Shown here one piece after another: positions 1 through 64,000 of a stretch of 64,000 nt of DNA. Position numbers and translations under genes: made by a program. The stretch comes from Haladaptatus caseinilyticus. Its GTDB lineage: Archaea > Halobacteriota > Halobacteria > Halobacteriales > Haladaptataceae. The DNA lies in contig NZ_CP111036.1 in the NCBI RefSeq assembly GCF_026248685.1, positions 1,054,001-1,118,000 of the forward strand. Direction: 5' to 3'. Each line of letters begins with the position of its first letter. Position 1 is the stretch's first letter. The notes under the pieces are model-generated. The model had not been told where the DNA came from, searched no databases, and saw only the letters and a program-made list of their open reading frames with translations.

Positions 1-1
1 A

Positions 2-2149
2 CACGCCGGGGTGGACGTGCAGGCTATGCGCGACAATCCCCGTATCGACCTCGAAGAACCGTCAGTGACCGAAGCGCTCGATTGGGCGACCGAACACGAC
101 GTACCACTCCATCCCAAGTTCACCTACCTCTGGCACGATATTTCGGTCGCCGAATTTGAGCGACTTGCAACCGCCGTGGAAGCGGGCGAGATTCGGGATG
201 GGCGACTCGTTATCGAGAACACGGACGATGTTCGAACCGCACTCGAACGGCTCCTCGTCCAGCATTGGCAGGGTGAGGAAATCGAGATTTCGGAGTGGAA
301 ATCGTTCGTTCGCTCGCTGGGATTCGACGATGACCTGAACAGGGAATGGGACGACATCGACGACCTGTCCCGGAAAGCGCGCGAGTGGGGCGAAGCCGAG
401 AACGGCGACAACGCGATTCAAGCAGTGAACGAAGTCGCGCCGTTCGAAATCAGGGAGCGTGCGCCGACGCGAATCGGGAACCGAATGGGTCGCCCTGAGA
501 AGTCGGAGAAGCGCGAACTCAGCCCCGCAGTTCACACGCTCTTTCCCATCGGCGAAACGGGTGGCAACCAGCGTGACATGGCGAAAGCCGCGAACCACAC
601 GGAAGGCATGTCCGGTGTGCGCGGGGAGACCGAAGTGCGTATCGGTCGGCGAGAGTGCGAAACCTGTGGCAACCCCACGTTCAAATGTCGCTGTCCGGAG
701 TGTGGTGACAACACTTATCCGGATTACGAATGTCCGGAATGTGGGACGACAGTCGAACCCGACCAGTCCGGACGGGCGGAGTGTCCCCGGTGTGAGATAC
801 TCGCAACGAGCGTCGAACCACAGACCATCAACCTGAACGAAGAGTTCCGAAACGCACTCGAATCGGTTGGAGAACGTCAAAACGTCTTTGACACGCTCAA
901 GGGCGTCAAAGGGTTGACATCGTCGCACAAGACGCCGGAGCCCATCGAAAAAGGAGTTCTCCGCGCGAAACACGGGGTCAGCGCGTTCAAGGACGGGACG
1001 ATTCGATATGACATGACCGACCTGCCCGTGACCGCGGTTCGGCCATCCGAGCTGGACGTGAGTGCGGATCAGTTCCGCGCGCTGGGCTACGACGAGGACA
1101 TCCACGGCGAACCGCTCCGCCACGACGACCAACTCGTGGAACTACGGGTGCAAGACATCGTTCTCTCGGATGGCGCGGCCGAACACCTGCTCAAAACGGC
1201 CGATTTCGTGGACAATCTCCTCACCGACTACTACGGTCTCGACCCGTTCTACGAGATGGACGAACGCGAGGAGCTGGTCGGCGAACTCGTCTTCGGGATG
1301 GCCCCCCACACCTCCGCAGCGGTCGTCGGGCGAATTATCGGGTTCACGAGTGCCGCGGTTGGGTATGCCCATCCTTACTTTCACGCGGCGAAGCGAAGAA
1401 ATTGTGATGGGGACGAGGATTGCGTAATGCTCCTGATGGACGGCCTGCTCAACTTCTCGAAGGAGTTCCTGCCGGACAAGCGTGGGGGCCAGATGGACGC
1501 CCCGCTGGTAATGTCCTCGCGTATCGACCCATCGGAAATCGACGACGAGGCACACAACATGGACATCGTGGACCGGTATCCGCGTGAGTTCTACGAGGCT
1601 ACGCTGGAGATGGCCGACCCGGAAGACGTGGACATCACCATCGCGGAGGACTATCTCGGCACCGACGAGGAGTACACGAACTTCAGACACACCCACGACA
1701 CCTCGAACATCGCATTGGGACCGGACCTCTCCGCCTACAAAACGCTCGGGTCGATGATGGACAAAATGAACGCGCAGTTGGAACTGGCCCGGAAGACGCG
1801 GGCGGTGGACCAGACCGACGTGGCCGAGCGCGTCATCGAAGGGCACTTCCTGCCCGACCTCATCGGAAACCTTCGCGCCTTCTCACGGCAGGAGACGCGC
1901 TGTCTGGACTGCGGCGTGAAGTACCGCCGAATGCCCCTTTCCGGGGACTGCCGGGAGTGCGGCGGCCGAGTGAACCTGACGGTTCACCAAGGGTCCGTGA
2001 ACAAATACATGGACACCGCGATTCAGGTCGCCGACGAGTACGACTGCCGCGAGTATACCAAACAGCGACTCCAAATTCTCGACCGGTCGTTGGAAAGCGT
2101 GTTCGAGAACGACAAGAACAAGCAGTCCGGCATTGCGGATTTCATGTAG
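2..2149 (+). CDS. polC: DNA polymerase II (PolD) large subunit DP2, C-terminal part (5' end outside window)
   Basis: This is the catalytic subunit of the archaeal family D replicative polymerase, which works with the DP1 exonuclease subunit. The frame is open to the left edge, so the gene is cut and the GTG at 11 is only an internal codon. Visible elements are a Cys-rich zinc region (CETCG, CRCPECG, CPECG, CPRC, about residues 213-260), the catalytic aspartate motif NCDGDED near residue 463, a second zinc module (CLDCG...CRECG) near the C-terminus, and a final QSGIADFM. That last peptide fits the PIP-box pattern for binding PCNA. No intein interrupts the NCDGDED region or the rest of the visible part, although inteins are common in haloarchaeal polC. 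Confidence 0.96.
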   Translation, partial: HAGVDVQAMRDNPRIDLEEPSVTEALDWATEHDVPLHPKFTYLWHDISVAEFERLATAVEAGEIRDGRLVIENTDDVRTALERLLVQHWQGEEIEISEWKSFVRSLGFDDDLNREWDDIDDLSRKAREWGEAENGDNAIQAVNEVAPFEIRERAPTRIGNRMGRPEKSEKRELSPAVHTLFPIGETGGNQRDMAKAANHTEGMSGVRGETEVRIGRRECETCGNPTFKCRCPECGDNTYPDYECPECGTTVEPDQSGRAECPRCEILATSVEPQTINLNEEFRNALESVGERQNVFDTLKGVKGLTSSHKTPEPIEKGVLRAKHGVSAFKDGTIRYDMTDLPVTAVRPSELDVSADQFRALGYDEDIHGEPLRHDDQLVELRVQDIVLSDGAAEHLLKTADFVDNLLTDYYGLDPFYEMDEREELVGELVFGMAPHTSAAVVGRIIGFTSAAVGYAHPYFHAAKRRNCDGDEDCVMLLMDGLLNFSKEFLPDKRGGQMDAPLVMSSRIDPSEIDDEAHNMDIVDRYPREFYEATLEMADPEDVDITIAEDYLGTDEEYTNFRHTHDTSNIALGPDLSAYKTLGSMMDKMNAQLELARKTRAVDQTDVAERVIEGHFLPDLIGNLRAFSRQETRCLDCGVKYRRMPLSGDCRECGGRVNLTVHQGSVNKYMDTAIQVADEYDCREYTKQRLQILDRSLESVFENDKNKQSGIADFM

Positions 2150-2214
2150 TTTCCCGCGAGCGACGACGGAGCGGCGGCGAGCGCGAGCAACGACGGCGCA
2201 GGACGGTTCTGTTT

Positions 2215-3315
2215 CTAGCTCATCCTTGCTTTCCCGGAGCGGGAGTATCGCGATTCGGCGATGGCGAAAACGAGCGTGCTGGCCAATCCCAACAGGGTTC
2301 CTGCGGTCAGCATTCCGGCGAGGAACTCCAGCGAAACGCGGCTGAGGAAGTAGGCGCTCACGGCGTACAGAACGCCACCGATAGAGAGGACATAGAACGG
2401 CGCGTTCAGATAGCGCCATTCGAACTCGTCGGCGAGGTACTCGTCCGTGATTTGACCGAGGCTGGAGGTAATACCCGCTGCCGAGAACCAGACGACTGCG
2501 CCATAGACCAACGATGCAAGCACTCGAACCGCACCGAGGTCGGCACCGCCGCGATCCGCCCGAACCGCTTCGAGGGTTTCGACGCCACTGACGCCGCCGA
2601 TGATGAGCAGGGCTGCGGCCACGACGTAGGTGATGAGCGTCACACGACCGGAGTATAAGCTGTTTCTGGCTTTTCCTGCGACATGGTCAACCAGGCGTTC
2701 GAGCCCGAGTCCGCGGAACAGGACGTACAACCCGAGGAGTGCGGACGTACCGCCGATGACGACAGCGCCGGGCATCCCGTTTTTGTCCGCGAGGAGGGCG
2801 AGCGGATAGATGAGCAGGAGGATACCGAGCGGGACGAGAATCGTCCCGCGCGTTTCGGGGTCGTTCAACACCTGTTTGATCGTATAGTACATCGACTCCA
2901 AATCCTGTGCCTGCCGGACGACGACCCGCCGGACGCCATCGACCGGAATGCGGGAGCGAATGACCGGAACGACGCTCTCGTCCTGTGCACCGTCGGTGAC
3001 GATGACGGTCGTAATCTCCTCGCTCGTGCTGATGCTCGCCAAGACGGTGTCTACCTCTTCGCCGACCTCCCTGTTCGCGCTGATATCGCTCCCTTCGTTT
3101 CCGGTAACGACTGCGACTTCGACGCTCTCCTCGGCGTCGATTCGGTCGTACAGGTGGACGCCCTCGAACATGACGTTGACGTCACTGTCTTCGGGGTCTG
3201 CGGTTGCGAGCGCGACGGCGGCGGCCTCGACTTCGTCTCGGCCGATGACCGGCGTTTCGAAGTCGGTTTTTCGGCCAAGGTCGTCGTCGAGGTCTACACA
3301 CAGCACCAGCAGCAT
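2215..3315 (-). CDS. DUF373 family membrane protein
   Basis: The 366-residue protein begins MLLVLCVDLDDDLGRK, has a soluble alpha/beta domain to about residue 155, and then several hydrophobic segments to the C-terminus. This matches the archaeal DUF373 family, whose function is unknown. A TATA-like GTTTAAC at 3338-3344 lies 27 bases before the ATG, which implies a leaderless transcript. The gene is divergent from the lipoprotein gene at 3481 and convergent with polC. I see no catalytic motif that would assign a reaction. Confidence 0.85.
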   Translation of the reverse strand: MLLVLCVDLDDDLGRKTDFETPVIGRDEVEAAAVALATADPEDSDVNVMFEGVHLYDRIDAEESVEVAVVTGNEGSDISANREVGEEVDTVLASISTSEEITTVIVTDGAQDESVVPVIRSRIPVDGVRRVVVRQAQDLESMYYTIKQVLNDPETRGTILVPLGILLLIYPLALLADKNGMPGAVVIGGTSALLGLYVLFRGLGLERLVDHVAGKARNSLYSGRVTLITYVVAAALLIIGGVSGVETLEAVRADRGGADLGAVRVLASLVYGAVVWFSAAGITSSLGQITDEYLADEFEWRYLNAPFYVLSIGGVLYAVSAYFLSRVSLEFLAGMLTAGTLLGLASTLVFAIAESRYSRSGKARMS

Positions 3316-3337
3316 TGCCCGCAGGTACGCGGGGGAT

Positions 3338-3344
3338 GTTTAAC
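3338..3344 (-). promoter_or_regulatory. TATA box for the DUF373 gene
   Basis: GTTAAAC on the minus strand lies about 27 bases upstream of the ATG at 3315, the spacing expected for a leaderless haloarchaeal promoter. Confidence 0.5.
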
Positions 3345-3445
3345 TGTTTTCGGGAGAAGCGAGACACCAGACGAAGAAACGACTCTAAACGGTCTAAATC
3401 GGCGTGAACGGTACAAGGAGCGTTGCTCGCGCGATATTAGGTCGC

Positions 3446-3455
3446 GTATAATAAT
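3446..3455 (+). promoter_or_regulatory. TATA box for the lipoprotein hydrolase gene
   Basis: GTATAATAAT lies about 30 bases before the ATG at 3481. It is the most AT-rich stretch of this intergenic region and fits an archaeal TATA element. Confidence 0.55.
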
Positions 3456-3480
3456 ACAGCAATACGCGAGTTCCCCAACC

Positions 3481-4323
3481 ATGACGAAAACACCGACACG
3501 GCGCCGCATTCTACAAGCGGTTGGGGCCGCCACAGCGGTCAGCCTCGCTGGGTGCTCGTCCAGCGGTGACGGAGCCACAGAAACGACCAGTGAAGCGAAA
3601 AACGAACCGACGACGAGGGGTTCCACAATCGAAGGCGGGACGACGAGCAGAGGGACGAGTACGACTGATGAATCGACGACCAGTGAGACGGAGACGGATG
3701 AAACGACGGGAGGGACGAATCCTCCGAAGGGAGGCGGTGACGTGAAATTCAGGACGAACGGTGGTGCGACAGTACGAGGGACACTTCTCGGGGAAGGGCC
3801 GTGCGGGGTCGTCTTCGCTCACGGGGTCGGTTTCGACCGGAAAAGCTGGCTCCCACAGGCGCGAAAGCTCGCCGAAGAGGGGTACACCTGTCTGACAATC
3901 GACCTGAACCTGGACGACCGAAGCACGACCCCGGAATACGTTCTCGCCGCGGTTCGATATCTCCGTCGGCGCGTCGGAGTGAAAAACGTGGTTCTCATCG
4001 GGGCCAGCGCGGGGGCGAACGCAGTCGTTCGCGCCAACTCGCGGGCAGGGAGTGGAACTATCGACGGAACGCTCGCAATCTCGCCCGGAAAAGCCACGGA
4101 GTCGGCAAGCGGGATGCAGGGATGGAAGCTGTTCGTCGTGAGCAGAGGTGACAAGGATCGGTTTGTGCGGACGACGAAACAGATGCACGAAAACGCTCCG
4201 AGTCCGAAACGGTTCGAGAAAATTTCGGGCAGTGCACACGGCCAGCATGCCTTCGAGGAGAACGATTACGCGATGCGGTCGCTCATGAACGAACTCCTGA
4301 ACACGGTTTGTGGCGGGGAGTAA
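3481..4323 (+). CDS. Tat-exported lipoprotein with alpha/beta hydrolase fold
   Basis: This 280-residue protein begins MTKTPTRRRILQ and carries a twin-arginine leader followed by the lipobox LAGC (Cys25). It is therefore predicted to be exported folded and anchored by lipid on the outer face of the membrane. Residues 26-85 are a Ser/Thr/Glu-rich linker, typical of haloarchaeal lipoproteins. The remainder is a dienelactone-hydrolase-like alpha/beta hydrolase with nucleophile elbow GASAGA (Ser176), a likely acidic residue in SRGDKDR, and a histidine in GSAHGQH. The substrate is unknown. The frame is open further upstream, but the TATA box and the leader peptide fix the start at 3481. Confidence 0.8.
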   Translation: MTKTPTRRRILQAVGAATAVSLAGCSSSGDGATETTSEAKNEPTTRGSTIEGGTTSRGTSTTDESTTSETETDETTGGTNPPKGGGDVKFRTNGGATVRGTLLGEGPCGVVFAHGVGFDRKSWLPQARKLAEEGYTCLTIDLNLDDRSTTPEYVLAAVRYLRRRVGVKNVVLIGASAGANAVVRANSRAGSGTIDGTLAISPGKATESASGMQGWKLFVVSRGDKDRFVRTTKQMHENAPSPKRFEKISGSAHGQHAFEENDYAMRSLMNELLNTVCGGE

Positions 4324-4337
4324 CGTAATTCGCACGC

Positions 4338-4342
4338 TTTTT
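4338..4342 (+). terminator. T-tract after the lipoprotein hydrolase
   Basis: Five consecutive T residues lie 15 bases past the stop codon, in an otherwise mixed-sequence gap, as in archaeal oligo-T terminators. Confidence 0.35.
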
Positions 4343-4371
4343 GAGTCTCCACGGGTAAAACGGACTAACGA

Positions 4372-5367
4372 ATGATTTCCAAGGGCTGTGAACAGTGCGC
4401 CATGGGTGGCAAGATGGTGCTCTTCGTCTACGGGTACTGCGACCAGCGCGACTGCTTTTACTGCCCGCTCGGCGAGAACCGGAAAAACGTCACCGACGTA
4501 TACGCGAACGAGCGGAAGATCGAGAACGACGAGGACATCATTACCGAGGCAAAGCGAATGGACGCCCTCGGTACGTCCATCACGGGTGGCGAGCCACAGG
4601 AGGCGATGAACAAGACGTGCCGCTATATCTCGATGCTGAAAGACGAGTTCGGTGACGACCACCACACGCACCTCTACACCGGAATCACGGGTGGGCGCGA
4701 GAACATGCGCCGACTCGCCGAGGCAGGACTGGACGAGATTCGCTTCCATCCGCCGTACGAACTTTGGGGCGAGATGCACGGGTCGGAGTGGGAGGACATA
4801 TTGTACATTGCGCGTGAAGAAGGAATCACGCCCTCGTTCGAAATACCTGGAATCCGGGCTGAAGAGGAGTTCCTCGAATTCCTTGACGAAGGCGCGGCGG
4901 AATTCTGCAACGTCAACGAATTCGAGATGAGCCAGGGTAACTACCGCCGAATGCAAGCCGAGGGGTACGAACTCCAAGAGGGTCACATGTCCGCAGTCGA
5001 TGGGTCGAAAGAGCAGATTCTGGACGTGATGGGCGACCATCCACGCGTATACTTCTGTACCTCGGTGTTCAAGGACGCCGCCCAGCACCGAAACCGCCTG
5101 AAGCGCATGGCGCGCCAAATCCGCCGTGAGTTCGACGACGTGACCGACGATGGCACGCTTATCTATGGAAAGACGTGGGCCACCGAAGAGCGGTTCGCGA
5201 AACTCGGCGTTCCCGAGGAGTTCTACACCGTCAAATCCGACCACATCGAAGTCGCGTGGTGGTTGTTGGAGGAGATGATAGACGAAGGTGACGTGGAAAA
5301 AGGCGAAATCGTGGAGCAGTATCCAACCTACGACGGGCAAGTGGTCGAACGAACGCCATTGGCGTAA
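4372..5367 (+). CDS. Uncharacterised radical SAM protein (COG2108-like)
   Basis: This 331-residue protein has a Cys triad in CDQRDCFYC (Cys23, Cys28, Cys31), spaced CX4CX2C rather than the usual CX3CX2C, then TGGEP, the SAM-binding GGE motif. An additional CEQC pair (Cys6, Cys9) precedes the triad. It resembles archaeal proteins grouped as related to pyruvate formate-lyase activating enzyme (COG2108), for which no reaction is established to my knowledge. It has no C-terminal SPASM-like cysteine cluster. It lies 131 bases before a stand-alone TRAM-domain gene on the same strand, which hints at RNA as a substrate but does not prove it. Confidence 0.8.
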   Translation: MISKGCEQCAMGGKMVLFVYGYCDQRDCFYCPLGENRKNVTDVYANERKIENDEDIITEAKRMDALGTSITGGEPQEAMNKTCRYISMLKDEFGDDHHTHLYTGITGGRENMRRLAEAGLDEIRFHPPYELWGEMHGSEWEDILYIAREEGITPSFEIPGIRAEEEFLEFLDEGAAEFCNVNEFEMSQGNYRRMQAEGYELQEGHMSAVDGSKEQILDVMGDHPRVYFCTSVFKDAAQHRNRLKRMARQIRREFDDVTDDGTLIYGKTWATEERFAKLGVPEEFYTVKSDHIEVAWWLLEEMIDEGDVEKGEIVEQYPTYDGQVVERTPLA

Positions 5368-5376
5368 ATCGCTCTC

Positions 5377-5389
5377 GTTTTCGTTTTTT
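5377..5389 (+). terminator. T-rich terminator after the radical SAM gene
   Basis: GTTTTCGTTTTTT starts 10 bases after the stop codon. Two T runs in tandem fit archaeal factor-independent termination. Confidence 0.5.
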
Positions 5390-5498
5390 CGTGTTCTCGA
5401 CAGCGAGGAGCAGTGCGCCGAATCGGCGCGGGGGTTGGCACCCGACCGCAAGAAAAGGTTGCGGAAGTGTTTAGGCGAGTGCCACAAAATTCACACTC

Positions 5499-5945
5499 AT
5501 GCCGGACTGTCCACTGGCAGATAGCTGCCCCAGTTTCGAGGAACGAATCAGCGGAATGGGCTGTCACCACTACGGCGACCGCGGCGGTGCGGAGTGGTGT
5601 AACCACTACAACCAGCCGATCCGGGAACTGAAAACCGCTCCCGTCCAACCGGGCGAGGAAGTCATCGTGGAGATCGACGACATTCACGAGAGCGGCTCCG
5701 GCGTCGGTCGGACCGACGAAGGATTCATCGTACTCGTGGACGGCATCCTCCCCGACGCTCGCGCTAAAGTAAAAATCACGAACGTAAAGGGCAATCACGC
5801 GACGGCCGACCCCGTCGAGCGCCTCCCGATGGAACCGGAGGACGAAGCGGAGGACACGGGAGAAGGGGAACCGGAAACGACGAACCGAAGAAAACGTGAA
5901 CGCCGCGAACGCCTCGGAAGTCGGGACAACTTCTGGGGCGGATAG
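5499..5945 (+). CDS. TRAM-domain protein with N-terminal Cys/His cluster
   Basis: This 148-residue protein has a central TRAM domain (about residues 46-105, EEVIVEIDDIHESGSGVGR...), an OB-like RNA-binding fold found alone in many archaeal small proteins and fused to tRNA modification enzymes. Ahead of it is a cluster of Cys4, Cys10, Cys22 and Cys34 with His23, His24 and His36, which could bind zinc or an Fe-S cluster. The C-terminus is charged (RRKRERRERLG). A TATA-like GTGTTTAGG at about 5469-5476 gives near-leaderless spacing. The gene follows the radical SAM gene and precedes a Tfx-type regulator. Confidence 0.8.
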   Translation: MPDCPLADSCPSFEERISGMGCHHYGDRGGAEWCNHYNQPIRELKTAPVQPGEEVIVEIDDIHESGSGVGRTDEGFIVLVDGILPDARAKVKITNVKGNHATADPVERLPMEPEDEAEDTGEGEPETTNRRKRERRERLGSRDNFWGG

Positions 5946-5997
5946 TCCGCGAAGTGGACAGTCCTTTGCAGGTTGGGCATGTACAGTCACGCATGCC

Positions 5998-6002
5998 GGA
6001 GG
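5998..6002 (+). promoter_or_regulatory. Ribosome binding site deciding the Tfx start
   Basis: GGAGG lies 7 bases before the ATG at 6010. It supports that start over upstream in-frame alternatives and suggests co-transcription with the TRAM gene. Confidence 0.6.
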
Positions 6003-6009
6003 CAGTGAT

Positions 6010-6486
6010 ATGAGCGACGAACCGGACGTGGATGAGATACTCCACCGGGCAGGGTTTTGCGCGGAGACGAGTGTTCTCACCAGACGACAAGCAGAGGTGC
6101 TGGCACTCCGCGAGCGGGGGGTTGCACAAACCGATATCGCGGACCGTCTCGGTACCTCGCGGGCGAACGTTTCCAGCGTCGAGGCGAGTGCCCGCGAAAA
6201 CGTTCGCAAAGCACACGAAACAGTGGCGTTCGCGGAAACACTCCAGGCACCGGTTCGAATCGAAGTCGAACCGAACACGGACCTGTACGACGTGCCGTCG
6301 CGTGTGTACGACGCGTGCGACGAGGCAGGTGTGAAGGTAAACCACGCCGCACCGGAGCTGATGAAACGAATCAGCGACGAGGCGGGCAACGCCGTCGAAG
6401 GACGGGGAGTCCGAACGCCCTTGCTCATCGGCGTGACGCACGACGGTGAAGTGACGGTTCGCCAATCATCCCCCGAGGAGTTTTAG
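6010..6486 (+). CDS. Tfx family DNA-binding protein
   Basis: This 158-residue protein has an N-terminal helix-turn-helix (LTRRQAEVLALRERGVAQTD..., about residues 20-60) and a C-terminal domain shared with Tfx, a DNA-binding protein first described for the methanogen fmdECB operon. In haloarchaea its targets are unknown. The GGAGG before the ATG at 6010 sets the start, 64 bases after the TRAM gene. An acidic or polar N-terminus (MSDEPDVDE) fits a haloarchaeal protein, whereas the upstream in-frame extension does not. Confidence 0.82.
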   Translation: MSDEPDVDEILHRAGFCAETSVLTRRQAEVLALRERGVAQTDIADRLGTSRANVSSVEASARENVRKAHETVAFAETLQAPVRIEVEPNTDLYDVPSRVYDACDEAGVKVNHAAPELMKRISDEAGNAVEGRGVRTPLLIGVTHDGEVTVRQSSPEEF

Positions 6487-6508
6487 CAGTTCCCACGGAT
6501 TTCGGAAT

Positions 6509-7294
6509 ATGGACCTCGATATAGAAGGTAACACGGCGTTAGTTACGGCGAGTTCGAGTGGACTGGGACTGGCGAGCGCGAAGGCGTTAGCCCGAGAGGG
6601 AGCGAACGTCGTCATCTGTGCCCGCAGTGAAGACGATCTAGCCGACGCGGAACGGGAAATCGAGGGAATGGGCGATGGCGCTGTTCTCTCGGTGCCGACG
6701 GATATCACCGATCCGGACGAAATCGAGACACTCATCGAGGCGACCGTCGAGGAGTTCGGCGGTCTCGATCACCTCGTGACCTCGGCGGGTGGGCCACCGA
6801 GCGGGCGGTTTCTCGACACTACCGAACGCGACTGGTACGCCGCCTACGATTTGCTCGTGATGAGCGTCGTCTGGCTGACGAAGCGCGCCTATCCATACCT
6901 CGCGGACAGCGATGCGGGTACGGTGGTGAACATCACCTCCACCAGCGTTCGGGAGGCGATCGACGGTCTCGTCCTCTCGAACGCGGTACGTCGGGGAGTC
7001 ATCGGATTGATGAAAACCCAAGCTCGCGAGTTTGCACCTGACGTGCGAGTCAACGCGGTTCTGCCGGGCGCGCACGAGACACCCCGAATTCAGGAACTCG
7101 TGGAGGCGGCTCTCGAACGCGGTGAGTACGACAGCTACGAAGACGGACTCGCGGACTGGTCGAGCGACATCCCGATGAATCGAGTCGGCGACCCGATGGA
7201 ACTCGGGGAAGCAGTCGCCTTCCTTTCAAGCGAAAGCGCGAGTTTCATCACCGGCGTCGCGCTCCCGGTAGACGGTGGTAGGCTCCGAAGTTAA
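6509..7294 (+). CDS. SDR family protein lacking the usual catalytic Tyr and Lys
   Basis: This 261-residue Rossmann protein resembles 3-oxoacyl-ACP reductases. The nucleotide-binding motif is TASSSGLG (residues 13-20), and the NNAG motif is replaced by TSAG. The Ser of the active site is present near residue 144 (NITSTS). The YxxxK motif is replaced by LSNAV (Leu156, Val160). This fits a divergent SDR subgroup with Aeropyrum and Pseudomonas members that lack the catalytic tetrad. The C-terminus (ASFITGVALPVDGGRLRS) is typical of SDRs. It follows tfx by 22 bases and may be in the same operon. Its activity is uncertain. Confidence 0.85.
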   Translation: MDLDIEGNTALVTASSSGLGLASAKALAREGANVVICARSEDDLADAEREIEGMGDGAVLSVPTDITDPDEIETLIEATVEEFGGLDHLVTSAGGPPSGRFLDTTERDWYAAYDLLVMSVVWLTKRAYPYLADSDAGTVVNITSTSVREAIDGLVLSNAVRRGVIGLMKTQAREFAPDVRVNAVLPGAHETPRIQELVEAALERGEYDSYEDGLADWSSDIPMNRVGDPMELGEAVAFLSSESASFITGVALPVDGGRLRS

Positions 7295-7310
7295 TGGGAG
7301 AGCAGACGTG

Positions 7311-7973
7311 ATGGCGGATCCAAAGACGGTGGTGTCATGGAGCGGTGGAAAGGATGCTGCATACGCTCTCCTCGAATTGGGTACGGACAGCGTAGCTGAA
7401 CTACTGACGACGATTTCGGAAAACGGACGTAGTAGTATGCACGGCGTGCGGCGGGAACTGTACGAGAAGCGAGCGGAGAGTATCGGGCTCCCAATTCGGT
7501 TCGTGGAGCTGCCACTGGCGTGTTCGAACGAGGAGTACGAATCACGGATGGCGAACGTGATGGCCGAGTATGAATCCCGTGGCATCGACCGTGTCGCCTT
7601 CGCTGACCTGTACTTGGAAGACATACGGCGGTATCGGGAATACCGGCTCGAAAAGACGAGTATTGACGGCTGCTGGCCGGTATGGAATCCGAACACGGAG
7701 GAACAAATCGAATCGTTTCTCGACGCCGGATTTCGCGCCACCGTCGTAGCAGTGGATGACTCACTGCTCGATTCCTCGTTCGTGGGCCGCGAACTTGACC
7801 CTGCTTTCCTCGCCGATTTACCCCGGGATATCGACCCGTGCGGCAAAAACGGGGAGTTCCACACGTTCGTCCGGGACGGCCCGATTTTCGACTCGTCGAT
7901 ATCGGTCGAAGACGGGAAGACGGTAACACGAGAGGTGGGCGACGGCGAATTTCACTACTGCGATTTGCGGTAA
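7311..7973 (+). CDS. DUF71 / COG2102 family ATP-dependent ligase (Dph6-like)
   Basis: The 220-residue protein belongs to the ATP-pyrophosphatase family that includes diphthine-ammonia ligase Dph6. It begins MADPKTVVSWSGGKDAAYAL with the PP-loop SGGKDA (residues 11-16) and has the family segment FADLYLEDIRRYRE. Near the C-terminus it reads GKNGEFHTFVRDGPIF where I expect an EGGE-type motif in true Dph6 proteins, so it may belong to the DUF71 branch linked to cobamide metabolism rather than diphthamide. The start at 7311 is chosen because GGGAG lies about 10 bases upstream and the longer form would overlap the SDR gene. Confidence 0.75.
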   Translation: MADPKTVVSWSGGKDAAYALLELGTDSVAELLTTISENGRSSMHGVRRELYEKRAESIGLPIRFVELPLACSNEEYESRMANVMAEYESRGIDRVAFADLYLEDIRRYREYRLEKTSIDGCWPVWNPNTEEQIESFLDAGFRATVVAVDDSLLDSSFVGRELDPAFLADLPRDIDPCGKNGEFHTFVRDGPIFDSSISVEDGKTVTREVGDGEFHYCDLR

Positions 7974-7985
7974 GTTCCGATTCCG

Positions 7986-8255
7986 TTACGACTCGATTTT
8001 CTCGAGTATTCGTTTGGCTTCGTCGCGGGCTTTCTCCTCGCCCGCCTGTTTTTTGATGAGGACGCTCTGGACCACCCAATCGTCGCTGTCCTCCCGTTTC
8101 CCGGTTCTGACTTCCGCCCCCGAAGAGACGTCCTGTGCGGCGTTTGCTGCCCAATCCGGCGTCCGAATCGTGTCGAACTCGTTCGGGTCTCGGAATCGAA
8201 CGTGAATGTATTCGTCTTCCGTTTCGACCGATTGAACGGCTGGTGTGTCTGTCAT
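7986..8255 (-). CDS. Conserved small haloarchaeal protein of unknown function
   Basis: This acidic 89-residue protein (MTDTPAVQSVETEDEYIHVR...) has about five predicted strands followed by a charged C-terminal helix (AGEEKARDEAKRILEKIES). I recognise no catalytic motif. It converges on the DUF71 gene with 12 bases between their ends. Composition and codon use match a real halophile gene, so I keep it as a CDS. Confidence 0.7.
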   Translation of the reverse strand: MTDTPAVQSVETEDEYIHVRFRDPNEFDTIRTPDWAANAAQDVSSGAEVRTGKREDSDDWVVQSVLIKKQAGEEKARDEAKRILEKIES

Positions 8256-8299
8256 AGCATGGGCTGTTCGACGAGGACAACAAGAAAATTGGTGGCTAC

Positions 8300-9289
8300 T
8301 CAGAATGCGTCTTCCGTACGCAATCGCGAAACCACTTCGCGCACACGCTGTGCCTCTTCCTTCGGAACGACGAGAACACGATCGTCGAACGACACGACGA
8401 TCAAATCATCCACACCGACGAGGCTCACGTGTTTGTCGCTGGCGACGACGTTCCCTGTCGCGTCGATACTCAGCGCATCGCCGAGAACTGTATTTTCCCC
8501 GGGAACGAGTCGTTCCAGTGCGTCCCACGATCCGAGGTCGTCCCACTCGAAATCGGCGGGGACGATGTATGTGTCGTCAGTTCGTTCCATCACGGCGTAA
8601 TCGACACTCACAGGTTCGACTGTGTCGAATCCGTGTTCGGCATCGCCATCTTCGAGCGCGGTAACGAGTGGTTCGAGTGGGGAGTCGCGGGCCTCTCGCA
8701 GGAACGCGTTTGGCGTCCACGCAAACAGTCCCGCGTTCCAGTAGAAACAATCCTTTACGAACTGCTCTGCGGTTTCAGCGTCGGGTTTTTCTCGAAATTG
8801 AGCAACGTCAAAGTAGTCTTCGTGCTCCGTACCGGGTTCGATGTACCCGTATCCTGTCGCAGGGCGAGTGGGTTCGATTCCCACAGTGACAACCCCCTTC
8901 GTTTCCACTGCAACTGATACGGCATGGCGAGCAGTGGATTCGAAATCACCCGCGATGTGGTGGTCACTCGGCATGCAAAGGAGGACACAGTCGCCGATTT
9001 GTTCGCGGATTCGGTGGGCCGCATACACGAGTGCTGGGCCGGTGTCTTTCGGTTCCGGTTCGACCAGCACGCCGGCTTCGGGAACGTGTTCGCGCACGAG
9101 GTCGGCGTGTGCTGCGGCAGTGCAGACGAACACTTCGTCGGCGAAGCCGGCGCGTTCGACGGTTTGGGCCAGCAGGGAGTCGTCTCCAAGAAGCGAGAGG
9201 AACTGCTTGGGACGGTCGCTTCTGCTCGCCGGATATAGTCGCGTTCCGGTTCCACCGGCCATGATGAGTGCGACGAGCGGGCGAGTCAT
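8300..9289 (-). CDS. Mannose-1-phosphate guanylyltransferase
   Basis: This enzyme makes GDP-mannose from mannose-1-phosphate and GTP for glycan synthesis. The 329-residue protein opens MTRPLVALIMAGGTGTRLYP with the nucleotidyltransferase signature, continues with RPKQFLSLLG, and contains FYWNAGLFAW, typical of this family. It lacks the phosphomannose isomerase domain seen in longer bifunctional forms. The start at 9289 is preferred because it begins directly with the Rossmann strand, whereas the upstream in-frame Met adds nine unlikely residues. The phosphohexomutase at the right edge of the window could supply its substrate. Confidence 0.92.
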   Translation of the reverse strand: MTRPLVALIMAGGTGTRLYPASRSDRPKQFLSLLGDDSLLAQTVERAGFADEVFVCTAAAHADLVREHVPEAGVLVEPEPKDTGPALVYAAHRIREQIGDCVLLCMPSDHHIAGDFESTARHAVSVAVETKGVVTVGIEPTRPATGYGYIEPGTEHEDYFDVAQFREKPDAETAEQFVKDCFYWNAGLFAWTPNAFLREARDSPLEPLVTALEDGDAEHGFDTVEPVSVDYAVMERTDDTYIVPADFEWDDLGSWDALERLVPGENTVLGDALSIDATGNVVASDKHVSLVGVDDLIVVSFDDRVLVVPKEEAQRVREVVSRLRTEDAF

Positions 9290-9396
9290 ACGAAAGGGAA
9301 CGATAGGTGATGGCAAAAATCGGTCTATCGGTGCTCACGGGAGTTACGACAGTTCCGGTAATCGTTGTCAGGCTGCACTCGCAAAAACAAGTCGGC

Positions 9397-9996
9397 TTAG
9401 GCGCCGCGTGCTTCCGTTTCGGACGGAGCTTCTTTGCGGGCCGCAGTTCTGGTGCCCTGTGCCATGAACATCATCGAGACGCCAGTGACGAGGAGGTTCA
9501 CTCCGAAGAGGAGTCCAACCGCCCACAGCGCAGTTCCGGGGAATCCGGCCCAGATGATTCCGGCGATAACCAGCGCGAGGACGCCACTCACGACGAGCGC
9601 ACCCCAGCCTTTGTCACCGCGAGCTTGGAATCCCATGACGATTTCGAGGATGCCCTCCACGAACAGGAACGCCACCACAAGGATGGTCAGCGTCGTTAGT
9701 CCGAGGACCGGGTTCGACAGAAGCGCAATACCGGCGATGGCGTAAACGACCGCGAGTAGCGCTTGTATGACGAATCGCTTCCAGCCACCCGAGAAGGCGT
9801 GTGCGACGTGAACGAGAGCGCCGACGATCAGAAGCGCGCCGAGTAGTATCGACAACGACACCCCGGCCACGAACGGTGAAAGGATGGCAAGAACGCCGAT
9901 TACTGCGATGATTGCCCCCGCGCCCATCGAAGCCCGCCACGAAGTTTCCGAAGCGTTCGATACCATTTCAGCACCGCTCTCTACTTTTGTGCTCAT
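9397..9996 (-). CDS. HdeD / DUF308 family membrane protein
   Basis: This 199-residue protein begins MSTKVESGAEMVS, then has about six hydrophobic segments such as ASMGAGAIIAVIGVLAILSP and ends in a short charged tail. Length and the repeated two-helix pattern match the HdeD/DUF308 family, linked to acid resistance in Escherichia coli. Its role in haloarchaea is unknown. A TATA-like CATATAC at about 10018-10024 supports the ATG at 9996. Confidence 0.82.
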   Translation of the reverse strand: MSTKVESGAEMVSNASETSWRASMGAGAIIAVIGVLAILSPFVAGVSLSILLGALLIVGALVHVAHAFSGGWKRFVIQALLAVVYAIAGIALLSNPVLGLTTLTILVVAFLFVEGILEIVMGFQARGDKGWGALVVSGVLALVIAGIIWAGFPGTALWAVGLLFGVNLLVTGVSMMFMAQGTRTAARKEAPSETEARGA

Positions 9997-10280
9997 TGTT
10001 ATAGTACCCCGAATACCGTATATGCTAGCCAAGAGCATAAATTGTGTTCTTTATTTGAAGGAAATTCCCGAGACCGGACCGTTTTTGAGCAATATCGTCC
10101 CGAAGAGAGACTCAGTCTATCGAAATACGAAATCGGAATGAAAGACGTTTTACAGACATGATTTTGAGAATATATATTTGTCTAGTAATCATTTTCGGAA
10201 GAATAGACACCGCATCGCATAGCTGTCACTCGCTTTTTGCTTTTGGAATGATAGTCAGAAATCTGCTATTTAAATCGGGG
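9997..10280. other. AT-rich intergenic region
   Basis: This stretch is upstream of the DUF308 gene and downstream of the small CXXC protein gene. It is distinctly AT-rich compared with the neighbouring genes and holds several TATA-like words. I see no convincing ORF, hairpin or RNA gene in it. Confidence 0.5.
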
Positions 10281-10592
10281 CTACCACGTCTCGATGGTTC
10301 GCTCTCGAATATCTTCGACACATCCATCGCAGGCGGGATGTTCCGCGTCGAAGCACGCTGGACGACCTTCCGTATCGAGTCGTACTGCCCGTCGTTCTAC
10401 ATGTCTCCGGCAGACGATTTTTGCCCTCCCGTGTTCGTCCTGTGGCAAATCCGCAAGTACCGCGTCATGTGCGTTTCGATAGGCTTCCTTCGCTTCTTTC
10501 ATCTGCCGGTCCGCCGATTCTCGGGTTTTGGCATATTTTTTCCCCGCTTCCCTGAGTTTGATGCGGAGGAAGCGTTCGAGACGGTCGTCCAT
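10281..10592 (-). CDS. Small haloarchaeal protein with C-terminal Cys/His cluster
   Basis: This 103-residue protein begins MDDRLERFLRIKLREAGKKY and has a long basic helix followed by a region with cysteines (IVCRRHVERRAV, PACFDAEHPACDGCVEDIRE). The Cys/His set (Cys-x-x-His, later Cys-x-x-Cys) could bind zinc. I recall similar short proteins in other haloarchaea but cannot name a function. It is a minus-strand gene between the DUF308 gene and the divergent RPA gene. Confidence 0.7.
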   Translation of the reverse strand: MDDRLERFLRIKLREAGKKYAKTRESADRQMKEAKEAYRNAHDAVLADLPQDEHGRAKIVCRRHVERRAVRLDTEGRPACFDAEHPACDGCVEDIRERTIETW

Positions 10593-10746
10593 ACCTCATG
10601 TTGGTGGTCGAGGAATGAAAGGTTTCCCCGACGAGCGGGCCGCACTCTCACACGCCATGGACGAACAGTTCGAAACGGTCAGGTACAGAATACAGCCACG
10701 AGGCCGCGTTAGGACCCATTTTTCACTTCCGGTACCCTCGCGTAAC

Positions 10747-10755
10747 CTTTTATAC
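10747..10755 (+). promoter_or_regulatory. TATA box of the rpa operon
   Basis: CTTTTATAC is followed by a roughly 35-base leader containing two GGAG motifs (10799-10802 and 10805-10808) before the ATG at 10814. This operon therefore appears to use a leadered, Shine-Dalgarno type start, unlike many neighbours. Confidence 0.55.
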
Positions 10756-10813
10756 TATCGCGAACCAACACCGATACGTCTCCCATAGAAAACGAAGTGG
10801 AGACGGAGCAACC

Positions 10814-11743
10814 ATGACCGATGTGCGACAGCACGCAGAGGAAATACACGAACAGTTCTCCGACCATCTCGACGTATCCGTCGACGACGTAGCATCGCGT
10901 CTCGACAGTCTGGTCAACGAGTACAAGGTGCCCATGGAAGAGGCACGACGGAGCGTTACCAGCCATTATCTGGACGAGGCCGGACTCGAACGCGACGACA
11001 TCCGAACCGGCGGTACCAGCGACGTAGCGGTTGACGACATCGAAATCGACGAGCAGTGGGTAAACCTCACGGCCAAGGTCGTCGACCTTTGGGAACCGCG
11101 AAGCGACTCGGTCGGCCAGGTCGGCCTCCTCGGTGACGAGACGGGCACGATCAAGTTCACCAAGTGGGCGAAATCCGACCTGCCCGAACTCGAAGAGGGG
11201 GTCGTCTACCGACTCGGCAACGTCGTCACTGACGAGTATCAAGGTCGCTACTCGGTGAAACTCAACCGAACCACGACCGTCGAGGAACTCGATACCGACA
11301 TCGAAGTCGGCGACAACGCGACCGAAATCGAGGGCGCGTTGATCGATATCCAGTCCGGCAGCGGCCTTATCAAGCGCTGTCCCGAGGAAGATTGCACGCG
11401 CGTCCTCCAAAACGGGCGCTGTTCGGAACACGGCGAGCAGGAAGGTGAATTCGACCTCCGAATCAAGGGCGTCGTGGACGACGGAAACGACGTTCACGAG
11501 GTCATCTTCAATCAGGAAGCGACCGAGAATCTGACCGGCATCGAACTGGACGAAGCCAAGCAGATGGCGATGGACGCACTCGACACCACCGTCGTGGCCG
11601 ACGAAATGCGCGAAAAGACGCTCGGCTACTACTACCGCGTGGCAGGACCGACCATGGGTCGGTACGTACTGGCGAACGATGTCGAACAACTGTCCGGAAC
11701 AGTGGATGCGGAAGCGGCGCTTATCAAAGCGAGGTCGATGTAA
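10814..11743 (+). CDS. Single-stranded DNA-binding protein RPA (Rpa3-like)
   Basis: This replication protein A subunit binds ssDNA during replication and repair. The 309-residue protein has an N-terminal helical region, an OB fold (about residues 78-165, NLTAKVVDLWEPRSDSVGQV...), and a zinc-finger-like segment RCPEEDCTRVLQNGRCSEHG (CX4CX8CXXH, near residue 200). Length, the single obvious OB fold and the downstream COG3390 partner match Haloferax Rpa3 with RPAP3, rather than the longer Rpa1 or Rpa2. The next gene starts 1 base after the stop, so the pair is translationally close. Confidence 0.88.
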   Translation: MTDVRQHAEEIHEQFSDHLDVSVDDVASRLDSLVNEYKVPMEEARRSVTSHYLDEAGLERDDIRTGGTSDVAVDDIEIDEQWVNLTAKVVDLWEPRSDSVGQVGLLGDETGTIKFTKWAKSDLPELEEGVVYRLGNVVTDEYQGRYSVKLNRTTTVEELDTDIEVGDNATEIEGALIDIQSGSGLIKRCPEEDCTRVLQNGRCSEHGEQEGEFDLRIKGVVDDGNDVHEVIFNQEATENLTGIELDEAKQMAMDALDTTVVADEMREKTLGYYYRVAGPTMGRYVLANDVEQLSGTVDAEAALIKARSM

Positions 11744-11744
11744 C

Positions 11745-12395
11745 ATGAGTGGAGCACCTACCAGAGAAGTCGCACGCAGGACGTTCGCAGCGGAGTTCAA
11801 CGACGCGAGCTATACGTTCAAAGAGTCGGATGACGAACGCGCACCGGTCTACCTGCTCCTCCCCACGGGCGAGCGAGCGAACCGAGTCTTCGTCGTCGGG
11901 ACGCTAACCGAAAAAGAAGACGTCGGCGAAGACAGCGAGTACTGGCGTGGACGGGTAGTTGACCCGAACGGCGACACGTTCTTCGTGTACGCGGGGCAGT
12001 ACCAACCCGACGCCGCGGCGATGCTTCGCGAACTAGAAGCGCCGGAATACGTCGCCATCGCCGGAAAACCACGAACCTACGAGATGGACGACGGAACGGT
12101 GAACGTCTCGCTTCGTCCCGAATCCATCACCGTGGTCGATGAATCGACACGTGACCGCTGGGTGGTCGAAACCGCCGAGCGAACGCTCGAACGCATCTCG
12201 ACGTTCGAAGACGAGACGAACCGCTACGCCGCCATGGCGAAAGAGCAGTACGACCGACCGATCGACTCGTATCGGGAGAACGCAATCCGAGCGCTCGAAA
12301 GTCTCGATACGGACGGAAAGTCGAACGACGAGGAACTGAGCGACGGCGGTGTGAGCGACGAAGCGGACGGTGAAAGCGAAACGCCGCTCCAGTAG
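11745..12395 (+). CDS. RPA-associated protein (RPAP, COG3390)
   Basis: This 216-residue protein (MSGAPTREVARRTFAAEF...) is the conserved partner encoded directly after haloarchaeal rpa genes. In Haloferax volcanii these proteins associate specifically with their cognate RPA. It contains an OB-like region (RVFVVGTLTEKEDVGEDSEY...) and a long acidic C-terminal tail. The ATG at 11745 lies 1 base after the rpa stop codon, which implies coupled translation. Confidence 0.87.
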   Translation: MSGAPTREVARRTFAAEFNDASYTFKESDDERAPVYLLLPTGERANRVFVVGTLTEKEDVGEDSEYWRGRVVDPNGDTFFVYAGQYQPDAAAMLRELEAPEYVAIAGKPRTYEMDDGTVNVSLRPESITVVDESTRDRWVVETAERTLERISTFEDETNRYAAMAKEQYDRPIDSYRENAIRALESLDTDGKSNDEELSDGGVSDEADGESETPLQ

Positions 12396-12510
12396 CGAGA
12401 CGTCACATCTCTTTCGGGAGTAGTCGGATGAAGAGTTGTCGGATAGCGAACCGTCTACCAAACGGTTCGAGAGGAACAACCGTCGAAAACCCACGATATT
12501 ACGATACAAC

Positions 12511-12738
12511 ATGCCCGACGATCGAACATCCCCAAGCGGCGGGTGGCGGGAGGTGTACGGTGCGATGGAAGTAGACACCTCCGCCGAAGCACCTGCCAAC
12601 CCCTGTCCAGACTGCGGTGTGGAGTCGAGGTGCATCTTTAGACGCGTGTTCGAATGCGACGATCACGGCGTGTGGGCACTGGACGCGACAGGAACGCCAC
12701 GAATGGAATCCAACCCGACCAAAATGAAGGCGGAGTAG
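12511..12738 (+). CDS. Small HVO-type zinc-finger-like protein, unknown function
   Basis: This 75-residue protein (MPDDRTSPSGGWREVYGAME...) carries CPDCGVESRC followed by FECDDHGVW, a Cys4/His-like arrangement that may bind zinc. A TATA-like ACGATATTAC at 12492-12501 lies close to the ATG at 12511, so leaderless expression is possible but the spacing is short. A longer in-frame form from 12436 exists but has a basic, non-typical N-terminus. It converges on hutH. Confidence 0.65.
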   Translation: MPDDRTSPSGGWREVYGAMEVDTSAEAPANPCPDCGVESRCIFRRVFECDDHGVWALDATGTPRMESNPTKMKAE

Positions 12739-12750
12739 TTCGAAACGAAA

Positions 12751-14322
12751 TCAATCGAGGGGTTCCGAGAGCGCGTCCTCGACGCGCTCTTCGAGGAGGC
12801 CGGACCAGACGATGGTTTCGGCGGCCGAGATATCCTCGTGAATCGGCCGGTCATCGGTCAGCGGGGGTACGACCTCACGGACAACGTCGTAAGCTGCACC
12901 GGTACCGGTGCCGTGCGAGAGATCGTCGGAAACGAATTCGCTTGCTTGTGCACCGCAGACAAGTTCGATACCGACGATGGCGAGGGTGTTTTCGACCGCC
13001 CGGCGAGCGTTGTACGCACTCTGGGCACTCATGCTCACGTGGTCTTCCTGATTGCCGCTGACGGGCGTGTTGTCCATCGAGGCGCGACCGATGGACCGGT
13101 TTTCGTTCAACAGTGCCGCGGCGGTATACTGGGCGATCATGTAACCGGACCGCAGACCGCTGTGTTCGGTGAGGAACGGTGGGAGATGCGGTTCCTGAAT
13201 GTTCGGGTTGAGCATTCGGTCCACACGGCGCTCCGAGATGGCCGCGAGTTCGGTGATGGCGTTCGTCAAATAGTCGAGCGGGAGTGCGAGCGGATCGCCG
13301 TGAAAGTTGCCGCCCGAAAGAACTGCGGCGTCGCCCGTGCCGCTGGCACGGCTGTTCACCGCGTCAGCGGGGAAGATGAGGGGATTGTCGGTCGCGCTGT
13401 TGAGTTCGATTTCGACCGCCCCGCGGAGATGGGCGACCGCATCCCGAACCGCACCGTGAACTTGCGGCAGACAGCGAAGCGAATAGGCATCCTGCACACG
13501 GTCGCAGTTGCGATGTGATTCGACGATTTCCGAGTTCTCGGTGAGCCGTTTGACGTTTCGTGCGCTCTCCGCGTGCCCGTCGTGGGGACGAATGTCGGCG
13601 ATAACTGGGTCCGCTGAGGCGGTCGTCCCCATCGTCACTTCGGTCGTGAGTGCGCCGGCAACGTCCGCCGCGCGAATCGCGCGTTCCGCATCACGAACGG
13701 CGAGCGCGGCCAATCCGACCGAAAGCTGTGTGCCGTTGATGAGTGCCAACCCTTCCTTGGCCGCGAGCGTGACCGGTTCGAGTCCAGCGGTTTCGAGGGC
13801 ATCCGCTCCGTTCAGTTTTTCTCCGGCGACGGTTGCGGTACCCTCACCCATCAGTACCAGCGCGAGATGTGCGAGGGGTGCGAGGTCACCGCTCGCACCG
13901 AGGCTTCCGCGCGATTTGACGACGGGATGGATACCTTCGTTCAGCATCGTCACGAGGTGGTCAACGACGATTTCACGAATGCCGGAGTAGCCCTTGACGA
14001 GCGCGTTGACCCGTCCGAGCATCATCGCACGAACCTCCTCACGGGTCAGCTCCCTGCCTGCCCCAGCGGCGTGACTCCGGACGAGGTTGGCTTGGAGCGT
14101 TTCGATGTCTTCCGGTGGAATTCGTTCGTCCACGAGTTCGCCGAATCCGGTATTGACGCCGTAAACCGCTTCGCCGCTTTCGACCACCTGTTCGACGCGT
14201 TTTCGGGCCCGTTGGACGCGATCGCGGGTTTCTTCGGGGATAAAAACGGTCGCGTCGTCCCGAGCGACCCGTTCCACGTCTTCCGGCGTGAGCGATTCGC
14301 CGTCTACTTGTATTTCGGTCAT
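12751..14322 (-). CDS. hutH: Histidine ammonia-lyase
   Basis: This enzyme converts L-histidine to urocanate and ammonia, the first step of histidine degradation. The 523-residue protein has the Ala143-Ser144-Gly145 triad in SLGASGDLAPLAHLAL that self-cyclises to the MIO cofactor, and the family segments YGVNTGFGEL and QDAYSLRC. Length is normal. AAGGTGA lies about 10 bases before the ATG, a Shine-Dalgarno-like signal, and no clear TATA box is seen. It is probably transcribed with hutI despite a 270-base gap. Confidence 0.97.
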   Translation of the reverse strand: MTEIQVDGESLTPEDVERVARDDATVFIPEETRDRVQRARKRVEQVVESGEAVYGVNTGFGELVDERIPPEDIETLQANLVRSHAAGAGRELTREEVRAMMLGRVNALVKGYSGIREIVVDHLVTMLNEGIHPVVKSRGSLGASGDLAPLAHLALVLMGEGTATVAGEKLNGADALETAGLEPVTLAAKEGLALINGTQLSVGLAALAVRDAERAIRAADVAGALTTEVTMGTTASADPVIADIRPHDGHAESARNVKRLTENSEIVESHRNCDRVQDAYSLRCLPQVHGAVRDAVAHLRGAVEIELNSATDNPLIFPADAVNSRASGTGDAAVLSGGNFHGDPLALPLDYLTNAITELAAISERRVDRMLNPNIQEPHLPPFLTEHSGLRSGYMIAQYTAAALLNENRSIGRASMDNTPVSGNQEDHVSMSAQSAYNARRAVENTLAIVGIELVCGAQASEFVSDDLSHGTGTGAAYDVVREVVPPLTDDRPIHEDISAAETIVWSGLLEERVEDALSEPLD

Positions 14323-14592
14323 TAGAGGTTCACCTTCGTAGTGGTGTGGTTGTCGGTCGGTGAGGGGTGAGAACCGTTTCGGCGGTCGTAGCCACGAAAG
14401 CCCTCACGGGCGATGTTCGTGCGCCCCACGCCGTGCTCCTCGGGCAGGTGGTGAGCGCCTCCCCTGCGATGGTGCGGTTGCGGTCGCTTGGAGTCCGCAA
14501 CTGCCAACGGTAAACCGACTGACGAACCATCGGGTGCAGACGAACGAACCGACGGGGAACTGTTCGTACCCTCACACCCCTCGATATCGTTT
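14323..14592 (-). other. Gap between hutI and hutH with a low-confidence 92-codon ORF
   Basis: This interval is unusually long for an otherwise overlapping operon. One minus-strand frame, 14600 to 14322, starts with GTG overlapping the hutI stop and ends in TAATG overlapping the hutH ATG. Its product (MRENDIEGCEGTNSSPSVRS...) is rich in Ser, Gly, His and Arg and does not look like a folded halophile protein. I consider it doubtful. No hairpin or TATA box stands out. Confidence 0.3.
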
Positions 14593-15828
14593 TCACGCAC
14601 GATGGACCGCCTCGCCGTCCTTCAGCACCGTCTCCACCGCGTTCACGCCGAAGTTGTACGGGACGTGGACGTAGCTCGGCGCGTCCAGAACGGCGATATC
14701 GCCCGGTGTCCCGGGTTGAAGCGTCCCCGACCCGTCCGCCATATCGAGTGCCATCCCGGCGTGTTTCGTCCCCGCAACCAGCGATTCGGCAGGGGTCATC
14801 CCCATCTCCACGCACGAAAGTGAGGCCGCGAATCCCATACTCTGAGAGTAACAGTTCGGATTGAAATCAGTCGCGATGGCGACGGGAGCACCCGCATCGA
14901 GGAACGCCCGAGCGTCGGCGAACTCCGCACCCAGGCCGAATGCGGTTCCCGGGAGCAAGACGGGGACGACTCCTGCCTCTGTGACCGCGTCGATATCCTC
15001 CTGGGTTGCGTAGAGAAGGTGGTCGGCACTGGTCGCACCGAGTTCTGCGGCGAGCTGCGTCCCGCCGATGTGGGCGAGTTCCTCTGCGTGGATTTTCGGG
15101 GTCAAGCCGTACTCTTCCCCGGCTTCCAGTACACGTCGAGACTGCTCGACGGAAAACACGCCCTCCTCGCAGAACACGTCGCAGAACTGTGCTATTCCCT
15201 GCTGGGCGACCGCCGGAATCTGTTCTTCGACGACTTCGTTCACGTACTCGTCGGCGTCTCGACTCTCCGGAATCGCATGAGCACCCATAAACGTCGGAAT
15301 CACATCGACTGCGTGCTGGTCGTCAGCGCGAGCGATGACCGCCAACATTTGGAGTTCAGTCTCGGTATCGAGTCCGTAGCCGGATTTGATTTCTACGGTG
15401 GTGGTTCCGTGGGCGAGCATGGTATCGAGGTGCGAGAGCACGTTCGACAACAGTTCCTCGTCGCTCGCCTCTCGTACTGAACGGACGGTTCGGAGGATAC
15501 CGCCACCATCGGCGAGGATTTCCTGATACGTCTTACCCTGCAGTTTCGCCTCGAACTCGTCGGAGCGGTCGCCCGCAAAGAGGGCGTGAGTGTGTGGGTC
15601 GATGAAACCCGGTATGACTGCTTTCCCGCCCGCATCGAGTGCGAAGGACGCATCTTCGGGAGGGTATTCTCGGGTCACAGGACCAGTCGCCCCGACTCGT
15701 GCGACTTCCCCATCAACCACCGCGATTGCGGCATCTTCGTAGATACCGAGCGACCCATCCGCCTCGATAGTCACGATTTCTTTTGCGTCGTGGACGACTG
15801 CTGTAAGTTCCGAGTTTCGACCGCTCAT
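14593..15828 (-). CDS. hutI: Imidazolonepropionase
   Basis: This amidohydrolase opens the ring of imidazolone-5-propionate to formiminoglutamate, the third step of the pathway. The 411-residue protein has the metal-binding HxH in IPGFIDPHTHALFAGDR and later family segments such as VEIKSGYGLD and AIATDFNPNC. The start [12 protein letters not shown] at 15828 overlaps the hutG stop by 4 bases (ATGA), which decides against a longer upstream frame. Confidence 0.96.
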   Translation of the reverse strand: MSGRNSELTAVVHDAKEIVTIEADGSLGIYEDAAIAVVDGEVARVGATGPVTREYPPEDASFALDAGGKAVIPGFIDPHTHALFAGDRSDEFEAKLQGKTYQEILADGGGILRTVRSVREASDEELLSNVLSHLDTMLAHGTTTVEIKSGYGLDTETELQMLAVIARADDQHAVDVIPTFMGAHAIPESRDADEYVNEVVEEQIPAVAQQGIAQFCDVFCEEGVFSVEQSRRVLEAGEEYGLTPKIHAEELAHIGGTQLAAELGATSADHLLYATQEDIDAVTEAGVVPVLLPGTAFGLGAEFADARAFLDAGAPVAIATDFNPNCYSQSMGFAASLSCVEMGMTPAESLVAGTKHAGMALDMADGSGTLQPGTPGDIAVLDAPSYVHVPYNFGVNAVETVLKDGEAVHRA

Positions 15829-16769
15829 CGGCCACCTCCGAGTGTGGAAAGGAAATGTGCGATTGCCCGTGCACCAGCCTTCGCCGTCAGTCCATCGCGG
15901 TCGAGCGACGGCGAACATTCGACGATCTCGAAACCGACTACTCGGTCGTCGCTCGCCGCAAGTCGGAGCATCCGAAACAGTTCCCGAGTAGAAATTCCGC
16001 CCGGCGTGGGTGCGCTGACGCCAGGTGCGAACACGGCGTCCAGGACATCCAAATCGACGCTCACGAAGATCGTATCGACATCGGCCATCGAGTCGAGCGG
16101 GGTGTCGATCGCGGAGACGGAGTCCTCACCGACCTCTTCTGCGGTAACGATTTCGCCGCCTTTCTCACGAACGAACGACGCGTACTCGGTGCTCGTCTCG
16201 AAGTGACGAGCGCCGACACAAGCGTAGGCATCGAGTCCGCCGCCGAGTTCCGAGTCGAACAACTGACGGTAGGGAGTTCCACTGGTCGGAGACTCCCGAA
16301 CTTCGCGTACGTCGAGGTGAGCGTCGAAATTGATGACGCCGAGTGACGATTCGTCGGAGAGCAAATGAACGGCGTTGGCGTAGGTGAGCGAGTTATCCCC
16401 ACCGAGGAATACCGGAAACGAGGATCCGTCAAGCACCGCGCTGGCGGCGGTGTGCGCGAGTGATTGTGCTTCTTCGACCCAGTCGGCGTTTTCGAGGTTG
16501 GCAACGTCACCGAGGTCGCCGAGCGATCCGATCGGTCCGGCGTCGAAATGGTGGGTTTTGATGCCCGCGAGATGTTTGCGGAGAGCGGACGGTCCTTCTC
16601 TCGCACCCGCACGGCCGATAACCGCTCCGTCGTAGGGTTCGCCGACGAGGACGGCGTCGAACTCGTCTGCCGTGTCGATCGTTGCGGATTCAACGATGTC
16701 ACCGAACTGTTCGTCGTTCGGGTCGGCCGATGTGCCCTCCCAGTCGAACGTGTGTACGAACTCACTCAT
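15825..16769 (-). CDS. hutG: Formimidoylglutamase
   Basis: This arginase-family enzyme splits N-formimidoyl-L-glutamate to glutamate and formamide, the last step. The 314-residue protein shows the manganese-binding motifs [20 protein letters not shown] and [14 protein letters not shown]. Its ATG overlaps the hutU stop by 4 bases, and its own stop overlaps hutI, so hutU-hutG-hutI are tightly coupled. Confidence 0.95.
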
Positions 16770-18511
16770 TCTGTATCACGCATCGGGATCCGGACGTTCG
16801 ATTTTTTCGCTTGATCGAGTGCGACGTCGTAACCCGCATCGGCGTGCCGAATCACGCCCATTCCGGGGTCGGTGGTAAAGACACGACGGGCCTTTTCTGC
16901 CGCGAGGTCGGAACCGTCGAGGATGACGTGGTTGTTCGTGTGAAGCGCGTTGCCGATACCGACGCCACCGCCGTCGTGGACGGAAACGATGTCGGCACCT
17001 GCCGCACAGTTGAGCAAGGCGTTGAGAATCGGCCAGTCCGCGATCGCGTCCGAATCGTCGCGCATGGCTTCCGTTTCGCGGTTCGGACTGGCGACCGACC
17101 CCGCATCGAGATGGTCACGGGTGACGACGATCGGTGCCCCGATTTCGCCGTCCGCGACGAGTTCGTTGATTCTGAGCGCGAACCGGGCGCGTTCCGTGAG
17201 GCCATCATCGTCGGTGTCGTATCCAAGCCAACACACTCGCGACGGGAGGCCCTGAAATTCGACCTGTTCCTGTGCGAGGTCTATCCAGCGGTGAAGTTGT
17301 TCCTTCTCGGGGAACAGTTCGACGACTGCCTCATCAGTTCTGTGAATATCGGCCGGGTTTCCGGAAAGCGCGGCCCATCGGAACGGTCCTTTTCCCTGAC
17401 AAAAAAGCGGGCGGATATACGCCGGAACGAATCCGGGGAAATCGAAGGCATGCTCCATCCCCCTGTGTTCTTTCACCTGTCCGCGGATGTTGTTACCGTA
17501 CTCGAAGGCGATCGCGCCCGCATCCTGGATGTCGAGGATCCCCTGGACGTGGCGGGCCATCGTGTCCAGGCTTTCCTCGACGTATTTTTCGGAATTTACA
17601 TCGCGGAGTTTGCCGGCTTCCTCGACGGTGTATCCCGATGGATAGTAGCCCTCCAGTTCATCGTGGGCACTCGTCTGGTCGGTGATAACGTCCGGAACGA
17701 AGTCGCGGTTGAGCATGCCTTCCAGCATGTCAGCGGCGTTGATGTGAACGCCGATCGAGTACGGTTCACCCGCCTCGGCCGCTTCCGTCGCGTTTGCGAT
17801 GGCCTCGTCCAAATCATCCGTCTTCTCCATGCAGTAGCCAGTCTCGATTCGACGGTCGATTCGGGATTCGTCCACCTCTGCAGCGATACAGACGCCGTGG
17901 TTCATCGTCACGGAGAGAGGTTGGGCACCACCCATCCCCCCGAGTCCACCCGTGACGACGATCTTCCCGCGCAGGTCGCCCGCAAAATGTTCGTCCGCGA
18001 GGGCGGCCAGCGTTTCGTAGGTTCCCTGAATGATACCCTGCGTGCCGATATACGCCCACGATCCGGCAGTCATCTGGCCGTACATGATGAGCCCCTTCGC
18101 TTCGAGTTCGTGGAAATGCTCCCAATCGTCCCACTTCCCGACGAGGTTCGAATTGGCGATGAGCACGCGAGGGGCGCGCTCGTGCGTCGTGAACCGTCCG
18201 ACCGGTTTTCCGGATTGAACCAACAGCGTTTCGTCGTCGTCGAGATCGCGCAGTTCGGTCACAATGGCGTCGTAGGCGTCCCAACTGCGGGCCGCCCGAC
18301 CGGTTCCGCCGTACACCACGAGATCTTTGGGTTTTTCGCCGACATCCGGGTCGAGGTTGTTGTTCAGCATCCGAAGGGCCGCTTCTTGTCGCCAGCCCTT
18401 ACATTCGATATCGGATCCCGTCGGTGCACCCTGATACTCACGCCACTGGGCGCTCGGTTCGCCCACATCGTGTGTTTCGGTTCGTTCGTTCGTTTCGGTC
18501 TGTTCGCTCAT
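16766..18511 (-). CDS. hutU: Urocanate hydratase
   Basis: This NAD-dependent enzyme converts urocanate to imidazolone-5-propionate, the second step. The 581-residue protein contains the conserved [13 protein letters not shown] and [13 protein letters not shown] segments. The first 15 residues are a Glu/Thr-rich extension. It is the first gene of the operon, with a TATA box (18535-18543) about 28 bases from the ATG, so the transcript is probably leaderless. Confidence 0.97.
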
Positions 18512-18534
18512 TGTGTGTCATATGAGCGCGAACT

Positions 18535-18543
18535 GCAAATACC
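18535..18543 (-). promoter_or_regulatory. hutU promoter TATA box
   Basis: GGTATTTGC on the minus strand, about 28 bases upstream of the hutU ATG. It lies only about 21 bases from the TATA box of the divergent regulator, so one bound protein could affect both promoters. Confidence 0.55.
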
Positions 18544-18564
18544 TCAGTCCCTGCGTTTGGAGGG

Positions 18565-18576
18565 TTATTTAAATAA
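18565..18576 (+). promoter_or_regulatory. TATA box of the divergent HTH regulator gene
   Basis: TTATTTAAATAA is a near-palindromic AT block about 28 bases before the ATG at 18598, which gives a leaderless transcript. Confidence 0.6.
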
Positions 18577-18597
18577 TTCGCGGAGAAATAGCGGACG

Positions 18598-19242
18598 ATG
18601 CACGAGGTCGTACTGCGAATCGAACAGCCCAGTGCCTGCGCCGACGCGACCCTGGGAACCGAGACGACCATCGAACTCTGGTGTAACGACCACTGTGACC
18701 TTCTCCACGTCAGCGGACCGATGGGAAAAGAGGCGCTAGCGCACCTCGAAGAACTCGTGGGCGTGCAGGAACTGCTGGTCGAAGGAAACGAGCGGCTGGC
18801 GATGACCGAAACGTGCCTAAAAGACCGCGAGACTGATACCATCGAAGCGTATCTCGCCCGACACAGCTGTCTACTCGTGCCACCCCTTCGATACGCGAAG
18901 GGTGAAAAGTGGTGCCGGATACTCGCACTCGATTCGAGCAATCTCACCGGACTCTATCGGGATTTGGTGGACGATTTTCCCGTCGTCGTCGAATCGAAGC
19001 GCGAGATTTCTACAGTCCCCGGTGACAGACCCCTTCTCACGCCAGAAACCGCGATTGCCGACCTCTCACCGCGTCAGCAGGAAGCGCTCGTCATCGCGCA
19101 CGAGATGGGTTATTATCGAATTCCGCGTGAAACGACGACGGCCGAAATTGCCGACGAGATGGAAATCGAACGCCGGACGTTGGAAGAGCATCTCCGTCGT
19201 GCGGAGAACAAGCTTGTCGATGGAATCATCGAGTTCTACTGA
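18598..19242 (+). CDS. Bat-type HTH_10 regulator, likely controlling hut genes
   Basis: This 214-residue protein has an N-terminal sensor-like region with several cysteines (SACADATLG, CNDHCDLLH, TCLKD, SCLLV) and a C-terminal helix-turn-helix of the bacterio-opsin activator type (LSPRQQEALVIAHEMGYYRIP..., about residues 160-214). The gene is divergent from hutU with 86 bases between the start codons and two facing TATA boxes. This makes it the best candidate for the histidine-pathway regulator. The effector is unknown; histidine or urocanate would be natural. Confidence 0.8.
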   Translation: MHEVVLRIEQPSACADATLGTETTIELWCNDHCDLLHVSGPMGKEALAHLEELVGVQELLVEGNERLAMTETCLKDRETDTIEAYLARHSCLLVPPLRYAKGEKWCRILALDSSNLTGLYRDLVDDFPVVVESKREISTVPGDRPLLTPETAIADLSPRQQEALVIAHEMGYYRIPRETTTAEIADEMEIERRTLEEHLRRAENKLVDGIIEFY

Positions 19243-20660
19243 AGCAAACCGAGTGCAGCGACGAAATGAGTCATCGCGGCGACGAGCGGGACGAGGATGG
19301 CGGTCCGAAGCACGAAGAGGAAGACGAGGTCACGGAAACGAATCGGCACATCGTTGAACATATCCATAATCATCGGACCGACGCTGGAGAAGAAGATGAG
19401 TTGCGAGACGGCGAGGACGGCAACGAAGAACTTCGCCATCGGGGCAGCATCCTTCGCGATGAGAACCGGCACGTACATCTCCGTGATGCCGACGATAGAG
19501 GCCGGTGCCACGACCTCCGCGTTTGGGATGCCGAGCAACGAAATCACGGGAACGAGCGGCGAGCCAAGGATTTCGAACGTCGGGGTGTACGCCGACAGAA
19601 GGACAGCAGCGAGGCCGACGGCGAGAATCGTTCCGAGGATGAGACTCGTCAGTTTCAGTCCATCGATGAAACCGCGTTTCGCGGCCTCGAAGATCGTCTC
19701 TCCCCGTTCGGCTTTGCCGACCGCTTCGCTCACGGCGAATCTGACGTATTCCGTCACCGATCCTCGAAACGGCATTTCGGGGTCGGGTTCGGCGATATAC
19801 TCGTTAGGCATGGTGCTGATAGGTGGTATTCGGACGAGAACGAAGCCACAGACCACGACACAGACGAAGTACGCGAGAAAAATGACCGGAAAGAGGGAGA
19901 GCAATCCGAGCGTGTCGGCGACGACGCCGACGAATCCGATGCTCACCGTCGAAAAACACGTCGCTATCGTGAACACGTCTCGCTTGTCGTAGCCGCCGCG
20001 CTCGAAGACGTTCCGGGTGACGTAGAGTCCGACACTGTACGAACCGACCCACGAGGCTAGGCTGTCGAGGGCAGCTCGTCCGGGAACCCGAAAGAGGGGC
20101 CGCATGAGTGGGCGGGACAGCGTCCCGACGAACTCCAAGCCGCCGAGTTCGACGAAGATGGTGATGAAAATCGCCCCGGTCGGGATGATAACGCCGACAC
20201 TGTACACCAGCGTTTCCCACATGAAGCCACCGGTTCCGGCGGTGTGGAGCCACTCCGGACCGAGCTTGAAGAACATGACCGGCGCGAGAAGCATGCCGAC
20301 CACCCGAAGGAACCAGAAAACGAGAGAACTGTCGTAGTAGGCGAGGTCGAGCGAGCCGAGACGCCGATCATCGAACTGCGCGATGGTGGTGAGCAAGCCA
20401 CCGGTAAGGATAATGAGAAGCGAGTAGATGCCCACAGCAGTTGGAAAGGTATCGGTGAGATAGCTCACAGCAACGTCGAATGGGACGGTTATCTGTCCAT
20501 CCCACGGAATCGGAAGGAGAAAGAAAAACGCACCCACGGCGAACGCGAAGACAAACTTCGCGACAGGTCGGGTGTCGAATTCGTTCAATTCGATATCATC
20601 GATGTCTCGAACGGTCGGCTCGGTATCCACGGTCCATTTCGATTCGTTCCCGGTAGACAT
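19236..20660 (-). CDS. YjiH family membrane protein with Gate domains, possible histidine-pathway transporter
   Basis: This 474-residue protein (MSTGNESKWTVDTEPTVR...) has a soluble acidic N-terminus, about ten hydrophobic segments and nucleoside-recognition (Gate) regions typical of YjiH proteins. The substrate of the family is not firmly known. Its position next to the hut operon suggests import of histidine or urocanate. The ATG at 20660 is preferred over an in-frame GTG two codons upstream because TTTATACC (minus strand, about 20686-20693) lies near the leaderless distance. The 3' end overlaps the HTH gene's 3' end by 7 bases. Confidence 0.82.
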   Translation of the reverse strand: MSTGNESKWTVDTEPTVRDIDDIELNEFDTRPVAKFVFAFAVGAFFFLLPIPWDGQITVPFDVAVSYLTDTFPTAVGIYSLLIILTGGLLTTIAQFDDRRLGSLDLAYYDSSLVFWFLRVVGMLLAPVMFFKLGPEWLHTAGTGGFMWETLVYSVGVIIPTGAIFITIFVELGGLEFVGTLSRPLMRPLFRVPGRAALDSLASWVGSYSVGLYVTRNVFERGGYDKRDVFTIATCFSTVSIGFVGVVADTLGLLSLFPVIFLAYFVCVVVCGFVLVRIPPISTMPNEYIAEPDPEMPFRGSVTEYVRFAVSEAVGKAERGETIFEAAKRGFIDGLKLTSLILGTILAVGLAAVLLSAYTPTFEILGSPLVPVISLLGIPNAEVVAPASIVGITEMYVPVLIAKDAAPMAKFFVAVLAVSQLIFFSSVGPMIMDMFNDVPIRFRDLVFLFVLRTAILVPLVAAMTHFVAALGLLQ

Positions 20661-20786
20661 TGACACACAAATTGTAGCTGAAAAGGGTATAAATCATACC
20701 ACCGTGTGCGGTGTCTTTTAAATAGTAGGTGGAACCGCTCGTCTGACGAAACCTTAAGTACTGTCAGACCGGTAATGTACACAACA

Positions 20787-21191
20787 ATGGGCAACAAAAA
20801 CAAGACGATCTCCTTCCGGGTCAACGAGGACGCCTTCGAAACCCTGCGGGAGATCGCCGAAAAACGTGACATTTCGCTGTCGGCCGTGTTCCGCGATTAT
20901 GTGGACATGCTGGTCGCCCACGACGGGAAGGTACAAGTGGTTCCGGAAAACCGAGTTACCGACGTCGACGAAACGTCGTTCCCACCGAAAGTCGAAGTGC
21001 CGAAGAGTTTCGTTCGCGAGCACGAGCGCCTCGAACTGGAAGCGGACCATCTCCGCGACCAACTACAAGAACACAAACAGTACGTTCGTCATCTAAAATC
21101 GAAAGTGGACGACAACACGGAGGAGGAAGTCATCCAGCTGGAAGAACTGGATGACGAACTGGAAAACGACGAGCCGTTCCGGCTCGGCTGA
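20787..21191 (+). CDS. Small ribbon-helix-helix-like DNA-binding protein
   Basis: This 134-residue protein (MGNKNKTISFRVNEDAFETL...) starts with a strand-helix-helix unit, as in CopG/MetJ-type repressors (residues 6-50, ending SAVFRDYVDMLVAHDG). The rest is a coiled-coil-like acidic region that may dimerise. A second in-frame ATG four codons upstream (20775) is possible. The TATA-like CCTTAAGTA at 20751-20759 fits either start. No target is evident. Confidence 0.75.
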   Translation: MGNKNKTISFRVNEDAFETLREIAEKRDISLSAVFRDYVDMLVAHDGKVQVVPENRVTDVDETSFPPKVEVPKSFVREHERLELEADHLRDQLQEHKQYVRHLKSKVDDNTEEEVIQLEELDDELENDEPFRLG

Positions 21192-21214
21192 GCCGATAGG
21201 GCCATAGAAACCGA

Positions 21215-21670
21215 CTATCCCGACAGCGAGCGTTTCTTGCGCCGTGCCTGTTCTTCCGCTTCGTGGTCATTCTCCACGTTGGCGAGTTCCTCGACGGCTT
21301 CCAGCGTACGCACTGAGTTGTCCAAAAAGGATAGCACGTCGCCGGAATAGGCGTACACCATGTAGTCGTCGCTCATCACGTCAACGATGGCGTCCGGGCC
21401 GAGTCCACCCTCCCGCAGTTCGAGCAGATACCGCATGAACTTCCGCTCCGGACAGCCACAGTACGGGTTGCTCTGGCAGTCACAGTCGAGGAAGTCCTCG
21501 GCAAAGTCGAGAACTCTGTCCCGCGTCGCACCGTCCAGCTTTTGCATTCCATCGCCCTGAAACAGGATATCCAGCGTCGCACCCTTGAACGCTCCTTTCG
21601 GGATGTTCGTCTCTAGTTGGGAGGAGATTTGACGATGGTTTTTGACGTAGATTTTGTCCGTGATAGCCAC
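21215..21670 (-). CDS. Conserved haloarchaeal protein with Cys cluster (possibly DUF5814)
   Basis: This 151-residue protein (MAITDKIYVKNHRQISSQLE...) contains CDCQSNPYCGCPERKF, four cysteines within ten residues, suggestive of a metal site. A similar domain, as I recall, is found alone and also attached to haloarchaeal helicases, but I cannot confirm the family number. The C-terminus is charged (EEQARRKKRSLSG). It is convergent with the ribbon-helix-helix gene. Confidence 0.72.
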   Translation of the reverse strand: MAITDKIYVKNHRQISSQLETNIPKGAFKGATLDILFQGDGMQKLDGATRDRVLDFAEDFLDCDCQSNPYCGCPERKFMRYLLELREGGLGPDAIVDVMSDDYMVYAYSGDVLSFLDNSVRTLEAVEELANVENDHEAEEQARRKKRSLSG

Positions 21671-21832
21671 GCTTATGCGATTCGTATTCGGTTCTGCCGG
21701 ATAAGCGTGTCGTCAACGGGGAGAGGTAGACGGAGGTACTGAACATTTACAGAATTCTGTATCATCTGCTGTCGTCGGAAATTACAGCGACGAGACCGAC
21801 GATTGCCGACTCCAAATACCGCCACCGCGTGC

Positions 21833-21865
21833 GGGCGAGTGTGCCGACCGCTGGCGCACTCGCCC
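21833..21865. repeat. Inverted repeat 1 in divergent intergenic region
   Basis: GGGCGAGTGTGCC (21833-21845) faces GGCGCACTCGCCC (21853-21865) with a 7-base loop. The arms match at 12 of 13 positions, and the exception forms a G-U pair in RNA. Confidence 0.8.
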
Positions 21866-21893
21866 TTGGCGTCCCCCGACCTCCCCGGGCATA

Positions 21894-21926
21894 CGGACAG
21901 TTCGCGCAAGGCGCGCGAACTGTCCG
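21894..21926. repeat. Inverted repeat 2 in divergent intergenic region
   Basis: CGGACAGTTCGCGC (21894-21907) is the perfect reverse complement of GCGCGAACTGTCCG (21913-21926), with a 5-base loop AAGGC. The 14-base perfect arms make a very stable hairpin on either strand. Confidence 0.9.
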
Positions 21927-22019
21927 CATCGCGCTTCCTGAAGGATGTGAAAATTCGAGGAACCAATTGCGAGTCGGGAAGCCATCGAAATCAAATAGTT
22001 TGTAGAAGTAATTGGAGCA

Positions 22020-22457
22020 ATGGCAAGTCTTTCCGAGCGATGGTTTAGTCGATTTTCCGACGATTGGGAAGACTCTTCGACTGTACGAGGATTTTTCGGC
22101 GGGTTATGGCAGATAGGGCTTCAAATCGTACTCTACATCTTACTGTTGAATCTCACTGATTCGCTCGGAATCACATCATTTGACAGTTCGCAGAAAGCAA
22201 ATGCGGTCATAATTTGGGTTGCGGTGTTTCTCGGCGTCCTTCTCGGAGGTGGAGTGAACTATCTCCACTACACCCGAGAGCGATTCAAACAACTCGGACG
22301 GACGTTTACCTACCGGACCACGATGATTATCGGAGTCTATGGTCTGTATCTGGTTCTCTTCTCGATTCACCCGGTTCACGGGATTATGTTCGCACTCGCC
22401 AACATCGTCGCCAAAATCCTTCTTCTCCTCGGAATGACAATATCCAGAAAACTGTAA
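22020..22457 (+). CDS. Small four-helix membrane protein, unknown
   Basis: This 145-residue protein (MASLSERWFSRFSDDWEDSS...) has four hydrophobic segments (about residues 32-50, 63-82, 96-115 and 122-140) and short loops. Its DNA is more AT-rich than that of its neighbours and it lacks the usual acidic surface, so it may have been acquired. A TATA-like block at 21988-21997 lies about 27 bases before the ATG. I do not recognise the family. Confidence 0.6.
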   Translation: MASLSERWFSRFSDDWEDSSTVRGFFGGLWQIGLQIVLYILLLNLTDSLGITSFDSSQKANAVIIWVAVFLGVLLGGGVNYLHYTRERFKQLGRTFTYRTTMIIGVYGLYLVLFSIHPVHGIMFALANIVAKILLLLGMTISRKL

Positions 22458-22478
22458 TCGCGGCTCGAGAGCCGGAAA

Positions 22479-23321
22479 TCAGTGTTCGCGCGTAGCGACG
22501 AACTCCGCAAAATCACGTAGGTAGTCCAATGCCGCCGAGTCCGGGGCATCGACGCGGCCGAGCGCGGCGAGTGCCGCATCGGACTGCTCGTGGGCCAGTT
22601 CGTTGGCTTCGTCCGCACTGAGGTCAGTGACCTGCACGATGGATGGGCGGCCGATTTCCTCGTCCTGTCCCGTCGGCTTTCCGAGGTCGTCGGGGTCGGC
22701 TGTCTCGTCCAAGACATCGTCCCGAATCTGGAACGCGATGCCGACGCGCTCCGCGTACTCCCCGAACGCATCGACCGTTTCCGGGTCGGCCTCCGCGGCA
22801 ATCGCACCGAGTTCGGCGGCGGCGCGGAACAGGGCGCCCGTCTTCCGCCGTGCGAGTTCCATGTATTCGGACTGATTCGACGGCAAATCGACGAGTTCCG
22901 ATGCTTCGCCCATCCCGAGTTCGATCATCGATTCGGCGACGACTTCCATTGCTCGAGGCTGTGAGGAAAACAGTTCGAACGCCTCGCCAAGCATTCCGTC
23001 GCTGGCAATGATGGCCGGGCCGTAGCCGTATTCCGCCCACGCGCTTGGCGTCCCTCGACGTACGTCCGAACGGTCGATGATGTCGTCCACCACCAGCGAC
23101 GCATCGTGAACGAGTTCGATACCAACGCCGAAATCCACGGCGTCTTTGGCATCACCACCCGCCGCTTCGCAAACCAACATGGCCACCGTCGGTCGAACAC
23201 GCTTTCCACCCGAGAGCGCAGTATGTGCCAATCGCTCCGACAGTTCGCGTGGCTCGACCCGCTCGACGACTTCCTCCAACCGGTCTTCGACGAGCGTCCT
23301 GCGGGCCATCAGGTACTCCAT
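22479..23321 (-). CDS. Polyprenyl (geranylgeranyl) diphosphate synthase
   Basis: This trans-prenyl chain-elongating enzyme probably makes C15-C20 diphosphates for archaeal lipids or for quinones and carotenoids. The 280-residue protein has the first Asp-rich motif in ASLVVDDIIDRSDVRRG, the second in AFQIRDDVLDETADP, and SGGKRVRPTV near the N-terminus. It is shorter than the usual 300-350 residues, mainly at the ends. A TATA-like GTATTTGC (minus strand, 23347-23354) lies about 29 bases from the ATG. Product length cannot be read from the sequence alone. Confidence 0.88.
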   Translation of the reverse strand: MEYLMARRTLVEDRLEEVVERVEPRELSERLAHTALSGGKRVRPTVAMLVCEAAGGDAKDAVDFGVGIELVHDASLVVDDIIDRSDVRRGTPSAWAEYGYGPAIIASDGMLGEAFELFSSQPRAMEVVAESMIELGMGEASELVDLPSNQSEYMELARRKTGALFRAAAELGAIAAEADPETVDAFGEYAERVGIAFQIRDDVLDETADPDDLGKPTGQDEEIGRPSIVQVTDLSADEANELAHEQSDAALAALGRVDAPDSAALDYLRDFAEFVATREH

Positions 23322-23363
23322 TCATCTGTGCTTCAGGACGGGGCACGCAAATACGTGACGGGT

Positions 23364-24086
23364 TCAGTTTGCTGTCATCACTGCGCGCACCGACAAAAAC
23401 GTCGGCTCCCGTGAAACGCGGGCGAACGTTTCCGGGTCTTTCTCTCGAAACGTCTCGGTCGGTTGGGATTCCTCGATGCGGTCGAGTCGAAACCCAGATT
23501 CGAGGAGAGGGTTCAGTATCGCGGCGAGCGGTCGGCGGTACGTCGGAACCTCCACCGGGTCGCCGAAACCAGCCCAAACCGCGCTCACGACTTCCGTCTC
23601 GAAGTAGTTCTCCGGGTCAAAATAGAAGTAATCCGCGATGGGGTGACCGGACGAGAAGACGAGAACGCCGTCAGCACGAAGTACCCGGGCGAGTTCCGAG
23701 AAAAGTGATTTCCAATCTTCGACGTAATCGAACGCCAGCGAACTGTAGACGAGGTCGAATCGCTCCGATTCGAAGGGAAGTTCCTTGCCGAAATCACACC
23801 GCAAAAAGTCCGCGTTCGGTACTCGTTCGCGGGAATGAGAGAGCATCGCCTTACTCGCGTCGATACCGGTTACTTCCGCGCCTTCGTTTAGCAGGTGTTC
23901 GGTCGTAATGCCCGGGCCACATCCCGCATCCAGTACGTTCATGCCCGATACATCCGGCAACAAGCCCTGCGTTGTCGGGCGTTCGAGATCAGCGTTGAAC
24001 GGTTTCGTCGGCGCACGCTCGGCATAGCTGTCTGCCAACTGCTCGTATGCGTCGAGGGCCAGCGGCAGGTCTCCGTCGTCGCTCAT
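23364..24086 (-). CDS. Class I SAM-dependent methyltransferase (UbiE-like)
   Basis: The 240-residue protein contains the SAM-binding motif NVLDAGCGPGITTE (near residue 50), the acidic strand end VTGIDAS, and the post-motif region RFDLVYSSLAFDYVEDW. It matches the Methyltransf_11 type. The substrate is unknown. The ATG at 24086 is preferred over a GTG three codons upstream. It is transcribed toward the prenyl synthase gene but starts independently. Confidence 0.82.
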   Translation of the reverse strand: MSDDGDLPLALDAYEQLADSYAERAPTKPFNADLERPTTQGLLPDVSGMNVLDAGCGPGITTEHLLNEGAEVTGIDASKAMLSHSRERVPNADFLRCDFGKELPFESERFDLVYSSLAFDYVEDWKSLFSELARVLRADGVLVFSSGHPIADYFYFDPENYFETEVVSAVWAGFGDPVEVPTYRRPLAAILNPLLESGFRLDRIEESQPTETFREKDPETFARVSREPTFLSVRAVMTAN

Positions 24087-24169
24087 AATCTGCACTCGGC
24101 GAGAACCGTCAAAAAGGTCGCTAATTGAACTACGCTCGTCGTTCGGGTGAAAATACGAACCGAGCGATC

Positions 24170-25123
24170 CTAGCTGAACTGCTCGGTGAGTTCAGGGACG
24201 ACTTCGAACAGGTCGCCGACGATTCCGTAATCCGCGATGTCGAAGATAGGTGCGTTCGGGTCGGTGTTGATGGCGATGATGGTGTCCGCACCTTTCATTC
24301 CGGCAACGTGCTGCACCGCGCCGGAGATACCGATTGCGAGATACACTTGTGGCGTGACCTGCGCGCCCGACTGACCGACCTGACGGTTCTTGGGGAGCCA
24401 GCCGTTGTCCACGATCGGACGCGAGGATGCGAGGGTCGCGCCAGTTGCCTCCACGAGGTCTTCGATGAGCGGGAGGTTGTCCTCCTCCTCGATACCGCGA
24501 CCGATACTGACGATGAACTCGGCTTCGCTGATATCCACGTCGCCACTGCCGACCTCCTCGAAACCAGTGACGGTCGAGCGAACTGCTGCTTCATCAACGT
24601 CGAAATCGAACGCGGAGACCTCGGCATCACCGACACCTTCGGCCGTCGGCCATTCCGCACCACGAGTCGTGATGGCGAACTGGTCTCCCTCGACCTCCAC
24701 GGTCGTCTCGACTTTCGAACCGTACATCTCGCGGGTCGCTGTGAGCGTTCCGTCGTACTCGAAGCCGATGGCGTCCGTTACGAGCGGCAGGTCCAGTCGG
24801 TTGGCGACTGCGGGCGCGTAATCTAGTCCGTTTACGCTGTTCGGCATGAGGACGAACGCCGGCGCGAGGTCGTTGTACAGTGCTTCGATGGCCTGCACGT
24901 AGACGTCGTGGTTGAATTCCTCGCCGTTTTCGACGGTGTGGATGGTATCTACACCCTCTCGATTCAGGCTATCGGCAAATGAATCCACGTCGCCGCTGAT
25001 GACTGCGAGATGAAGATCGCCACCGGCATCGTCGGCGAGTTCACGGCCTGCAGAGATGACTTCGAAGCTCTCGTCGCGGAGTTCACCACGTCGATGTTCC
25101 GTGATGGCAAGCACGTCGCTCAT
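24170..25123 (-). CDS. etfA: Electron transfer flavoprotein subunit alpha
   Basis: EtfA carries the FAD that passes electrons from acyl-CoA or other dehydrogenases to the quinone pool. The 317-residue protein ends with the conserved FAD-binding domain: ASSRPIVDNGWLPKNRQVGQ, GISGAVQHVAGM, INTDPNAPIF and ADYGIVGDL. It overlaps etfB by 4 bases (ATGA), so the two are co-translated. Confidence 0.95.
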   Translation of the reverse strand: MSDVLAITEHRRGELRDESFEVISAGRELADDAGGDLHLAVISGDVDSFADSLNREGVDTIHTVENGEEFNHDVYVQAIEALYNDLAPAFVLMPNSVNGLDYAPAVANRLDLPLVTDAIGFEYDGTLTATREMYGSKVETTVEVEGDQFAITTRGAEWPTAEGVGDAEVSAFDFDVDEAAVRSTVTGFEEVGSGDVDISEAEFIVSIGRGIEEEDNLPLIEDLVEATGATLASSRPIVDNGWLPKNRQVGQSGAQVTPQVYLAIGISGAVQHVAGMKGADTIIAINTDPNAPIFDIADYGIVGDLFEVVPELTEQFS

Positions 25124-25911
25124 TCTGCCACCCCCTTCTCGCGAAGCACTTCAGCCAGTTTCCCGGCGGTTTCGTCGGCGCTACCCTCGAAGATTTCTGC
25201 GTCACTCTCGCTCTCGGGTTCGTACATATTGGTCAGCGTCAGGTCGCTCTGCACCGCGTCGGCATCGAGACCGAGGTCGGTGAGCGTTTTGGGTGCGATT
25301 TCTTTGGATTGGGCCTGTCGGATACCACGCAGACTTGCGTATCGTGGTTCGTTGATACCTGTCTGAATCGTGAGCACCGCAGGAAGCTCCACGTCGGTCA
25401 GTTCCTCGACACCACCCTCCAGTTCGCGGTGGACGTGTGCGACACCGGCGTCGGCGTCCATGTCGAGGTCATTTACGACTGCAGCCCATTCGAAATCGAT
25501 ATCGTCGGCGAGTGCAACTCCGGTTGCGCCGAATGCATCGTCGCCCGCCTGCACACCAGTCAACACGAGATCGGGTTCTTCCTCAGCAACGACGGCGGAG
25601 AGGATCTGAACCTTCGTTTCGGTGTCGAGCAGGTCAACGTCCTCGAACGATTCGTCCCAGACGCGAATCGAACGGTCCGCACCTTTTGCGAGCGCCATTC
25701 GAATCGTTTCTTCGGCACGCTCGGGACCGATGGTGACGGTGACGACTTCGTCGGCCACACCTGCTTCGTTCAGTTGAACGCCTTCTTCGACGGCGTAATC
25801 GTCCCACTCGTTGAGGTCGTATTCGAGGTATCGGTCGTCAACCTCGGTTCCCTCGACTTCGAAGTCATCCGCGAGTTCGGCGACTTCTTTGACGGTTACA
25901 AGGACCTTCAT
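25120..25911 (-). CDS. etfB: Electron transfer flavoprotein subunit beta
   Basis: EtfB is the AMP-binding partner of EtfA. The 263-residue protein begins MKVLVTVKEVAELADDFEVE and contains the signature region PAVLTIQTGINEPRYASLRG. The ATG at 25911 is chosen over a TTG two codons upstream. No acyl-CoA dehydrogenase or ETF dehydrogenase gene is adjacent, so the electron donor is not defined by context. Confidence 0.95.
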   Translation of the reverse strand: MKVLVTVKEVAELADDFEVEGTEVDDRYLEYDLNEWDDYAVEEGVQLNEAGVADEVVTVTIGPERAEETIRMALAKGADRSIRVWDESFEDVDLLDTETKVQILSAVVAEEEPDLVLTGVQAGDDAFGATGVALADDIDFEWAAVVNDLDMDADAGVAHVHRELEGGVEELTDVELPAVLTIQTGINEPRYASLRGIRQAQSKEIAPKTLTDLGLDADAVQSDLTLTNMYEPESESDAEIFEGSADETAGKLAEVLREKGVAE

Positions 25912-26012
25912 AATCAATTCCTTTCCGGGTAGGGGGTAAACGTTTTCGAAACAGTCGACAATGCACGAACAGTACTAATCGATTATCTTACTCGTTTCGT
26001 CGGGTCGTGGAG

Positions 26013-27140
26013 TTATTCGTCGTCGAAATCGACGATATCCTCATCGGGGAGCGTAATGAGGTTCTCGCGGCCGATTCGAAGTTTATCCACCCGGTTTTCC
26101 TTGTCCATCGCCGAGAGAAGCTGTGACACCTTAGCGTTCGACCAATTCGTTTCAGTGACTATTTTCGCCTGTTTCATTCGCCCACCGTTCCGTTTCAGCA
26201 GGTGTTCGACGCGTTCCTCGTCCGACAGCAGTTCGACGTTGGGTTCGTCGTTCTCCGACGCAGAACCGTCCCCGATAGCGGAAGCCGAGTCCGCTTCCTC
26301 CGCTGCAACGGGCGGTTCTTGTCGGGGGTCGTCTACCGATTTATCCTCGCGCCGTTGCATCAAGACGTACACTCCCACAGCCCCAGTGCTAACGACGAGC
26401 AACAAGAGGAAGACGTTCGTCGCTGAGAGGATCGATTTCGGACCGTTGCCTCCCGTTTTCGTGTATGTGACGTCGATTCTTTCGGTATCGGTATTTAGCG
26501 CCTTCGGCCCCTCTATCGTTATCGTCGCGTTGCTGTGACCGAAGTTTGGTGAGTTCTGGATTCGATAGCCGGTCGGCCCTTCGATGATCAGTCGCTGGTC
26601 GGCAGTGAGCGAACCGAGCCACGTCGATGTGCCGTCATCGAGTAAAAACGCATCACCGAGAATTATTTTGTCACCCTTGACCTGCGTGAAATTCGTCCAG
26701 ACGAACGTGAGCGACAGCGTGTGAGTCGTGTTCCCGGGCGTGTATTTCCGTTCCGAATCGAGAATTTTCATCTCGCGGCCCGTCTCCGATTCCACCTTCC
26801 GAGCGATTCGAATGAACACGTCTTTGGAGGGACCGATGGCCCCGCCGCTGTTTTCGAAATCCCTCCCGAGCTCTTTGAACGCCGCTGTTTCGTTCTCGTT
26901 TTGCGTCGTGAACACCATCGAAACATTCCACCGAGCGTCACCGTCAGGCTGTGGTGTGATACGAATCGTCGTTCCGTTTGCCGTTTCGTTCGCTGCAGAC
27001 GGGTTCACAGCGGCGCTCTCGACGCCGGGCGAATCACCGACGACAGCCGAGGACGCCTGCCGCGTGTCACCTGCAACAACCGCGGAACCCACGACGAGGA
27101 GGGTAAGGAAGACCACGAGGAGGGCGGAATGTGACCGCAT
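26013..27140 (-). CDS. Membrane-anchored winged-helix protein with extracellular domain
   Basis: This 375-residue protein starts MRSHSALLVVFLTLLVVGSA, an N-terminal signal segment. It continues with an external beta-rich domain (about residues 25-245, with several N-x-S/T sites), then one transmembrane helix (NVFLLLLVVSTGAVGVYVLM, about residues 250-272) and a cytoplasmic tail. The tail has an acidic Pro/Ala/Glu linker and a winged helix (DEERVEHLLKRNGGRMKQAK..., about residues 300-365). This is the layout of a one-component membrane regulator. A TATA-like GTATTTTC (minus strand, 27162-27169) sits about 25 bases before the ATG. It is divergent from the surface-protein/pilin pair. Confidence 0.75.
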   Translation of the reverse strand: MRSHSALLVVFLTLLVVGSAVVAGDTRQASSAVVGDSPGVESAAVNPSAANETANGTTIRITPQPDGDARWNVSMVFTTQNENETAAFKELGRDFENSGGAIGPSKDVFIRIARKVESETGREMKILDSERKYTPGNTTHTLSLTFVWTNFTQVKGDKIILGDAFLLDDGTSTWLGSLTADQRLIIEGPTGYRIQNSPNFGHSNATITIEGPKALNTDTERIDVTYTKTGGNGPKSILSATNVFLLLLVVSTGAVGVYVLMQRREDKSVDDPRQEPPVAAEEADSASAIGDGSASENDEPNVELLSDEERVEHLLKRNGGRMKQAKIVTETNWSNAKVSQLLSAMDKENRVDKLRIGRENLITLPDEDIVDFDDE

Positions 27141-27262
27141 ACCCTTGTGTGGTAAATCGGGAAAGAAAATACTTTCCATCCACGCGATAAAACATCAGTG
27201 GCAGATCTGAATGATTTCTCGCTCGTTTGCCTATTCAAACAACTGCCTCGGAATCCCGTATG

Positions 27263-27270
27263 TATTTTAA
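27263..27270 (+). promoter_or_regulatory. TATA box of the surface protein / pilin operon
   Basis: TATTTTAA lies 28 bases before the ATG at 27295. The 154-base divergent region contains this and the promoter of the membrane-anchored regulator. Confidence 0.55.
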
Positions 27271-27294
27271 CGAGGACGTGCGTACAGCATTCAC

Positions 27295-28563
27295 ATGACC
27301 CGGGTTCTTCCCGTCGTATTGGCGGTTCTCCTCGCCCTCGCCCCTCCCGCAGTTGCCTTCGAAACTGGGTCCACGACATCGATGTCCGCGGAAACGGACG
27401 TAGAAGAGATAGTAGAGCCACCGGGGTTCAACAATACGACATCGCAGTTGAGCCTTGGAACCCCGAACCGCGCTGAAACCAGTATGGCGTCGATGAGCCT
27501 CAGTGCCAGCCTGGAGATGGACAGGAACGAGGTACGGACACAGAAGCGGATGTACATACTCAACGAGAGGCTATCAAATGCGGAAAATAACCAGGTCAAA
27601 GAACAAGCGCTTCGACGATATCGATACGAAATCGGATCACAACTTTCGTCGTTGAAATACACGGAGCGAAATATCCGGAAGAAATTCAACGATGGGAGAT
27701 TGTCAGGTTCGGAGTACGTCAGACGGCTCGCAGTCCTCCATGCGAGAGCGGAGAACATCGACCAGTCGATAGCCCACATGAAGGCTCGCGGGAGCAACGT
27801 TCCACGATTTACACCGGAAGTGTGGACACTTCGGGGGAATCTCATTCCGTTACAGGGGAAGGTTCGACAGTATGCCGTCAACCAATATCGGGGAGAGTCG
27901 GAGCCACGGATGATCTACGTAGCGACGACGAAAACTGGCGTCGCTCTCTCGACGGTACACGGAAATCAGTACGTTCGAGAAGCGTATCTTGGTAAAAACA
28001 AGGACACGAATGGGACGAACCAGTTGCTAGGTCAAAAGGCGCAGAACATCACCGCAAAACAGTACCCGTGGGCGAAGAATCACAGCAATGGCGAACTGAG
28101 TACGAACTCCAGATATGGGACAGGGATATTCATGACGACCCTGCCGCATGAGCATGGGGTAATCAAGACAGTTCTCGATGGGAGAACGGAGAAAATATTC
28201 AGGGAGACACAGTTCAAATCCCTTACCGGAGCTACCCACATTCCATACGGGCACCCCATTCGAAACGAAACGGCAAATCTCGAACTCACCGTCAACCGAA
28301 CGTACGTCGGTGGACCGCTCCGAGTCAACGTGACCGACGGTAACGGAAAACCCGTTACCGGTCAAATATCGATCGGAGAAACCGAAATCGGAACTGCCGG
28401 AAGCGATGGAGTGCTCTGGACGATCGCCCCAAGACGGACAGTGACCGTTTCTGCACGCTACGAATCGACGACGGTCAATGCAACCTTCACTCCGTACGGA
28501 TTGGCTCGGTCGAATACGACAACTGGGCCGCCACAATCGATACCCATCCCATCCGAACGTTGA
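27295..28563 (+). CDS. Secreted surface protein, unknown function
   Basis: This 422-residue protein has a Sec-type signal peptide (MTRVLPVVLAVLLALAPPAV), a helical region rich in Arg, Glu and Asn (about residues 70-170) and a C-terminal Ig-like beta domain (VNRTYVGGPLRVNVTDGNGK..., about residues 345-400). There are many N-x-S/T sequons. No C-terminal anchor is seen. Similar proteins occur beside pilin genes in other haloarchaea in my recollection. It is followed after 27 bases by the pilin gene, so the two are probably one operon. Confidence 0.72.
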   Translation: MTRVLPVVLAVLLALAPPAVAFETGSTTSMSAETDVEEIVEPPGFNNTTSQLSLGTPNRAETSMASMSLSASLEMDRNEVRTQKRMYILNERLSNAENNQVKEQALRRYRYEIGSQLSSLKYTERNIRKKFNDGRLSGSEYVRRLAVLHARAENIDQSIAHMKARGSNVPRFTPEVWTLRGNLIPLQGKVRQYAVNQYRGESEPRMIYVATTKTGVALSTVHGNQYVREAYLGKNKDTNGTNQLLGQKAQNITAKQYPWAKNHSNGELSTNSRYGTGIFMTTLPHEHGVIKTVLDGRTEKIFRETQFKSLTGATHIPYGHPIRNETANLELTVNRTYVGGPLRVNVTDGNGKPVTGQISIGETEIGTAGSDGVLWTIAPRRTVTVSARYESTTVNATFTPYGLARSNTTTGPPQSIPIPSER

Positions 28564-28590
28564 AATACCGAGACGGGGCCATCTGGTGTC

Positions 28591-29055
28591 GTGTCGAATC
28601 GCGCCCTCTCTCCTGTCGTTGCAACAGTTCTGTTACTCGTCGTTACGCTCGTTCTCGCAGGTACAATTGGCGCAGTTACAGTCCAATCGACGTCGTTTCG
28701 AGAGCCAACACGGGTCGCAATCGACGTGTCCGCCGATGCTGCTGCTGACCGCCTGACGTTCGTTCATCAGGCTGGCGACTCGCTCACGGTCCAAACTCTC
28801 TCTATTCGTATTCGCGTAAACGGGACACCGCTCGAACACCAGCCGCCGGTCCCGTTCTTTTCGGCGAAGGGGTTCCGATCCGGTCCGACCGGACCGTTCA
28901 ACAGCGCAACAAATGAAACGTGGAGCCCGGGCGAGACGGCGAGTTTCGAAGTGGCAGGGACGAATGCACCACTGTTCGAGGCCGGGGATGAAATTGTCGT
29001 TCAAATAGCCGTGAGAAAAACGATCGTCGTAGAAGTAGAGACGACAGCTACGTAG
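28591..29055 (+). CDS. Archaeal type IV pilin (Pilin_N domain)
   Basis: The 154-residue protein starts with GTG and reads MSNRALSPVVATVLLLVVTL, the haloarchaeal pilin signature: a short positive leader, a processing site before SPVV, then a hydrophobic helix for pilus assembly. The remainder is a beta-rich globular head. It would be cleaved by a PilD/PibD-type peptidase and assembled or displayed on the surface. No pilB/pilC genes are adjacent, so it relies on machinery encoded elsewhere. Confidence 0.8.
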   Translation: MSNRALSPVVATVLLLVVTLVLAGTIGAVTVQSTSFREPTRVAIDVSADAAADRLTFVHQAGDSLTVQTLSIRIRVNGTPLEHQPPVPFFSAKGFRSGPTGPFNSATNETWSPGETASFEVAGTNAPLFEAGDEIVVQIAVRKTIVVEVETTAT

Positions 29056-29078
29056 ACGACGAGTGAGTAGACGGATGT

Positions 29079-29702
29079 TCAGTTGTCCGGGACACGCGCG
29101 ACCGTCGTGATGGCGATATCCGGATCGTACTGTGGACCCATCTCCCTGTGGCGGATGTCTTCGTAGCCAGCTTCGCGGAACATTCGGTCTGCCTCTTCAC
29201 GGTCGTAAAAGAGCATGATTGCGTCCGCGACTTTTTGCATGACACCCGTCCGGGGGTAGTTCGGTCCGACAACGAGCACCTGTCCGCCCGGTTTCGTCAC
29301 ACGGCGCATGTCTCGAAGCGTTTCGACCGGGTCCGGCCAATATTCGATAGAACCGGACGACCAAACCACGTCGAAGGAGTCGTTTTTGAACGGCAGTCGC
29401 TCGGCGTCGCCGCGGTAGAAGCTGACGGGGTCGTATTTGCCGATTTTTGCCCACGCTTTCTGTAGTTGGTGAACGCTCTGGTCGAGCCCGTGAACGTTAT
29501 CGGTCCGTTCGAGCAGCCCCTCGGTTCCGAAGCCAGTCCCACAGCCGACATCGAGCACGCGGTCGTCGTCGTCGATATCGAGCATCGACAGCGCCTCGGT
29601 TCGCATCTCCTCGTTCCAGATGAACGGATTGACGGTGTCGTACACCTTCGAGAGATACTTATAGAAGATTCGTGCTCGCCGTTTATTTTCGAGGATACCC
29701 AT
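29079..29702 (-). CDS. Quinone-type methyltransferase, similar to plant VTE3 (MPBQ/MSBQ methyltransferase)
   Basis: The 207-residue protein begins MGILENKRRARIFYKYLSKVYDTVNPFIW, an N-terminus characteristic of the family that includes the plant plastid 2-methyl-6-phytylbenzoquinol methyltransferase, an enzyme considered of archaeal type. The SAM motif is VLDVGCGTGFGTEG. In a haloarchaeon the likely substrate is a menaquinone precursor, which remains an inference. Confidence 0.78.
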   Translation of the reverse strand: MGILENKRRARIFYKYLSKVYDTVNPFIWNEEMRTEALSMLDIDDDDRVLDVGCGTGFGTEGLLERTDNVHGLDQSVHQLQKAWAKIGKYDPVSFYRGDAERLPFKNDSFDVVWSSGSIEYWPDPVETLRDMRRVTKPGGQVLVVGPNYPRTGVMQKVADAIMLFYDREEADRMFREAGYEDIRHREMGPQYDPDIAITTVARVPDN

Positions 29703-29842
29703 TAGCGGGCGCTTGGGACCGTGCTGTCATGAATCCCCACCTTTCACACCCAGTTTTTACAGGGAAACGGGCAAGACGGCGCGAATCGCGGCGTCCTTGC
29801 CTCTCGACCGTCGTAAACGGTCGCGTGGCGGTTCCGCAAGTA

Positions 29843-29850
29843 GTTTATAG
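29843..29850 (+). promoter_or_regulatory. TATA box of the ATP synthase operon
   Basis: GTTTATAG lies about 37 bases before the atpH start at 29884, giving a predicted leader of about 10 bases. It follows a spacer of about 140 bases that holds no gene. Confidence 0.55.
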
Positions 29851-29883
29851 CCGCTAGCGCAACCTTTCGCGTGATTACAGCAT

Positions 29884-30216
29884 ATGCCGAGGCCAGAGGT
29901 TCTCGAACGAATAACGGAGGCCGAAAACGAGGCTGACGACATCGTCGCGGAAGCCAAAGAAGATCGCGAACAGCGGATTTCGGAGGCGCGCGAGACCGCG
30001 GAGGAACTCCGCGCGGAAGCCGAGGAAGAGGCCAGAGAATTGGAGGAGAAACGATTGGCGGAAGCGCGCGAGGAAATCGAAGCCGAGCGCGAGAAACTGC
30101 TCGCCGAAGGTGAAAAGGAACGCGAGCAACTCGAAGGACGAGCTGAAGGCAACGTCGAGGATACGATAGAGTTCGTCCTCGACCGGTTCAAGGAGGCGGT
30201 GCATGCTCAGACCTGA
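29884..30216 (+). CDS. atpH: A-type ATP synthase subunit H
   Basis: This 110-residue protein is almost entirely a Glu/Arg/Ala coiled coil (MPRPEVLERITEAENEADDI...). It matches the AhaH peripheral-stalk subunit that pairs with subunit E and connects the A1 headpiece to subunit I. It is the first gene of the operon, and its 3' end overlaps atpI by 14 bases. Confidence 0.9.
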   Translation: MPRPEVLERITEAENEADDIVAEAKEDREQRISEARETAEELRAEAEEEARELEEKRLAEAREEIEAEREKLLAEGEKEREQLEGRAEGNVEDTIEFVLDRFKEAVHAQT

Positions 30217-32362
30217 GCAAATGAGCAAGGTCTCGGTGACCGGGTCACGGACCGTCATGTCCGACGTTATCGAGACGATTCACGAACTGAACCTCGTTCA
30301 TCTGTCGAACTACGACGGATCGTGGAAAGGGTTCGACCCCGGTAACCCGGTTGATGGCGCAAACGAGGCGTCCGATAAGCTCGTCACGGTTCGCTCCATC
30401 GAGAGCATTCTCGACGTGGACGACGAGGATGCGGGACCACAGCGAATCGTCACCGACGAAGCGCTGAACAGCGAACTGGAGGACATCCGCGCACAAGTCA
30501 ACACGCTCGACGACAAGCGAAACGGACTCCAAGAGGAACTTCGGACCGTCGAAGACCGCATCGACTCGATGAAACCGTTCGCGGAACTCGGCATCGACCT
30601 CGATTTGCTGTCGGGTTACGACAACCTACACGTCGCGGTCGGTGAAGGAAATACGGACGAAATCGAGCAGGCGTTGGCCGAATCGGACGAGATTCGGGAG
30701 TTCGAGCTGTTCACCGAGGGGCGGACGGTCGCCGTCTTCGCGTATCCCGCGGACCACGCGGACGAGGACGTGCTGGACGACGCCTTGGTCGGTGTCGATT
30801 TCGCATCGTACGAGGTACCGGATGCCCGGGGCAGTCCCGAGGAGTACATCAAGGAGCTCAAACACGAGCGACAAAAGCTCGAGTCGAAGCTCGACGGCGT
30901 CAAAAACGAACTGCACGACGTGAAACTCGATGCGACCGGCTTCCTCCTCGCGGCCGAGGAGAAGCTGACCATCGAAGTGCAGAAGGCGGAAGCACCACTT
31001 CAGTTCGCGACCACGGAGAACGCCTTCGTCGCCGAAGGGTGGATACCGACCGAGGAGTACGACCGACTCGAACGCAGCCTCAACGAAACGGTCGGCGAGC
31101 ATGCCGAAGTGGACGAACTCCGCCGCGCCGACTACGAGGAAGGGCACGAACACACCCTGACCGAAGAGGCGGAAGAAGTCGCCACGACCGACGGTGGCCA
31201 CATCGTCGACGATGACGAACAGCCACCGGTCGTGCAGGACAACCCCGGACCGGTCAAACCGTTCGAAATCCTGGTCGAAACGATCAACCGACCCCGATAC
31301 TTCGAGTTCGACCCGTCAGTCATCCTGTTCCTCACGTTCCCGATATTCTTCGGGTTCATGATCGGTGACCTCGGATACGGGTTGATGTACCTCGCGATCG
31401 GATACGCGATCTACTCGAAGACGGACAGCCTCGCGCTGAAGAGTCTCGGTGGCATCGCGCTGTGGGCCGGGCTGTTCACCGCGATTTTCGGCGTCCTGTA
31501 CGGCGAAATCTTCGGCTTGCACATCCTCGGCGAGGCGATTTACGGCCACGCCGGACCGCCGATCAAGAAGGGTCTCCAGCCCGTCGAAGCCGAGTTCGCG
31601 AGCACGTGGCTCGTGCTGAGCCTGCTCGTCGGACTGGCACACCTCACGCTCGGCTACCTGTTCGGATTCTTCGAGGAACTCTCACACGGCGTCAAGGATG
31701 CCGTGCTCCACAAGGGGTCGTGGATCCTCCTGATGGTCGGCGTCTGGGTCTGGATTTTCAGCAAGCAGCTCCTCGGTCCGAAGCCGGAGTTCCTGTTTAC
31801 GGTGTTCAACGGTGAGCCGTTCGCGCTCGGCTTCGGTGGCTTCCCGGCCGGCGTCGGAACGGTGGCGCTCGTCGTCGCCGCAGTCGGCCTCGTGCTGATG
31901 ATTGCCGGTGAGGTTTCCCACATGGGCGGCCCCGGCGCACTCATCGGCGCGCTGGAGAGCCTGAAATCGCTGTCGGACGTCATCTCCTACACTCGTATCG
32001 CCGCGGTGTTGCTGGCGAAGGCCGGAATGGCGTTCGTCATCAACCTGCTGTTCTTCGGCGCGTACGAGCACCACGGAGAATGGCACTTCATGCTCTCGTA
32101 CGGCCCAAGCTACGTGAACAGTCACTACGAGGGAGCCGAAATCATCTTCTCCGGCCTGATGCACTCGGGCATCGCGGGCGTTCTGGTCGGCCTCCTCATC
32201 CTCGTCGTGGGGCACCTGCTGGTGCTGGCACTCGGTGTCACGAGTGCGGGTCTGCAGGCGGTGCGTCTCGAATACGTCGAGTTCTTCGGCAAGTTCTACC
32301 AAGGCGGCGGCGAGGAGTACGAACCGTTCGGCTACGATCGGACGCACACGACGCAAGACTGA
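30203..32362 (+). CDS. atpI: A-type ATP synthase subunit I
   Basis: This membrane stator subunit carries the proton half-channels next to the c-ring. Of 719 residues, the first half is cytoplasmic with coiled coil (about residues 60-130 and 210-260), and the second half has about eight transmembrane segments beginning near residue 370 (FDPSVILFLTFPIFFGFMIG). The segment LKSLSDVISYTRIAAVLLAK contains the conserved arginine region. Length is typical. A T-tract (32383-32387) lies 20 bases past the stop. Confidence 0.95.
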   Translation: MLRPEQMSKVSVTGSRTVMSDVIETIHELNLVHLSNYDGSWKGFDPGNPVDGANEASDKLVTVRSIESILDVDDEDAGPQRIVTDEALNSELEDIRAQVNTLDDKRNGLQEELRTVEDRIDSMKPFAELGIDLDLLSGYDNLHVAVGEGNTDEIEQALAESDEIREFELFTEGRTVAVFAYPADHADEDVLDDALVGVDFASYEVPDARGSPEEYIKELKHERQKLESKLDGVKNELHDVKLDATGFLLAAEEKLTIEVQKAEAPLQFATTENAFVAEGWIPTEEYDRLERSLNETVGEHAEVDELRRADYEEGHEHTLTEEAEEVATTDGGHIVDDDEQPPVVQDNPGPVKPFEILVETINRPRYFEFDPSVILFLTFPIFFGFMIGDLGYGLMYLAIGYAIYSKTDSLALKSLGGIALWAGLFTAIFGVLYGEIFGLHILGEAIYGHAGPPIKKGLQPVEAEFASTWLVLSLLVGLAHLTLGYLFGFFEELSHGVKDAVLHKGSWILLMVGVWVWIFSKQLLGPKPEFLFTVFNGEPFALGFGGFPAGVGTVALVVAAVGLVLMIAGEVSHMGGPGALIGALESLKSLSDVISYTRIAAVLLAKAGMAFVINLLFFGAYEHHGEWHFMLSYGPSYVNSHYEGAEIIFSGLMHSGIAGVLVGLLILVVGHLLVLALGVTSAGLQAVRLEYVEFFGKFYQGGGEEYEPFGYDRTHTTQD

Positions 32363-32382
32363 ACGCGGAACTTCGTTTTCAC

Positions 32383-32387
32383 TTTTT
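32383..32387 (+). terminator. T-tract after atpI
   Basis: TTTTT about 20 bases after the atpI stop, followed by a new TATA-like element before atpK. This suggests partial termination inside the ATP synthase locus. Confidence 0.35.
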
Positions 32388-32492
32388 CACGACCGACTTG
32401 GCCTCGGTCACCCCTCGACACTGGCATTTGCTACCATGATTTAGCAGGTAGAAGCCGCGAGTACGAGCGAATCGGACGAAACGCTTTGGGAA

Positions 32493-32500
32493 GTTTTAAG
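32493..32500 (+). promoter_or_regulatory. Internal promoter before atpK
   Basis: GTTTTAAG lies in the 195-base gap between atpI and atpK. Predicted initiation falls about 30 bases before the atpK ATG. An independent promoter would help raise the copy number of the c-ring subunit. Confidence 0.45.
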
Positions 32501-32557
32501 AATCCAGTGACTCGAAATACGACTCGTTAGGCTATAGAGCCACAAAGGACTAAACCA

Positions 32558-32833
32558 ATGTTCGAATTCATACTCGCATTCGTCGACGCAGCTGTACTGC
32601 TTGCACAGGATGGCGCATCCCAAGGAGCCGCTTCTGCCATTCCACCAAAAGCCGCCGCAGCACTCGCAGTCGGTTTCGCTGCCCTCGGCGCAGGATACGC
32701 GGAACGTGGTATCGGTGCCGCAGCAGTCGGCGCTGTCACGGAAGACCAGGACCTGTTCGGTACGGGACTCATCCTGACGGTTCTGCCGGAGACGCTCGTC
32801 ATTCTGGCGCTCGTCGTTGTGTTCGTGGTCTAA
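32558..32833 (+). CDS. atpK: A-type ATP synthase subunit K (c-ring proteolipid)
   Basis: This 91-residue two-helix membrane protein (KAAAALAVGFAALGAGYAERG and LFGTGLILTVLPETLVILAL) carries the ion-binding Glu in helix 2 (LPETLV). The rotor ring it forms couples ion flow to ATP synthesis. The N-terminal 30 residues are extra and hydrophobic, with Gln-Asp-Gly-Ala-Ser near residue 20, which may be a cleaved or folded leader. Confidence 0.93.
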   Translation: MFEFILAFVDAAVLLAQDGASQGAASAIPPKAAAALAVGFAALGAGYAERGIGAAAVGAVTEDQDLFGTGLILTVLPETLVILALVVVFVV

Positions 32834-32857
32834 ACACACACACTTTCCCTCTTATAA

Positions 32858-33439
32858 ATGAGCCTGGAAACGGTAGTTGAGGATATTAGAAACGAGGCCC
32901 GCGAGCGTGCGGAACGAATCCGTTCGGAAGGACAAACCCGCGCGGACGAGATAATCGCCGAGGCGGAGTCGGACGCCGAGGAGATTCTCGCGGCGAAAGA
33001 GCGCGAAATCGAGACCCAAATCGGGCGCGAACGAGAGCAGAAGCTCTCCAGCGCGAAACTCGAAGCCAAGCAGAAGCGACTGGAAGCCCGCCGGGACGTA
33101 CTGCAGGACGTTCGTTCCGACGTGGAAGAGCGAATCGCCACGCTGAGTGGTGACGACCGCAAAGAACTGACGCGCACGCTGCTCGACGCGGCGGCCGAGG
33201 AGTTCGAGTCGGGCGACTCCGTACGCGTGTACGGGCGAGCCGACGACGAGGGACTGCTCACCGACATCGTCGCGGACTACGACGGCTTCGAATACGTGGG
33301 TGAGTACGACTGCCTCGGCGGCGTCGTCGCCGAGAGTGAGGCATCCCGCGTTCGCGTGAACAACACGTTCGATTCGGTGCTCGAAGACGTGTGGGAGGAC
33401 AACCTCCAAGAAATCAGTTCGCGACTGTTCGAGCAATGA
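32858..33439 (+). CDS. atpE: A-type ATP synthase subunit E
   Basis: This 193-residue peripheral-stalk subunit has an N-terminal coiled coil (about residues 1-95, charged Glu/Arg/Ala) and a C-terminal globular domain containing ESGDSVRVYGRADDEG and the conserved GGVVAESEASRVRVNNTFDS. It overlaps atpC by 4 bases (ATGA). Confidence 0.93.
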   Translation: MSLETVVEDIRNEARERAERIRSEGQTRADEIIAEAESDAEEILAAKEREIETQIGREREQKLSSAKLEAKQKRLEARRDVLQDVRSDVEERIATLSGDDRKELTRTLLDAAAEEFESGDSVRVYGRADDEGLLTDIVADYDGFEYVGEYDCLGGVVAESEASRVRVNNTFDSVLEDVWEDNLQEISSRLFEQ

Positions 33440-34491
33440 GTTCGGCAGACGGAACATCGAACTACGAGTACGTCAACGCCCGCGTTCGGGCACGACGAGC
33501 CGCGCTGTTCGACGACGAGGATTATCGGAAGCTCCTCCGAATGGGGCCGAGTGAAATCGCCCGCTACATGGAGGAAACCGAGTACGAATCGGAAGTCAAT
33601 GCGCTCGGTGCACGCTACGACGGTGTCGACCTCGTGGAGTACGCACTGAACCGCAACCTCGCGAAGAACTTCGACGACCTGCTGGATTGGTCCGGCGGGA
33701 AACTGTACACGCTTATCGCGCGGTACCTGCGAAAGTTCGATTCGTGGAACGTCAAGACGGTTCTTCGGGGCATCTACGCCGATGCCGACAGTCAGTCGGT
33801 TCATGATGACCTGATTCACGCGGGCGAGTTCGACCGGTCGTTCCTCGATCGGTTGGCCGACGCAAGCGCCATCGAAGACGTCGTCGAGATGCTGAACGGG
33901 ACGATTTTCGGCGATCACCTCGACGCCGCGTACGAAGACTACGAGACCAGCGGACTGCTGATTCCGCTGGAGAACGCGGTCGATCGCGCGTACTACGAAG
34001 GGTTGATGGAAGGCGTTACCGAGACGGAAAACCGTGCGACCCAACTGTACGTCGAGTTTTTGCAAGCGGAAATCGACTTCCGAAACATCCGAAACGCCCT
34101 TCGAATCAGTCGAAGTGGCGCGGACATCGACCCCTCGGAGTATTTCATTTCGGGTGGGCGACTGTTCAAAGCCGCGGAGCTGTCACAGCTCGCCGGAAAC
34201 ACGGACGAACTGATCACCCAGATTCGCGACAGCACGTACGGAAGCGACCTCGACGAGGCGCTCGACGAACTGGACCGAGCCGACAGTCTCATCGGATTCG
34301 AACATGCCCTCGACGCGGCACTGCTCGAGTACTCCGACCATCTCTCGCACGTGTTCCCGCTGTCGGTGTGTCCGGTGCTCGCATACGTACTCGCAAAACA
34401 GCGTGAGGTGGACAACATTCGTGCCATCGCACGCGGACGCGAAGCAGGATTGTCCGAGGACGAAATCGAAGACGAGCTGGTGATACTATGA
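33436..34491 (+). CDS. atpC: A-type ATP synthase subunit C
   Basis: This 351-residue subunit links the central stalk to the c-ring. It begins MSSADGTSNYEYVNARVRAR and consists of three repeated helical domains with the pattern RxxF/YxxLLxM. The ATG is in the ATGA overlap with atpE, which sets the start; a longer in-frame extension would run back into atpE. It overlaps atpF by 4 bases. Confidence 0.92.
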   Translation: MSSADGTSNYEYVNARVRARRAALFDDEDYRKLLRMGPSEIARYMEETEYESEVNALGARYDGVDLVEYALNRNLAKNFDDLLDWSGGKLYTLIARYLRKFDSWNVKTVLRGIYADADSQSVHDDLIHAGEFDRSFLDRLADASAIEDVVEMLNGTIFGDHLDAAYEDYETSGLLIPLENAVDRAYYEGLMEGVTETENRATQLYVEFLQAEIDFRNIRNALRISRSGADIDPSEYFISGGRLFKAAELSQLAGNTDELITQIRDSTYGSDLDEALDELDRADSLIGFEHALDAALLEYSDHLSHVFPLSVCPVLAYVLAKQREVDNIRAIARGREAGLSEDEIEDELVIL

Positions 34492-34829
34492 GCCAGGAAA
34501 TCGCTGTCATCGGAAGTCCGGACTTCACGACTGGCTTCCGACTCGCAGGAGTCCGGAAGTTTGCGAACGTCCCGGACGACGAAAAGGACGCGGAGTTGGA
34601 CGACGCTGTTTCTCGAACACTGAACGACGACGACGTGGGCATCATCGTGATGCACGACGACGACCTTACACACCTCTCTCGAAACGTCAGAAACGACGTC
34701 GAGACGAGCGTGGAACCCACCCTTGTGACGCTGGGTGGTGGCGCGGGAAGCGGCGGTCTCCGCGACAAAATCAAGCGCGCAATCGGTATCGACCTTATGG
34801 AAGAAGACGAACAAGGTGATAACGAATGA
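34488..34829 (+). CDS. atpF: A-type ATP synthase subunit F
   Basis: This 113-residue small central-stalk subunit ([20 protein letters not shown]) has a Rossmann-like fold with [14 protein letters not shown], followed by [10 protein letters not shown] and the C-terminal helix of the family. It overlaps atpC and atpA by 4 bases on each side. Confidence 0.92.
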
Positions 34830-36586
34830 GCCAGGCAACAGACAGCGACGTCGTCCGTGAGGACGGCGTCATTGAGAGCGTGAGTGGTCCGGTCGTGACC
34901 GCCACGGACCTCGGTGCCCGGATGAACGACGTTGTGTACGTCGGGGAAGAAGGGCTCATGGGCGAGGTTATCGAAATCGAAGGAAACAAAACGACGATTC
35001 AGGTGTACGAAGAAACCTCGAACGTCGCACCCGGAGAACCCGTCGAGAACACGGGCGAACCGCTTTCAGTGGACCTCGGACCGGGAATGCTGTACTCCAT
35101 CTACGACGGAGTTCAGCGCCCGCTCGACGTGCTCGAAGACAAGATGGGCGCGTTCCTCGACCGTGGTGTCGACGCACCCGGTATCGACCAGGAGAAGGCC
35201 TGGGAGTTCAACCCCGAAGTAGTGGAAGGTGACGTGGTCGAACCCGGCGACGTCGTCGGAATCGTCCCCGAAACCGAAAGCATCGACCACAAAGTGATGG
35301 TCCCGCCGGACTACGAGGGTGGGGAAGTCGTCTCCATCGAAGATGGCGACTACGCCGTCACTGACACCGTCGTCGAACTCGACAACGGTGAAGAAATCCA
35401 GATGCAACAGGAGTGGCCAGTTCGTGAACCGCGCCCATCCGTCGACAAACAGACGCCACGGACGCCGCTCGTGTCCGGTCAGCGTATCCTCGACGGCCTG
35501 TTCCCTATCGCGAAGGGCGGGACGGCCGCGATTCCTGGACCGTTCGGATCCGGAAAGACGGTGACCCAGCACTCGCTCGCGAAGTGGGCGGACGCGGACA
35601 TCGTCGTCTACGTCGGTTGTGGTGAGCGCGGAAACGAGATGACGGAAGTTATCGAGGACTTCCCGGAACTCGAGGACCCACGAACTGGCAAACCGCTGAT
35701 GTCGCGGACGTGCCTCATCGCGAACACCTCGAACATGCCCGTGGCCGCACGTGAGTCGTGTATTTACACGGGAATCACCATCGCGGAGTACTACCGTGAC
35801 ATGGGATACGACGTTGCGCTCATGGCCGACTCCACCTCACGGTGGGCTGAGGCGATGCGTGAGATTTCCTCGCGTCTCGAGGAGATGCCCGGCGAAGAGG
35901 GCTATCCGGCGTACCTCGCCGCCCGTCTCGCCGAGTTCTACGAGCGAGCAGGCAAGTTCGAGAATATCAACGGTACGGAGGGTTCGGTGTCGGTCATCGG
36001 TGCAGTGTCGCCACCCGGCGGCGACTTCTCCGAGCCGGTTACGCAGAACACCCTGCGTATCGTGAAGACGTTCTGGGCACTGGATGCGGACCTCGCCGAA
36101 CGGCGGCACTTCCCGTCCATCAACTGGAACGAGTCCTACTCGCTGTACAAGGACCAACTCGACCCGTGGTACGAGCAGAACGTCGAGCCGGACTTCCCGG
36201 AGAAGCGCCAGTGGGCGGTTGACGTGCTGGACGAGGAGGACGAACTGCAGGAAATCGTTCAGCTCGTCGGTAAGGACGCGCTTCCGGAAGACCAGCAGCT
36301 TACGCTCGAAGTCGCGCGCTACCTGCGAGAAGGGTGGCTCCAGCAGAACGCGTTCCACGACGTGGACATGTTCTGTTCTCCGGAGAAAACCTACCGGATG
36401 CTCGAAGCCATCCAGACCTTCAACGAGGAAGCGTTCGACGCACTCGAAGCAGGCGTCCCCGTCACCGAAATCACGGACATCGACGCGGCACCGCGTCTGA
36501 ACCGGATGGGAACGGCCGAAGAGTGGCAGGACTTCATCGACGAAGTCGAAGAAAACATCACCCAACAGCTCAGGGAGAAGTACTAA
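34826..36586 (+). CDS. atpA: A-type ATP synthase catalytic subunit A
   Basis: The 586-residue catalytic subunit has a P-loop [11 protein letters not shown] near residue 237, a bulge domain specific to A/V-type A subunits (about residues 110-200), the Arg and Glu segments [12 protein letters not shown], and [20 protein letters not shown]. No intein is present, although archaeal and yeast A subunits sometimes carry one near the P-loop. The stop TAA overlaps the atpB ATG by one base (TAATG). Confidence 0.97.
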
Positions 36587-37998
36587 TGAAAGAATACCAG
36601 ACAATCACGGAAATCAGCGGTCCGCTGGTGTTCGCCGAGGTTGACGAGCCGATCGGATACGACGAAATCGTCGAAATCGAGACACCTGACGGCGACACGC
36701 TGCGTGGACAGGTACTCGAATCGAGCGATGGTCTCGTCTCGATTCAGGTGTTCGAAGGAACCGAAGGTATCGACCGAAAGTCGTCGGTCCGATTCCTCGG
36801 CGAGACGATGAAGATGCCCGTTACGGAAGAACTCCTCGGGCGCGTGCTCGACGGGTCCGGCAACCCGATCGACGGCGGCCCGGAAATCATTCCGGACGAG
36901 CGTCGTGACATCGTCGGTGCAGCTATCAACCCGTACGCCCGCGAATATCCAGAAGAGTTCATCCAGACCGGCGTATCCGCTATCGACGGCATGAACACGC
37001 TGGTTCGTGGACAGAAACTGCCCATCTTCTCGGCATCCGGTCTTCCGCACAACGAACTCGCGCTCCAGATTGCGCGACAGGCAAGCGTGCCGGAAGAGGA
37101 CGATGGCGACGAAGACGGCGGAAGCGAATTCGCAGTTGTGTTCGGCGCGATGGGAATCACCGCCGAAGAGGCAAACGAGTTCATGGAGGACTTCGAGCGA
37201 ACCGGTGCGCTGGAACGCTCCGTGGTCTTCATGAACCTCGCGGACGACCCCGCAGTCGAGCGGACGGTCACGCCGCGTCTCGCGCTCACCACGGCGGAGT
37301 ACCTCGCGTTCGACAAGGATTACCACGTGCTGGTTATCCTGACGGACATGACCAACTACTGTGAGGCACTGCGTGAAATCGGTGCCGCACGTGAAGAGGT
37401 TCCGGGCCGTCGTGGCTATCCCGGATACATGTACACCGACCTTGCACAGCTGTACGAGCGCGCAGGTCGTATCGAAGGTCGTGAAGGGTCCGTCACGCAG
37501 ATTCCGATTCTCACGATGCCGGGCGACGACGACACGCACCCGATTCCCGACCTGACCGGGTACATTACCGAGGGTCAGATTTACATCGACCGTGACCTGA
37601 ACTCGCAGGGCATTCAACCGCCGATCAACCCGCTTCCGTCGCTGTCGCGCCTGATGGACGATGGTATCGGCGAAGGGCTCACCCGTGAGGACCACTCCGG
37701 CGTGTCCGACCAGATGTACGCCGCGTACGCACAGGGTGAGGACCTCCGTGACCTCGTGAACATCGTCGGTCGCGAAGCGCTGAGCGAACGTGACAACAAG
37801 TACCTCGACTTCGCTGACCAGTTCGAGAAGGAGTTCATCGATCAGGGATTCGAGACGAACCGAACCATCGAGGAGACCCTAACGATCGGCTGGGACCTGC
37901 TCAGCATGCTCCCGAAAGAGGAGCTCAACCGGATCGACGAGGAGTTCATCGAGAAGTACTACCCGGAAGAGCAGGCCGAAGAAGTCACGGCTGACTAA
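36586..37998 (+). CDS. atpB: A-type ATP synthase regulatory subunit B
   Basis: This 470-residue non-catalytic partner of A has a degenerate nucleotide loop ([20 protein letters not shown], without GKT), the alternate segment [15 protein letters not shown], and the typical start [20 protein letters not shown]. It overlaps atpA by one base and is followed by a 151-base gap with an inverted repeat before atpD. Confidence 0.96.
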
Positions 37999-38104
37999 AC
38001 CAGTTATTTCGTCCGATTTTTCGAACGTAGTTTGCGCAGAGACCACCGTCTTGCGTGTGTTCGGCCATCGATCTCGGTTCCAGAAACCCCGGCACCACGA
38101 ATCC

Positions 38105-38143
38105 TGACTGTAAAGAATTATCCCCATCGAGTTTTTACAGTCA
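38105..38143. repeat. Inverted repeat flanking the atpD promoter
   Basis: TGACTGTAAA (38105-38114) is the exact reverse complement of TTTACAGTCA (38134-38143), with a 19-base spacer. The spacer contains AATTATCC (38116-38123), a TATA-like word about 30 bases from the atpD ATG at 38150. The arrangement looks like an operator around a promoter, though an RNA hairpin is an alternative. Confidence 0.6.
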
Positions 38144-38149
38144 AGCAAG

Positions 38150-38842
38150 ATGGCCAAGGACGTCAAACCCACTCGGAAGGAACTGATGCAGATCGAAGAC
38201 CGCATCGACCTCTCCGAGCGGGGCCACGACACGCTGGAGAAGAAACGGGACGGACTCATCATGGAGTTCATGGACATCCTGGACCAAGCACAGGATGTTC
38301 GATCCGGCCTCGACGCGGATTACCAGCGCGCACAGCAGACCATCAACATGGCTCGCGCGATGGAGGGTGACGTGGCGGTTCGTGGAGCTGCCGCGGCACT
38401 ACAGGAACACCCGGAAATCACGACCGAGTCGAAGAACATCATGGGTGTCGTGGTTCCGCAGATCGAATCCTCGAAGGTCAAGAAGTCGCTCGACGAGCGG
38501 GGCTACGGCGTGCTCGGTACGAGCGCCCGCATCGACGAAACGGCGGACGCCTACGAGGAACTGCTCGAAAGCATCATCCTCGCCGCGGAGGTCGAGACGG
38601 CGATGAAGAAGATGCTCACCGAAATCGAGACGACCAAACGCCGTGTCAACGCACTCGAGTTCAAACTCCTGCCGGAGCTGTACGAAGCGCAGGACTACAT
38701 CGAGCAAAAACTCGAGGAACAAGAGCGCGAGGAGATCTTCCGGATGAAGAAGATCAAGGCCAAGAAGGAGGAGGAGGAGGACGAAGAGATGGAAGCCCGC
38801 GAACCGGAACGCGCGGAAGGCGAAGTTGCGGTTACGAGCTAA
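38150..38842 (+). CDS. atpD: A-type ATP synthase subunit D
   Basis: This 230-residue central-shaft subunit is a long antiparallel coiled coil (residues 1-70 and 135-205) with the family pattern [20 protein letters not shown] and [20 protein letters not shown]. The C-terminal tail is Glu/Lys-rich and halophile-specific. It is separated from atpB by 151 bases and may be transcribed partly from its own promoter. Confidence 0.94.
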
Positions 38843-39206
38843 TCTCTACGAATTTTCTTCTGTGTTTCTCTGTTACCAGTAGCCACAGCTGTAAATTATA
38901 TTGCCAGCTTTTCAGGTAATAGTGGATAGCTCCGAGTGCAGACGTTGGGACGCTGTTGCTGGTGTCTATTCTCTCTATTGTTGGGTTCTGAGTTAGTACC
39001 AACATCTCCGGAGGTGATGCAACGGTGACTACGTTGGCAGAGGAGTTTTAAGGGTCGAAAAGATGCGAGCGAGGGCGTGGCCCAAGCGAGCGTGTCCTTT
39101 TTGGTCCAGATTTTTGCAAGGAGCGGTGCCCACAGCGAACGAGACGCAACGCGTCTCGTGAGTGAGCACACCCGACGCCGCAAAAAGGTGGGAACGAAAG
39201 GAGCGT
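38843..39206. other. 364-base gap between convergent atpD and ilvE
   Basis: The first half is AT-rich, with T-rich stretches after atpD that may end transcription. The second half (about 39060-39206) is an unusual repeat-like block, listed separately. I see no gene here. A minus-strand frame through it is Arg/Leu-rich and not halophile-like. Confidence 0.6.
39065..39200. repeat. Putative repetitive intergenic element with nested inverted repeats
   Basis: The block begins with tandem GCGAGCG words, contains TTTTTGC (39111-39117) facing GCAAAAA (39180-39186), and encloses a perfect hairpin ACGAGACGC/GCGTCTCGT (39139-39147 and 39151-39159, 3-base loop). I believe similar non-coding blocks recur between genes in related haloarchaea, but I cannot confirm this here. 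It may act as a terminator for ilvE or as a mobile REP-like element. Confidence 0.5.
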
Positions 39207-40136
39207 TTAAACGTACGTGAACCACTCTTCGTGGTCGTCAATGCGTCGGTTGACGAGGTCGAAGAATTTCGACTGGATTTCCTCGGTGACCGGGCCGCGG
39301 GTTCCGCTGCCGATTTCAACGTTATCGACCTGTCGGATTGGCGTGACCTCCGCCGCGCTGCCGGTAAAGAACAGTTCGTCTGCGGTGTGGAGTTCGCCGC
39401 GACTGATAGTCGCATCGTCGTGGACGGTGTAGCCCATCTCCTCGGCGATCGTGATGACGCTGTCGCGGGTGATACCATCGAGGATGCTCTGGGAGAGGCC
39501 GGGCGTGTAAATCTCACCGTCGCGCACGAGGAAGATGTTCTCGCCGGGACCTTCCGCGACGTTACCCTCCTTGTTCAGGACGATTGCCTCGACGAAGCCG
39601 TTTCGGCGGGCTTCCTCGCCAGCGAGGAGGCTGTTGACGTACAGACCGGTCGTCTTGGCGTTCGTCGGAATCTGGCTGGAGGAGTGTTTTCGCCACGAGG
39701 AAACCATCACTTTGACGCCGTTTTCGAGGGCGTCGTCGCCGAGGTACGCGCCCCACGGCCATGCGGCGATAGTTACGTCGGTCGGGCAGTCGCCGGGACT
39801 GACGCCGAGGCTGTCGTAGCCGTAGTATGCAATCGGTCGAATGTAACAGGAGTGGAGATCCTGTCGGTCGATAAGTTCGAGGGTAGCTTCCGTGAGTTCC
39901 TCCGGTTCGTACTCGATTTCCATGTTGTACGGTTTACAGGAGTCATACAGACGCTGAAGATGCTCTTCCCAGCGGAAAACCGCGGGACCGTTTTCCGTGT
40001 CGTAACAGCGAACCCCTTCGAAGACACCCGTTCCGTAATGTAGTCCGTGCGTGAGGACGTGGATTTTCGCGTCGTCCCAATCGACGAACTCGCCGTTCAT
40101 CCAAATGGTGTCCACATCCATCTCGTCAAAGCTCAT
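39207..40136 (-). CDS. ilvE: Branched-chain amino acid aminotransferase
   Basis: This PLP enzyme transaminates Leu, Ile and Val. The 309-residue protein contains LTHGLHYGTGVFEGVRCY near residue 35, the PLP-lysine region TNAKTTGLYVNSLLA (Lys about 163), and FTGSAAEVTPIRQVD with SGTRGPVTEEIQSKFF at the C-terminus. All these match class IV aminotransferases of the IlvE type. The start MSFDEMDVDTIWMNGEFVDW is typical. Confidence 0.95.
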   Translation of the reverse strand: MSFDEMDVDTIWMNGEFVDWDDAKIHVLTHGLHYGTGVFEGVRCYDTENGPAVFRWEEHLQRLYDSCKPYNMEIEYEPEELTEATLELIDRQDLHSCYIRPIAYYGYDSLGVSPGDCPTDVTIAAWPWGAYLGDDALENGVKVMVSSWRKHSSSQIPTNAKTTGLYVNSLLAGEEARRNGFVEAIVLNKEGNVAEGPGENIFLVRDGEIYTPGLSQSILDGITRDSVITIAEEMGYTVHDDATISRGELHTADELFFTGSAAEVTPIRQVDNVEIGSGTRGPVTEEIQSKFFDLVNRRIDDHEEWFTYV

Positions 40137-40307
40137 ACGTCAGTCCCATTGGAGGCCAAGGTAATCAGTTTTGGCGATTGTCTCCGAACGATTGTTCGGA
40201 ATTACTCGGGGGAGAGTAACCGGCAGGGAGTCACCGTTCCATGGTCGTCGCTCCGCGGTCGGATACGGAACGGAAAACTCGAACGAAGCGTCGAAAAACG
40301 AGATCGT

Positions 40308-40712
40308 TCAGCGACCCGCGGGTCGCCCGGTAGCGCGGCGATCCGAACGGCCGTGTAACCACGAGCCGAAAGCACCGCCGATGATGCCGGGGATTGCGGC
40401 AACGACGACGAACAGCACGCCGAAGCCGAACAGTCCGATGGCCGGAATCGGTCCTGCCATCAGTCCCAAAAGGGTCAGGAGCAGGAGTGCCACGATTGCC
40501 CCCGCAGCGGTTGCGACACCGCCGTTGAGCGCGCCGTCACCGAGTCTGCTCCCCGCGACGTATCCGGCTACGATGCCGCCGATAATGCCGGTCAAGCCAG
40601 CACCGACGATGGGAAGCGACATGTCGGTAAACGGAACGGCTGCTCCGCTGAGGAAACCAATGATGATTGTTGCGACGATTCCGTATACGACCGCTCTTAG
40701 TTTGAGGTCCAT
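40308..40712 (-). CDS. DUF5518 family small membrane protein
   Basis: This 134-residue protein (MDLKLRAVVYGIVATIIIGF...) has four Gly/Ala-rich hydrophobic helices and a short basic tail, as in haloarchaeal DUF5518 proteins. The function is unknown. The ATG at 40712 is preferred over upstream in-frame starts, which add a non-hydrophobic leader without support. Confidence 0.78.
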   Translation of the reverse strand: MDLKLRAVVYGIVATIIIGFLSGAAVPFTDMSLPIVGAGLTGIIGGIVAGYVAGSRLGDGALNGGVATAAGAIVALLLLTLLGLMAGPIPAIGLFGFGVLFVVVAAIPGIIGGAFGSWLHGRSDRRATGRPAGR

Positions 40713-40848
40713 ACATGTAGTATGGATTTGTGAATCGATGAACATTTTTCATAATTACGAGACGTATTTAGACATTGCTGCAATTGGGCGGGAGAAATTC
40801 CGTTACGGAAGGGATGCGTTGCGCTCTCGGTAGAGGAAGGCGGACTAT

Positions 40849-41508
40849 TTATGCTAACGCTTCGATGATCTGTGCGCCTTCGAGATACGGGAATCCATGG
40901 CGCTCCGCGTATGCTCGTGCGTCTTCGGGTGAAAGCGCGCCGCCTGTCTGGTCGTCTAGCATCTCACAGACGACGACAGCGGGGGGCTGTCCTGCCGCTT
41001 TCGCCAGCACGATTCCGAGTTCGGTGTGGCCTCGTCGTTCGTCGAGAAGGCCAGGTGCGGCCCGTAAAAGGTGGACGTGCCCCGGTGCGCGGAACTCATC
41101 TGCGAAGTTCAGTTCGTGGGGAGTATTCGCGGCTTTCGCCAGTTCGGTAATCGTCAGAGAGCGGTCATCGTCGGTAATGCCGGTGTAGGTGTCGCGGTGG
41201 TTTACCGTCAGGGAAAACGAAGACCGGGAGTCATAGCCGAGTTCGTGGCCTTCGCTCGCGGGGTGGTCGATAACATCGTCCATATACGCGAGGTCGAAGG
41301 CATCTGCGACGTCGTGTGAGAGTGCGACGCAAATCAGTCCTCCGGCGTCGTTGCGAAGTCGGGAGACGGCATCCGATGTGACTGCTCCCGCAGGATAGAT
41401 GAGGTCGGTTTCACCTTCACGGTCGGCGGCGTCGTGGACGAGCAGGGGAGAACCCTTACGGAACTGCTCGATTGCTTGCTCGACCGTCGTGGGTGTGGTC
41501 TTGTTCAT
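40849..41508 (-). CDS. ribB: 3,4-dihydroxy-2-butanone-4-phosphate synthase
   Basis: This enzyme makes the four-carbon unit of riboflavin from ribulose-5-phosphate. The 219-residue protein has [20 protein letters not shown] (the acidic metal-binding loop), [12 protein letters not shown], and [12 protein letters not shown] with [16 protein letters not shown]. Its ATG overlaps the upstream rbkR stop by 4 bases. Confidence 0.95.
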
Positions 41509-42209
41509 GGTGCCTCCTCAACGTGGACCGTTACGTGATCGTCGTCGCTCAGTTCGAGTTCGTCACGGAGTTTTGCTGGCGCGATGAGTTCCAACTGCTT
41601 TTCGTCGTGGTGGGTTCGTTCGGGCGTGATGACGTGGGCGTGCTCGTACGAGTCCCCATTCGTTGTTTCGATAGCCGCGGGGTAGCAAACTGCAGGGCCA
41701 TACGTTCGCTCGCCGTCTTCCCAGCCATCGATTGGAACTGGGTCAAGTGCGTCCATCGCGGACCGGGAGCGAGCGCTTTCGGCCGTCAGTTCGACGTTTA
41801 ACGTGCCGGGGAACGGTTCGTAGCCCAATCGGTCCATGAACTGTTCCATATATCCCGACAGTGAAATGTAGTGACGACCTTCCCCCATGCCGCCGGTAAC
41901 CGTGCCGGAGAGATCGACGCCGGAGAGGTTTTCGAAGATACGCCGATAGTCCTCGTACTCGCGTTTCAGTTCCCACTCGCCGTCGTCGGTGATGGCGACC
42001 CACTGACCGTTACTGACTATTTCGCGGGTGATGAGACCCGCATCGTCCAATCGCTGGAGGCGACGAGAGGCCGTCTGATTGGAGGCATCAAGACGGTCGG
42101 CGAGGTCCGCACACGACACTTTGACCTCGCTCTCGAGTGCACCATCGATGGCGAGCAGTTTCAGAGCGGCGAGTTCGTCGTACCCGACCACGAGCGATGT
42201 CGCTGGCAT
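41505..42209 (-). CDS. CTP-dependent riboflavin kinase fused to winged-helix regulator (RbkR type)
   Basis: The 234-residue protein has an N-terminal winged helix (about residues 1-85, [20 protein letters not shown]) and a C-terminal DUF120 CTP-dependent riboflavin kinase domain with [15 protein letters not shown] and [12 protein letters not shown]. It makes FMN and, as a transcription factor of the RbkR type, probably controls riboflavin genes. It is the first gene of the rbkR-ribB pair, with GTTTAAGT at 42233-42240 about 27 bases upstream of the ATG (leaderless). Confidence 0.92.
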
Positions 42210-42232
42210 ACTCGGTATTCAGTGCTTCGTTC

Positions 42233-42240
42233 GTTTAAGT
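42233..42240 (-). promoter_or_regulatory. TATA box of the riboflavin operon
   Basis: ACTTAAAC on the minus strand lies about 27 bases before the rbkR ATG. Autoregulation by RbkR would act near here, but I cannot identify its operator with certainty. Confidence 0.5.
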
Positions 42241-42353
42241 ATGCCGGAAGCGATATGCATAACAGAAGTGTGATGGAGTGGGACGGAGCCCCACAGTTGG
42301 AATAACACCTACTGTGTGACGATATCTAAGTTTGCTGGTTTTCAACGCCACGA

Positions 42354-42369
42354 GGGGGCATTTGCCCCC
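42354..42369. repeat. Compact palindrome between rbkR and amylase genes
   Basis: GGGGGC-ATTT-GCCCCC is a perfect 6-base-arm hairpin in the AT-rich divergent region. It could be an operator or an RNA hairpin; no adjacent T-run marks it as a terminator. Confidence 0.55.
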
Positions 42370-42448
42370 AATATACCTATCGAAATTATTGGAATTTAAT
42401 TGAAAATTGGCTAGTTTAATGTATGTTGTGATAGTACATCATAGATGT

Positions 42449-43813
42449 ATGAAGGCAGAGGATAACACACAATGTGATACCGATGTTCAAAATGGGCAAG
42501 ACGCAGACGAGGAGAGCAGGGAAGCATCCGACGAACCGAGCGCTCGGCGTCCGGACTTGACGCGCCGTGCGTTCGTCGGGGGACTTTCAGTCGCCGGACT
42601 CGGTGTTGGGTTATCCGAACTCACGGGGCGAACGGAAGCTGCGGGTGAACCGGTCCATTTCCAATACTTCCACGAGACGTGGCCGACGATCACGAACAAC
42701 CTCTCGAAGGTCGCCGACAGAGGCTACGATGCGATTTGGATACAGGCACCACAAAAGAGCGACCTGACGTGGGGGGACCAGAACGGCCGCAACGATCCTC
42801 CACTCGGCTATCAACCGGTGGATTTCACCACGTTCGACAGCGAGTTCGGAACGGAGGCCGACCTCCAGGCACTCATCGATGAAGTCCACAACCACGGACT
42901 CGAAGTGTACGTCGATTGCGTGATGAACCACATGGCGACGGGATACGACTACGATTTCCCTCGTTTTTCGTACAACGATTTTCATCACTGCGTCGGGTCC
43001 ATCGACGACTGGAACGACGACCATCAGGTCGAACACGGCGAACTCCTCGGCCTCCCCGACCTCGCACAGTACGACAGGTCCACCTCCGACTACGTCCGTG
43101 GGGAACTGATGAACTACATGGAGAAGATAGCCTCCTTCGGTGCGGACGGCTATCGCTACGACGCGGTCAAGCACGTCGAGGAGAAGTACTGGCGCGATTA
43201 CGCCAATCCCAAGGCCGACGAACTCGGAATGGCCCGAATCGGCGAGGTGTTCGACGGAAGCGTGGATTACGTTCAAGGCTACATCGACACGGGAATGGAC
43301 GCCTTCGATTATCCACTGTACTACGTACTCCACGACGTGTTCTCCGGCGGCGACATGAGCCGTCTTCAGGGCGCGGGCGTCGTGGCACAAGATCCGTGGC
43401 ACGCCCACCCCTTCGTGCAGAACCACGACGAGGGAGCGCCTTCGCAGTATTATCTCGCCCACGCGTTCGTTCTCACCAGCGAGGGCACGCCCATGATTTA
43501 CAACCTTTACCCGAACGCCATTTTGGACGACAGCGACGTCAACAACATGGTGTGGACCAAAAAGAACCTCGCAGGCGGCGAGACCTACTGGCGACACGCT
43601 GACGGTGACCTTGCGGTCTACGAGCGATACAATAACTTACTCGTCGGCATCAACAATGGCGGCGGTTCCCGCACCCAGTCGGTGTACACCTCGTGGACGA
43701 GCACGACGCTCAAGGATTACAGCGGAACGAGCAGTGACATCACGACCGACGGAAACGGCTGGGTTGATATTACGGTTCCATCGGAGGGCTGGGTGTTCTA
43801 CGCGCCGTATTGA
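42449..43813 (+). CDS. Tat-exported alpha-amylase (GH13)
   Basis: This 454-residue enzyme is predicted to hydrolyse starch-like alpha-1,4-glucans outside the cell. The N-terminus (about residues 1-50) has an acidic stretch, then the Tat motif LTRRAFVGGLSVAGLGVGL. The GH13 barrel shows VDCVMNHMA (region I), GYRYDAVKHV with the nucleophile Asp (region II), RIGEVFDG with the acid/base Glu (region III) and FVQNHDE (region IV). A C-terminal beta domain follows. There is no carbohydrate-binding module. The ATG at 42449 is chosen because upstream codons are AT-rich and non-acidic; the TATA-like GTTTAAT at 42414-42420 supports it. Confidence 0.9.
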   Translation: MKAEDNTQCDTDVQNGQDADEESREASDEPSARRPDLTRRAFVGGLSVAGLGVGLSELTGRTEAAGEPVHFQYFHETWPTITNNLSKVADRGYDAIWIQAPQKSDLTWGDQNGRNDPPLGYQPVDFTTFDSEFGTEADLQALIDEVHNHGLEVYVDCVMNHMATGYDYDFPRFSYNDFHHCVGSIDDWNDDHQVEHGELLGLPDLAQYDRSTSDYVRGELMNYMEKIASFGADGYRYDAVKHVEEKYWRDYANPKADELGMARIGEVFDGSVDYVQGYIDTGMDAFDYPLYYVLHDVFSGGDMSRLQGAGVVAQDPWHAHPFVQNHDEGAPSQYYLAHAFVLTSEGTPMIYNLYPNAILDDSDVNNMVWTKKNLAGGETYWRHADGDLAVYERYNNLLVGINNGGGSRTQSVYTSWTSTTLKDYSGTSSDITTDGNGWVDITVPSEGWVFYAPY

Positions 43814-43825
43814 ATCGGAACGGAA

Positions 43826-44869
43826 TCAATTGGTCTTTTTCCACTCCCCAGTTATCGAATCGCGCGCCCAGAACTCGCTATCCTTCTTTAGCTTTGGAAC
43901 CCACGTGTCGTCGGTTTTCGAGAGCAGTGCGACCCGCGAGGCAGGAACCTGTTTTAGCACGTCGTGGTCGGGCATGTGCTCTTGGACCCTCTCCGTGAAC
44001 GCCACGACCTCCTCGTGGTCTAACATCGCCGAGCGGTCGAGGCGGCCGCGCGAGTGGCCGACGTGCATATACGCCTTGAGTTCCACGAAATCCGGGTCAG
44101 CACGCTCGTAGAAACCGGCGTACCAATCCGGATTTTCCACGTTCTCGCCGCCGACGAGCGTGGTTCGCAGGACTGTTCTTGTATCCTCTTTCTCAGCGAG
44201 CACGTCCATCGTGTCGATGAGTTTCTCCCACGCATCGTCGTCCACCGCGCGAACCACGCGGTCGAAAGTGGCCCGGTCAGCGGCGTCCACACTAACGTAG
44301 AGTTGTGTCGGGTCGCACTCCGCCAGCATCTCGGGGTCCGTTCCGTTGCTGACGAGGAAAGTGGTGATATCCCGGTCGTGAAACGCTTCGATGAGTTCCG
44401 GCAAGTAGGGATATAGCGTCGGTTCCCCGTCGAGGCTGATCGCCACGTGACGCGGTTCCATCGACTCCTCGAAGACTTCGCGTGGGACATCGTCGTTGCC
44501 GCCGAACCCCGAGAGGAGTCGTCGCTGGAGGCGGATGCTCGCGTCGACGACAGCCTCCGGGTCGTCCCACTCGACATCGCCGAGTTCGTAGGAATGACCA
44601 CGGTGGTCGCGCCAACAGAAGACACAGCGTTCGTTGCATTTCACAACCGGCGTCATCTGGATGCAACGGTGGGACTCGATGCCGTAGAAGATGTTTTTGT
44701 AACACTTCCCCTCACCCCGCAGGGCGTTTGCCGTCCACCCGCAAGTTTGGGCGGCGGTGTGATTCTCGCTGTGGTAGTCCGGGTTGTCTACCTGTTTTGG
44801 CCCATCATCGGAGTGCTTCGAGTTCTGGTTGCTCGTCGAGGTTTCCTCGACGGTGTCCGATTCGCTCAT
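43826..44869 (-). CDS. taw1: tRNA 4-demethylwyosine synthase (Taw1/TYW1)
   Basis: This radical SAM enzyme builds the tricyclic ring of wyosine at G37 of tRNA-Phe using pyruvate. The 347-residue protein has two cysteine sets: Cys43, Cys56 and Cys69, evenly spaced by 13, for the second Fe-S cluster, and CNERCVFCW (Cys78, Cys82, Cys85) for the SAM cluster. It also has ISLDGEPTLYPYLPELIEAF. The start MSESDTVEETSTSN at 44869 is preferred over a start seven codons upstream. An acidic N-terminal extension of about 35 residues is halophile-specific. Confidence 0.95.
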   Translation of the reverse strand: MSESDTVEETSTSNQNSKHSDDGPKQVDNPDYHSENHTAAQTCGWTANALRGEGKCYKNIFYGIESHRCIQMTPVVKCNERCVFCWRDHRGHSYELGDVEWDDPEAVVDASIRLQRRLLSGFGGNDDVPREVFEESMEPRHVAISLDGEPTLYPYLPELIEAFHDRDITTFLVSNGTDPEMLAECDPTQLYVSVDAADRATFDRVVRAVDDDAWEKLIDTMDVLAEKEDTRTVLRTTLVGGENVENPDWYAGFYERADPDFVELKAYMHVGHSRGRLDRSAMLDHEEVVAFTERVQEHMPDHDVLKQVPASRVALLSKTDDTWVPKLKKDSEFWARDSITGEWKKTN

Positions 44870-44995
44870 TGTAGGGGGAATGTCGTCCAATCGTAAAACG
44901 TTCTTTCCTCTGTTCCGGATTCGGGTTCGGACCTGTCTTCCCTTTCAAACGATACTCTCACAATCCCTTTACCGATAGCCAACACTTGTTCGACC

Positions 44996-45334
44996 ATGAC
45001 TTTCGACCCGGACCAGCTCGAAGCGCGGCTGATGAGCCACGGCGTCTACGTTACGTCGCTCGAAACCGACGACGAACGAATCGAAGTCGAGTACGAATCC
45101 ATCAAGGCAGGACAGGCAGGCGTCGTTCCGCACAGGGAAGTCGGGCGCGTCATCAACGTGGTTCGTGAGTTGACCGAAGTCGAACGAAACCTTCGCGGGT
45201 CGGTGACCGACCTCGATGGCAAGCAGATAGGACGTTGGCATGCCGAGTCCGAATGGCTCCGGGCGCTCGAAAACGACGAGCTGTCCGAGGTCGATTTCTC
45301 CCAACGTGTTATCGAGAGCATCGACGACTCGTAG
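44996..45334 (+). CDS. Conserved haloarchaeal small protein, unknown function
   Basis: This acidic 112-residue protein (MTFDPDQLEARLMSHGVYVT...) has alternating strands and helices and no recognised motif. The TATA-like CCTTTACC at about 44964-44971 gives leaderless spacing. It is divergent from taw1. I do not recognise a family with confidence. Confidence 0.75.
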   Translation: MTFDPDQLEARLMSHGVYVTSLETDDERIEVEYESIKAGQAGVVPHREVGRVINVVRELTEVERNLRGSVTDLDGKQIGRWHAESEWLRALENDELSEVDFSQRVIESIDDS

Positions 45335-45675
45335 CGGGAGTGTCGGTTACTCCGTTGGGAGGTCTTGCTGTGGAAAACCGTTCGCTCGGACAGTTTGTGT
45401 CTGGTTTTGTATAACCTCGTTCAATATTCTGAATATTCCTAGACGCCTTTCCGAAACGATACCGCCGCAACTTCGAATGAAAATTACGTTTAGTTTGCTG
45501 GCGGTTCGGGGTACTCGGTTAGTGCGACGTGACGAGCACAACGACCCGTTCCTGACGTTCGCGGATATATTGCGCTGGTGGGGACGGACCGTTCGGTGAA
45601 GGGGAGACGACCACACGAGGAAAGTTGATAGTTGCGCGAGACGATACTACGTAGTGCGATTGCGCGGGGGTTTCA
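45335..45675. other. 341-base intergenic region before tatC
   Basis: This moderately AT-rich stretch holds TATA-like words at about 45405-45412 and a CTACGTAG palindrome near 45646-45653, close to the tatC start. I find no ORF with halophile composition and no stable hairpin. It probably carries the tatC promoter. Confidence 0.45.
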
Positions 45676-47490
45676 ATGGGGGGACACGAAAGACTTCGAT
45701 TAGAGGGAGTGCTGGGTACTGCGCTCAGGAGCGTGCGGTCCGAACTACGAATCGCGTGCGTCGTGGGCGTCGTTGGGTTCTTGGGAACGTTTTACGCCCT
45801 CCGACTGTTCATCTGGCCCGAATTGGAGGGACAACTGCTCGGGACGAACGCCGTCGTCGTCGCGGTCACGCCATTCGACGTCGTCCTCCTGCAAGCGAAA
45901 ATCGGAGCCATCGTCGGGGTGCTGTTCGCCGGTGGGTGGATTGTGTATCGCTCCCGCGATCGTCTCGTCGCACGAGGGGTCAGGATTCCAGGACGGCGGC
46001 GAACACACCTGCTCGTCGGGATGCTTGCTATCGGTCTGTTCGTCGGCGGCGTCGTATACGCTTACGTCGTTTTTCTTCCGCTCCTGTTCGGTTTTCTCAT
46101 CGGCAACGCGGTAACGGCGGGTTTTCAGCCGACGTACTCCATCGTGGAGTGGACGCAGTTCGTTTTCCTGTTGACACTCGTCTTGGGCTTGACTGCCGAA
46201 CTCCCGTTGATTATGGGCGGGTTGGTGTACGCCGATATCGTCTCACCGGACCTGTTTCGGGACTATTGGCGACACGCGATCTTCGCCATCGTCGTCATCA
46301 GTTCGATGGTGAATGGGTCGCCAGACCCGTTTTCGATGTCGCTCGTGGCCATTCCGATGACGGCGCTCTACTTCGTCGGGGTCGGCACCGCGAGGGTCAT
46401 CGACCGGGCTAGCGGCCGAAACGACACCCGTGACGGGTACCCGTCACAAATCGACCTCGTCGATCTCGATGCGAGCGGGATTCGCGCCGCGCCGCCCGAG
46501 GCTTTCGCCGATATCACCGAACACAAAGCGCTCGAACTCGCGGACAAAGCACTCGATTCGGGCGATTCCGAATCGGCGGAAGCGATTCTCGACCGGTTCG
46601 ACGAACGCGACGAACGAGTCGCGAACGATTCGCAGAACGAAATCGAGGGAGATATGTCAGGAACGGTCGAGCGAACCGCGAGCAGAATGGCAGCGGCGTT
46701 CGCCGAGGAGGAGACGACGGAGGACGACATCGGCGGCTACTACTACGACCTGCGGTTCGTGATTGGGAGTCTCAGAAGCAAATCCTTCCGCATCATCGGC
46801 GTCTTCATGGCCGTCGTCGCACTGGTGTTCACCTACCTCTATCAGGGTGGAATCGGGGATATCAAACGCGATTTCCTGATTCACCTTCCAGCAGGGACGC
46901 CGACGAGCGACGTGAACATCGTCCTTCTCCATCCGGTCGAAGCGCTCGCGTTCGAGATGAAGGTCAGCCTGCTGGTCGGCGTCGTCGCCGTCCTTCCACT
47001 CGTGCTCTATTATGCGTGGCCAGCCATCGAAACACGTGAGTTGGCGCGTGCCAACCGCAACGTGTTCTTCGTCTGGGCGGGCGTACTATCGTTCGGACTC
47101 CTCGGTGGGAGTTTCGTCGGCTATCGATTCGTCGCGCCGAGCGTGATTTCCTACCTCGTCGCTGATGCGCTCGCGGCGAATATGATCATCGCGTATCGCA
47201 CTGCCGCGTTCTTTTGGCTCGTCTTCGCCACGACGGTCGGTATCGGCCTTTGGATCGAAGTACCGGTGACGATGTTGTTGTTCCACCACAGCGGTGTCGT
47301 CCGATACCGAACGATGCGAACGTACTGGCGACAGGTCGCCGTCGGCGTGTTGGTCGCAACGTCGCTGCTGCCGGGTGGCGTGTTACTAATGGTCGCTGTC
47401 GGAACCACAATCATGCTGGCGTATGGCGTCGGCCTCGGAATCCTCTGGATCGATTCGCTTGGCGAGCGGTTGGTTCGTGCAACCACCTAA
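45676..47490 (+). CDS. Tandem-fused twin-arginine translocase subunit TatC (TatCt type)
   Basis: This 604-residue membrane protein comprises two TatC-like units. The first spans about residues 1-240 and the second about 355-600, joined by an acidic cytoplasmic linker. The second opens with GGYYYDLRFVIGSLRSKSFR. Each unit has about six hydrophobic helices. It receives folded precursors with RR leaders, of which this window encodes at least three (lipoprotein hydrolase, amylase, superoxide dismutase). In the haloarchaea I know, tatCo sits nearby; none is visible here. It is somewhat shorter than the usual fused protein. Confidence 0.88.
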   Translation: MGGHERLRLEGVLGTALRSVRSELRIACVVGVVGFLGTFYALRLFIWPELEGQLLGTNAVVVAVTPFDVVLLQAKIGAIVGVLFAGGWIVYRSRDRLVARGVRIPGRRRTHLLVGMLAIGLFVGGVVYAYVVFLPLLFGFLIGNAVTAGFQPTYSIVEWTQFVFLLTLVLGLTAELPLIMGGLVYADIVSPDLFRDYWRHAIFAIVVISSMVNGSPDPFSMSLVAIPMTALYFVGVGTARVIDRASGRNDTRDGYPSQIDLVDLDASGIRAAPPEAFADITEHKALELADKALDSGDSESAEAILDRFDERDERVANDSQNEIEGDMSGTVERTASRMAAAFAEEETTEDDIGGYYYDLRFVIGSLRSKSFRIIGVFMAVVALVFTYLYQGGIGDIKRDFLIHLPAGTPTSDVNIVLLHPVEALAFEMKVSLLVGVVAVLPLVLYYAWPAIETRELARANRNVFFVWAGVLSFGLLGGSFVGYRFVAPSVISYLVADALAANMIIAYRTAAFFWLVFATTVGIGLWIEVPVTMLLFHHSGVVRYRTMRTYWRQVAVGVLVATSLLPGGVLLMVAVGTTIMLAYGVGLGILWIDSLGERLVRATT

Positions 47491-47541
47491 CCGCCGCCAT
47501 ATTCAGAAACCCATTTACCGGCAGACCCGGAACGAACGGGT

Positions 47542-49293
47542 ATGTTCCTGACGTTCAGGGAGGAAGTCGAGACCGCCCTTCACGAGGCGCTCTCTTCGCT
47601 TTCGCTCCCGACCGACGACCTCGGAATCGAAACGCCACCAGAAGGCGTAGATGCCGTTCTCGCCTCTAGCGCGGCGTTCCGACTCGCCGGGGAAGTTGGC
47701 GCACCGCCACCGAAAGTCGCGGTCGATATCGCGGACGAAATAGACGCCAGCGAGTTCGCATACATCGCCGACGCGTCACCACAGGGTCCCTACGTCAACT
47801 TCCTTCCGAGCAGTGCGTACTACGACGAGGCGGTTACCTCGGGGCAGGACGACGAGTACGGTCGCCTCGAACCGAGCGGTGAGAGCGTCGTGGTCGAACA
47901 CACCAGCGCGAATCCGACCGGTCCGGTTCACGTCGGACGCGCCCGCAACCCGATTACGGGCGACGCTATCGCTCGAATTCTCGATTTCGCTGGCCACGAC
48001 GTCGAGCGTCACTACTACGTCAACGACGCTGGCAGACAGATTGCCGTGTTCACCTGGGCCTACGAAACATTCGACGAGGAGGACCTACCGGAACCGGAAC
48101 GCGAACGCGCCGATTACGACCTTGTGCGCTACTACCGCAAAGGAAATGCCTACCTCGAAGAGGCAGACCCCGAGGACGTGGACGAGGCTGAAACCGAGAT
48201 TCAAACCATCCTACAGGGACTCGAAGCGAGTGACGAGGCGACCTACGAGCGTGTCAGCGAAGTAGTCGATACGGTCCTCTCCGGAATGCGCGTCACGTTG
48301 GACCGCCTTCCGGCGGAGTTCGACGAATTCGTCAAAGAGACGCAGTTCATGTTCGATGGGAGCACCGACGACGTCGTCGAGCGCCTCAAGGAGAGCGAAC
48401 ACTCGGTGTACGAGGAAGACGCGTGGCAACTCGACCTCTCCGAATTCGGCTTCGAGAAGAACCTCGTCTTCCTCCGCTCGGACGACACGAGCCTCTACAC
48501 GACCCGTGATTTGGCGCATCACGAATGGAAGTTGGACAACTACGACCGTGCCGTGACGGTCATCGGCGAGGATCACAAACTCCAAGCCGAGCAACTCGCG
48601 CAGGCGCTCGAACTCCTCGGTAACGACACCGAGAAACTGACCGCGTTCCACTATTCGTGGGTCAACCTCCCCGAGGGGGGCATGAGCACCCGCAAAGGAA
48701 CGGGTATCGACATGGACGACCTGCTGGACGAGGCCGAAAAACGCGCCAGGGAAGAGGTCGAAAAGCGGATAGATACTCGCATCCGCGACGACGATCTCAC
48801 GGAGGGGGACATCGACCGTATCGCAAGACAGGTCGGAATCGGCGCGGTTCGTTACGACATCATCTCGAAACAGCCGACCAAGACGATTACGTTCGAGTGG
48901 GAACGTGCACTGGATTTCGAAGCCCAGAGCGCCCCGTACGTACAGTACGTTCACGCACGCTGCTGTGGAATCATCGAAGAGGCGGGTGGAGAAGTTCCGA
49001 CGGACATCGATCCATCGCTTCTCGACAGCGACGCGGAGCAGGAACTCATCGAAGTCATCGCACGCTTCCCGCACGTCATCGAGGAGGCCGCAGACGACCT
49101 CGAACCCCACGCTGTCGCCACCTACACTCGCCAGTTCGCGGAGACGTTCAACACGTTCTATCGCGAATGCCCCGTCCTCACGGCGGATGACGACGACCTG
49201 CGCGATTCACGTCTCGCGCTTGTAGCCGCGTCAAAGCACACCATCGCGAACGCGCTGAACGTCATCGGCATCGAAGCACCGGAGTCGATGTAG
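47542..49293 (+). CDS. argS: Arginyl-tRNA synthetase
   Basis: This class I synthetase charges tRNA-Arg. The 583-residue protein contains the N-terminal Add1 domain, the HIGH-like signature [17 protein letters not shown], a KMSKS-like [13 protein letters not shown], and the C-terminal DALR anticodon-binding domain ([20 protein letters not shown]...). The start [20 protein letters not shown] is typical of haloarchaea. Its length is normal. Confidence 0.96.
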
Positions 49294-49301
49294 AGAAATC
49301 G

Positions 49302-49415
49302 GAGGCTCACGAACAACTCACCGCCGACGAAGAGTATCGCGCCAGCCCCAAGACCGAGTGCGAGCAGTATGAACAGCACTATCCACCAGAACGGAACCGA
49401 ACCCTCATCCGCCAT
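49302..49415 (-). CDS. Possible one-helix membrane mini-protein (uncertain end)
   Basis: Starting at 49415, the frame reads MADEGSVPFWWIVLFILLAL and continues with a Gly/Ala-rich hydrophobic helix, a plausible small membrane protein of about 35-40 residues. The frame does not stop until 49158, inside argS on the opposite strand, so the true end is unclear; the coordinates here cover only the plausible part. It lies 43 bases after the MinD-like gene. Confidence 0.3.
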
Positions 49416-49458
49416 TCCACCTTCGTAAATCACGCCGGATCACTTGGGTGTTGTCGCG

Positions 49459-50949
49459 TTATCGGAACAGGGAACCGATGCGGCCGAACAATCCGTTCGT
49501 TTCGTTCCCTTCGGAGCCGTCTTCCTCGTCGATTTCGTCAGTGTCCAACTCCGGTCGGACCGGTTCATTTTGGAACGGAACCGCGTCGATATCCTCGTCT
49601 CTCTCCGGTTCGGCTTCGACGATTTCGTCCGGTAGGTCCGGAGACCCGTCCACAGCCGATTTTCCATCGTTCGCTGATACCTCAGCGGCCGTCAGTTCCC
49701 CATCAGTCGTCGATTTTTCGGGACGTTCGATCGAGTCGGGGATGGCAGTATCGGATTCGGTCGTTTCCGTGTCAGCTTCGGTCGAAGCCACGGTCATTGA
49801 GGCCGATTCCGCGGAATCGGCCTCACCCGAATCATCGCTGTCTGAGGACGGACTGACCGCAGCATTTGTATCGGGGTCAACAGGAGCAGTGAGGGGTTCG
49901 TCTTCCGGAGCCGCATCCAACTCGTCGAAGCTCGTTTCGAACGCCGGTTCATCACCGTTAGCGCCATCAGGCGTTGATTCAACGGTCGCGGGGGCATCGT
50001 TTGGCACCGCCTCGACGGTCGGTTCACCGTCATCGGAGGTGTCGTCAGTTTTGATGACGCGTCTATCGATAAGATCGTGAACGGGGTCGGGGTCAGGGAT
50101 GTCGGAATCAGTATCCGTCCCGTCGGCTTCGGCATCGGATTGCACACGGTCCGGGTCGGATTCTACTTGTGTCGAGTCATCGTCAACGAACATGGATTCC
50201 GAAGATTTCGTCGGGTTCGGTTCGCCGGAAAGCTCCGGCGTATCCGTCTCGCCAGTGAGGATATCGGCAAGTTCGCGATAGGCAGTCGCGGCGGAGGCAT
50301 TCGGCGCGAACACGGCGAGCGGTCTACCCGCGTCGATTCCCAACGGAACCGTCTCGTCGTCGGGAACGACGGTGAGAACGTCGGTATCGAGCGTGCCCTC
50401 CACGTCGTTCGCATTCAGAATATCGTTGCTTCGCTGCGTGAGCACCGCACCGCGGACGGTACCATCGACACGTGCTGTGAGCTCCGCGGTTTTGGCGGTG
50501 TCGCGCACTGCAGCGACATCCGGCGTCGTGACGAGGAGAACGCGGTCCGCGAGCGAAAGGGGAAGAATAGTGTCGTAACTGATTCCCGCGCCAGTATCGA
50601 GCAAGACGTACTCGTACGTCTCACGAAGCTGGGCGACGACCTGCTGCAGTTTCGCCGTCTGCGATTGGGCGAAGGCGTGAATATCGGTGCTGCTCGGAAG
50701 TACATCGATATTCCCCGGTGCATCGTAAATCGCCTCCTCGACAGCTGCTTCGCCCGCGAGCACCTCGTGGAGGGTCGAACCAGCCGGGTCGAAGTCGAGA
50801 TATCCTTCGACGTTCGCCATCCCGAGGTCGGTGTCCACGACGATGACCTCATGCTCTGCCGCCGCGAGCATCGCGCCGAGATTGATTGCGGTCGTCGTCT
50901 TTCCCACACCTCCTTTTCCGCTAGCAACCGCGTATACTGTCCCAGTCAT
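49459..50949 (-). CDS. MinD-like ATPase with long acidic C-terminal extension
   Basis: This 496-residue protein has an N-terminal MinD/ParA ATPase (deviant Walker A GKGGVGKTTTAINL at residues 10-23, DTDLGMANVEGYLDFD, LLDTGAGISYDT). Residues from about 235 to 480 are a long disordered acidic tail rich in Asp, Glu, Ser and Thr. The very end, NGLFGRIGSLFR, is a short amphipathic basic helix like bacterial MinD membrane-targeting tips. The extended layout resembles Haloferax MinD4, which positions motility and chemosensory complexes at the pole. GTTTATATAC lies about 35 bases upstream. Confidence 0.85.
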   Translation of the reverse strand: MTGTVYAVASGKGGVGKTTTAINLGAMLAAAEHEVIVVDTDLGMANVEGYLDFDPAGSTLHEVLAGEAAVEEAIYDAPGNIDVLPSSTDIHAFAQSQTAKLQQVVAQLRETYEYVLLDTGAGISYDTILPLSLADRVLLVTTPDVAAVRDTAKTAELTARVDGTVRGAVLTQRSNDILNANDVEGTLDTDVLTVVPDDETVPLGIDAGRPLAVFAPNASAATAYRELADILTGETDTPELSGEPNPTKSSESMFVDDDSTQVESDPDRVQSDAEADGTDTDSDIPDPDPVHDLIDRRVIKTDDTSDDGEPTVEAVPNDAPATVESTPDGANGDEPAFETSFDELDAAPEDEPLTAPVDPDTNAAVSPSSDSDDSGEADSAESASMTVASTEADTETTESDTAIPDSIERPEKSTTDGELTAAEVSANDGKSAVDGSPDLPDEIVEAEPERDEDIDAVPFQNEPVRPELDTDEIDEEDGSEGNETNGLFGRIGSLFR

Positions 50950-51226
50950 GGTTGTTACGTCAAACCGAACAATAGCACGTATATAAACCTAGTCCGTTGG
51001 CGGGACGAAACTATCGCGCCTTACGATCGACCAACTACTCGGAGCACAATGATAATGGAACGGCACGGTCATGACTGGATACGTGAACGGTCTCCCATCC
51101 GGCGCCGTACTGCTTCCTATCGACTTTCAACGAAGGTTGTACTGGCCACTTTTGCAATAGACTTCAAAAGATCGAGCGTACTGGAACTGGACGACTCGCC
51201 GGAACGGGCAGCGATGAGGAGAGTCG
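50950..51226. other. Intergenic region between MinD-like and superoxide dismutase genes
   Basis: The left end carries the TATA box of the MinD-like gene (TTTATATA on the minus strand, about 50982-50989). The remainder has no halophile-like ORF, hairpin or RNA gene that I can recognise. Confidence 0.5.
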
Positions 51227-51985
51227 TCAGCAGTCGTCGAAGACGTTCGCGTTCCGAGCCGTCTCGTACCGCTTTGCAACGCTGTCCCAGTCTACGACGC
51301 TCCAGAAGTTATCGACGTAGTCGCCGCGTTTGTTCTCGTACTGGAGATAGTAAGCGTGTTCCCAAACGTCCAGAACGAGAAGGGGTGTCGAGCCTTGAAC
51401 TGCGATATCGTTGTGGTTTTCGGCCTGAATGACCATCGGCTCGTTCGAAATGTGGTCGAAGACCAGCATACCCCAACCGGAGCCTTCGACGTTTTTGGCT
51501 GCTGCGGAGAAATCCTCCTTGAATCCCTCGAAGGATCCGAAATGCTCGTCGATGGCGTCGGCGAGTTCACCGTTCGGTTTTCCGCCACCGTCCGGTGACA
51601 TACTCTTCCAGAACACGGAGTGATTGACGTGCCCCGATAGGTTAAACGAAAGATCGCGTTTGACTGCTTTTACGTCGTCGAAATTCCCCGACTGTCGCAT
51701 TTCCGCTAGCGATTCGAGCGCAGCGTTCGCACCATCGACGTAGCCTTGATGATGCTTGTCGTGGTGTAATCGCATTATTTTCGCATCGATGGTCGGTTCC
51801 AATGCATCGTACTCGTACGGGAGCGGGGGAAGTTCGTACGTCATGGTCGTGGTAGTAGTTTCGTCGTTTGCGATTGCGGTCGGCGTGCTAATACCGACGA
51901 TTCCGGCGGTAAGACCGGTCATTTGGAGGAACGACCGGCGCGTTGAGGCCGTGGGCGGCGTCGTCGGTTCGTTTCTGTTGATCAT
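51227..51985 (-). CDS. sod: Tat-exported Fe/Mn superoxide dismutase
   Basis: This enzyme dismutates superoxide. Of 252 residues, the first 47 form a Tat leader (STRRSFLQMTGLTAGIVGIS..., likely cleaved at AIA-N around residue 39). From Met48 the mature enzyme reads MTYELPPLPYEYDALEP, the usual start of cytosolic haloarchaeal superoxide dismutase. Metal ligands are in LHHDKHHQGYV, HVNHSVFW and LDVWEHAYYLQYENKRGDYV. Most haloarchaeal enzymes lack an export signal. ATTTTATA (minus strand, 52002-52009) is the likely TATA box. Confidence 0.93.
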   Translation of the reverse strand: MINRNEPTTPPTASTRRSFLQMTGLTAGIVGISTPTAIANDETTTTTMTYELPPLPYEYDALEPTIDAKIMRLHHDKHHQGYVDGANAALESLAEMRQSGNFDDVKAVKRDLSFNLSGHVNHSVFWKSMSPDGGGKPNGELADAIDEHFGSFEGFKEDFSAAAKNVEGSGWGMLVFDHISNEPMVIQAENHNDIAVQGSTPLLVLDVWEHAYYLQYENKRGDYVDNFWSVVDWDSVAKRYETARNANVFDDC

Positions 51986-52000
51986 ATTCTATACCACAAT

Positions 52001-52012
52001 TATAAAATATTA
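52001..52012 (-). promoter_or_regulatory. TATA region of the superoxide dismutase gene
   Basis: The AT block ATTTTATAATTG (minus strand) lies 20-30 bases before the ATG at 51985 and precedes a short or absent leader. Confidence 0.5.
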
Positions 52013-52116
52013 AATCAAGCAGTAAAAGATAATTGGCCGATTCGAAAATAGGTTTGTCAGCAAAGACGATGGGAGGTCAAAGGGTACTTACCGATTGAGG
52101 CGGCTAGATGGGAGTA

Positions 52117-53358
52117 ATGAGCCAGCAGGAGGAAGGACAGTCCGACAGGAAAAAATACGAGTTCCAGAAGGTCATCGAGGACCTAAAACAGTACGAAGGC
52201 TCTGGGACACAACTCGTCACCATCTACATTCCATCGGACAAGCAAATCAGCGACGTGGTCGCGCACGTTACACAGGAGCACAGCGAAGCGAGCAACATCA
52301 AGTCGAAACAAACGCGAACGAACGTTCAGGACGCACTAACGTCCATCAAAGACAGGCTTCGCTACTACGATACGTTCCCGCCGGACAACGGTCTCGTTCT
52401 CTTCAGTGGGGCGATCAACTCCGGCGGCGGCCAGACCGAGATGGTCACCAAAGCGCTGGAAGACCCCCCAGAACCGGTGCAATCGTTCCGGTACCACTGC
52501 GACTCGGCGTTCCTCACGGAACCGCTAGAGGAGATGCTCGGCGACAAGGGACTGTACGGTCTCGTCGTGCTCGACCGACGAGAGGCCAACGTCGGTTGGC
52601 TGAAGGGCAAACGGGTCGAACCCGTCAAATCCGCATCGTCGCTCGTGCCAGGGAAGCAGAGAAAAGGTGGGCAGTCCGCCCAGCGTTTCGCCCGCCTTCG
52701 ATTGGAAGCGATCGATAACTTCTATCAGGAAGTCGCGGGAATGGCGAACGACCTGTTCGTTCCAAAGCGCCACGAGATGGACGGCGTCCTCGTCGGCGGC
52801 CCATCGCCGACCAAGGACGAATTCCTCGACGGGGATTATCTCCATCACGAACTTCGGGACATGGTTCTCGGAAAGTTCGACGTGTCCTACACCGACGAAT
52901 CCGGGCTCTATGACATCGTAGACGCCGCATCGGACACGCTTGCCGATGCCGAGGTAATGAAGGACAAACAGGAGATGGAGACGTTCTTCAAGGAGCTCAA
53001 CGAGGGCGACCTCGCCACGTACGGGTTCGAGCCGACGCGCAGAAACCTCGTGATGGGTGCTGTTGACCGCCTCCTCCTTTCCGAAGACCTTCGCAGGGAC
53101 GTGGTCGTCTACGACTGTGGCGACAAGGAGGAGTACGAGTTCATCGACCGGCGAAAGAACACGCCGGAACACACCTGCGGTGACGGTTCGGAGGCCGAGA
53201 TGGTGGAACGAGAGGACGCCATCGAATACCTGATGACCATCGCCGAACAGCGCGGCACGGAAACCAAGTTCATCAGTACGGACTTCGAGAAAGGCGAACA
53301 GCTGTTGAACGCCTTCGGTGGCGTCGCTGGCATCCTGCGATATTCGACCGGCGTCTAA
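52117..53358 (+). CDS. prf1: Peptide chain release factor aRF1
   Basis: This protein recognises all three stop codons and triggers peptide release. The 413-residue protein has the NIKS motif (SNIKSKQTRTNVQDAL, near residue 60) for stop-codon reading and the GGQ motif (KQRKGGQSAQRFARLR, near residue 185) for hydrolysis. GTACTTA at 52084-52090 lies about 30 bases before the ATG at 52117, which supports this over an ATG nine bases upstream. Confidence 0.95.
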   Translation: MSQQEEGQSDRKKYEFQKVIEDLKQYEGSGTQLVTIYIPSDKQISDVVAHVTQEHSEASNIKSKQTRTNVQDALTSIKDRLRYYDTFPPDNGLVLFSGAINSGGGQTEMVTKALEDPPEPVQSFRYHCDSAFLTEPLEEMLGDKGLYGLVVLDRREANVGWLKGKRVEPVKSASSLVPGKQRKGGQSAQRFARLRLEAIDNFYQEVAGMANDLFVPKRHEMDGVLVGGPSPTKDEFLDGDYLHHELRDMVLGKFDVSYTDESGLYDIVDAASDTLADAEVMKDKQEMETFFKELNEGDLATYGFEPTRRNLVMGAVDRLLLSEDLRRDVVVYDCGDKEEYEFIDRRKNTPEHTCGDGSEAEMVEREDAIEYLMTIAEQRGTETKFISTDFEKGEQLLNAFGGVAGILRYSTGV

Positions 53359-53438
53359 CCCGACTACTGTCCTTCCGTTGCGGATTCGTTTTCGTCGTGT
53401 TTCGAGCGGACTTCTGGAAAAGAGAACCACGGAGTCGG

Positions 53439-54278
53439 CTATTCGTCGCCCGACTCCGTTCGTCCCTTTGGCATCGTGGAATGGTTCAGGGTAACGTCGA
53501 TATCCGGACGATCGCTCGGCATCGTCGAGAATCCCGTACTGACCTCCATATCCGGACGGTTTTCCGGCATCGTCGAACCGGCGGTGACGCTTTCGCTCGC
53601 GGACCCGCCTTCGCCACCCGACCCCAATTCGCTTGCTTCTATCTGCTGTTGTAGTCGGTCGCGGGCCGTCTCTATTTGTTCGCGGAAATCCTCCACGTTC
53701 TCCGCCAGCTGGGACTGAAGCTTTCCTTCGGTGGCCTCCGCGGCGATTTCGGACTGTTTGTCGGTCGTTTCGGCGAGTTCCGAATCCGCATCGTCTTCCC
53801 CACTACCGCCGCCGAGGGCGTCCGAGAACTCCTTGCTCTCCTCCCATATCTTCTGCATCTCCTCGGAACTCCAGAACTCGCGGAAATCGACGGTTTTCGC
53901 GAGCGCTTTGAGGTCGAGCGCCTTTCGAAGGTCACCACTCTCGACCGCTTCCGGAACGTTGGCGAGTTCGATGACGTTCGGTAACTCCGAAACGTCAACC
54001 GTCTCGAAGAACGCCTCCGCGTCGAACGAGTCGAAGACGTCTTCACCTTCGTCGAGAACCGTCCAGAGGTCGTCAGCCGTGGTGGTTACCTTGTCGAACG
54101 TTTCGGCGGATTCGAAGGCGGCTTCGAGTCGTCCGACGGACGTCCGAACGCGATCCGTGAACGCTTCGAGGGAGCTGTCGGCGTCGTCGTCCGCAGGTGG
54201 CTGTTCCGACCGCGAACTCTCGAAGTCCGCGAGCGACTGTGCTAACTCGTCTGTGAGGTCGTCGAATCGGTCGGGCAT
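53439..54278 (-). CDS. Acidic helical protein with C-terminal 16-residue repeats
   Basis: This 279-residue protein of unknown function is helical and coiled-coil rich through residues 1-215, with no signal or membrane segment. It ends in three copies of a 16-residue unit: STMPENRPDMEV, STMPSDRPDIDV and a degenerate STMPKGRTESG (residues 235-279). Start choice is uncertain: a TATA box at 54415-54424 places the predicted transcript start at an in-frame ATG at 54395, but the extra 39 residues are basic and unlike a halophile protein, so I prefer MPDRFDDLTDE at 54278. Confidence 0.7.
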   Translation of the reverse strand: MPDRFDDLTDELAQSLADFESSRSEQPPADDDADSSLEAFTDRVRTSVGRLEAAFESAETFDKVTTTADDLWTVLDEGEDVFDSFDAEAFFETVDVSELPNVIELANVPEAVESGDLRKALDLKALAKTVDFREFWSSEEMQKIWEESKEFSDALGGGSGEDDADSELAETTDKQSEIAAEATEGKLQSQLAENVEDFREQIETARDRLQQQIEASELGSGGEGGSASESVTAGSTMPENRPDMEVSTGFSTMPSDRPDIDVTLNHSTMPKGRTESGDE

Positions 54279-54414
54279 TGGAATCACGGGAGTTCGGAAA
54301 CTCACGAAAGCAGTTACGGACGACCGGAAGGTGTGTTGACGGTACCAACACGGTGTTCCGAGAACCCGGAGAGACTGTATCGGAGTCCTGTCCATACACA
54401 GTCCGAGAGACTAG

Positions 54415-54424
54415 CTTATAAATT
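54415..54424 (-). promoter_or_regulatory. TATA box upstream of the repeat protein gene
   Basis: AATTTATAAG on the minus strand. Predicted initiation is near 54393, about 115 bases before the preferred start codon, which implies a long leader if that start is right. Confidence 0.5.
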
Positions 54425-54488
54425 CACTCGCTGATATTGAAAGGGAGCGCCACAACCGGAATCGAGTATCGATTGTCAGTGTACGCCG

Positions 54489-54893
54489 TCAGGCAATCCC
54501 CGGAATTCGCTTGTACTGACGCCGGTAGACGAGAACGTACGTGACTGAAAGGGTACCTGCGAAGCAGGCAGGCACGAGGAGTGTTCGCGTAAACTGGTCG
54601 GGTGGTGCGAAAAAAGTCGTGACAACCGTCGCAGAGAGACTGCTGATTGCGAGCGTCTGCGCGATACGGTTTCCACGTGTCGGTGGTCGCTGTCGCTCGT
54701 GAAGGTGACGATACCTGATGAAGTAGTACAGTGCGGGGAGCCAGAAGAAAACGGACGAAATGCTCCAGAACGAAGGAAACGAACTTCCTCGAGCAGTGGC
54801 GTCGGAGTACACCCAGTAGTTCACCGAGAGAACCGTGACCACGTACATGGCGAGGGACACGAGATACACGGGAGGCAGGGAGGGCATGGACAT
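54489..54893 (-). CDS. Small four-helix membrane protein, unknown
   Basis: This 134-residue protein (MSMPSLPPVYLVSLAMYVVT...) has about four hydrophobic helices with short charged loops (HLHERQRPPTR) and no recognised motif. AAATACTTG (minus strand, about 54914-54922) may be its TATA box. It is divergent from ileS. Confidence 0.65.
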   Translation of the reverse strand: MSMPSLPPVYLVSLAMYVVTVLSVNYWVYSDATARGSSFPSFWSISSVFFWLPALYYFIRYRHLHERQRPPTRGNRIAQTLAISSLSATVVTTFFAPPDQFTRTLLVPACFAGTLSVTYVLVYRRQYKRIPGIA

Positions 54894-54985
54894 GAGTCCG
54901 TATTGATACTACAAGTATTTACCGTGGATTCGGTTCGAACCCATGCTACGCCACGGTGTACAGGCCAACTGCATAACCGAACCCA

Positions 54986-54993
54986 CTTTATTG
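54986..54993 (+). promoter_or_regulatory. TATA box of ileS
   Basis: CTTTATTG lies about 26 bases before the ATG at 55015 and supports that start over an upstream in-frame one. Confidence 0.5.
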
Positions 54994-55014
54994 TCGGGGG
55001 CACTCACATCGCAC

Positions 55015-58000
55015 ATGAGTAGATTCGCGGAAGTAAACGACCAGTACGAACCCGAGTCGGTCGAAGACCGGGTGTTCGACTACTGGGACGAGGTAAACGC
55101 CTACGAGAAAACGAAGGCAAACCGGGAGGGCGCGGAGCGATTCTTCTTCGTCGATGGCCCACCCTACACCTCCGGCGCGGCCCACATGGGAACGACGTGG
55201 AACAAGTCGCTGAAGGACGCCTACATCCGCTACCTGCGTATGCAAGGGTACGATGTGACCGACCGACCGGGGTACGACATGCACGGGCTGCCCATCGAGA
55301 CGAAAGTCGAGGAGCGAATGGGCTTCGAGAACAAGAAGGACATCGAGGAGTTCGGGATGGAGAACTTCATCGAGGAGTGCAAGGAGTTCGCCGACGACCA
55401 ACTCGAGGGTCTTCAAAACGACTTCAAATCTTTCGGCGTCTGGATGGACTGGGACAACCCCTACAAAACGGTAAGTCCCGAGTATATGGAAGCCGCATGG
55501 TGGGGCTTCCAACGCGCTCACGAACGAGGTCTCGTCGAGCAGGGCAAGCGCTCCATCAGCCAATGTCCGCGTTGTGAAACCGCCATCGCCAACAACGAAG
55601 TCGAATACGAGGACGTTGATGATCCATCTATCTACGTGAAGTTCCCGCTCCGCGACCGCGAAGGGAGTCTCGTCGTCTGGACGACGACGCCGTGGACGGT
55701 TCCGGCGAACACCTTCGTCGCCGTCGATGCGGAAGGCACCTACGCCGAGGTCCGAGCAACCACGGACGGCGAGACGGAAACGCTCTATGTCGGCAAACCG
55801 AAGGTCGAAGAAGTCCTGAAGAAAGGCCGCTACGACGACTACGATGTCGTTTCCGAACTGACCGGCGAGGAACTCCTCGGTTGGAAATACGAGCATCCAC
55901 TCGACGACGAAGTGCCGAACCACCCGAGCGGCGATGGAACGCTGCAGGTGTACGAAGCCGACTACGTGAAAGTCGATGGGGACGGTACCGGACTCGTCCA
56001 CTCCGCACCCGGACACGGTGAGGAGGACTTCAATCGCGGGACGGAACTCGGACTCGACGTGTTCTGTCCCGTCGGCGGTGACGGCGTGTACGAGAAAGCG
56101 GGCGGTAAGTACGAAGGGCAGTTCGTGAAGGATGCCGACGAGGACATCATGGCCGACCTCGATTCGAACGGTCATCTGCTCGCCTCGGGCACCGTCAACC
56201 ACAGCTATGGCCACTGTTGGCGGTGTGACACTGGTATCCTCCAAATCGTCACCGACCAGTGGTTCATCACGGTCACGGACATCAAGGACGAACTCCTCGA
56301 CAACATCGAGGATAGCGAGTGGCATCCTCAGGAAGCCCGTGACGAACGGTTCTACAACTTCGTGGAGAACTCGCCGGACTGGAACGTCTCGCGGCAGCGC
56401 TACTGGGGCGTTCCGATCCCGATCTGGACGCCAAGCGCGGACGAGTCCGCGGACGGTTGGGACGGAAACATGGACGACGTGGTCGTTGTTGGCACCCGTG
56501 AGGAGCTCGCTGAAGCGGTTGACCAAGACGTAGACCCGGAAGAAGTCGATCTTCACCGGCCGACGGTGGACGACCTGACGATCACGAAAGACGGGACGAC
56601 CTACACCCGCGTCCCGGACGTGTTCGACGTGTGGCTGGACTCCTCAGTCGCGTCGTGGGGTACGCTCGACTATCCGAGCGATGAAGAGGACTTCGAGGAA
56701 CTGTGGCCCGCCGACCTCATCATGGAGGCCCACGACCAGACCCGCGGTTGGTTCTGGTCACAACTCGGCATGGGAACCGCCGCACTCGGCGACGTGCCAT
56801 ACGATGACGTGCTGATGCACGGCTGGGCGCTCGCCGAAGACGGGCGTAAGATGTCGAAATCTATCGGAAACATCGTCGCTCCCGAGGAGGCAATCGAGCG
56901 TCATGGGGCGGATCCGATGCGTCTGTTCCTCCTCTCGCAAAATCCGCAAGGTGAGGACATGCGCTTCTCGTGGGATGAGATGCAGAACATGCAGCGAAGC
57001 CTGAACATCCTTTGGAACGTGTTCCGGTTCCCATTGCCCTACATGCGGTTGGACGACTTCGATCCGAACGAGGTCGGTGTCAAAGATGCCGAAACCGAAC
57101 TCGTGGACGAATGGGTGCTCTCGCGTCTACAGACCGTGACGGCGGAGATGACCGAGCAGTGGGAGGAGTACCGCCAGGACCGCGCACTTCGCGCACTGCT
57201 CGACTTCGTCGTGGAAGACGTGTCACGGTTCTACATCCAAGTCGTTCGCGAGCGAATGTGGGAAGAAGAGGACAGCGCGAGCAAGCAGGCCGCCTACGCG
57301 ACGTTCCACCACATTCTGAAGACAGTCGTGGCCCTGCTCTCGCCGTTTGCCCCCTTCATCAGCGAGAAGATCTATCAGAACCTCACGGGCGACGAGGGCG
57401 AAGCGAGTGTGCATATGCTCGACTGGCCCGAGGTCGATGAATTCTGGCACGACGAGGAAATGGAAGCCGACGTGTCAGTCCTTCGTGCCGTCGAAGAAGC
57501 AGGAGCGAACGCCCGCCAGCAGGCTGAACGAAAGCTCCGCTGGCCAGTCTCACGAATCGTCGTGGACGCGCGGGACGACTCCGTCGTCCGCGCGGTCGAA
57601 AAGCACGCCGACCTGCTTGCTGATCGCCTGAACGCTCGTGATGTCGAACTCGTGATGCCCGATGAAGGTTGGGGCGAACTGGCCTACAGCGCCGAGGCGG
57701 ATATGAGCGTCCTCGGTCCAACCTTCGGCGACGATGCAGGGCGCGTGATGAACGCGCTCAACGAGGCACGAGTCAGCGATGCAAGCCTCGCGGAACTCGA
57801 AGATGCTGTTGCGGAAACGCTCAATGAAGAGATCGAACTGGACGACGAAATGGTCGAGTTCGTCACGCAGACGCCGGACGACGTAAGCGGCACGTCCTTC
57901 AGCGTGGACGGCAACGAACTCGGCGTCGTCTACGTCGATACGACACTCACGGAGGACATCGAAAGCGAGGGCTACGCACGCGAAGTCATCCGCCGTGTAC

Positions 58001-58230
58001 AGGAGATGCGCAAGGAGATGGACCTCGACATCGAGGAAGAAATCCGTCTCGAACTCGATGTTCACGATGATCGAGTTGCCGACTTCGTCGAGGAACATAT
58101 GGAGCTCGTGAAAGAGGAAGTTCGCGCCGAAAGCGTCGGTGAAGTCGATGACGGCCACCGCAAAGAGTGGGATGTCGAAGGTGTTACGATGACGATTGCA
58201 ATCGTGCCACTCGCGGAAGTGGAGCTATAG
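55015..58230 (+). CDS. ileS: Isoleucyl-tRNA synthetase
   Basis: This class I synthetase charges tRNA-Ile. The 1071-residue protein starts MSRFAEVNDQYEPESVEDRV and has the HIGH-like GAAHMGTTWNKSLKD, a zinc-type CPRCETA, the large editing (CP1) domain, the KMSKS motif in EDGRKMSKSIGN, and a C-terminal anticodon-binding region with a charged tail. The HMGT variant of HIGH is seen in archaeal enzymes. Confidence 0.97.
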   Translation: MSRFAEVNDQYEPESVEDRVFDYWDEVNAYEKTKANREGAERFFFVDGPPYTSGAAHMGTTWNKSLKDAYIRYLRMQGYDVTDRPGYDMHGLPIETKVEERMGFENKKDIEEFGMENFIEECKEFADDQLEGLQNDFKSFGVWMDWDNPYKTVSPEYMEAAWWGFQRAHERGLVEQGKRSISQCPRCETAIANNEVEYEDVDDPSIYVKFPLRDREGSLVVWTTTPWTVPANTFVAVDAEGTYAEVRATTDGETETLYVGKPKVEEVLKKGRYDDYDVVSELTGEELLGWKYEHPLDDEVPNHPSGDGTLQVYEADYVKVDGDGTGLVHSAPGHGEEDFNRGTELGLDVFCPVGGDGVYEKAGGKYEGQFVKDADEDIMADLDSNGHLLASGTVNHSYGHCWRCDTGILQIVTDQWFITVTDIKDELLDNIEDSEWHPQEARDERFYNFVENSPDWNVSRQRYWGVPIPIWTPSADESADGWDGNMDDVVVVGTREELAEAVDQDVDPEEVDLHRPTVDDLTITKDGTTYTRVPDVFDVWLDSSVASWGTLDYPSDEEDFEELWPADLIMEAHDQTRGWFWSQLGMGTAALGDVPYDDVLMHGWALAEDGRKMSKSIGNIVAPEEAIERHGADPMRLFLLSQNPQGEDMRFSWDEMQNMQRSLNILWNVFRFPLPYMRLDDFDPNEVGVKDAETELVDEWVLSRLQTVTAEMTEQWEEYRQDRALRALLDFVVEDVSRFYIQVVRERMWEEEDSASKQAAYATFHHILKTVVALLSPFAPFISEKIYQNLTGDEGEASVHMLDWPEVDEFWHDEEMEADVSVLRAVEEAGANARQQAERKLRWPVSRIVVDARDDSVVRAVEKHADLLADRLNARDVELVMPDEGWGELAYSAEADMSVLGPTFGDDAGRVMNALNEARVSDASLAELEDAVAETLNEEIELDDEMVEFVTQTPDDVSGTSFSVDGNELGVVYVDTTLTEDIESEGYAREVIRRVQEMRKEMDLDIEEEIRLELDVHDDRVADFVEEHMELVKEEVRAESVGEVDDGHRKEWDVEGVTMTIAIVPLAEVEL

Positions 58231-58310
58231 AATCCAGGCGCGAACATCGCGAGCGGGCAGAGAACCTTTGACGACGACCGAAGTGACTAAGCCAGAAACG
58301 GTGACGATAG

Positions 58311-58316
58311 TTTTTT
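58311..58316 (+). terminator. T-tract after ileS
   Basis: TTTTTT lies 81 bases past the ileS stop, in the convergent gap before prs, and is a likely archaeal terminator. Confidence 0.45.
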
Positions 58317-58364
58317 GCTCAAGATACTACCAGCGACAGTGAGCGAGTGCAACAAAAGGTAATT

Positions 58365-59213
58365 TTACAACGCGTCGGCGATAGCGGGCGCAACCGATAC
58401 CTGACTTACAGCACGTTCGATGGTATCCGTGCCGTACACAGCCACGACACCCGCGTTTGCGAGTTTCGTTCGAGCGTTTAGCGCGAGCATGGGGTGGACA
58501 CAAGTGACGAACACACGACCGATATCCCGTTTCTGGAGGAGAGAAACCGCCCCGCTCATGGTCGAACCGGTCGCAATGATGTCGTCGGTGATGACGATAT
58601 CCTTGCCAGTCACGTCGGTATCGCTTGGCGTCATTTCGACCTCCGTTCCGGAGAGTCTCTTCTTCTCGAAGTAATCCGTGACACCACGACCGTACGCATT
58701 TCTGACAGTGTCGGCGATGTCGAGTGCACCCGCGTCGGGTGAGAGAAACACCGGATCAGCCAAGTCGTCTGGCAGCGGGTCAGCGAGGCACCCGGCGGCA
58801 TTTACCGGTTCCGCAGGAACGTCGAAGAAGTCACAGACGGCAGTTTCGTGCGGATTGACCGTCAGTACCCGGTCGGTTCCGGTACTGATGGCACGAGCAA
58901 CCGCGCGAGAGGAAATCGGCTGACCACGTTCGAACGTCTTGTCCTGTCGGGCGTATCCCATATATGGGAGCACAGTGATGACTTCCTCGGCACCCCATTC
59001 ACGGGCGGCGTCCTGCAGTTGGAGCAGTTCGATGTGGGCATCACTCGAAACCGTCGAAGCAACGACGATAGCACGAGTGCCGTCGAAGCCAGGCGCACTT
59101 GCGAGCAGTTCGTCGTCCGGGAACGACTGATACTCCACGGACGCGAGCGGTTCGTCTAGTTCGGCAGCGAGTGTGGCCGCCAAGGATTGCGAGGCAGACC
59201 CACTGAGTATCAT
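58365..59213 (-). CDS. prs: Ribose-phosphate pyrophosphokinase
   Basis: This enzyme makes PRPP from ribose-5-phosphate and ATP for nucleotides, histidine and tryptophan. The 282-residue protein has YMGYARQDKTFERGQPIS (ATP and flexible loop), NPHETAVCDFF, and the PRPP-binding VITDDIIATGSTM. It is shorter than the 315-residue bacterial form, as in archaea. The ATG at 59213 is chosen because GTTTAACC (minus strand, 59234-59241) lies about 25 bases upstream and it opens directly with MILSGSASQSLAA. Confidence 0.94.
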   Translation of the reverse strand: MILSGSASQSLAATLAAELDEPLASVEYQSFPDDELLASAPGFDGTRAIVVASTVSSDAHIELLQLQDAAREWGAEEVITVLPYMGYARQDKTFERGQPISSRAVARAISTGTDRVLTVNPHETAVCDFFDVPAEPVNAAGCLADPLPDDLADPVFLSPDAGALDIADTVRNAYGRGVTDYFEKKRLSGTEVEMTPSDTDVTGKDIVITDDIIATGSTMSGAVSLLQKRDIGRVFVTCVHPMLALNARTKLANAGVVAVYGTDTIERAVSQVSVAPAIADAL

Positions 59214-59337
59214 ACGAAAAAACTGGACATCCCAGGTTAAACGCGTTTTCACTCGGCGGTGTGGGACTGTGAACGTCTTTGACAAACGTAATCGACTGAG
59301 TGCGATCGGGTGTCGGGACCTATATTTCCTGTTCAAA

Positions 59338-59370
59338 AATATTAATATATTATTTATGTTATTAAATAGT
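59338..59370 (+). promoter_or_regulatory. AT-rich promoter of the tandem winged-helix gene
   Basis: This long run of TTAATATATTATTTATG-type sequence is the most AT-rich stretch here. It contains more than one possible TATA box for the starts at 59382 and 59406. Confidence 0.5.
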
Positions 59371-59381
59371 AGTGCTGGTCA

Positions 59382-59864
59382 ATGGTATCGGTAACTCGGC
59401 TCAGTATGGACGTGTCGTCGGTAGACGAATCCGATCTTACACCAGCTGAGACAGGTATTCTCAATCTACTCGCCGAAGGTCGATGTACTCCCGCGTACGT
59501 GGCCAGCGAGATGGCGGTTGGGGCGGACACGGCCAGGGGAACGCTTGATAGGTTGCGAGAGTACGAAATCGTCGGAAAGCCCTACCGTGGTCTGTACGAG
59601 CTTCGACTCGATAGAACCGACGACAGCTCGAAATATCGAACGACGGAAACGCTCCTCGTTGACGTTCCGTTCGAAGACGACGATTTCACACCGACCGAGC
59701 GAGGAATCCTCAACCTACTCGCCGAAGGACGGGCGATACCGGCCTACCTCGCTCAGGAGCTCGACGTCACACAGGAATGTGTCAAAACTCGTCTCCGTGA
59801 CCTCACGCGACTCGAACTCGTCCGGAAGAGACATCGTGGACTCTACGAACTCGTTGCCGAGTAG
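59382..59864 (+). CDS. Protein of two tandem winged-helix domains
   Basis: This 160-residue protein consists of two copies of a winged helix. Unit 1 (about residues 18-76) reads DLTPAETGILNLLAEGRCTP, and unit 2 (about residues 99-160) reads DFTPTERGILNLLAEGRAIP. Both end YRGLYEL or HRGLYEL. There is no ligand-binding or membrane domain, so it probably binds DNA as a pseudo-dimer. Start may be 59382 or 59406 (MDVSSVDES). Its targets are unknown. Confidence 0.8.
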   Translation: MVSVTRLSMDVSSVDESDLTPAETGILNLLAEGRCTPAYVASEMAVGADTARGTLDRLREYEIVGKPYRGLYELRLDRTDDSSKYRTTETLLVDVPFEDDDFTPTERGILNLLAEGRAIPAYLAQELDVTQECVKTRLRDLTRLELVRKRHRGLYELVAE

Positions 59865-60628
59865 TGCACGGCAACTGCTCGAATTCCTGAGAGACCGAGA
59901 TTTCGACTCCGCCATCCGTCGCCGATGGACGAGAGAAACGTCCCCGGTTCAGTCACGACGTACACACCCTCGCCGAATCCGATGTCGGCGACGGGTTCAT
60001 CGACCGGAAGCGTGATTTCCACCCACTCATCGTTGTCTCGAACGAACAACGTGTCATCGGCCGCGGCATAGGCGTCTTCATCGGTGGTGTTTACGACGTG
60101 AAAGCTGCCCTCCATCGCATCCATCCAACCATTACCGAGCCAGTAGAGGCCGTCGGCGGTAGCCGCAAGTGGAACGCCCTTCGCGGAGACGTCCCGGACG
60201 TCGTTCAAGCCGACGTGGCGGACACCATCGTCCACGATCCGATAGACACCGTCGATAGTCGCCACCAAATTACCGTCGATAGCTCGTACTTCGGGGAGCG
60301 AAGCCAGTTCGTTCCAGCCGCTATCGTACCGTGCAAGGATGCCGTCCTCGCTTGCCGCGAGGAGGTCGTCTCCATCGAAATCGACCGCGACTGCGGGTCC
60401 GAAACCGAGCGGCGAAAAGTCGCCGTCGATAACGCCCTCGTCGGTGGCGACTGCGAGCGAATCGCCAGTTACCGCAACGTCACGAGCGACACAGCGGTGA
60501 GCGATCGAGAACTCACCGACGATGTCACCGGAAATCTCGACGCGGGCGACACCTAGTTCCGTGGCGACGTAGGCAGTCGTCGTCCCCGACTGGTCGCTGT
60601 AGACGCGTTTTTCGTCGATACTCGTCAT
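59843..60628 (-). CDS. HVO_0234-type beta-propeller protein
   Basis: This 261-residue protein (MTSIDEKRVYSDQSGTTTAY...) is built of repeated four-strand units with LLAASEDGILAR, LAATADGLYWLGNGW and VYVVTEPGTFLSS, typical of a beta-propeller. No signal peptide is seen, so it is cytoplasmic. The family is conserved in haloarchaea without a known function. Its 3' end overlaps the tandem winged-helix gene by 22 bases, and it starts 44 bases after the regulator at 60673. Confidence 0.8.
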   Translation of the reverse strand: MTSIDEKRVYSDQSGTTTAYVATELGVARVEISGDIVGEFSIAHRCVARDVAVTGDSLAVATDEGVIDGDFSPLGFGPAVAVDFDGDDLLAASEDGILARYDSGWNELASLPEVRAIDGNLVATIDGVYRIVDDGVRHVGLNDVRDVSAKGVPLAATADGLYWLGNGWMDAMEGSFHVVNTTDEDAYAAADDTLFVRDNDEWVEITLPVDEPVADIGFGEGVYVVTEPGTFLSSIGDGWRSRNLGLSGIRAVAVHYSATSS

Positions 60629-60672
60629 ATCCAAGTGAGGGATGCGAACTGTGGAAAACGTTCGGGTTCGGG

Positions 60673-61545
60673 CTACCGACCCCGGAATTCGGTCGAAACG
60701 ACGGTCCCCTCGTCGTCGAACGTCAATCGAAGTTCTTCGTCGTCCAACGGGATTCGCAGCCGGAATGAAAGCGGATCGGTTCCGACGAGTGAGAGGTACT
60801 CGTGGTGGAGTGCCCAGTCGATATCCCACAACGGACGGGCGTCGATATCGACGCCGTGAGCGGCGTGAAAGCCGACGACTCGTGGATGCTCGCGAACCAG
60901 ACAACCGAGGGGGAGGTTCGACATCGCCCAACACTCTCGACACGACACTCGGAGTCGGTATGGCACGTCACCGATGCTGAGCGTCGGCTCCGATTCGGTT
61001 ATTTGCCCCTCCATTCGGGAGCCACATTCCGGACACGTCCCGGCGGATGCGAGGGCATTCCAACGACGAGTCCACACGTCGAACGTCGAAAGGAGGTCGT
61101 CTCGACGCGTGGTTGGAGCGGGTGGAAACGGGTTATGAAGGATTTCTTCGCCGCAGTCATCACAGGTGATACGAATTCGCTCATGTTCGTATCGAGCGAT
61201 GATGGATTCCTCGTGGCAGTTGTAGCACGTCCCCGGTGCAGGAAGAGTCGTCCCATCCGCCTGTTCGGTGAATATTCCGGCCGTCAGCGCGCTCGCGACT
61301 TTTCGGCCTGCATAGGTGAGTTCGTACCCAGCGGTCGTTTTCCGAACGTACTGTCCGACGAGACGTTGAAGATGATAGTTGAAATTCCCGCTATCGCGGA
61401 GGCCGACACGCTGCTTGAGTTCCGCGTATGAAAGAGAATACTCACCGTTCCGGAACGCCTGTTGGAGTTCGTAAATCATCGAAACCCGTCGTTCGTTTCC
61501 GATGGCGGCGAGCGCGTCTGCCGGGTCAGGACGGGGATCTCCCAT
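60673..61545 (-). CDS. Winged-helix regulator with zinc-ribbon domains
   Basis: This 290-residue protein has an N-terminal ArsR-like winged helix (MGDPRPDPADALAAIGNERR through SGNFNYHLQRLVG, about residues 1-90), followed by Cys-pair zinc ribbons (CYNCHEES...CDDCGEE and CPECG...CREC). This architecture is frequent in haloarchaeal regulators of unknown ligand. It is probably in an operon with the beta-propeller gene, 44 bases downstream. Confidence 0.82.
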   Translation of the reverse strand: MGDPRPDPADALAAIGNERRVSMIYELQQAFRNGEYSLSYAELKQRVGLRDSGNFNYHLQRLVGQYVRKTTAGYELTYAGRKVASALTAGIFTEQADGTTLPAPGTCYNCHEESIIARYEHERIRITCDDCGEEILHNPFPPAPTTRRDDLLSTFDVWTRRWNALASAGTCPECGSRMEGQITESEPTLSIGDVPYRLRVSCRECWAMSNLPLGCLVREHPRVVGFHAAHGVDIDARPLWDIDWALHHEYLSLVGTDPLSFRLRIPLDDEELRLTFDDEGTVVSTEFRGR

Positions 61546-61654
61546 ACGGGATGTTCGTACGTGGAGGAGTATATCACTCCCGAAAAGATGTCAGATTTCC
61601 ATGTGCAATCGCGTGCGCAGAACGGCTTCAATACGTCAGTTCCTCCAAATTCGT

Positions 61655-62878
61655 ATGCGGAGCTTGAGTCGAAATATCGCACTCTACTACGCCTACAAAT
61701 CGACCAAGGCGGTCGAGTTTTATCGGCCGATAATGTATCTCTACTTCCTTTCACTCGGATTGGATTTCACTGCGATTGCGATTCTCGAAGGGATTTACAA
61801 CGTCACGACCGTTCTCGGCGAAATTCCGACGGGGTACGTCGGCGACAGAGTTGGACGCAGAAACAGTCTGCTGTTTGGAACGACAGTCATTACGCTGACG
61901 CTCGTCGGAATCGGATTCGCGGAGACCTTCCTCGAGCTCGCGGTGCTGTACGCCTGCTGGTCGATGGGGTACAATTTTCGGTCGGGAAGCGACGATGCAT
62001 GGCTCTACGATACACTCACCGATGAACTGTCCGCGGACCAGTTCGCCTCCGTTCGAGGGCGGGGGCAGTCGGTCGCCCTGCTGGTCGGCGTCGTCGGAAG
62101 CGTCGTCGGTGGCTATCTCGGAAACATCGACCTCGCCTATCCGTTTCTGATGGCGGCGGGAGTATCCGGCCTCGGCGTACCCGTTTTGTTGAGTTTGGAG
62201 GAACCCACGAGTTACGAGAAGAGCGACGCCGACGAACTCGGTTTGCGAGAGGCAGTTAGCGTCATCAGTGAAACACTCTCGCATCCACGGCTTCGCGCGT
62301 TCGTCGTCTACTACTTCGTCCTTTTTTCTGCGGTTTCGTATCTCGTCTTCATGTACGTCCAACCGGTGCTCGAGACCGTCCTTCCGCAGGTTGGGGTACC
62401 GACAGGCGAAGTCGAACCGCTTCTCGGCTGGTTTTATGCCGCAGTCAGTCTCTTTTCGGCGGGACTGAGCTATCACACCGGCACGATTCGGGACCGCGTG
62501 GGACTCCGCCAGTGGTTTCTCGTTATTCCGTTCGTCGTTGGTATCGGGCTTGTCGCCCTCAGGGCACTGCCGATGCTTGCGATTCCAGCGTTCCTCTTCG
62601 CCCGTGGAATCTCGGAAACGACGCGTTCGCTGGCCTCGCAGTACGTCAACGACAGGATCGACACCCTCGGACGAGCAACTGTGCTCTCCGCGCTCGCCAT
62701 GGTGAGCTCGATCGCGGTCATCCCGTTCCAACTCGGTAGTGGCGTGATTTCGGATGTGGCGTCGCCGCTGACGGCTCTCGCTATTGCTGGTGGAGTTCTG
62801 CTAGTCGGGTCGTTCGCCGTTCTTGTATGGGAATCTCCCGTCAAATCACCCATGGGACACCCCGCTGAGGCGGAGTAG
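61655..62878 (+). CDS. Major facilitator superfamily transporter
   Basis: This 407-residue membrane protein has about twelve hydrophobic segments and the motif GEIPTGYVGDRVGRRNSLLF between helices 2 and 3, which matches MFS motif A. The substrate is unknown. The ATG at 61655 (MRSLSRNIALYYAYKSTKAV) starts directly before helix 1; a longer frame upstream runs into the neighbouring regulator's region and is basic. It is divergent from the winged-helix regulator, which may control it. Confidence 0.85.
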   Translation: MRSLSRNIALYYAYKSTKAVEFYRPIMYLYFLSLGLDFTAIAILEGIYNVTTVLGEIPTGYVGDRVGRRNSLLFGTTVITLTLVGIGFAETFLELAVLYACWSMGYNFRSGSDDAWLYDTLTDELSADQFASVRGRGQSVALLVGVVGSVVGGYLGNIDLAYPFLMAAGVSGLGVPVLLSLEEPTSYEKSDADELGLREAVSVISETLSHPRLRAFVVYYFVLFSAVSYLVFMYVQPVLETVLPQVGVPTGEVEPLLGWFYAAVSLFSAGLSYHTGTIRDRVGLRQWFLVIPFVVGIGLVALRALPMLAIPAFLFARGISETTRSLASQYVNDRIDTLGRATVLSALAMVSSIAVIPFQLGSGVISDVASPLTALAIAGGVLLVGSFAVLVWESPVKSPMGHPAEAE

Positions 62879-62925
62879 CACCAGTATTCGGAATCTCTTT
62901 CAAGACAGACTCCCCACCACCGAAC

Positions 62926-64000
62926 ATGAAGGTGTTCGGGTCGAGTGGGACGCGAGGGGTCGCGAACGACGAGTTGACCCCCGAGTTCGTGCTCAAGATT
63001 GCGAAGGCGGCGGGGACGGTGTGGCGCTCCGACCGAGTCGCTCTCGCCAGAGATACGCGAGCTACTGGCGACATGCTCGCCGACGCCGCAGCCAGCGGAT
63101 TGGCAAGCATCGGAGCGGACGTAGATCGACTCGGTATCGTTCCGACACCCGGTGCGCAGGCGTACGCGGAGCGCGAGGGTATCCCGGCGTTGATGATAAC
63201 GGCGAGCCACAACCCACCGGAATACAACGGCGTAAAACTCATCGGCGACGATGGTATCGAGCTCGCCGTCGGGAGTTTGGAACGCATCGAGGGAAAGTTC
63301 TTGACTGAGGCGTTCGAGGAAGTTCGATGGAGCGAAACGGGACACAGCCATCGAATCGACGACGCTCGCGACTGGTACGTTTCACAGCTGCTCGACAACA
63401 TCGACAGGGAGAAAATCGCCGATGCAAACCTCACCGTCGCCCTCGACCCCGGACACGGCGCAGGGTCGCTCACCTCGCCACAGTTTTTCCGAGAGCTTGG
63501 CTGTGAAGTCGTGACGGCGAACAGCCAGCCGGACGGACATTTCCCCGGACGCAATCCGGAACCGGTTCCGAAAAACCTCCGCGACCTCGGCCGATTGGTC
63601 GAATCGACAGATGCGGACGTTGGAATCGCACATGATGGGGACGCGGACCGCGCCATCTTCTACGACGAAACCGGCAAGTACATCGAGGGTGACGCGACGC
63701 TGGCCGCCCTCTCCGCCGCACAACTCGAGCCAGGTGATGCCGTCGTCTCCGCCGTCAACGTCTCCCAGCGACTCGTGGACGTTGCCCACGAAACAGGTTC
63801 GACACTCGAACTGACGCCGATCGGCAGTACGAACATTATCACCCGAATCCGAGAGCTGCGTGACCAGAACGTGGCGGTCCCCGTCGCTGGCGAGGGCAAT
63901 GGCGGTATTTTCTTCCCGAACTATCGTCTGACCCGCGATGGGGCATATACCGCCGCGAAATTCCTCGAACTACTCACCGAACGGAGTGCCAGTGAAGTCG
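62926..64000 (+). CDS. Phosphoglucomutase / phosphomannomutase family protein (3' end outside window)
   Basis: This partial alpha-D-phosphohexomutase interconverts hexose-1- and hexose-6-phosphates, or glucosamine phosphates. It begins MKVFGSSGTRGVANDELTPE and has the phosphoserine loop ITASHNPPEYNGVK, the metal loop AHDGDADRAIF and the sugar-binding GEGNGGIFFPNY. About 358 codons are visible before the edge. With the GDP-mannose gene at 8.3 kb it fits a sugar-nucleotide route, though the two genes are far apart. Confidence 0.93.
   Translation, partial: MKVFGSSGTRGVANDELTPEFVLKIAKAAGTVWRSDRVALARDTRATGDMLADAAASGLASIGADVDRLGIVPTPGAQAYAEREGIPALMITASHNPPEYNGVKLIGDDGIELAVGSLERIEGKFLTEAFEEVRWSETGHSHRIDDARDWYVSQLLDNIDREKIADANLTVALDPGHGAGSLTSPQFFRELGCEVVTANSQPDGHFPGRNPEPVPKNLRDLGRLVESTDADVGIAHDGDADRAIFYDETGKYIEGDATLAALSAAQLEPGDAVVSAVNVSQRLVDVAHETGSTLELTPIGSTNIITRIRELRDQNVAVPVAGEGNGGIFFPNYRLTRDGAYTAAKFLELLTERSASEV

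Follow-up and report, generated by a model that had tools for sequence, protein, structure and literature searches.

A predicted transmembrane regulator and a divergently encoded secreted protein form a candidate sensing module conserved among Halobacteria

A 64,000-nucleotide stretch of the Haladaptatus caseinilyticus genome (contig NZ_CP111036.1, positions 1,054,001 to 1,118,000; the whole stretch is referred to here as the window) was found to encode a predicted membrane-anchored transcription regulator divergent from a secreted protein, and both families were present in all 145 of the Halobacteria genomes sampled (58 genera; these genomes are related and do not count as independent observations). 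The best explanation of the comparative results, to which we assign a probability of roughly 0.55, is that the regulator and the secreted protein act together as a transmembrane sensing module of archaea. Surfaces, salt and neighbours all elicit responses in haloarchaea, but to our knowledge few haloarchaeal receptors that read the cell exterior have been recognised. A regulator that occurs in every sampled haloarchaeon, would join an exposed domain to a DNA-binding domain in one polypeptide and has as its partner a secreted glycoprotein that is easy to detect is a candidate receptor that can be tested genetically in the model organism Haloferax volcanii (HVO_0306/HVO_0307), and on this reading a function can be proposed for five Pfam families that lack a name, namely DUF7345, DUF7343, DUF7096, DUF7094 and DUF5667.

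The locus consists of three genes lying between etfA/etfB, on the minus strand, and genes for a menG-like methyltransferase and the A-type ATP synthase. The open reading frames of the regulator, the secreted protein and a type IV pilin-like protein were confirmed with the same limits as in the original prediction (Table 1). As that prediction had also held, the regulator and secreted-protein genes are divergent across 154 bp (27141-27294), which is likewise the median intergenic length among the measured loci, and the secreted protein, described there as Ig-tailed, carries an Fn3_arc domain, with the pilin gene downstream, 27 bp away.

Table 1. Features of the regulator, secreted-protein and pilin genes, in window coordinates
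Feature	Position	Strand	Basis
Regulator CDS, 375 aa, ATG at 27140, HVO_0306 orthologue	26013..27140	-	ORF, Pfam, AlphaFold2, PMC8241124
Predicted signal peptide, residues 1-24 (approximate)	27069..27140	-	Sequence; model helix 4-18; orthologue predicted Sec SPI
Predicted DUF7345 ectodomain, residues 60-192 (fold to ~228)	26565..26963	-	Pfam PF24036 1.8e-40; AlphaFold2
Predicted transmembrane helix, residues 238-263	26352..26429	-	AlphaFold2 helix and hydrophobic sequence
Predicted DUF7343 cytoplasmic winged helix, residues 304-365	26046..26231	-	Pfam PF24034 4e-29; alignment; fold match
Core-promoter element GATGGAAAGTATTTT over regulator BRE/TATA, candidate autoregulatory site	27166..27180	-	Conservation; etfB control weakens operator reading
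TATA-like element of secreted-protein gene, -32 to -25 from ATG	27263..27270	+	T-run at -31 to -27, 126 loci
Secreted-partner CDS, 422 aa, HVO_0307 orthologue	27295..28563	+	Pfam, alignment, model; PMC8241124
Type IV pilin-like CDS, 154 aa, GTG start	28591..29055	+	PF07790, arch_flag_Nterm, alignment

The regulator matched both Pfam families well above the curated cut-offs, with 138.5 bits against 27.5 for DUF7345 and 100.7 bits against 27.6 for DUF7343, and the two domains occurred in the expected order around the transmembrane helix. An AlphaFold2 model built with 25 homologues began with an N-terminal helix, followed by an ectodomain modelled with confidence (about residues 56-228) that is rich in beta strands and includes two helices. 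The sole transmembrane candidate was a 26-residue helix, and after it came the winged helix (302-365), most of which had pLDDT values above 90. The linker between these two is long, variable, acidic and disordered, with low pLDDT at 266-296. The winged helix was the most conserved part of the protein, as 31 of the 39 columns that are invariant in the alignment fall within it, and had a MarR/ArsR-like fold, with Z scores of about 9 to 10.5 over some 60 residues (AbfR, MarR, CzrA, SmtB and others); MarR_2 and HTH_5 Pfam matches among regulator homologues were all below threshold. Comparison of the ectodomain and secreted-protein folds with the PDB yielded no convincing match, and a weak resemblance to LppM was the most that was seen. 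The regulators of the nearest named relatives were 70 to 72% identical to that of the window.

The secreted protein matched DUF7096 (4.1e-22), DUF7094 (6.7e-24) and Fn3_arc (1.9e-18), with a layout of a signal, a helical bundle (DUF7096) and two beta domains; there was no C-terminal transmembrane helix and no membrane anchor. In H. volcanii, HVO_0306 is an O-glycopeptide candidate assigned to the Sec pathway, and HVO_0307, also Sec, is an N-glycoprotein with 3 sites and 201 PSMs (PMC8241124). These orthologue glycopeptides support the predicted topology, and together with the domain and structure predictions they showed the architecture and the putative type I orientation of the regulator. With one transmembrane helix and a winged helix in a single polypeptide, the protein is a predicted transmembrane transcription regulator. 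The original description of a membrane one-component regulator with a signal segment, a beta-rich external domain, one transmembrane helix and a winged helix was thus borne out, the winged helix by profile search and the transmembrane helix by the model and hydrophobicity. In the literature collection searched, no experiment on the function of HVO_0306 and no paper under the DUF names of these proteins was found. A second DUF7096 protein of the genome that holds the window (L352, G000:C1:745027-745587) is encoded away from any DUF7345 gene, beside the gene for an ArsR-like soluble regulator.

The gene order was conserved throughout the class, far beyond what the original prediction had anticipated in calling for a synteny search. 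Where both family matches were listed, the two genes were divergent and adjacent in 132 of 134 genomes. A set of 140 loci, which were chosen from family matches and so describe gene order and not frequency, had one order. The regulator was present in 139 of these loci and the secreted protein in all 140, with menG in 136 and atp genes in more than 100, and a single-sequence search detected the pilin in 129. The H. volcanii genome has the same order as the window, with HTH and secreted-protein genes followed by HVO_0308, menG (HVO_0309; PMC8305020) and atpI (HVO_0311; PMC3828320). Because this order matches the window, HVO_0308 is deduced to be a pilin; no paper on HVO_0308 was found in the literature search. 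As menG and the atp genes are equally fixed, synteny at this primary locus proves no functional link by itself.

The protein encoded at the end of the three-gene set has the class III signal peptide and Pilin_N domain of an archaeal type IV pilin, as judged from sequence, with matches above cut-off to both Pilin_N (PF07790, 1.9e-11) and the NCBIfam model arch_flag_Nterm (TIGR02537). Its homologues form a coherent haloarchaeal family with mostly GTG starts predicted and a conserved QPPVPFFSAxGFxxGPTGPFNSA core, of which Pfam models only Pilin_N. The original prediction had regarded the three genes as an exact set and as a unit for pilus regulation, in which the regulator would sense the surface and directly switch the divergent secreted-protein/pilin operon, with pili as the output. 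The divergent arrangement, and an operon that in most families includes the pilin, fit this idea, and it is a reasonable one given that ArnR, like ArnR1 a membrane regulator of pilus-type promoters in Sulfolobus (PMC6396743), controls archaeal pili from the membrane. However, nine loci lacked the pilin, eight of which belong to Haloarcula as judged from the named contigs; the regulator, secreted protein and remaining genes were kept in them, and menG directly followed the secreted-protein gene. In two genomes the regulator was located elsewhere while the secreted protein, pilin, menG and atp genes stayed together. No pilin was seen beside the paralogous and out-of-class pairs described below, which keep a secreted partner, and over 126 loci a generic TATA box but no conserved operator was found ahead of the secreted-protein and pilin genes. 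Neither the exact set nor the pilus-regulating role was upheld by these results. The pilin is widespread but dispensable to the locus, and we propose that it is an accessory in the same operon in most haloarchaea. Overall, the comparative evidence points away from pilus control, which we regard as unlikely.

The claim of two leaderless-type promoters in the intergenic region held: TATA-like elements were found at leaderless spacing before both starts, conserved over 126 loci, and leaderless transcription itself stays a prediction for the two genes. Besides the TATA box, the secreted-protein gene is preceded by a conserved TA at -12/-11 (window ~27283), again over the 126 loci. At the regulator promoter, the class consensus, GATRGAAAGNGTTTT, covers the BRE and TATA box and starts about 40 to 45 nt upstream of the start codon. 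Exact GATRGAAAGNRTTTT was present in one copy each in 95 of the 145 genomes, in 94 cases at the regulator promoter, and the element had moved with the regulator in both genomes in which the regulator is separated. A similar sequence, GATGGGAAGGAATTT, is carried by the promoters of paralogues in one genus, Halorubrum by the named contigs. The etfB promoter (window 25912-25960, minus strand) was used as a control and had its own equally placed, conserved BRE/TATA 15-mer, TTYCGAAAANGTTTA, with 0 or 1 copy per genome and 20.9 bits versus 23.9 for the regulator element. As this 15-mer behaves alike, a private operator could not be argued from the once-per-genome occurrence of GATRGAAAGNRTTTT, and the element is best described as a core promoter that is strongly conserved. 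Control of the regulator gene by its own winged helix through this element is possible, and is offered only as a hypothesis because conserved core promoters behave alike.

Other interpretations of the element were rejected. An operator shared with the secreted-protein gene was inconsistent with a spacing that is fixed relative to the regulator start but ranges from 53 to 339 relative to the secreted-protein gene, and was further ruled out by the movement of the element with the regulator. A coding origin was excluded because the element lies 37-42 nt from the ATG at spacings that include every reading frame, and a regulon box because one-mismatch sites were barely above the control. Covariation between the element and the recognition helix (R before W with ACTTT) was confined to one family and hence confounded by descent. 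A second TATA-like element of the TGACGTTTTATC type was observed about 10 to 20 nt upstream of the regulator BRE/TATA in several families (window 27180-27205; loci L071, L089, L112 and others). An Rfam search produced no match.

The pairing of regulator and secreted protein recurred elsewhere. A second regulator group in the same genomes, with the recognition helix WTxAKTSQVV, lies beside DUF7096-like secreted proteins encoded on the same strand: by profile, the regulator came first in 10 of 20 loci and the partner first in 2, and pairing was detected by eye in 3 more that were cut at the edge of the compared stretch. Whole-genome family matches, several of the weaker ones below the curated cut-off, identified full-length paralogue pairs (for example in G015, G026, G009, G030, G013, G001, G007 and G006) and a further divergent regulator/DUF7096-like pair (G078, G068, G072 and G097). 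The paralogues thus occur in three layouts: on one strand with the regulator leading, on one strand with the partner leading, and as a second divergent pair. At one locus (L360), a DUF7345 protein with a transmembrane helix and without a winged helix adjoins a DUF7096-like protein, an arrangement that points to contact through the outside parts. Counting against a fixed pairing, the regulator is apart from the partner in the two genomes mentioned above, and the genome of the window has a second DUF7345 gene without a DUF7096 neighbour. This gene, a DUF7345-DUF7343 paralogue of a third regulator group, lies near queuosine-type genes (L318, G000:C1:2149000-2151800).

DUF7345-TM-DUF7343 regulators were also detected outside Halobacteria, in other genomes of the phylum. 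There, a secreted DUF5667 protein was encoded immediately upstream of the regulator, in the same orientation, in 12 of 17 testable genomes (8 genera), and the 12 genomes with the pair each had only one or two DUF5667 genes. The other five lacked a directly upstream DUF5667 gene, although in one of them such a gene lay on the opposite strand at a distance of about 1.6 kb. No DUF5667 genes were found in six Halobacteria tested. One non-haloarchaeal genome contained two tandem pairs of DUF5667 and DUF7345-regulator genes (L333, G188:C1:679000-689000). Homology between DUF7096 and DUF5667 was not detectable (hhalign probability 1.9%), and helical sequences can give weak matches. These findings provided evidence for a putative recurring unit of a regulator plus a secreted helical partner, the partner having been replaced or having diverged beyond recognition. 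The recurrent pairing suggests that archaea may have a general way of sensing their own surface. The broadest form of this proposal, a widespread archaeal outside-in module that is universal in haloarchaea and combines a reverse-topology membrane transcription factor with a secreted helical co-sensor, the partner being swapped (DUF7096/DUF5667) and the regulator kept, is tentative and falls a little short of an even chance.

In the sensing module as we envisage it, the single transmembrane helix would anchor the regulator with DUF7345 outside and the DUF7343 winged helix in the cytoplasm on its variable acidic linker, where the winged helix would bind DNA while tethered. On the outside, the ectodomain would be met by the secreted helical protein, which is DUF7096 in haloarchaea and DUF5667 in other archaea, acting as a ligand, co-sensor or inhibitor. 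A change at the surface, in the envelope, S-layer or salt state, could then alter ectodomain pairing and hence the DNA-binding state of the winged helix, so that the exposed DUF7345, alone or partner-bound, would report the surface condition through one helix. The regulator would probably control its own expression and perhaps also that of the partner operon. Physical contact, DNA targets, autoregulation and the signal are inferred parts of this model.

The long, variable and disordered linker, and the persistence of the regulator away from the partner and pilin in two genomes, would also suit an envelope-stress switch, in which surface damage or misfolded protein leads to cleavage of the regulator near the membrane, releasing the linker and winged helix in soluble form to act on remote targets, with the secreted partner as guard or target. 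Nevertheless, a protease site was not found, many transmembrane regulators function without being cleaved and a remote role is less likely because pairing with the partner is so frequent, and we consider such a switch improbable. Mere conservation of a stable haloarchaeal gene order around the ATP synthase operon, with no functional link, accords with the fixed menG and atp genes but was given little weight, as the pair is found again at other loci and in different layouts, and outside the class the regulator has another secreted partner.

The proposed sensing module was compared with known membrane regulators. In ToxR/ToxS and VtrA/VtrC the winged helix is cytoplasmic, N-terminal and of the OmpR type, and the partner is anchored in the membrane, whereas the predicted topology here is reversed and the partner secreted. 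The winged helix of the present regulator is C-terminal, after the transmembrane helix, and no OmpR-type Pfam match was obtained, so that the protein falls outside the ToxR/CadC-like group. Common to these systems and the present one is a membrane DNA-binding protein with a partner gene next to its own; in ToxR/ToxS and VtrA/VtrC the partner acts on the outside domain (PMC9214523), and here it is proposed to do so. ArnR and ArnR1 of Sulfolobus acidocaldarius are likewise archaeal membrane one-component regulators and are tied to type IV pilus-like structures; ArnR has an N-terminal HTH, a HAMP and sensing domain and two C-terminal transmembrane helices (PMC6396743). The regulator described here lacks that arrangement and falls outside the ArnR family, having a single transmembrane helix, with a domain on the outside and the winged helix at the C terminus, and with pili at most a hypothetical target. 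The orthologues of the window's regulator and secreted protein, HVO_0306 and HVO_0307, were detected as glycoproteins in a study whose entry for HVO_0306 reads probable transmembrane glycoprotein/HTH protein and whose entry for HVO_0307 reads conserved hypothetical protein (PMC8241124). A further known class is that of the transmembrane transcription regulators (TTRs), in which a transmembrane region and a DNA-binding domain are likewise combined in one protein and single-pass forms are commonest (PMC10269533); the present regulator differs in its predicted type I order of signal peptide, ectodomain, transmembrane helix and C-terminal winged helix, in its Pfam DUF domains and in its association with the gene for a secreted partner.
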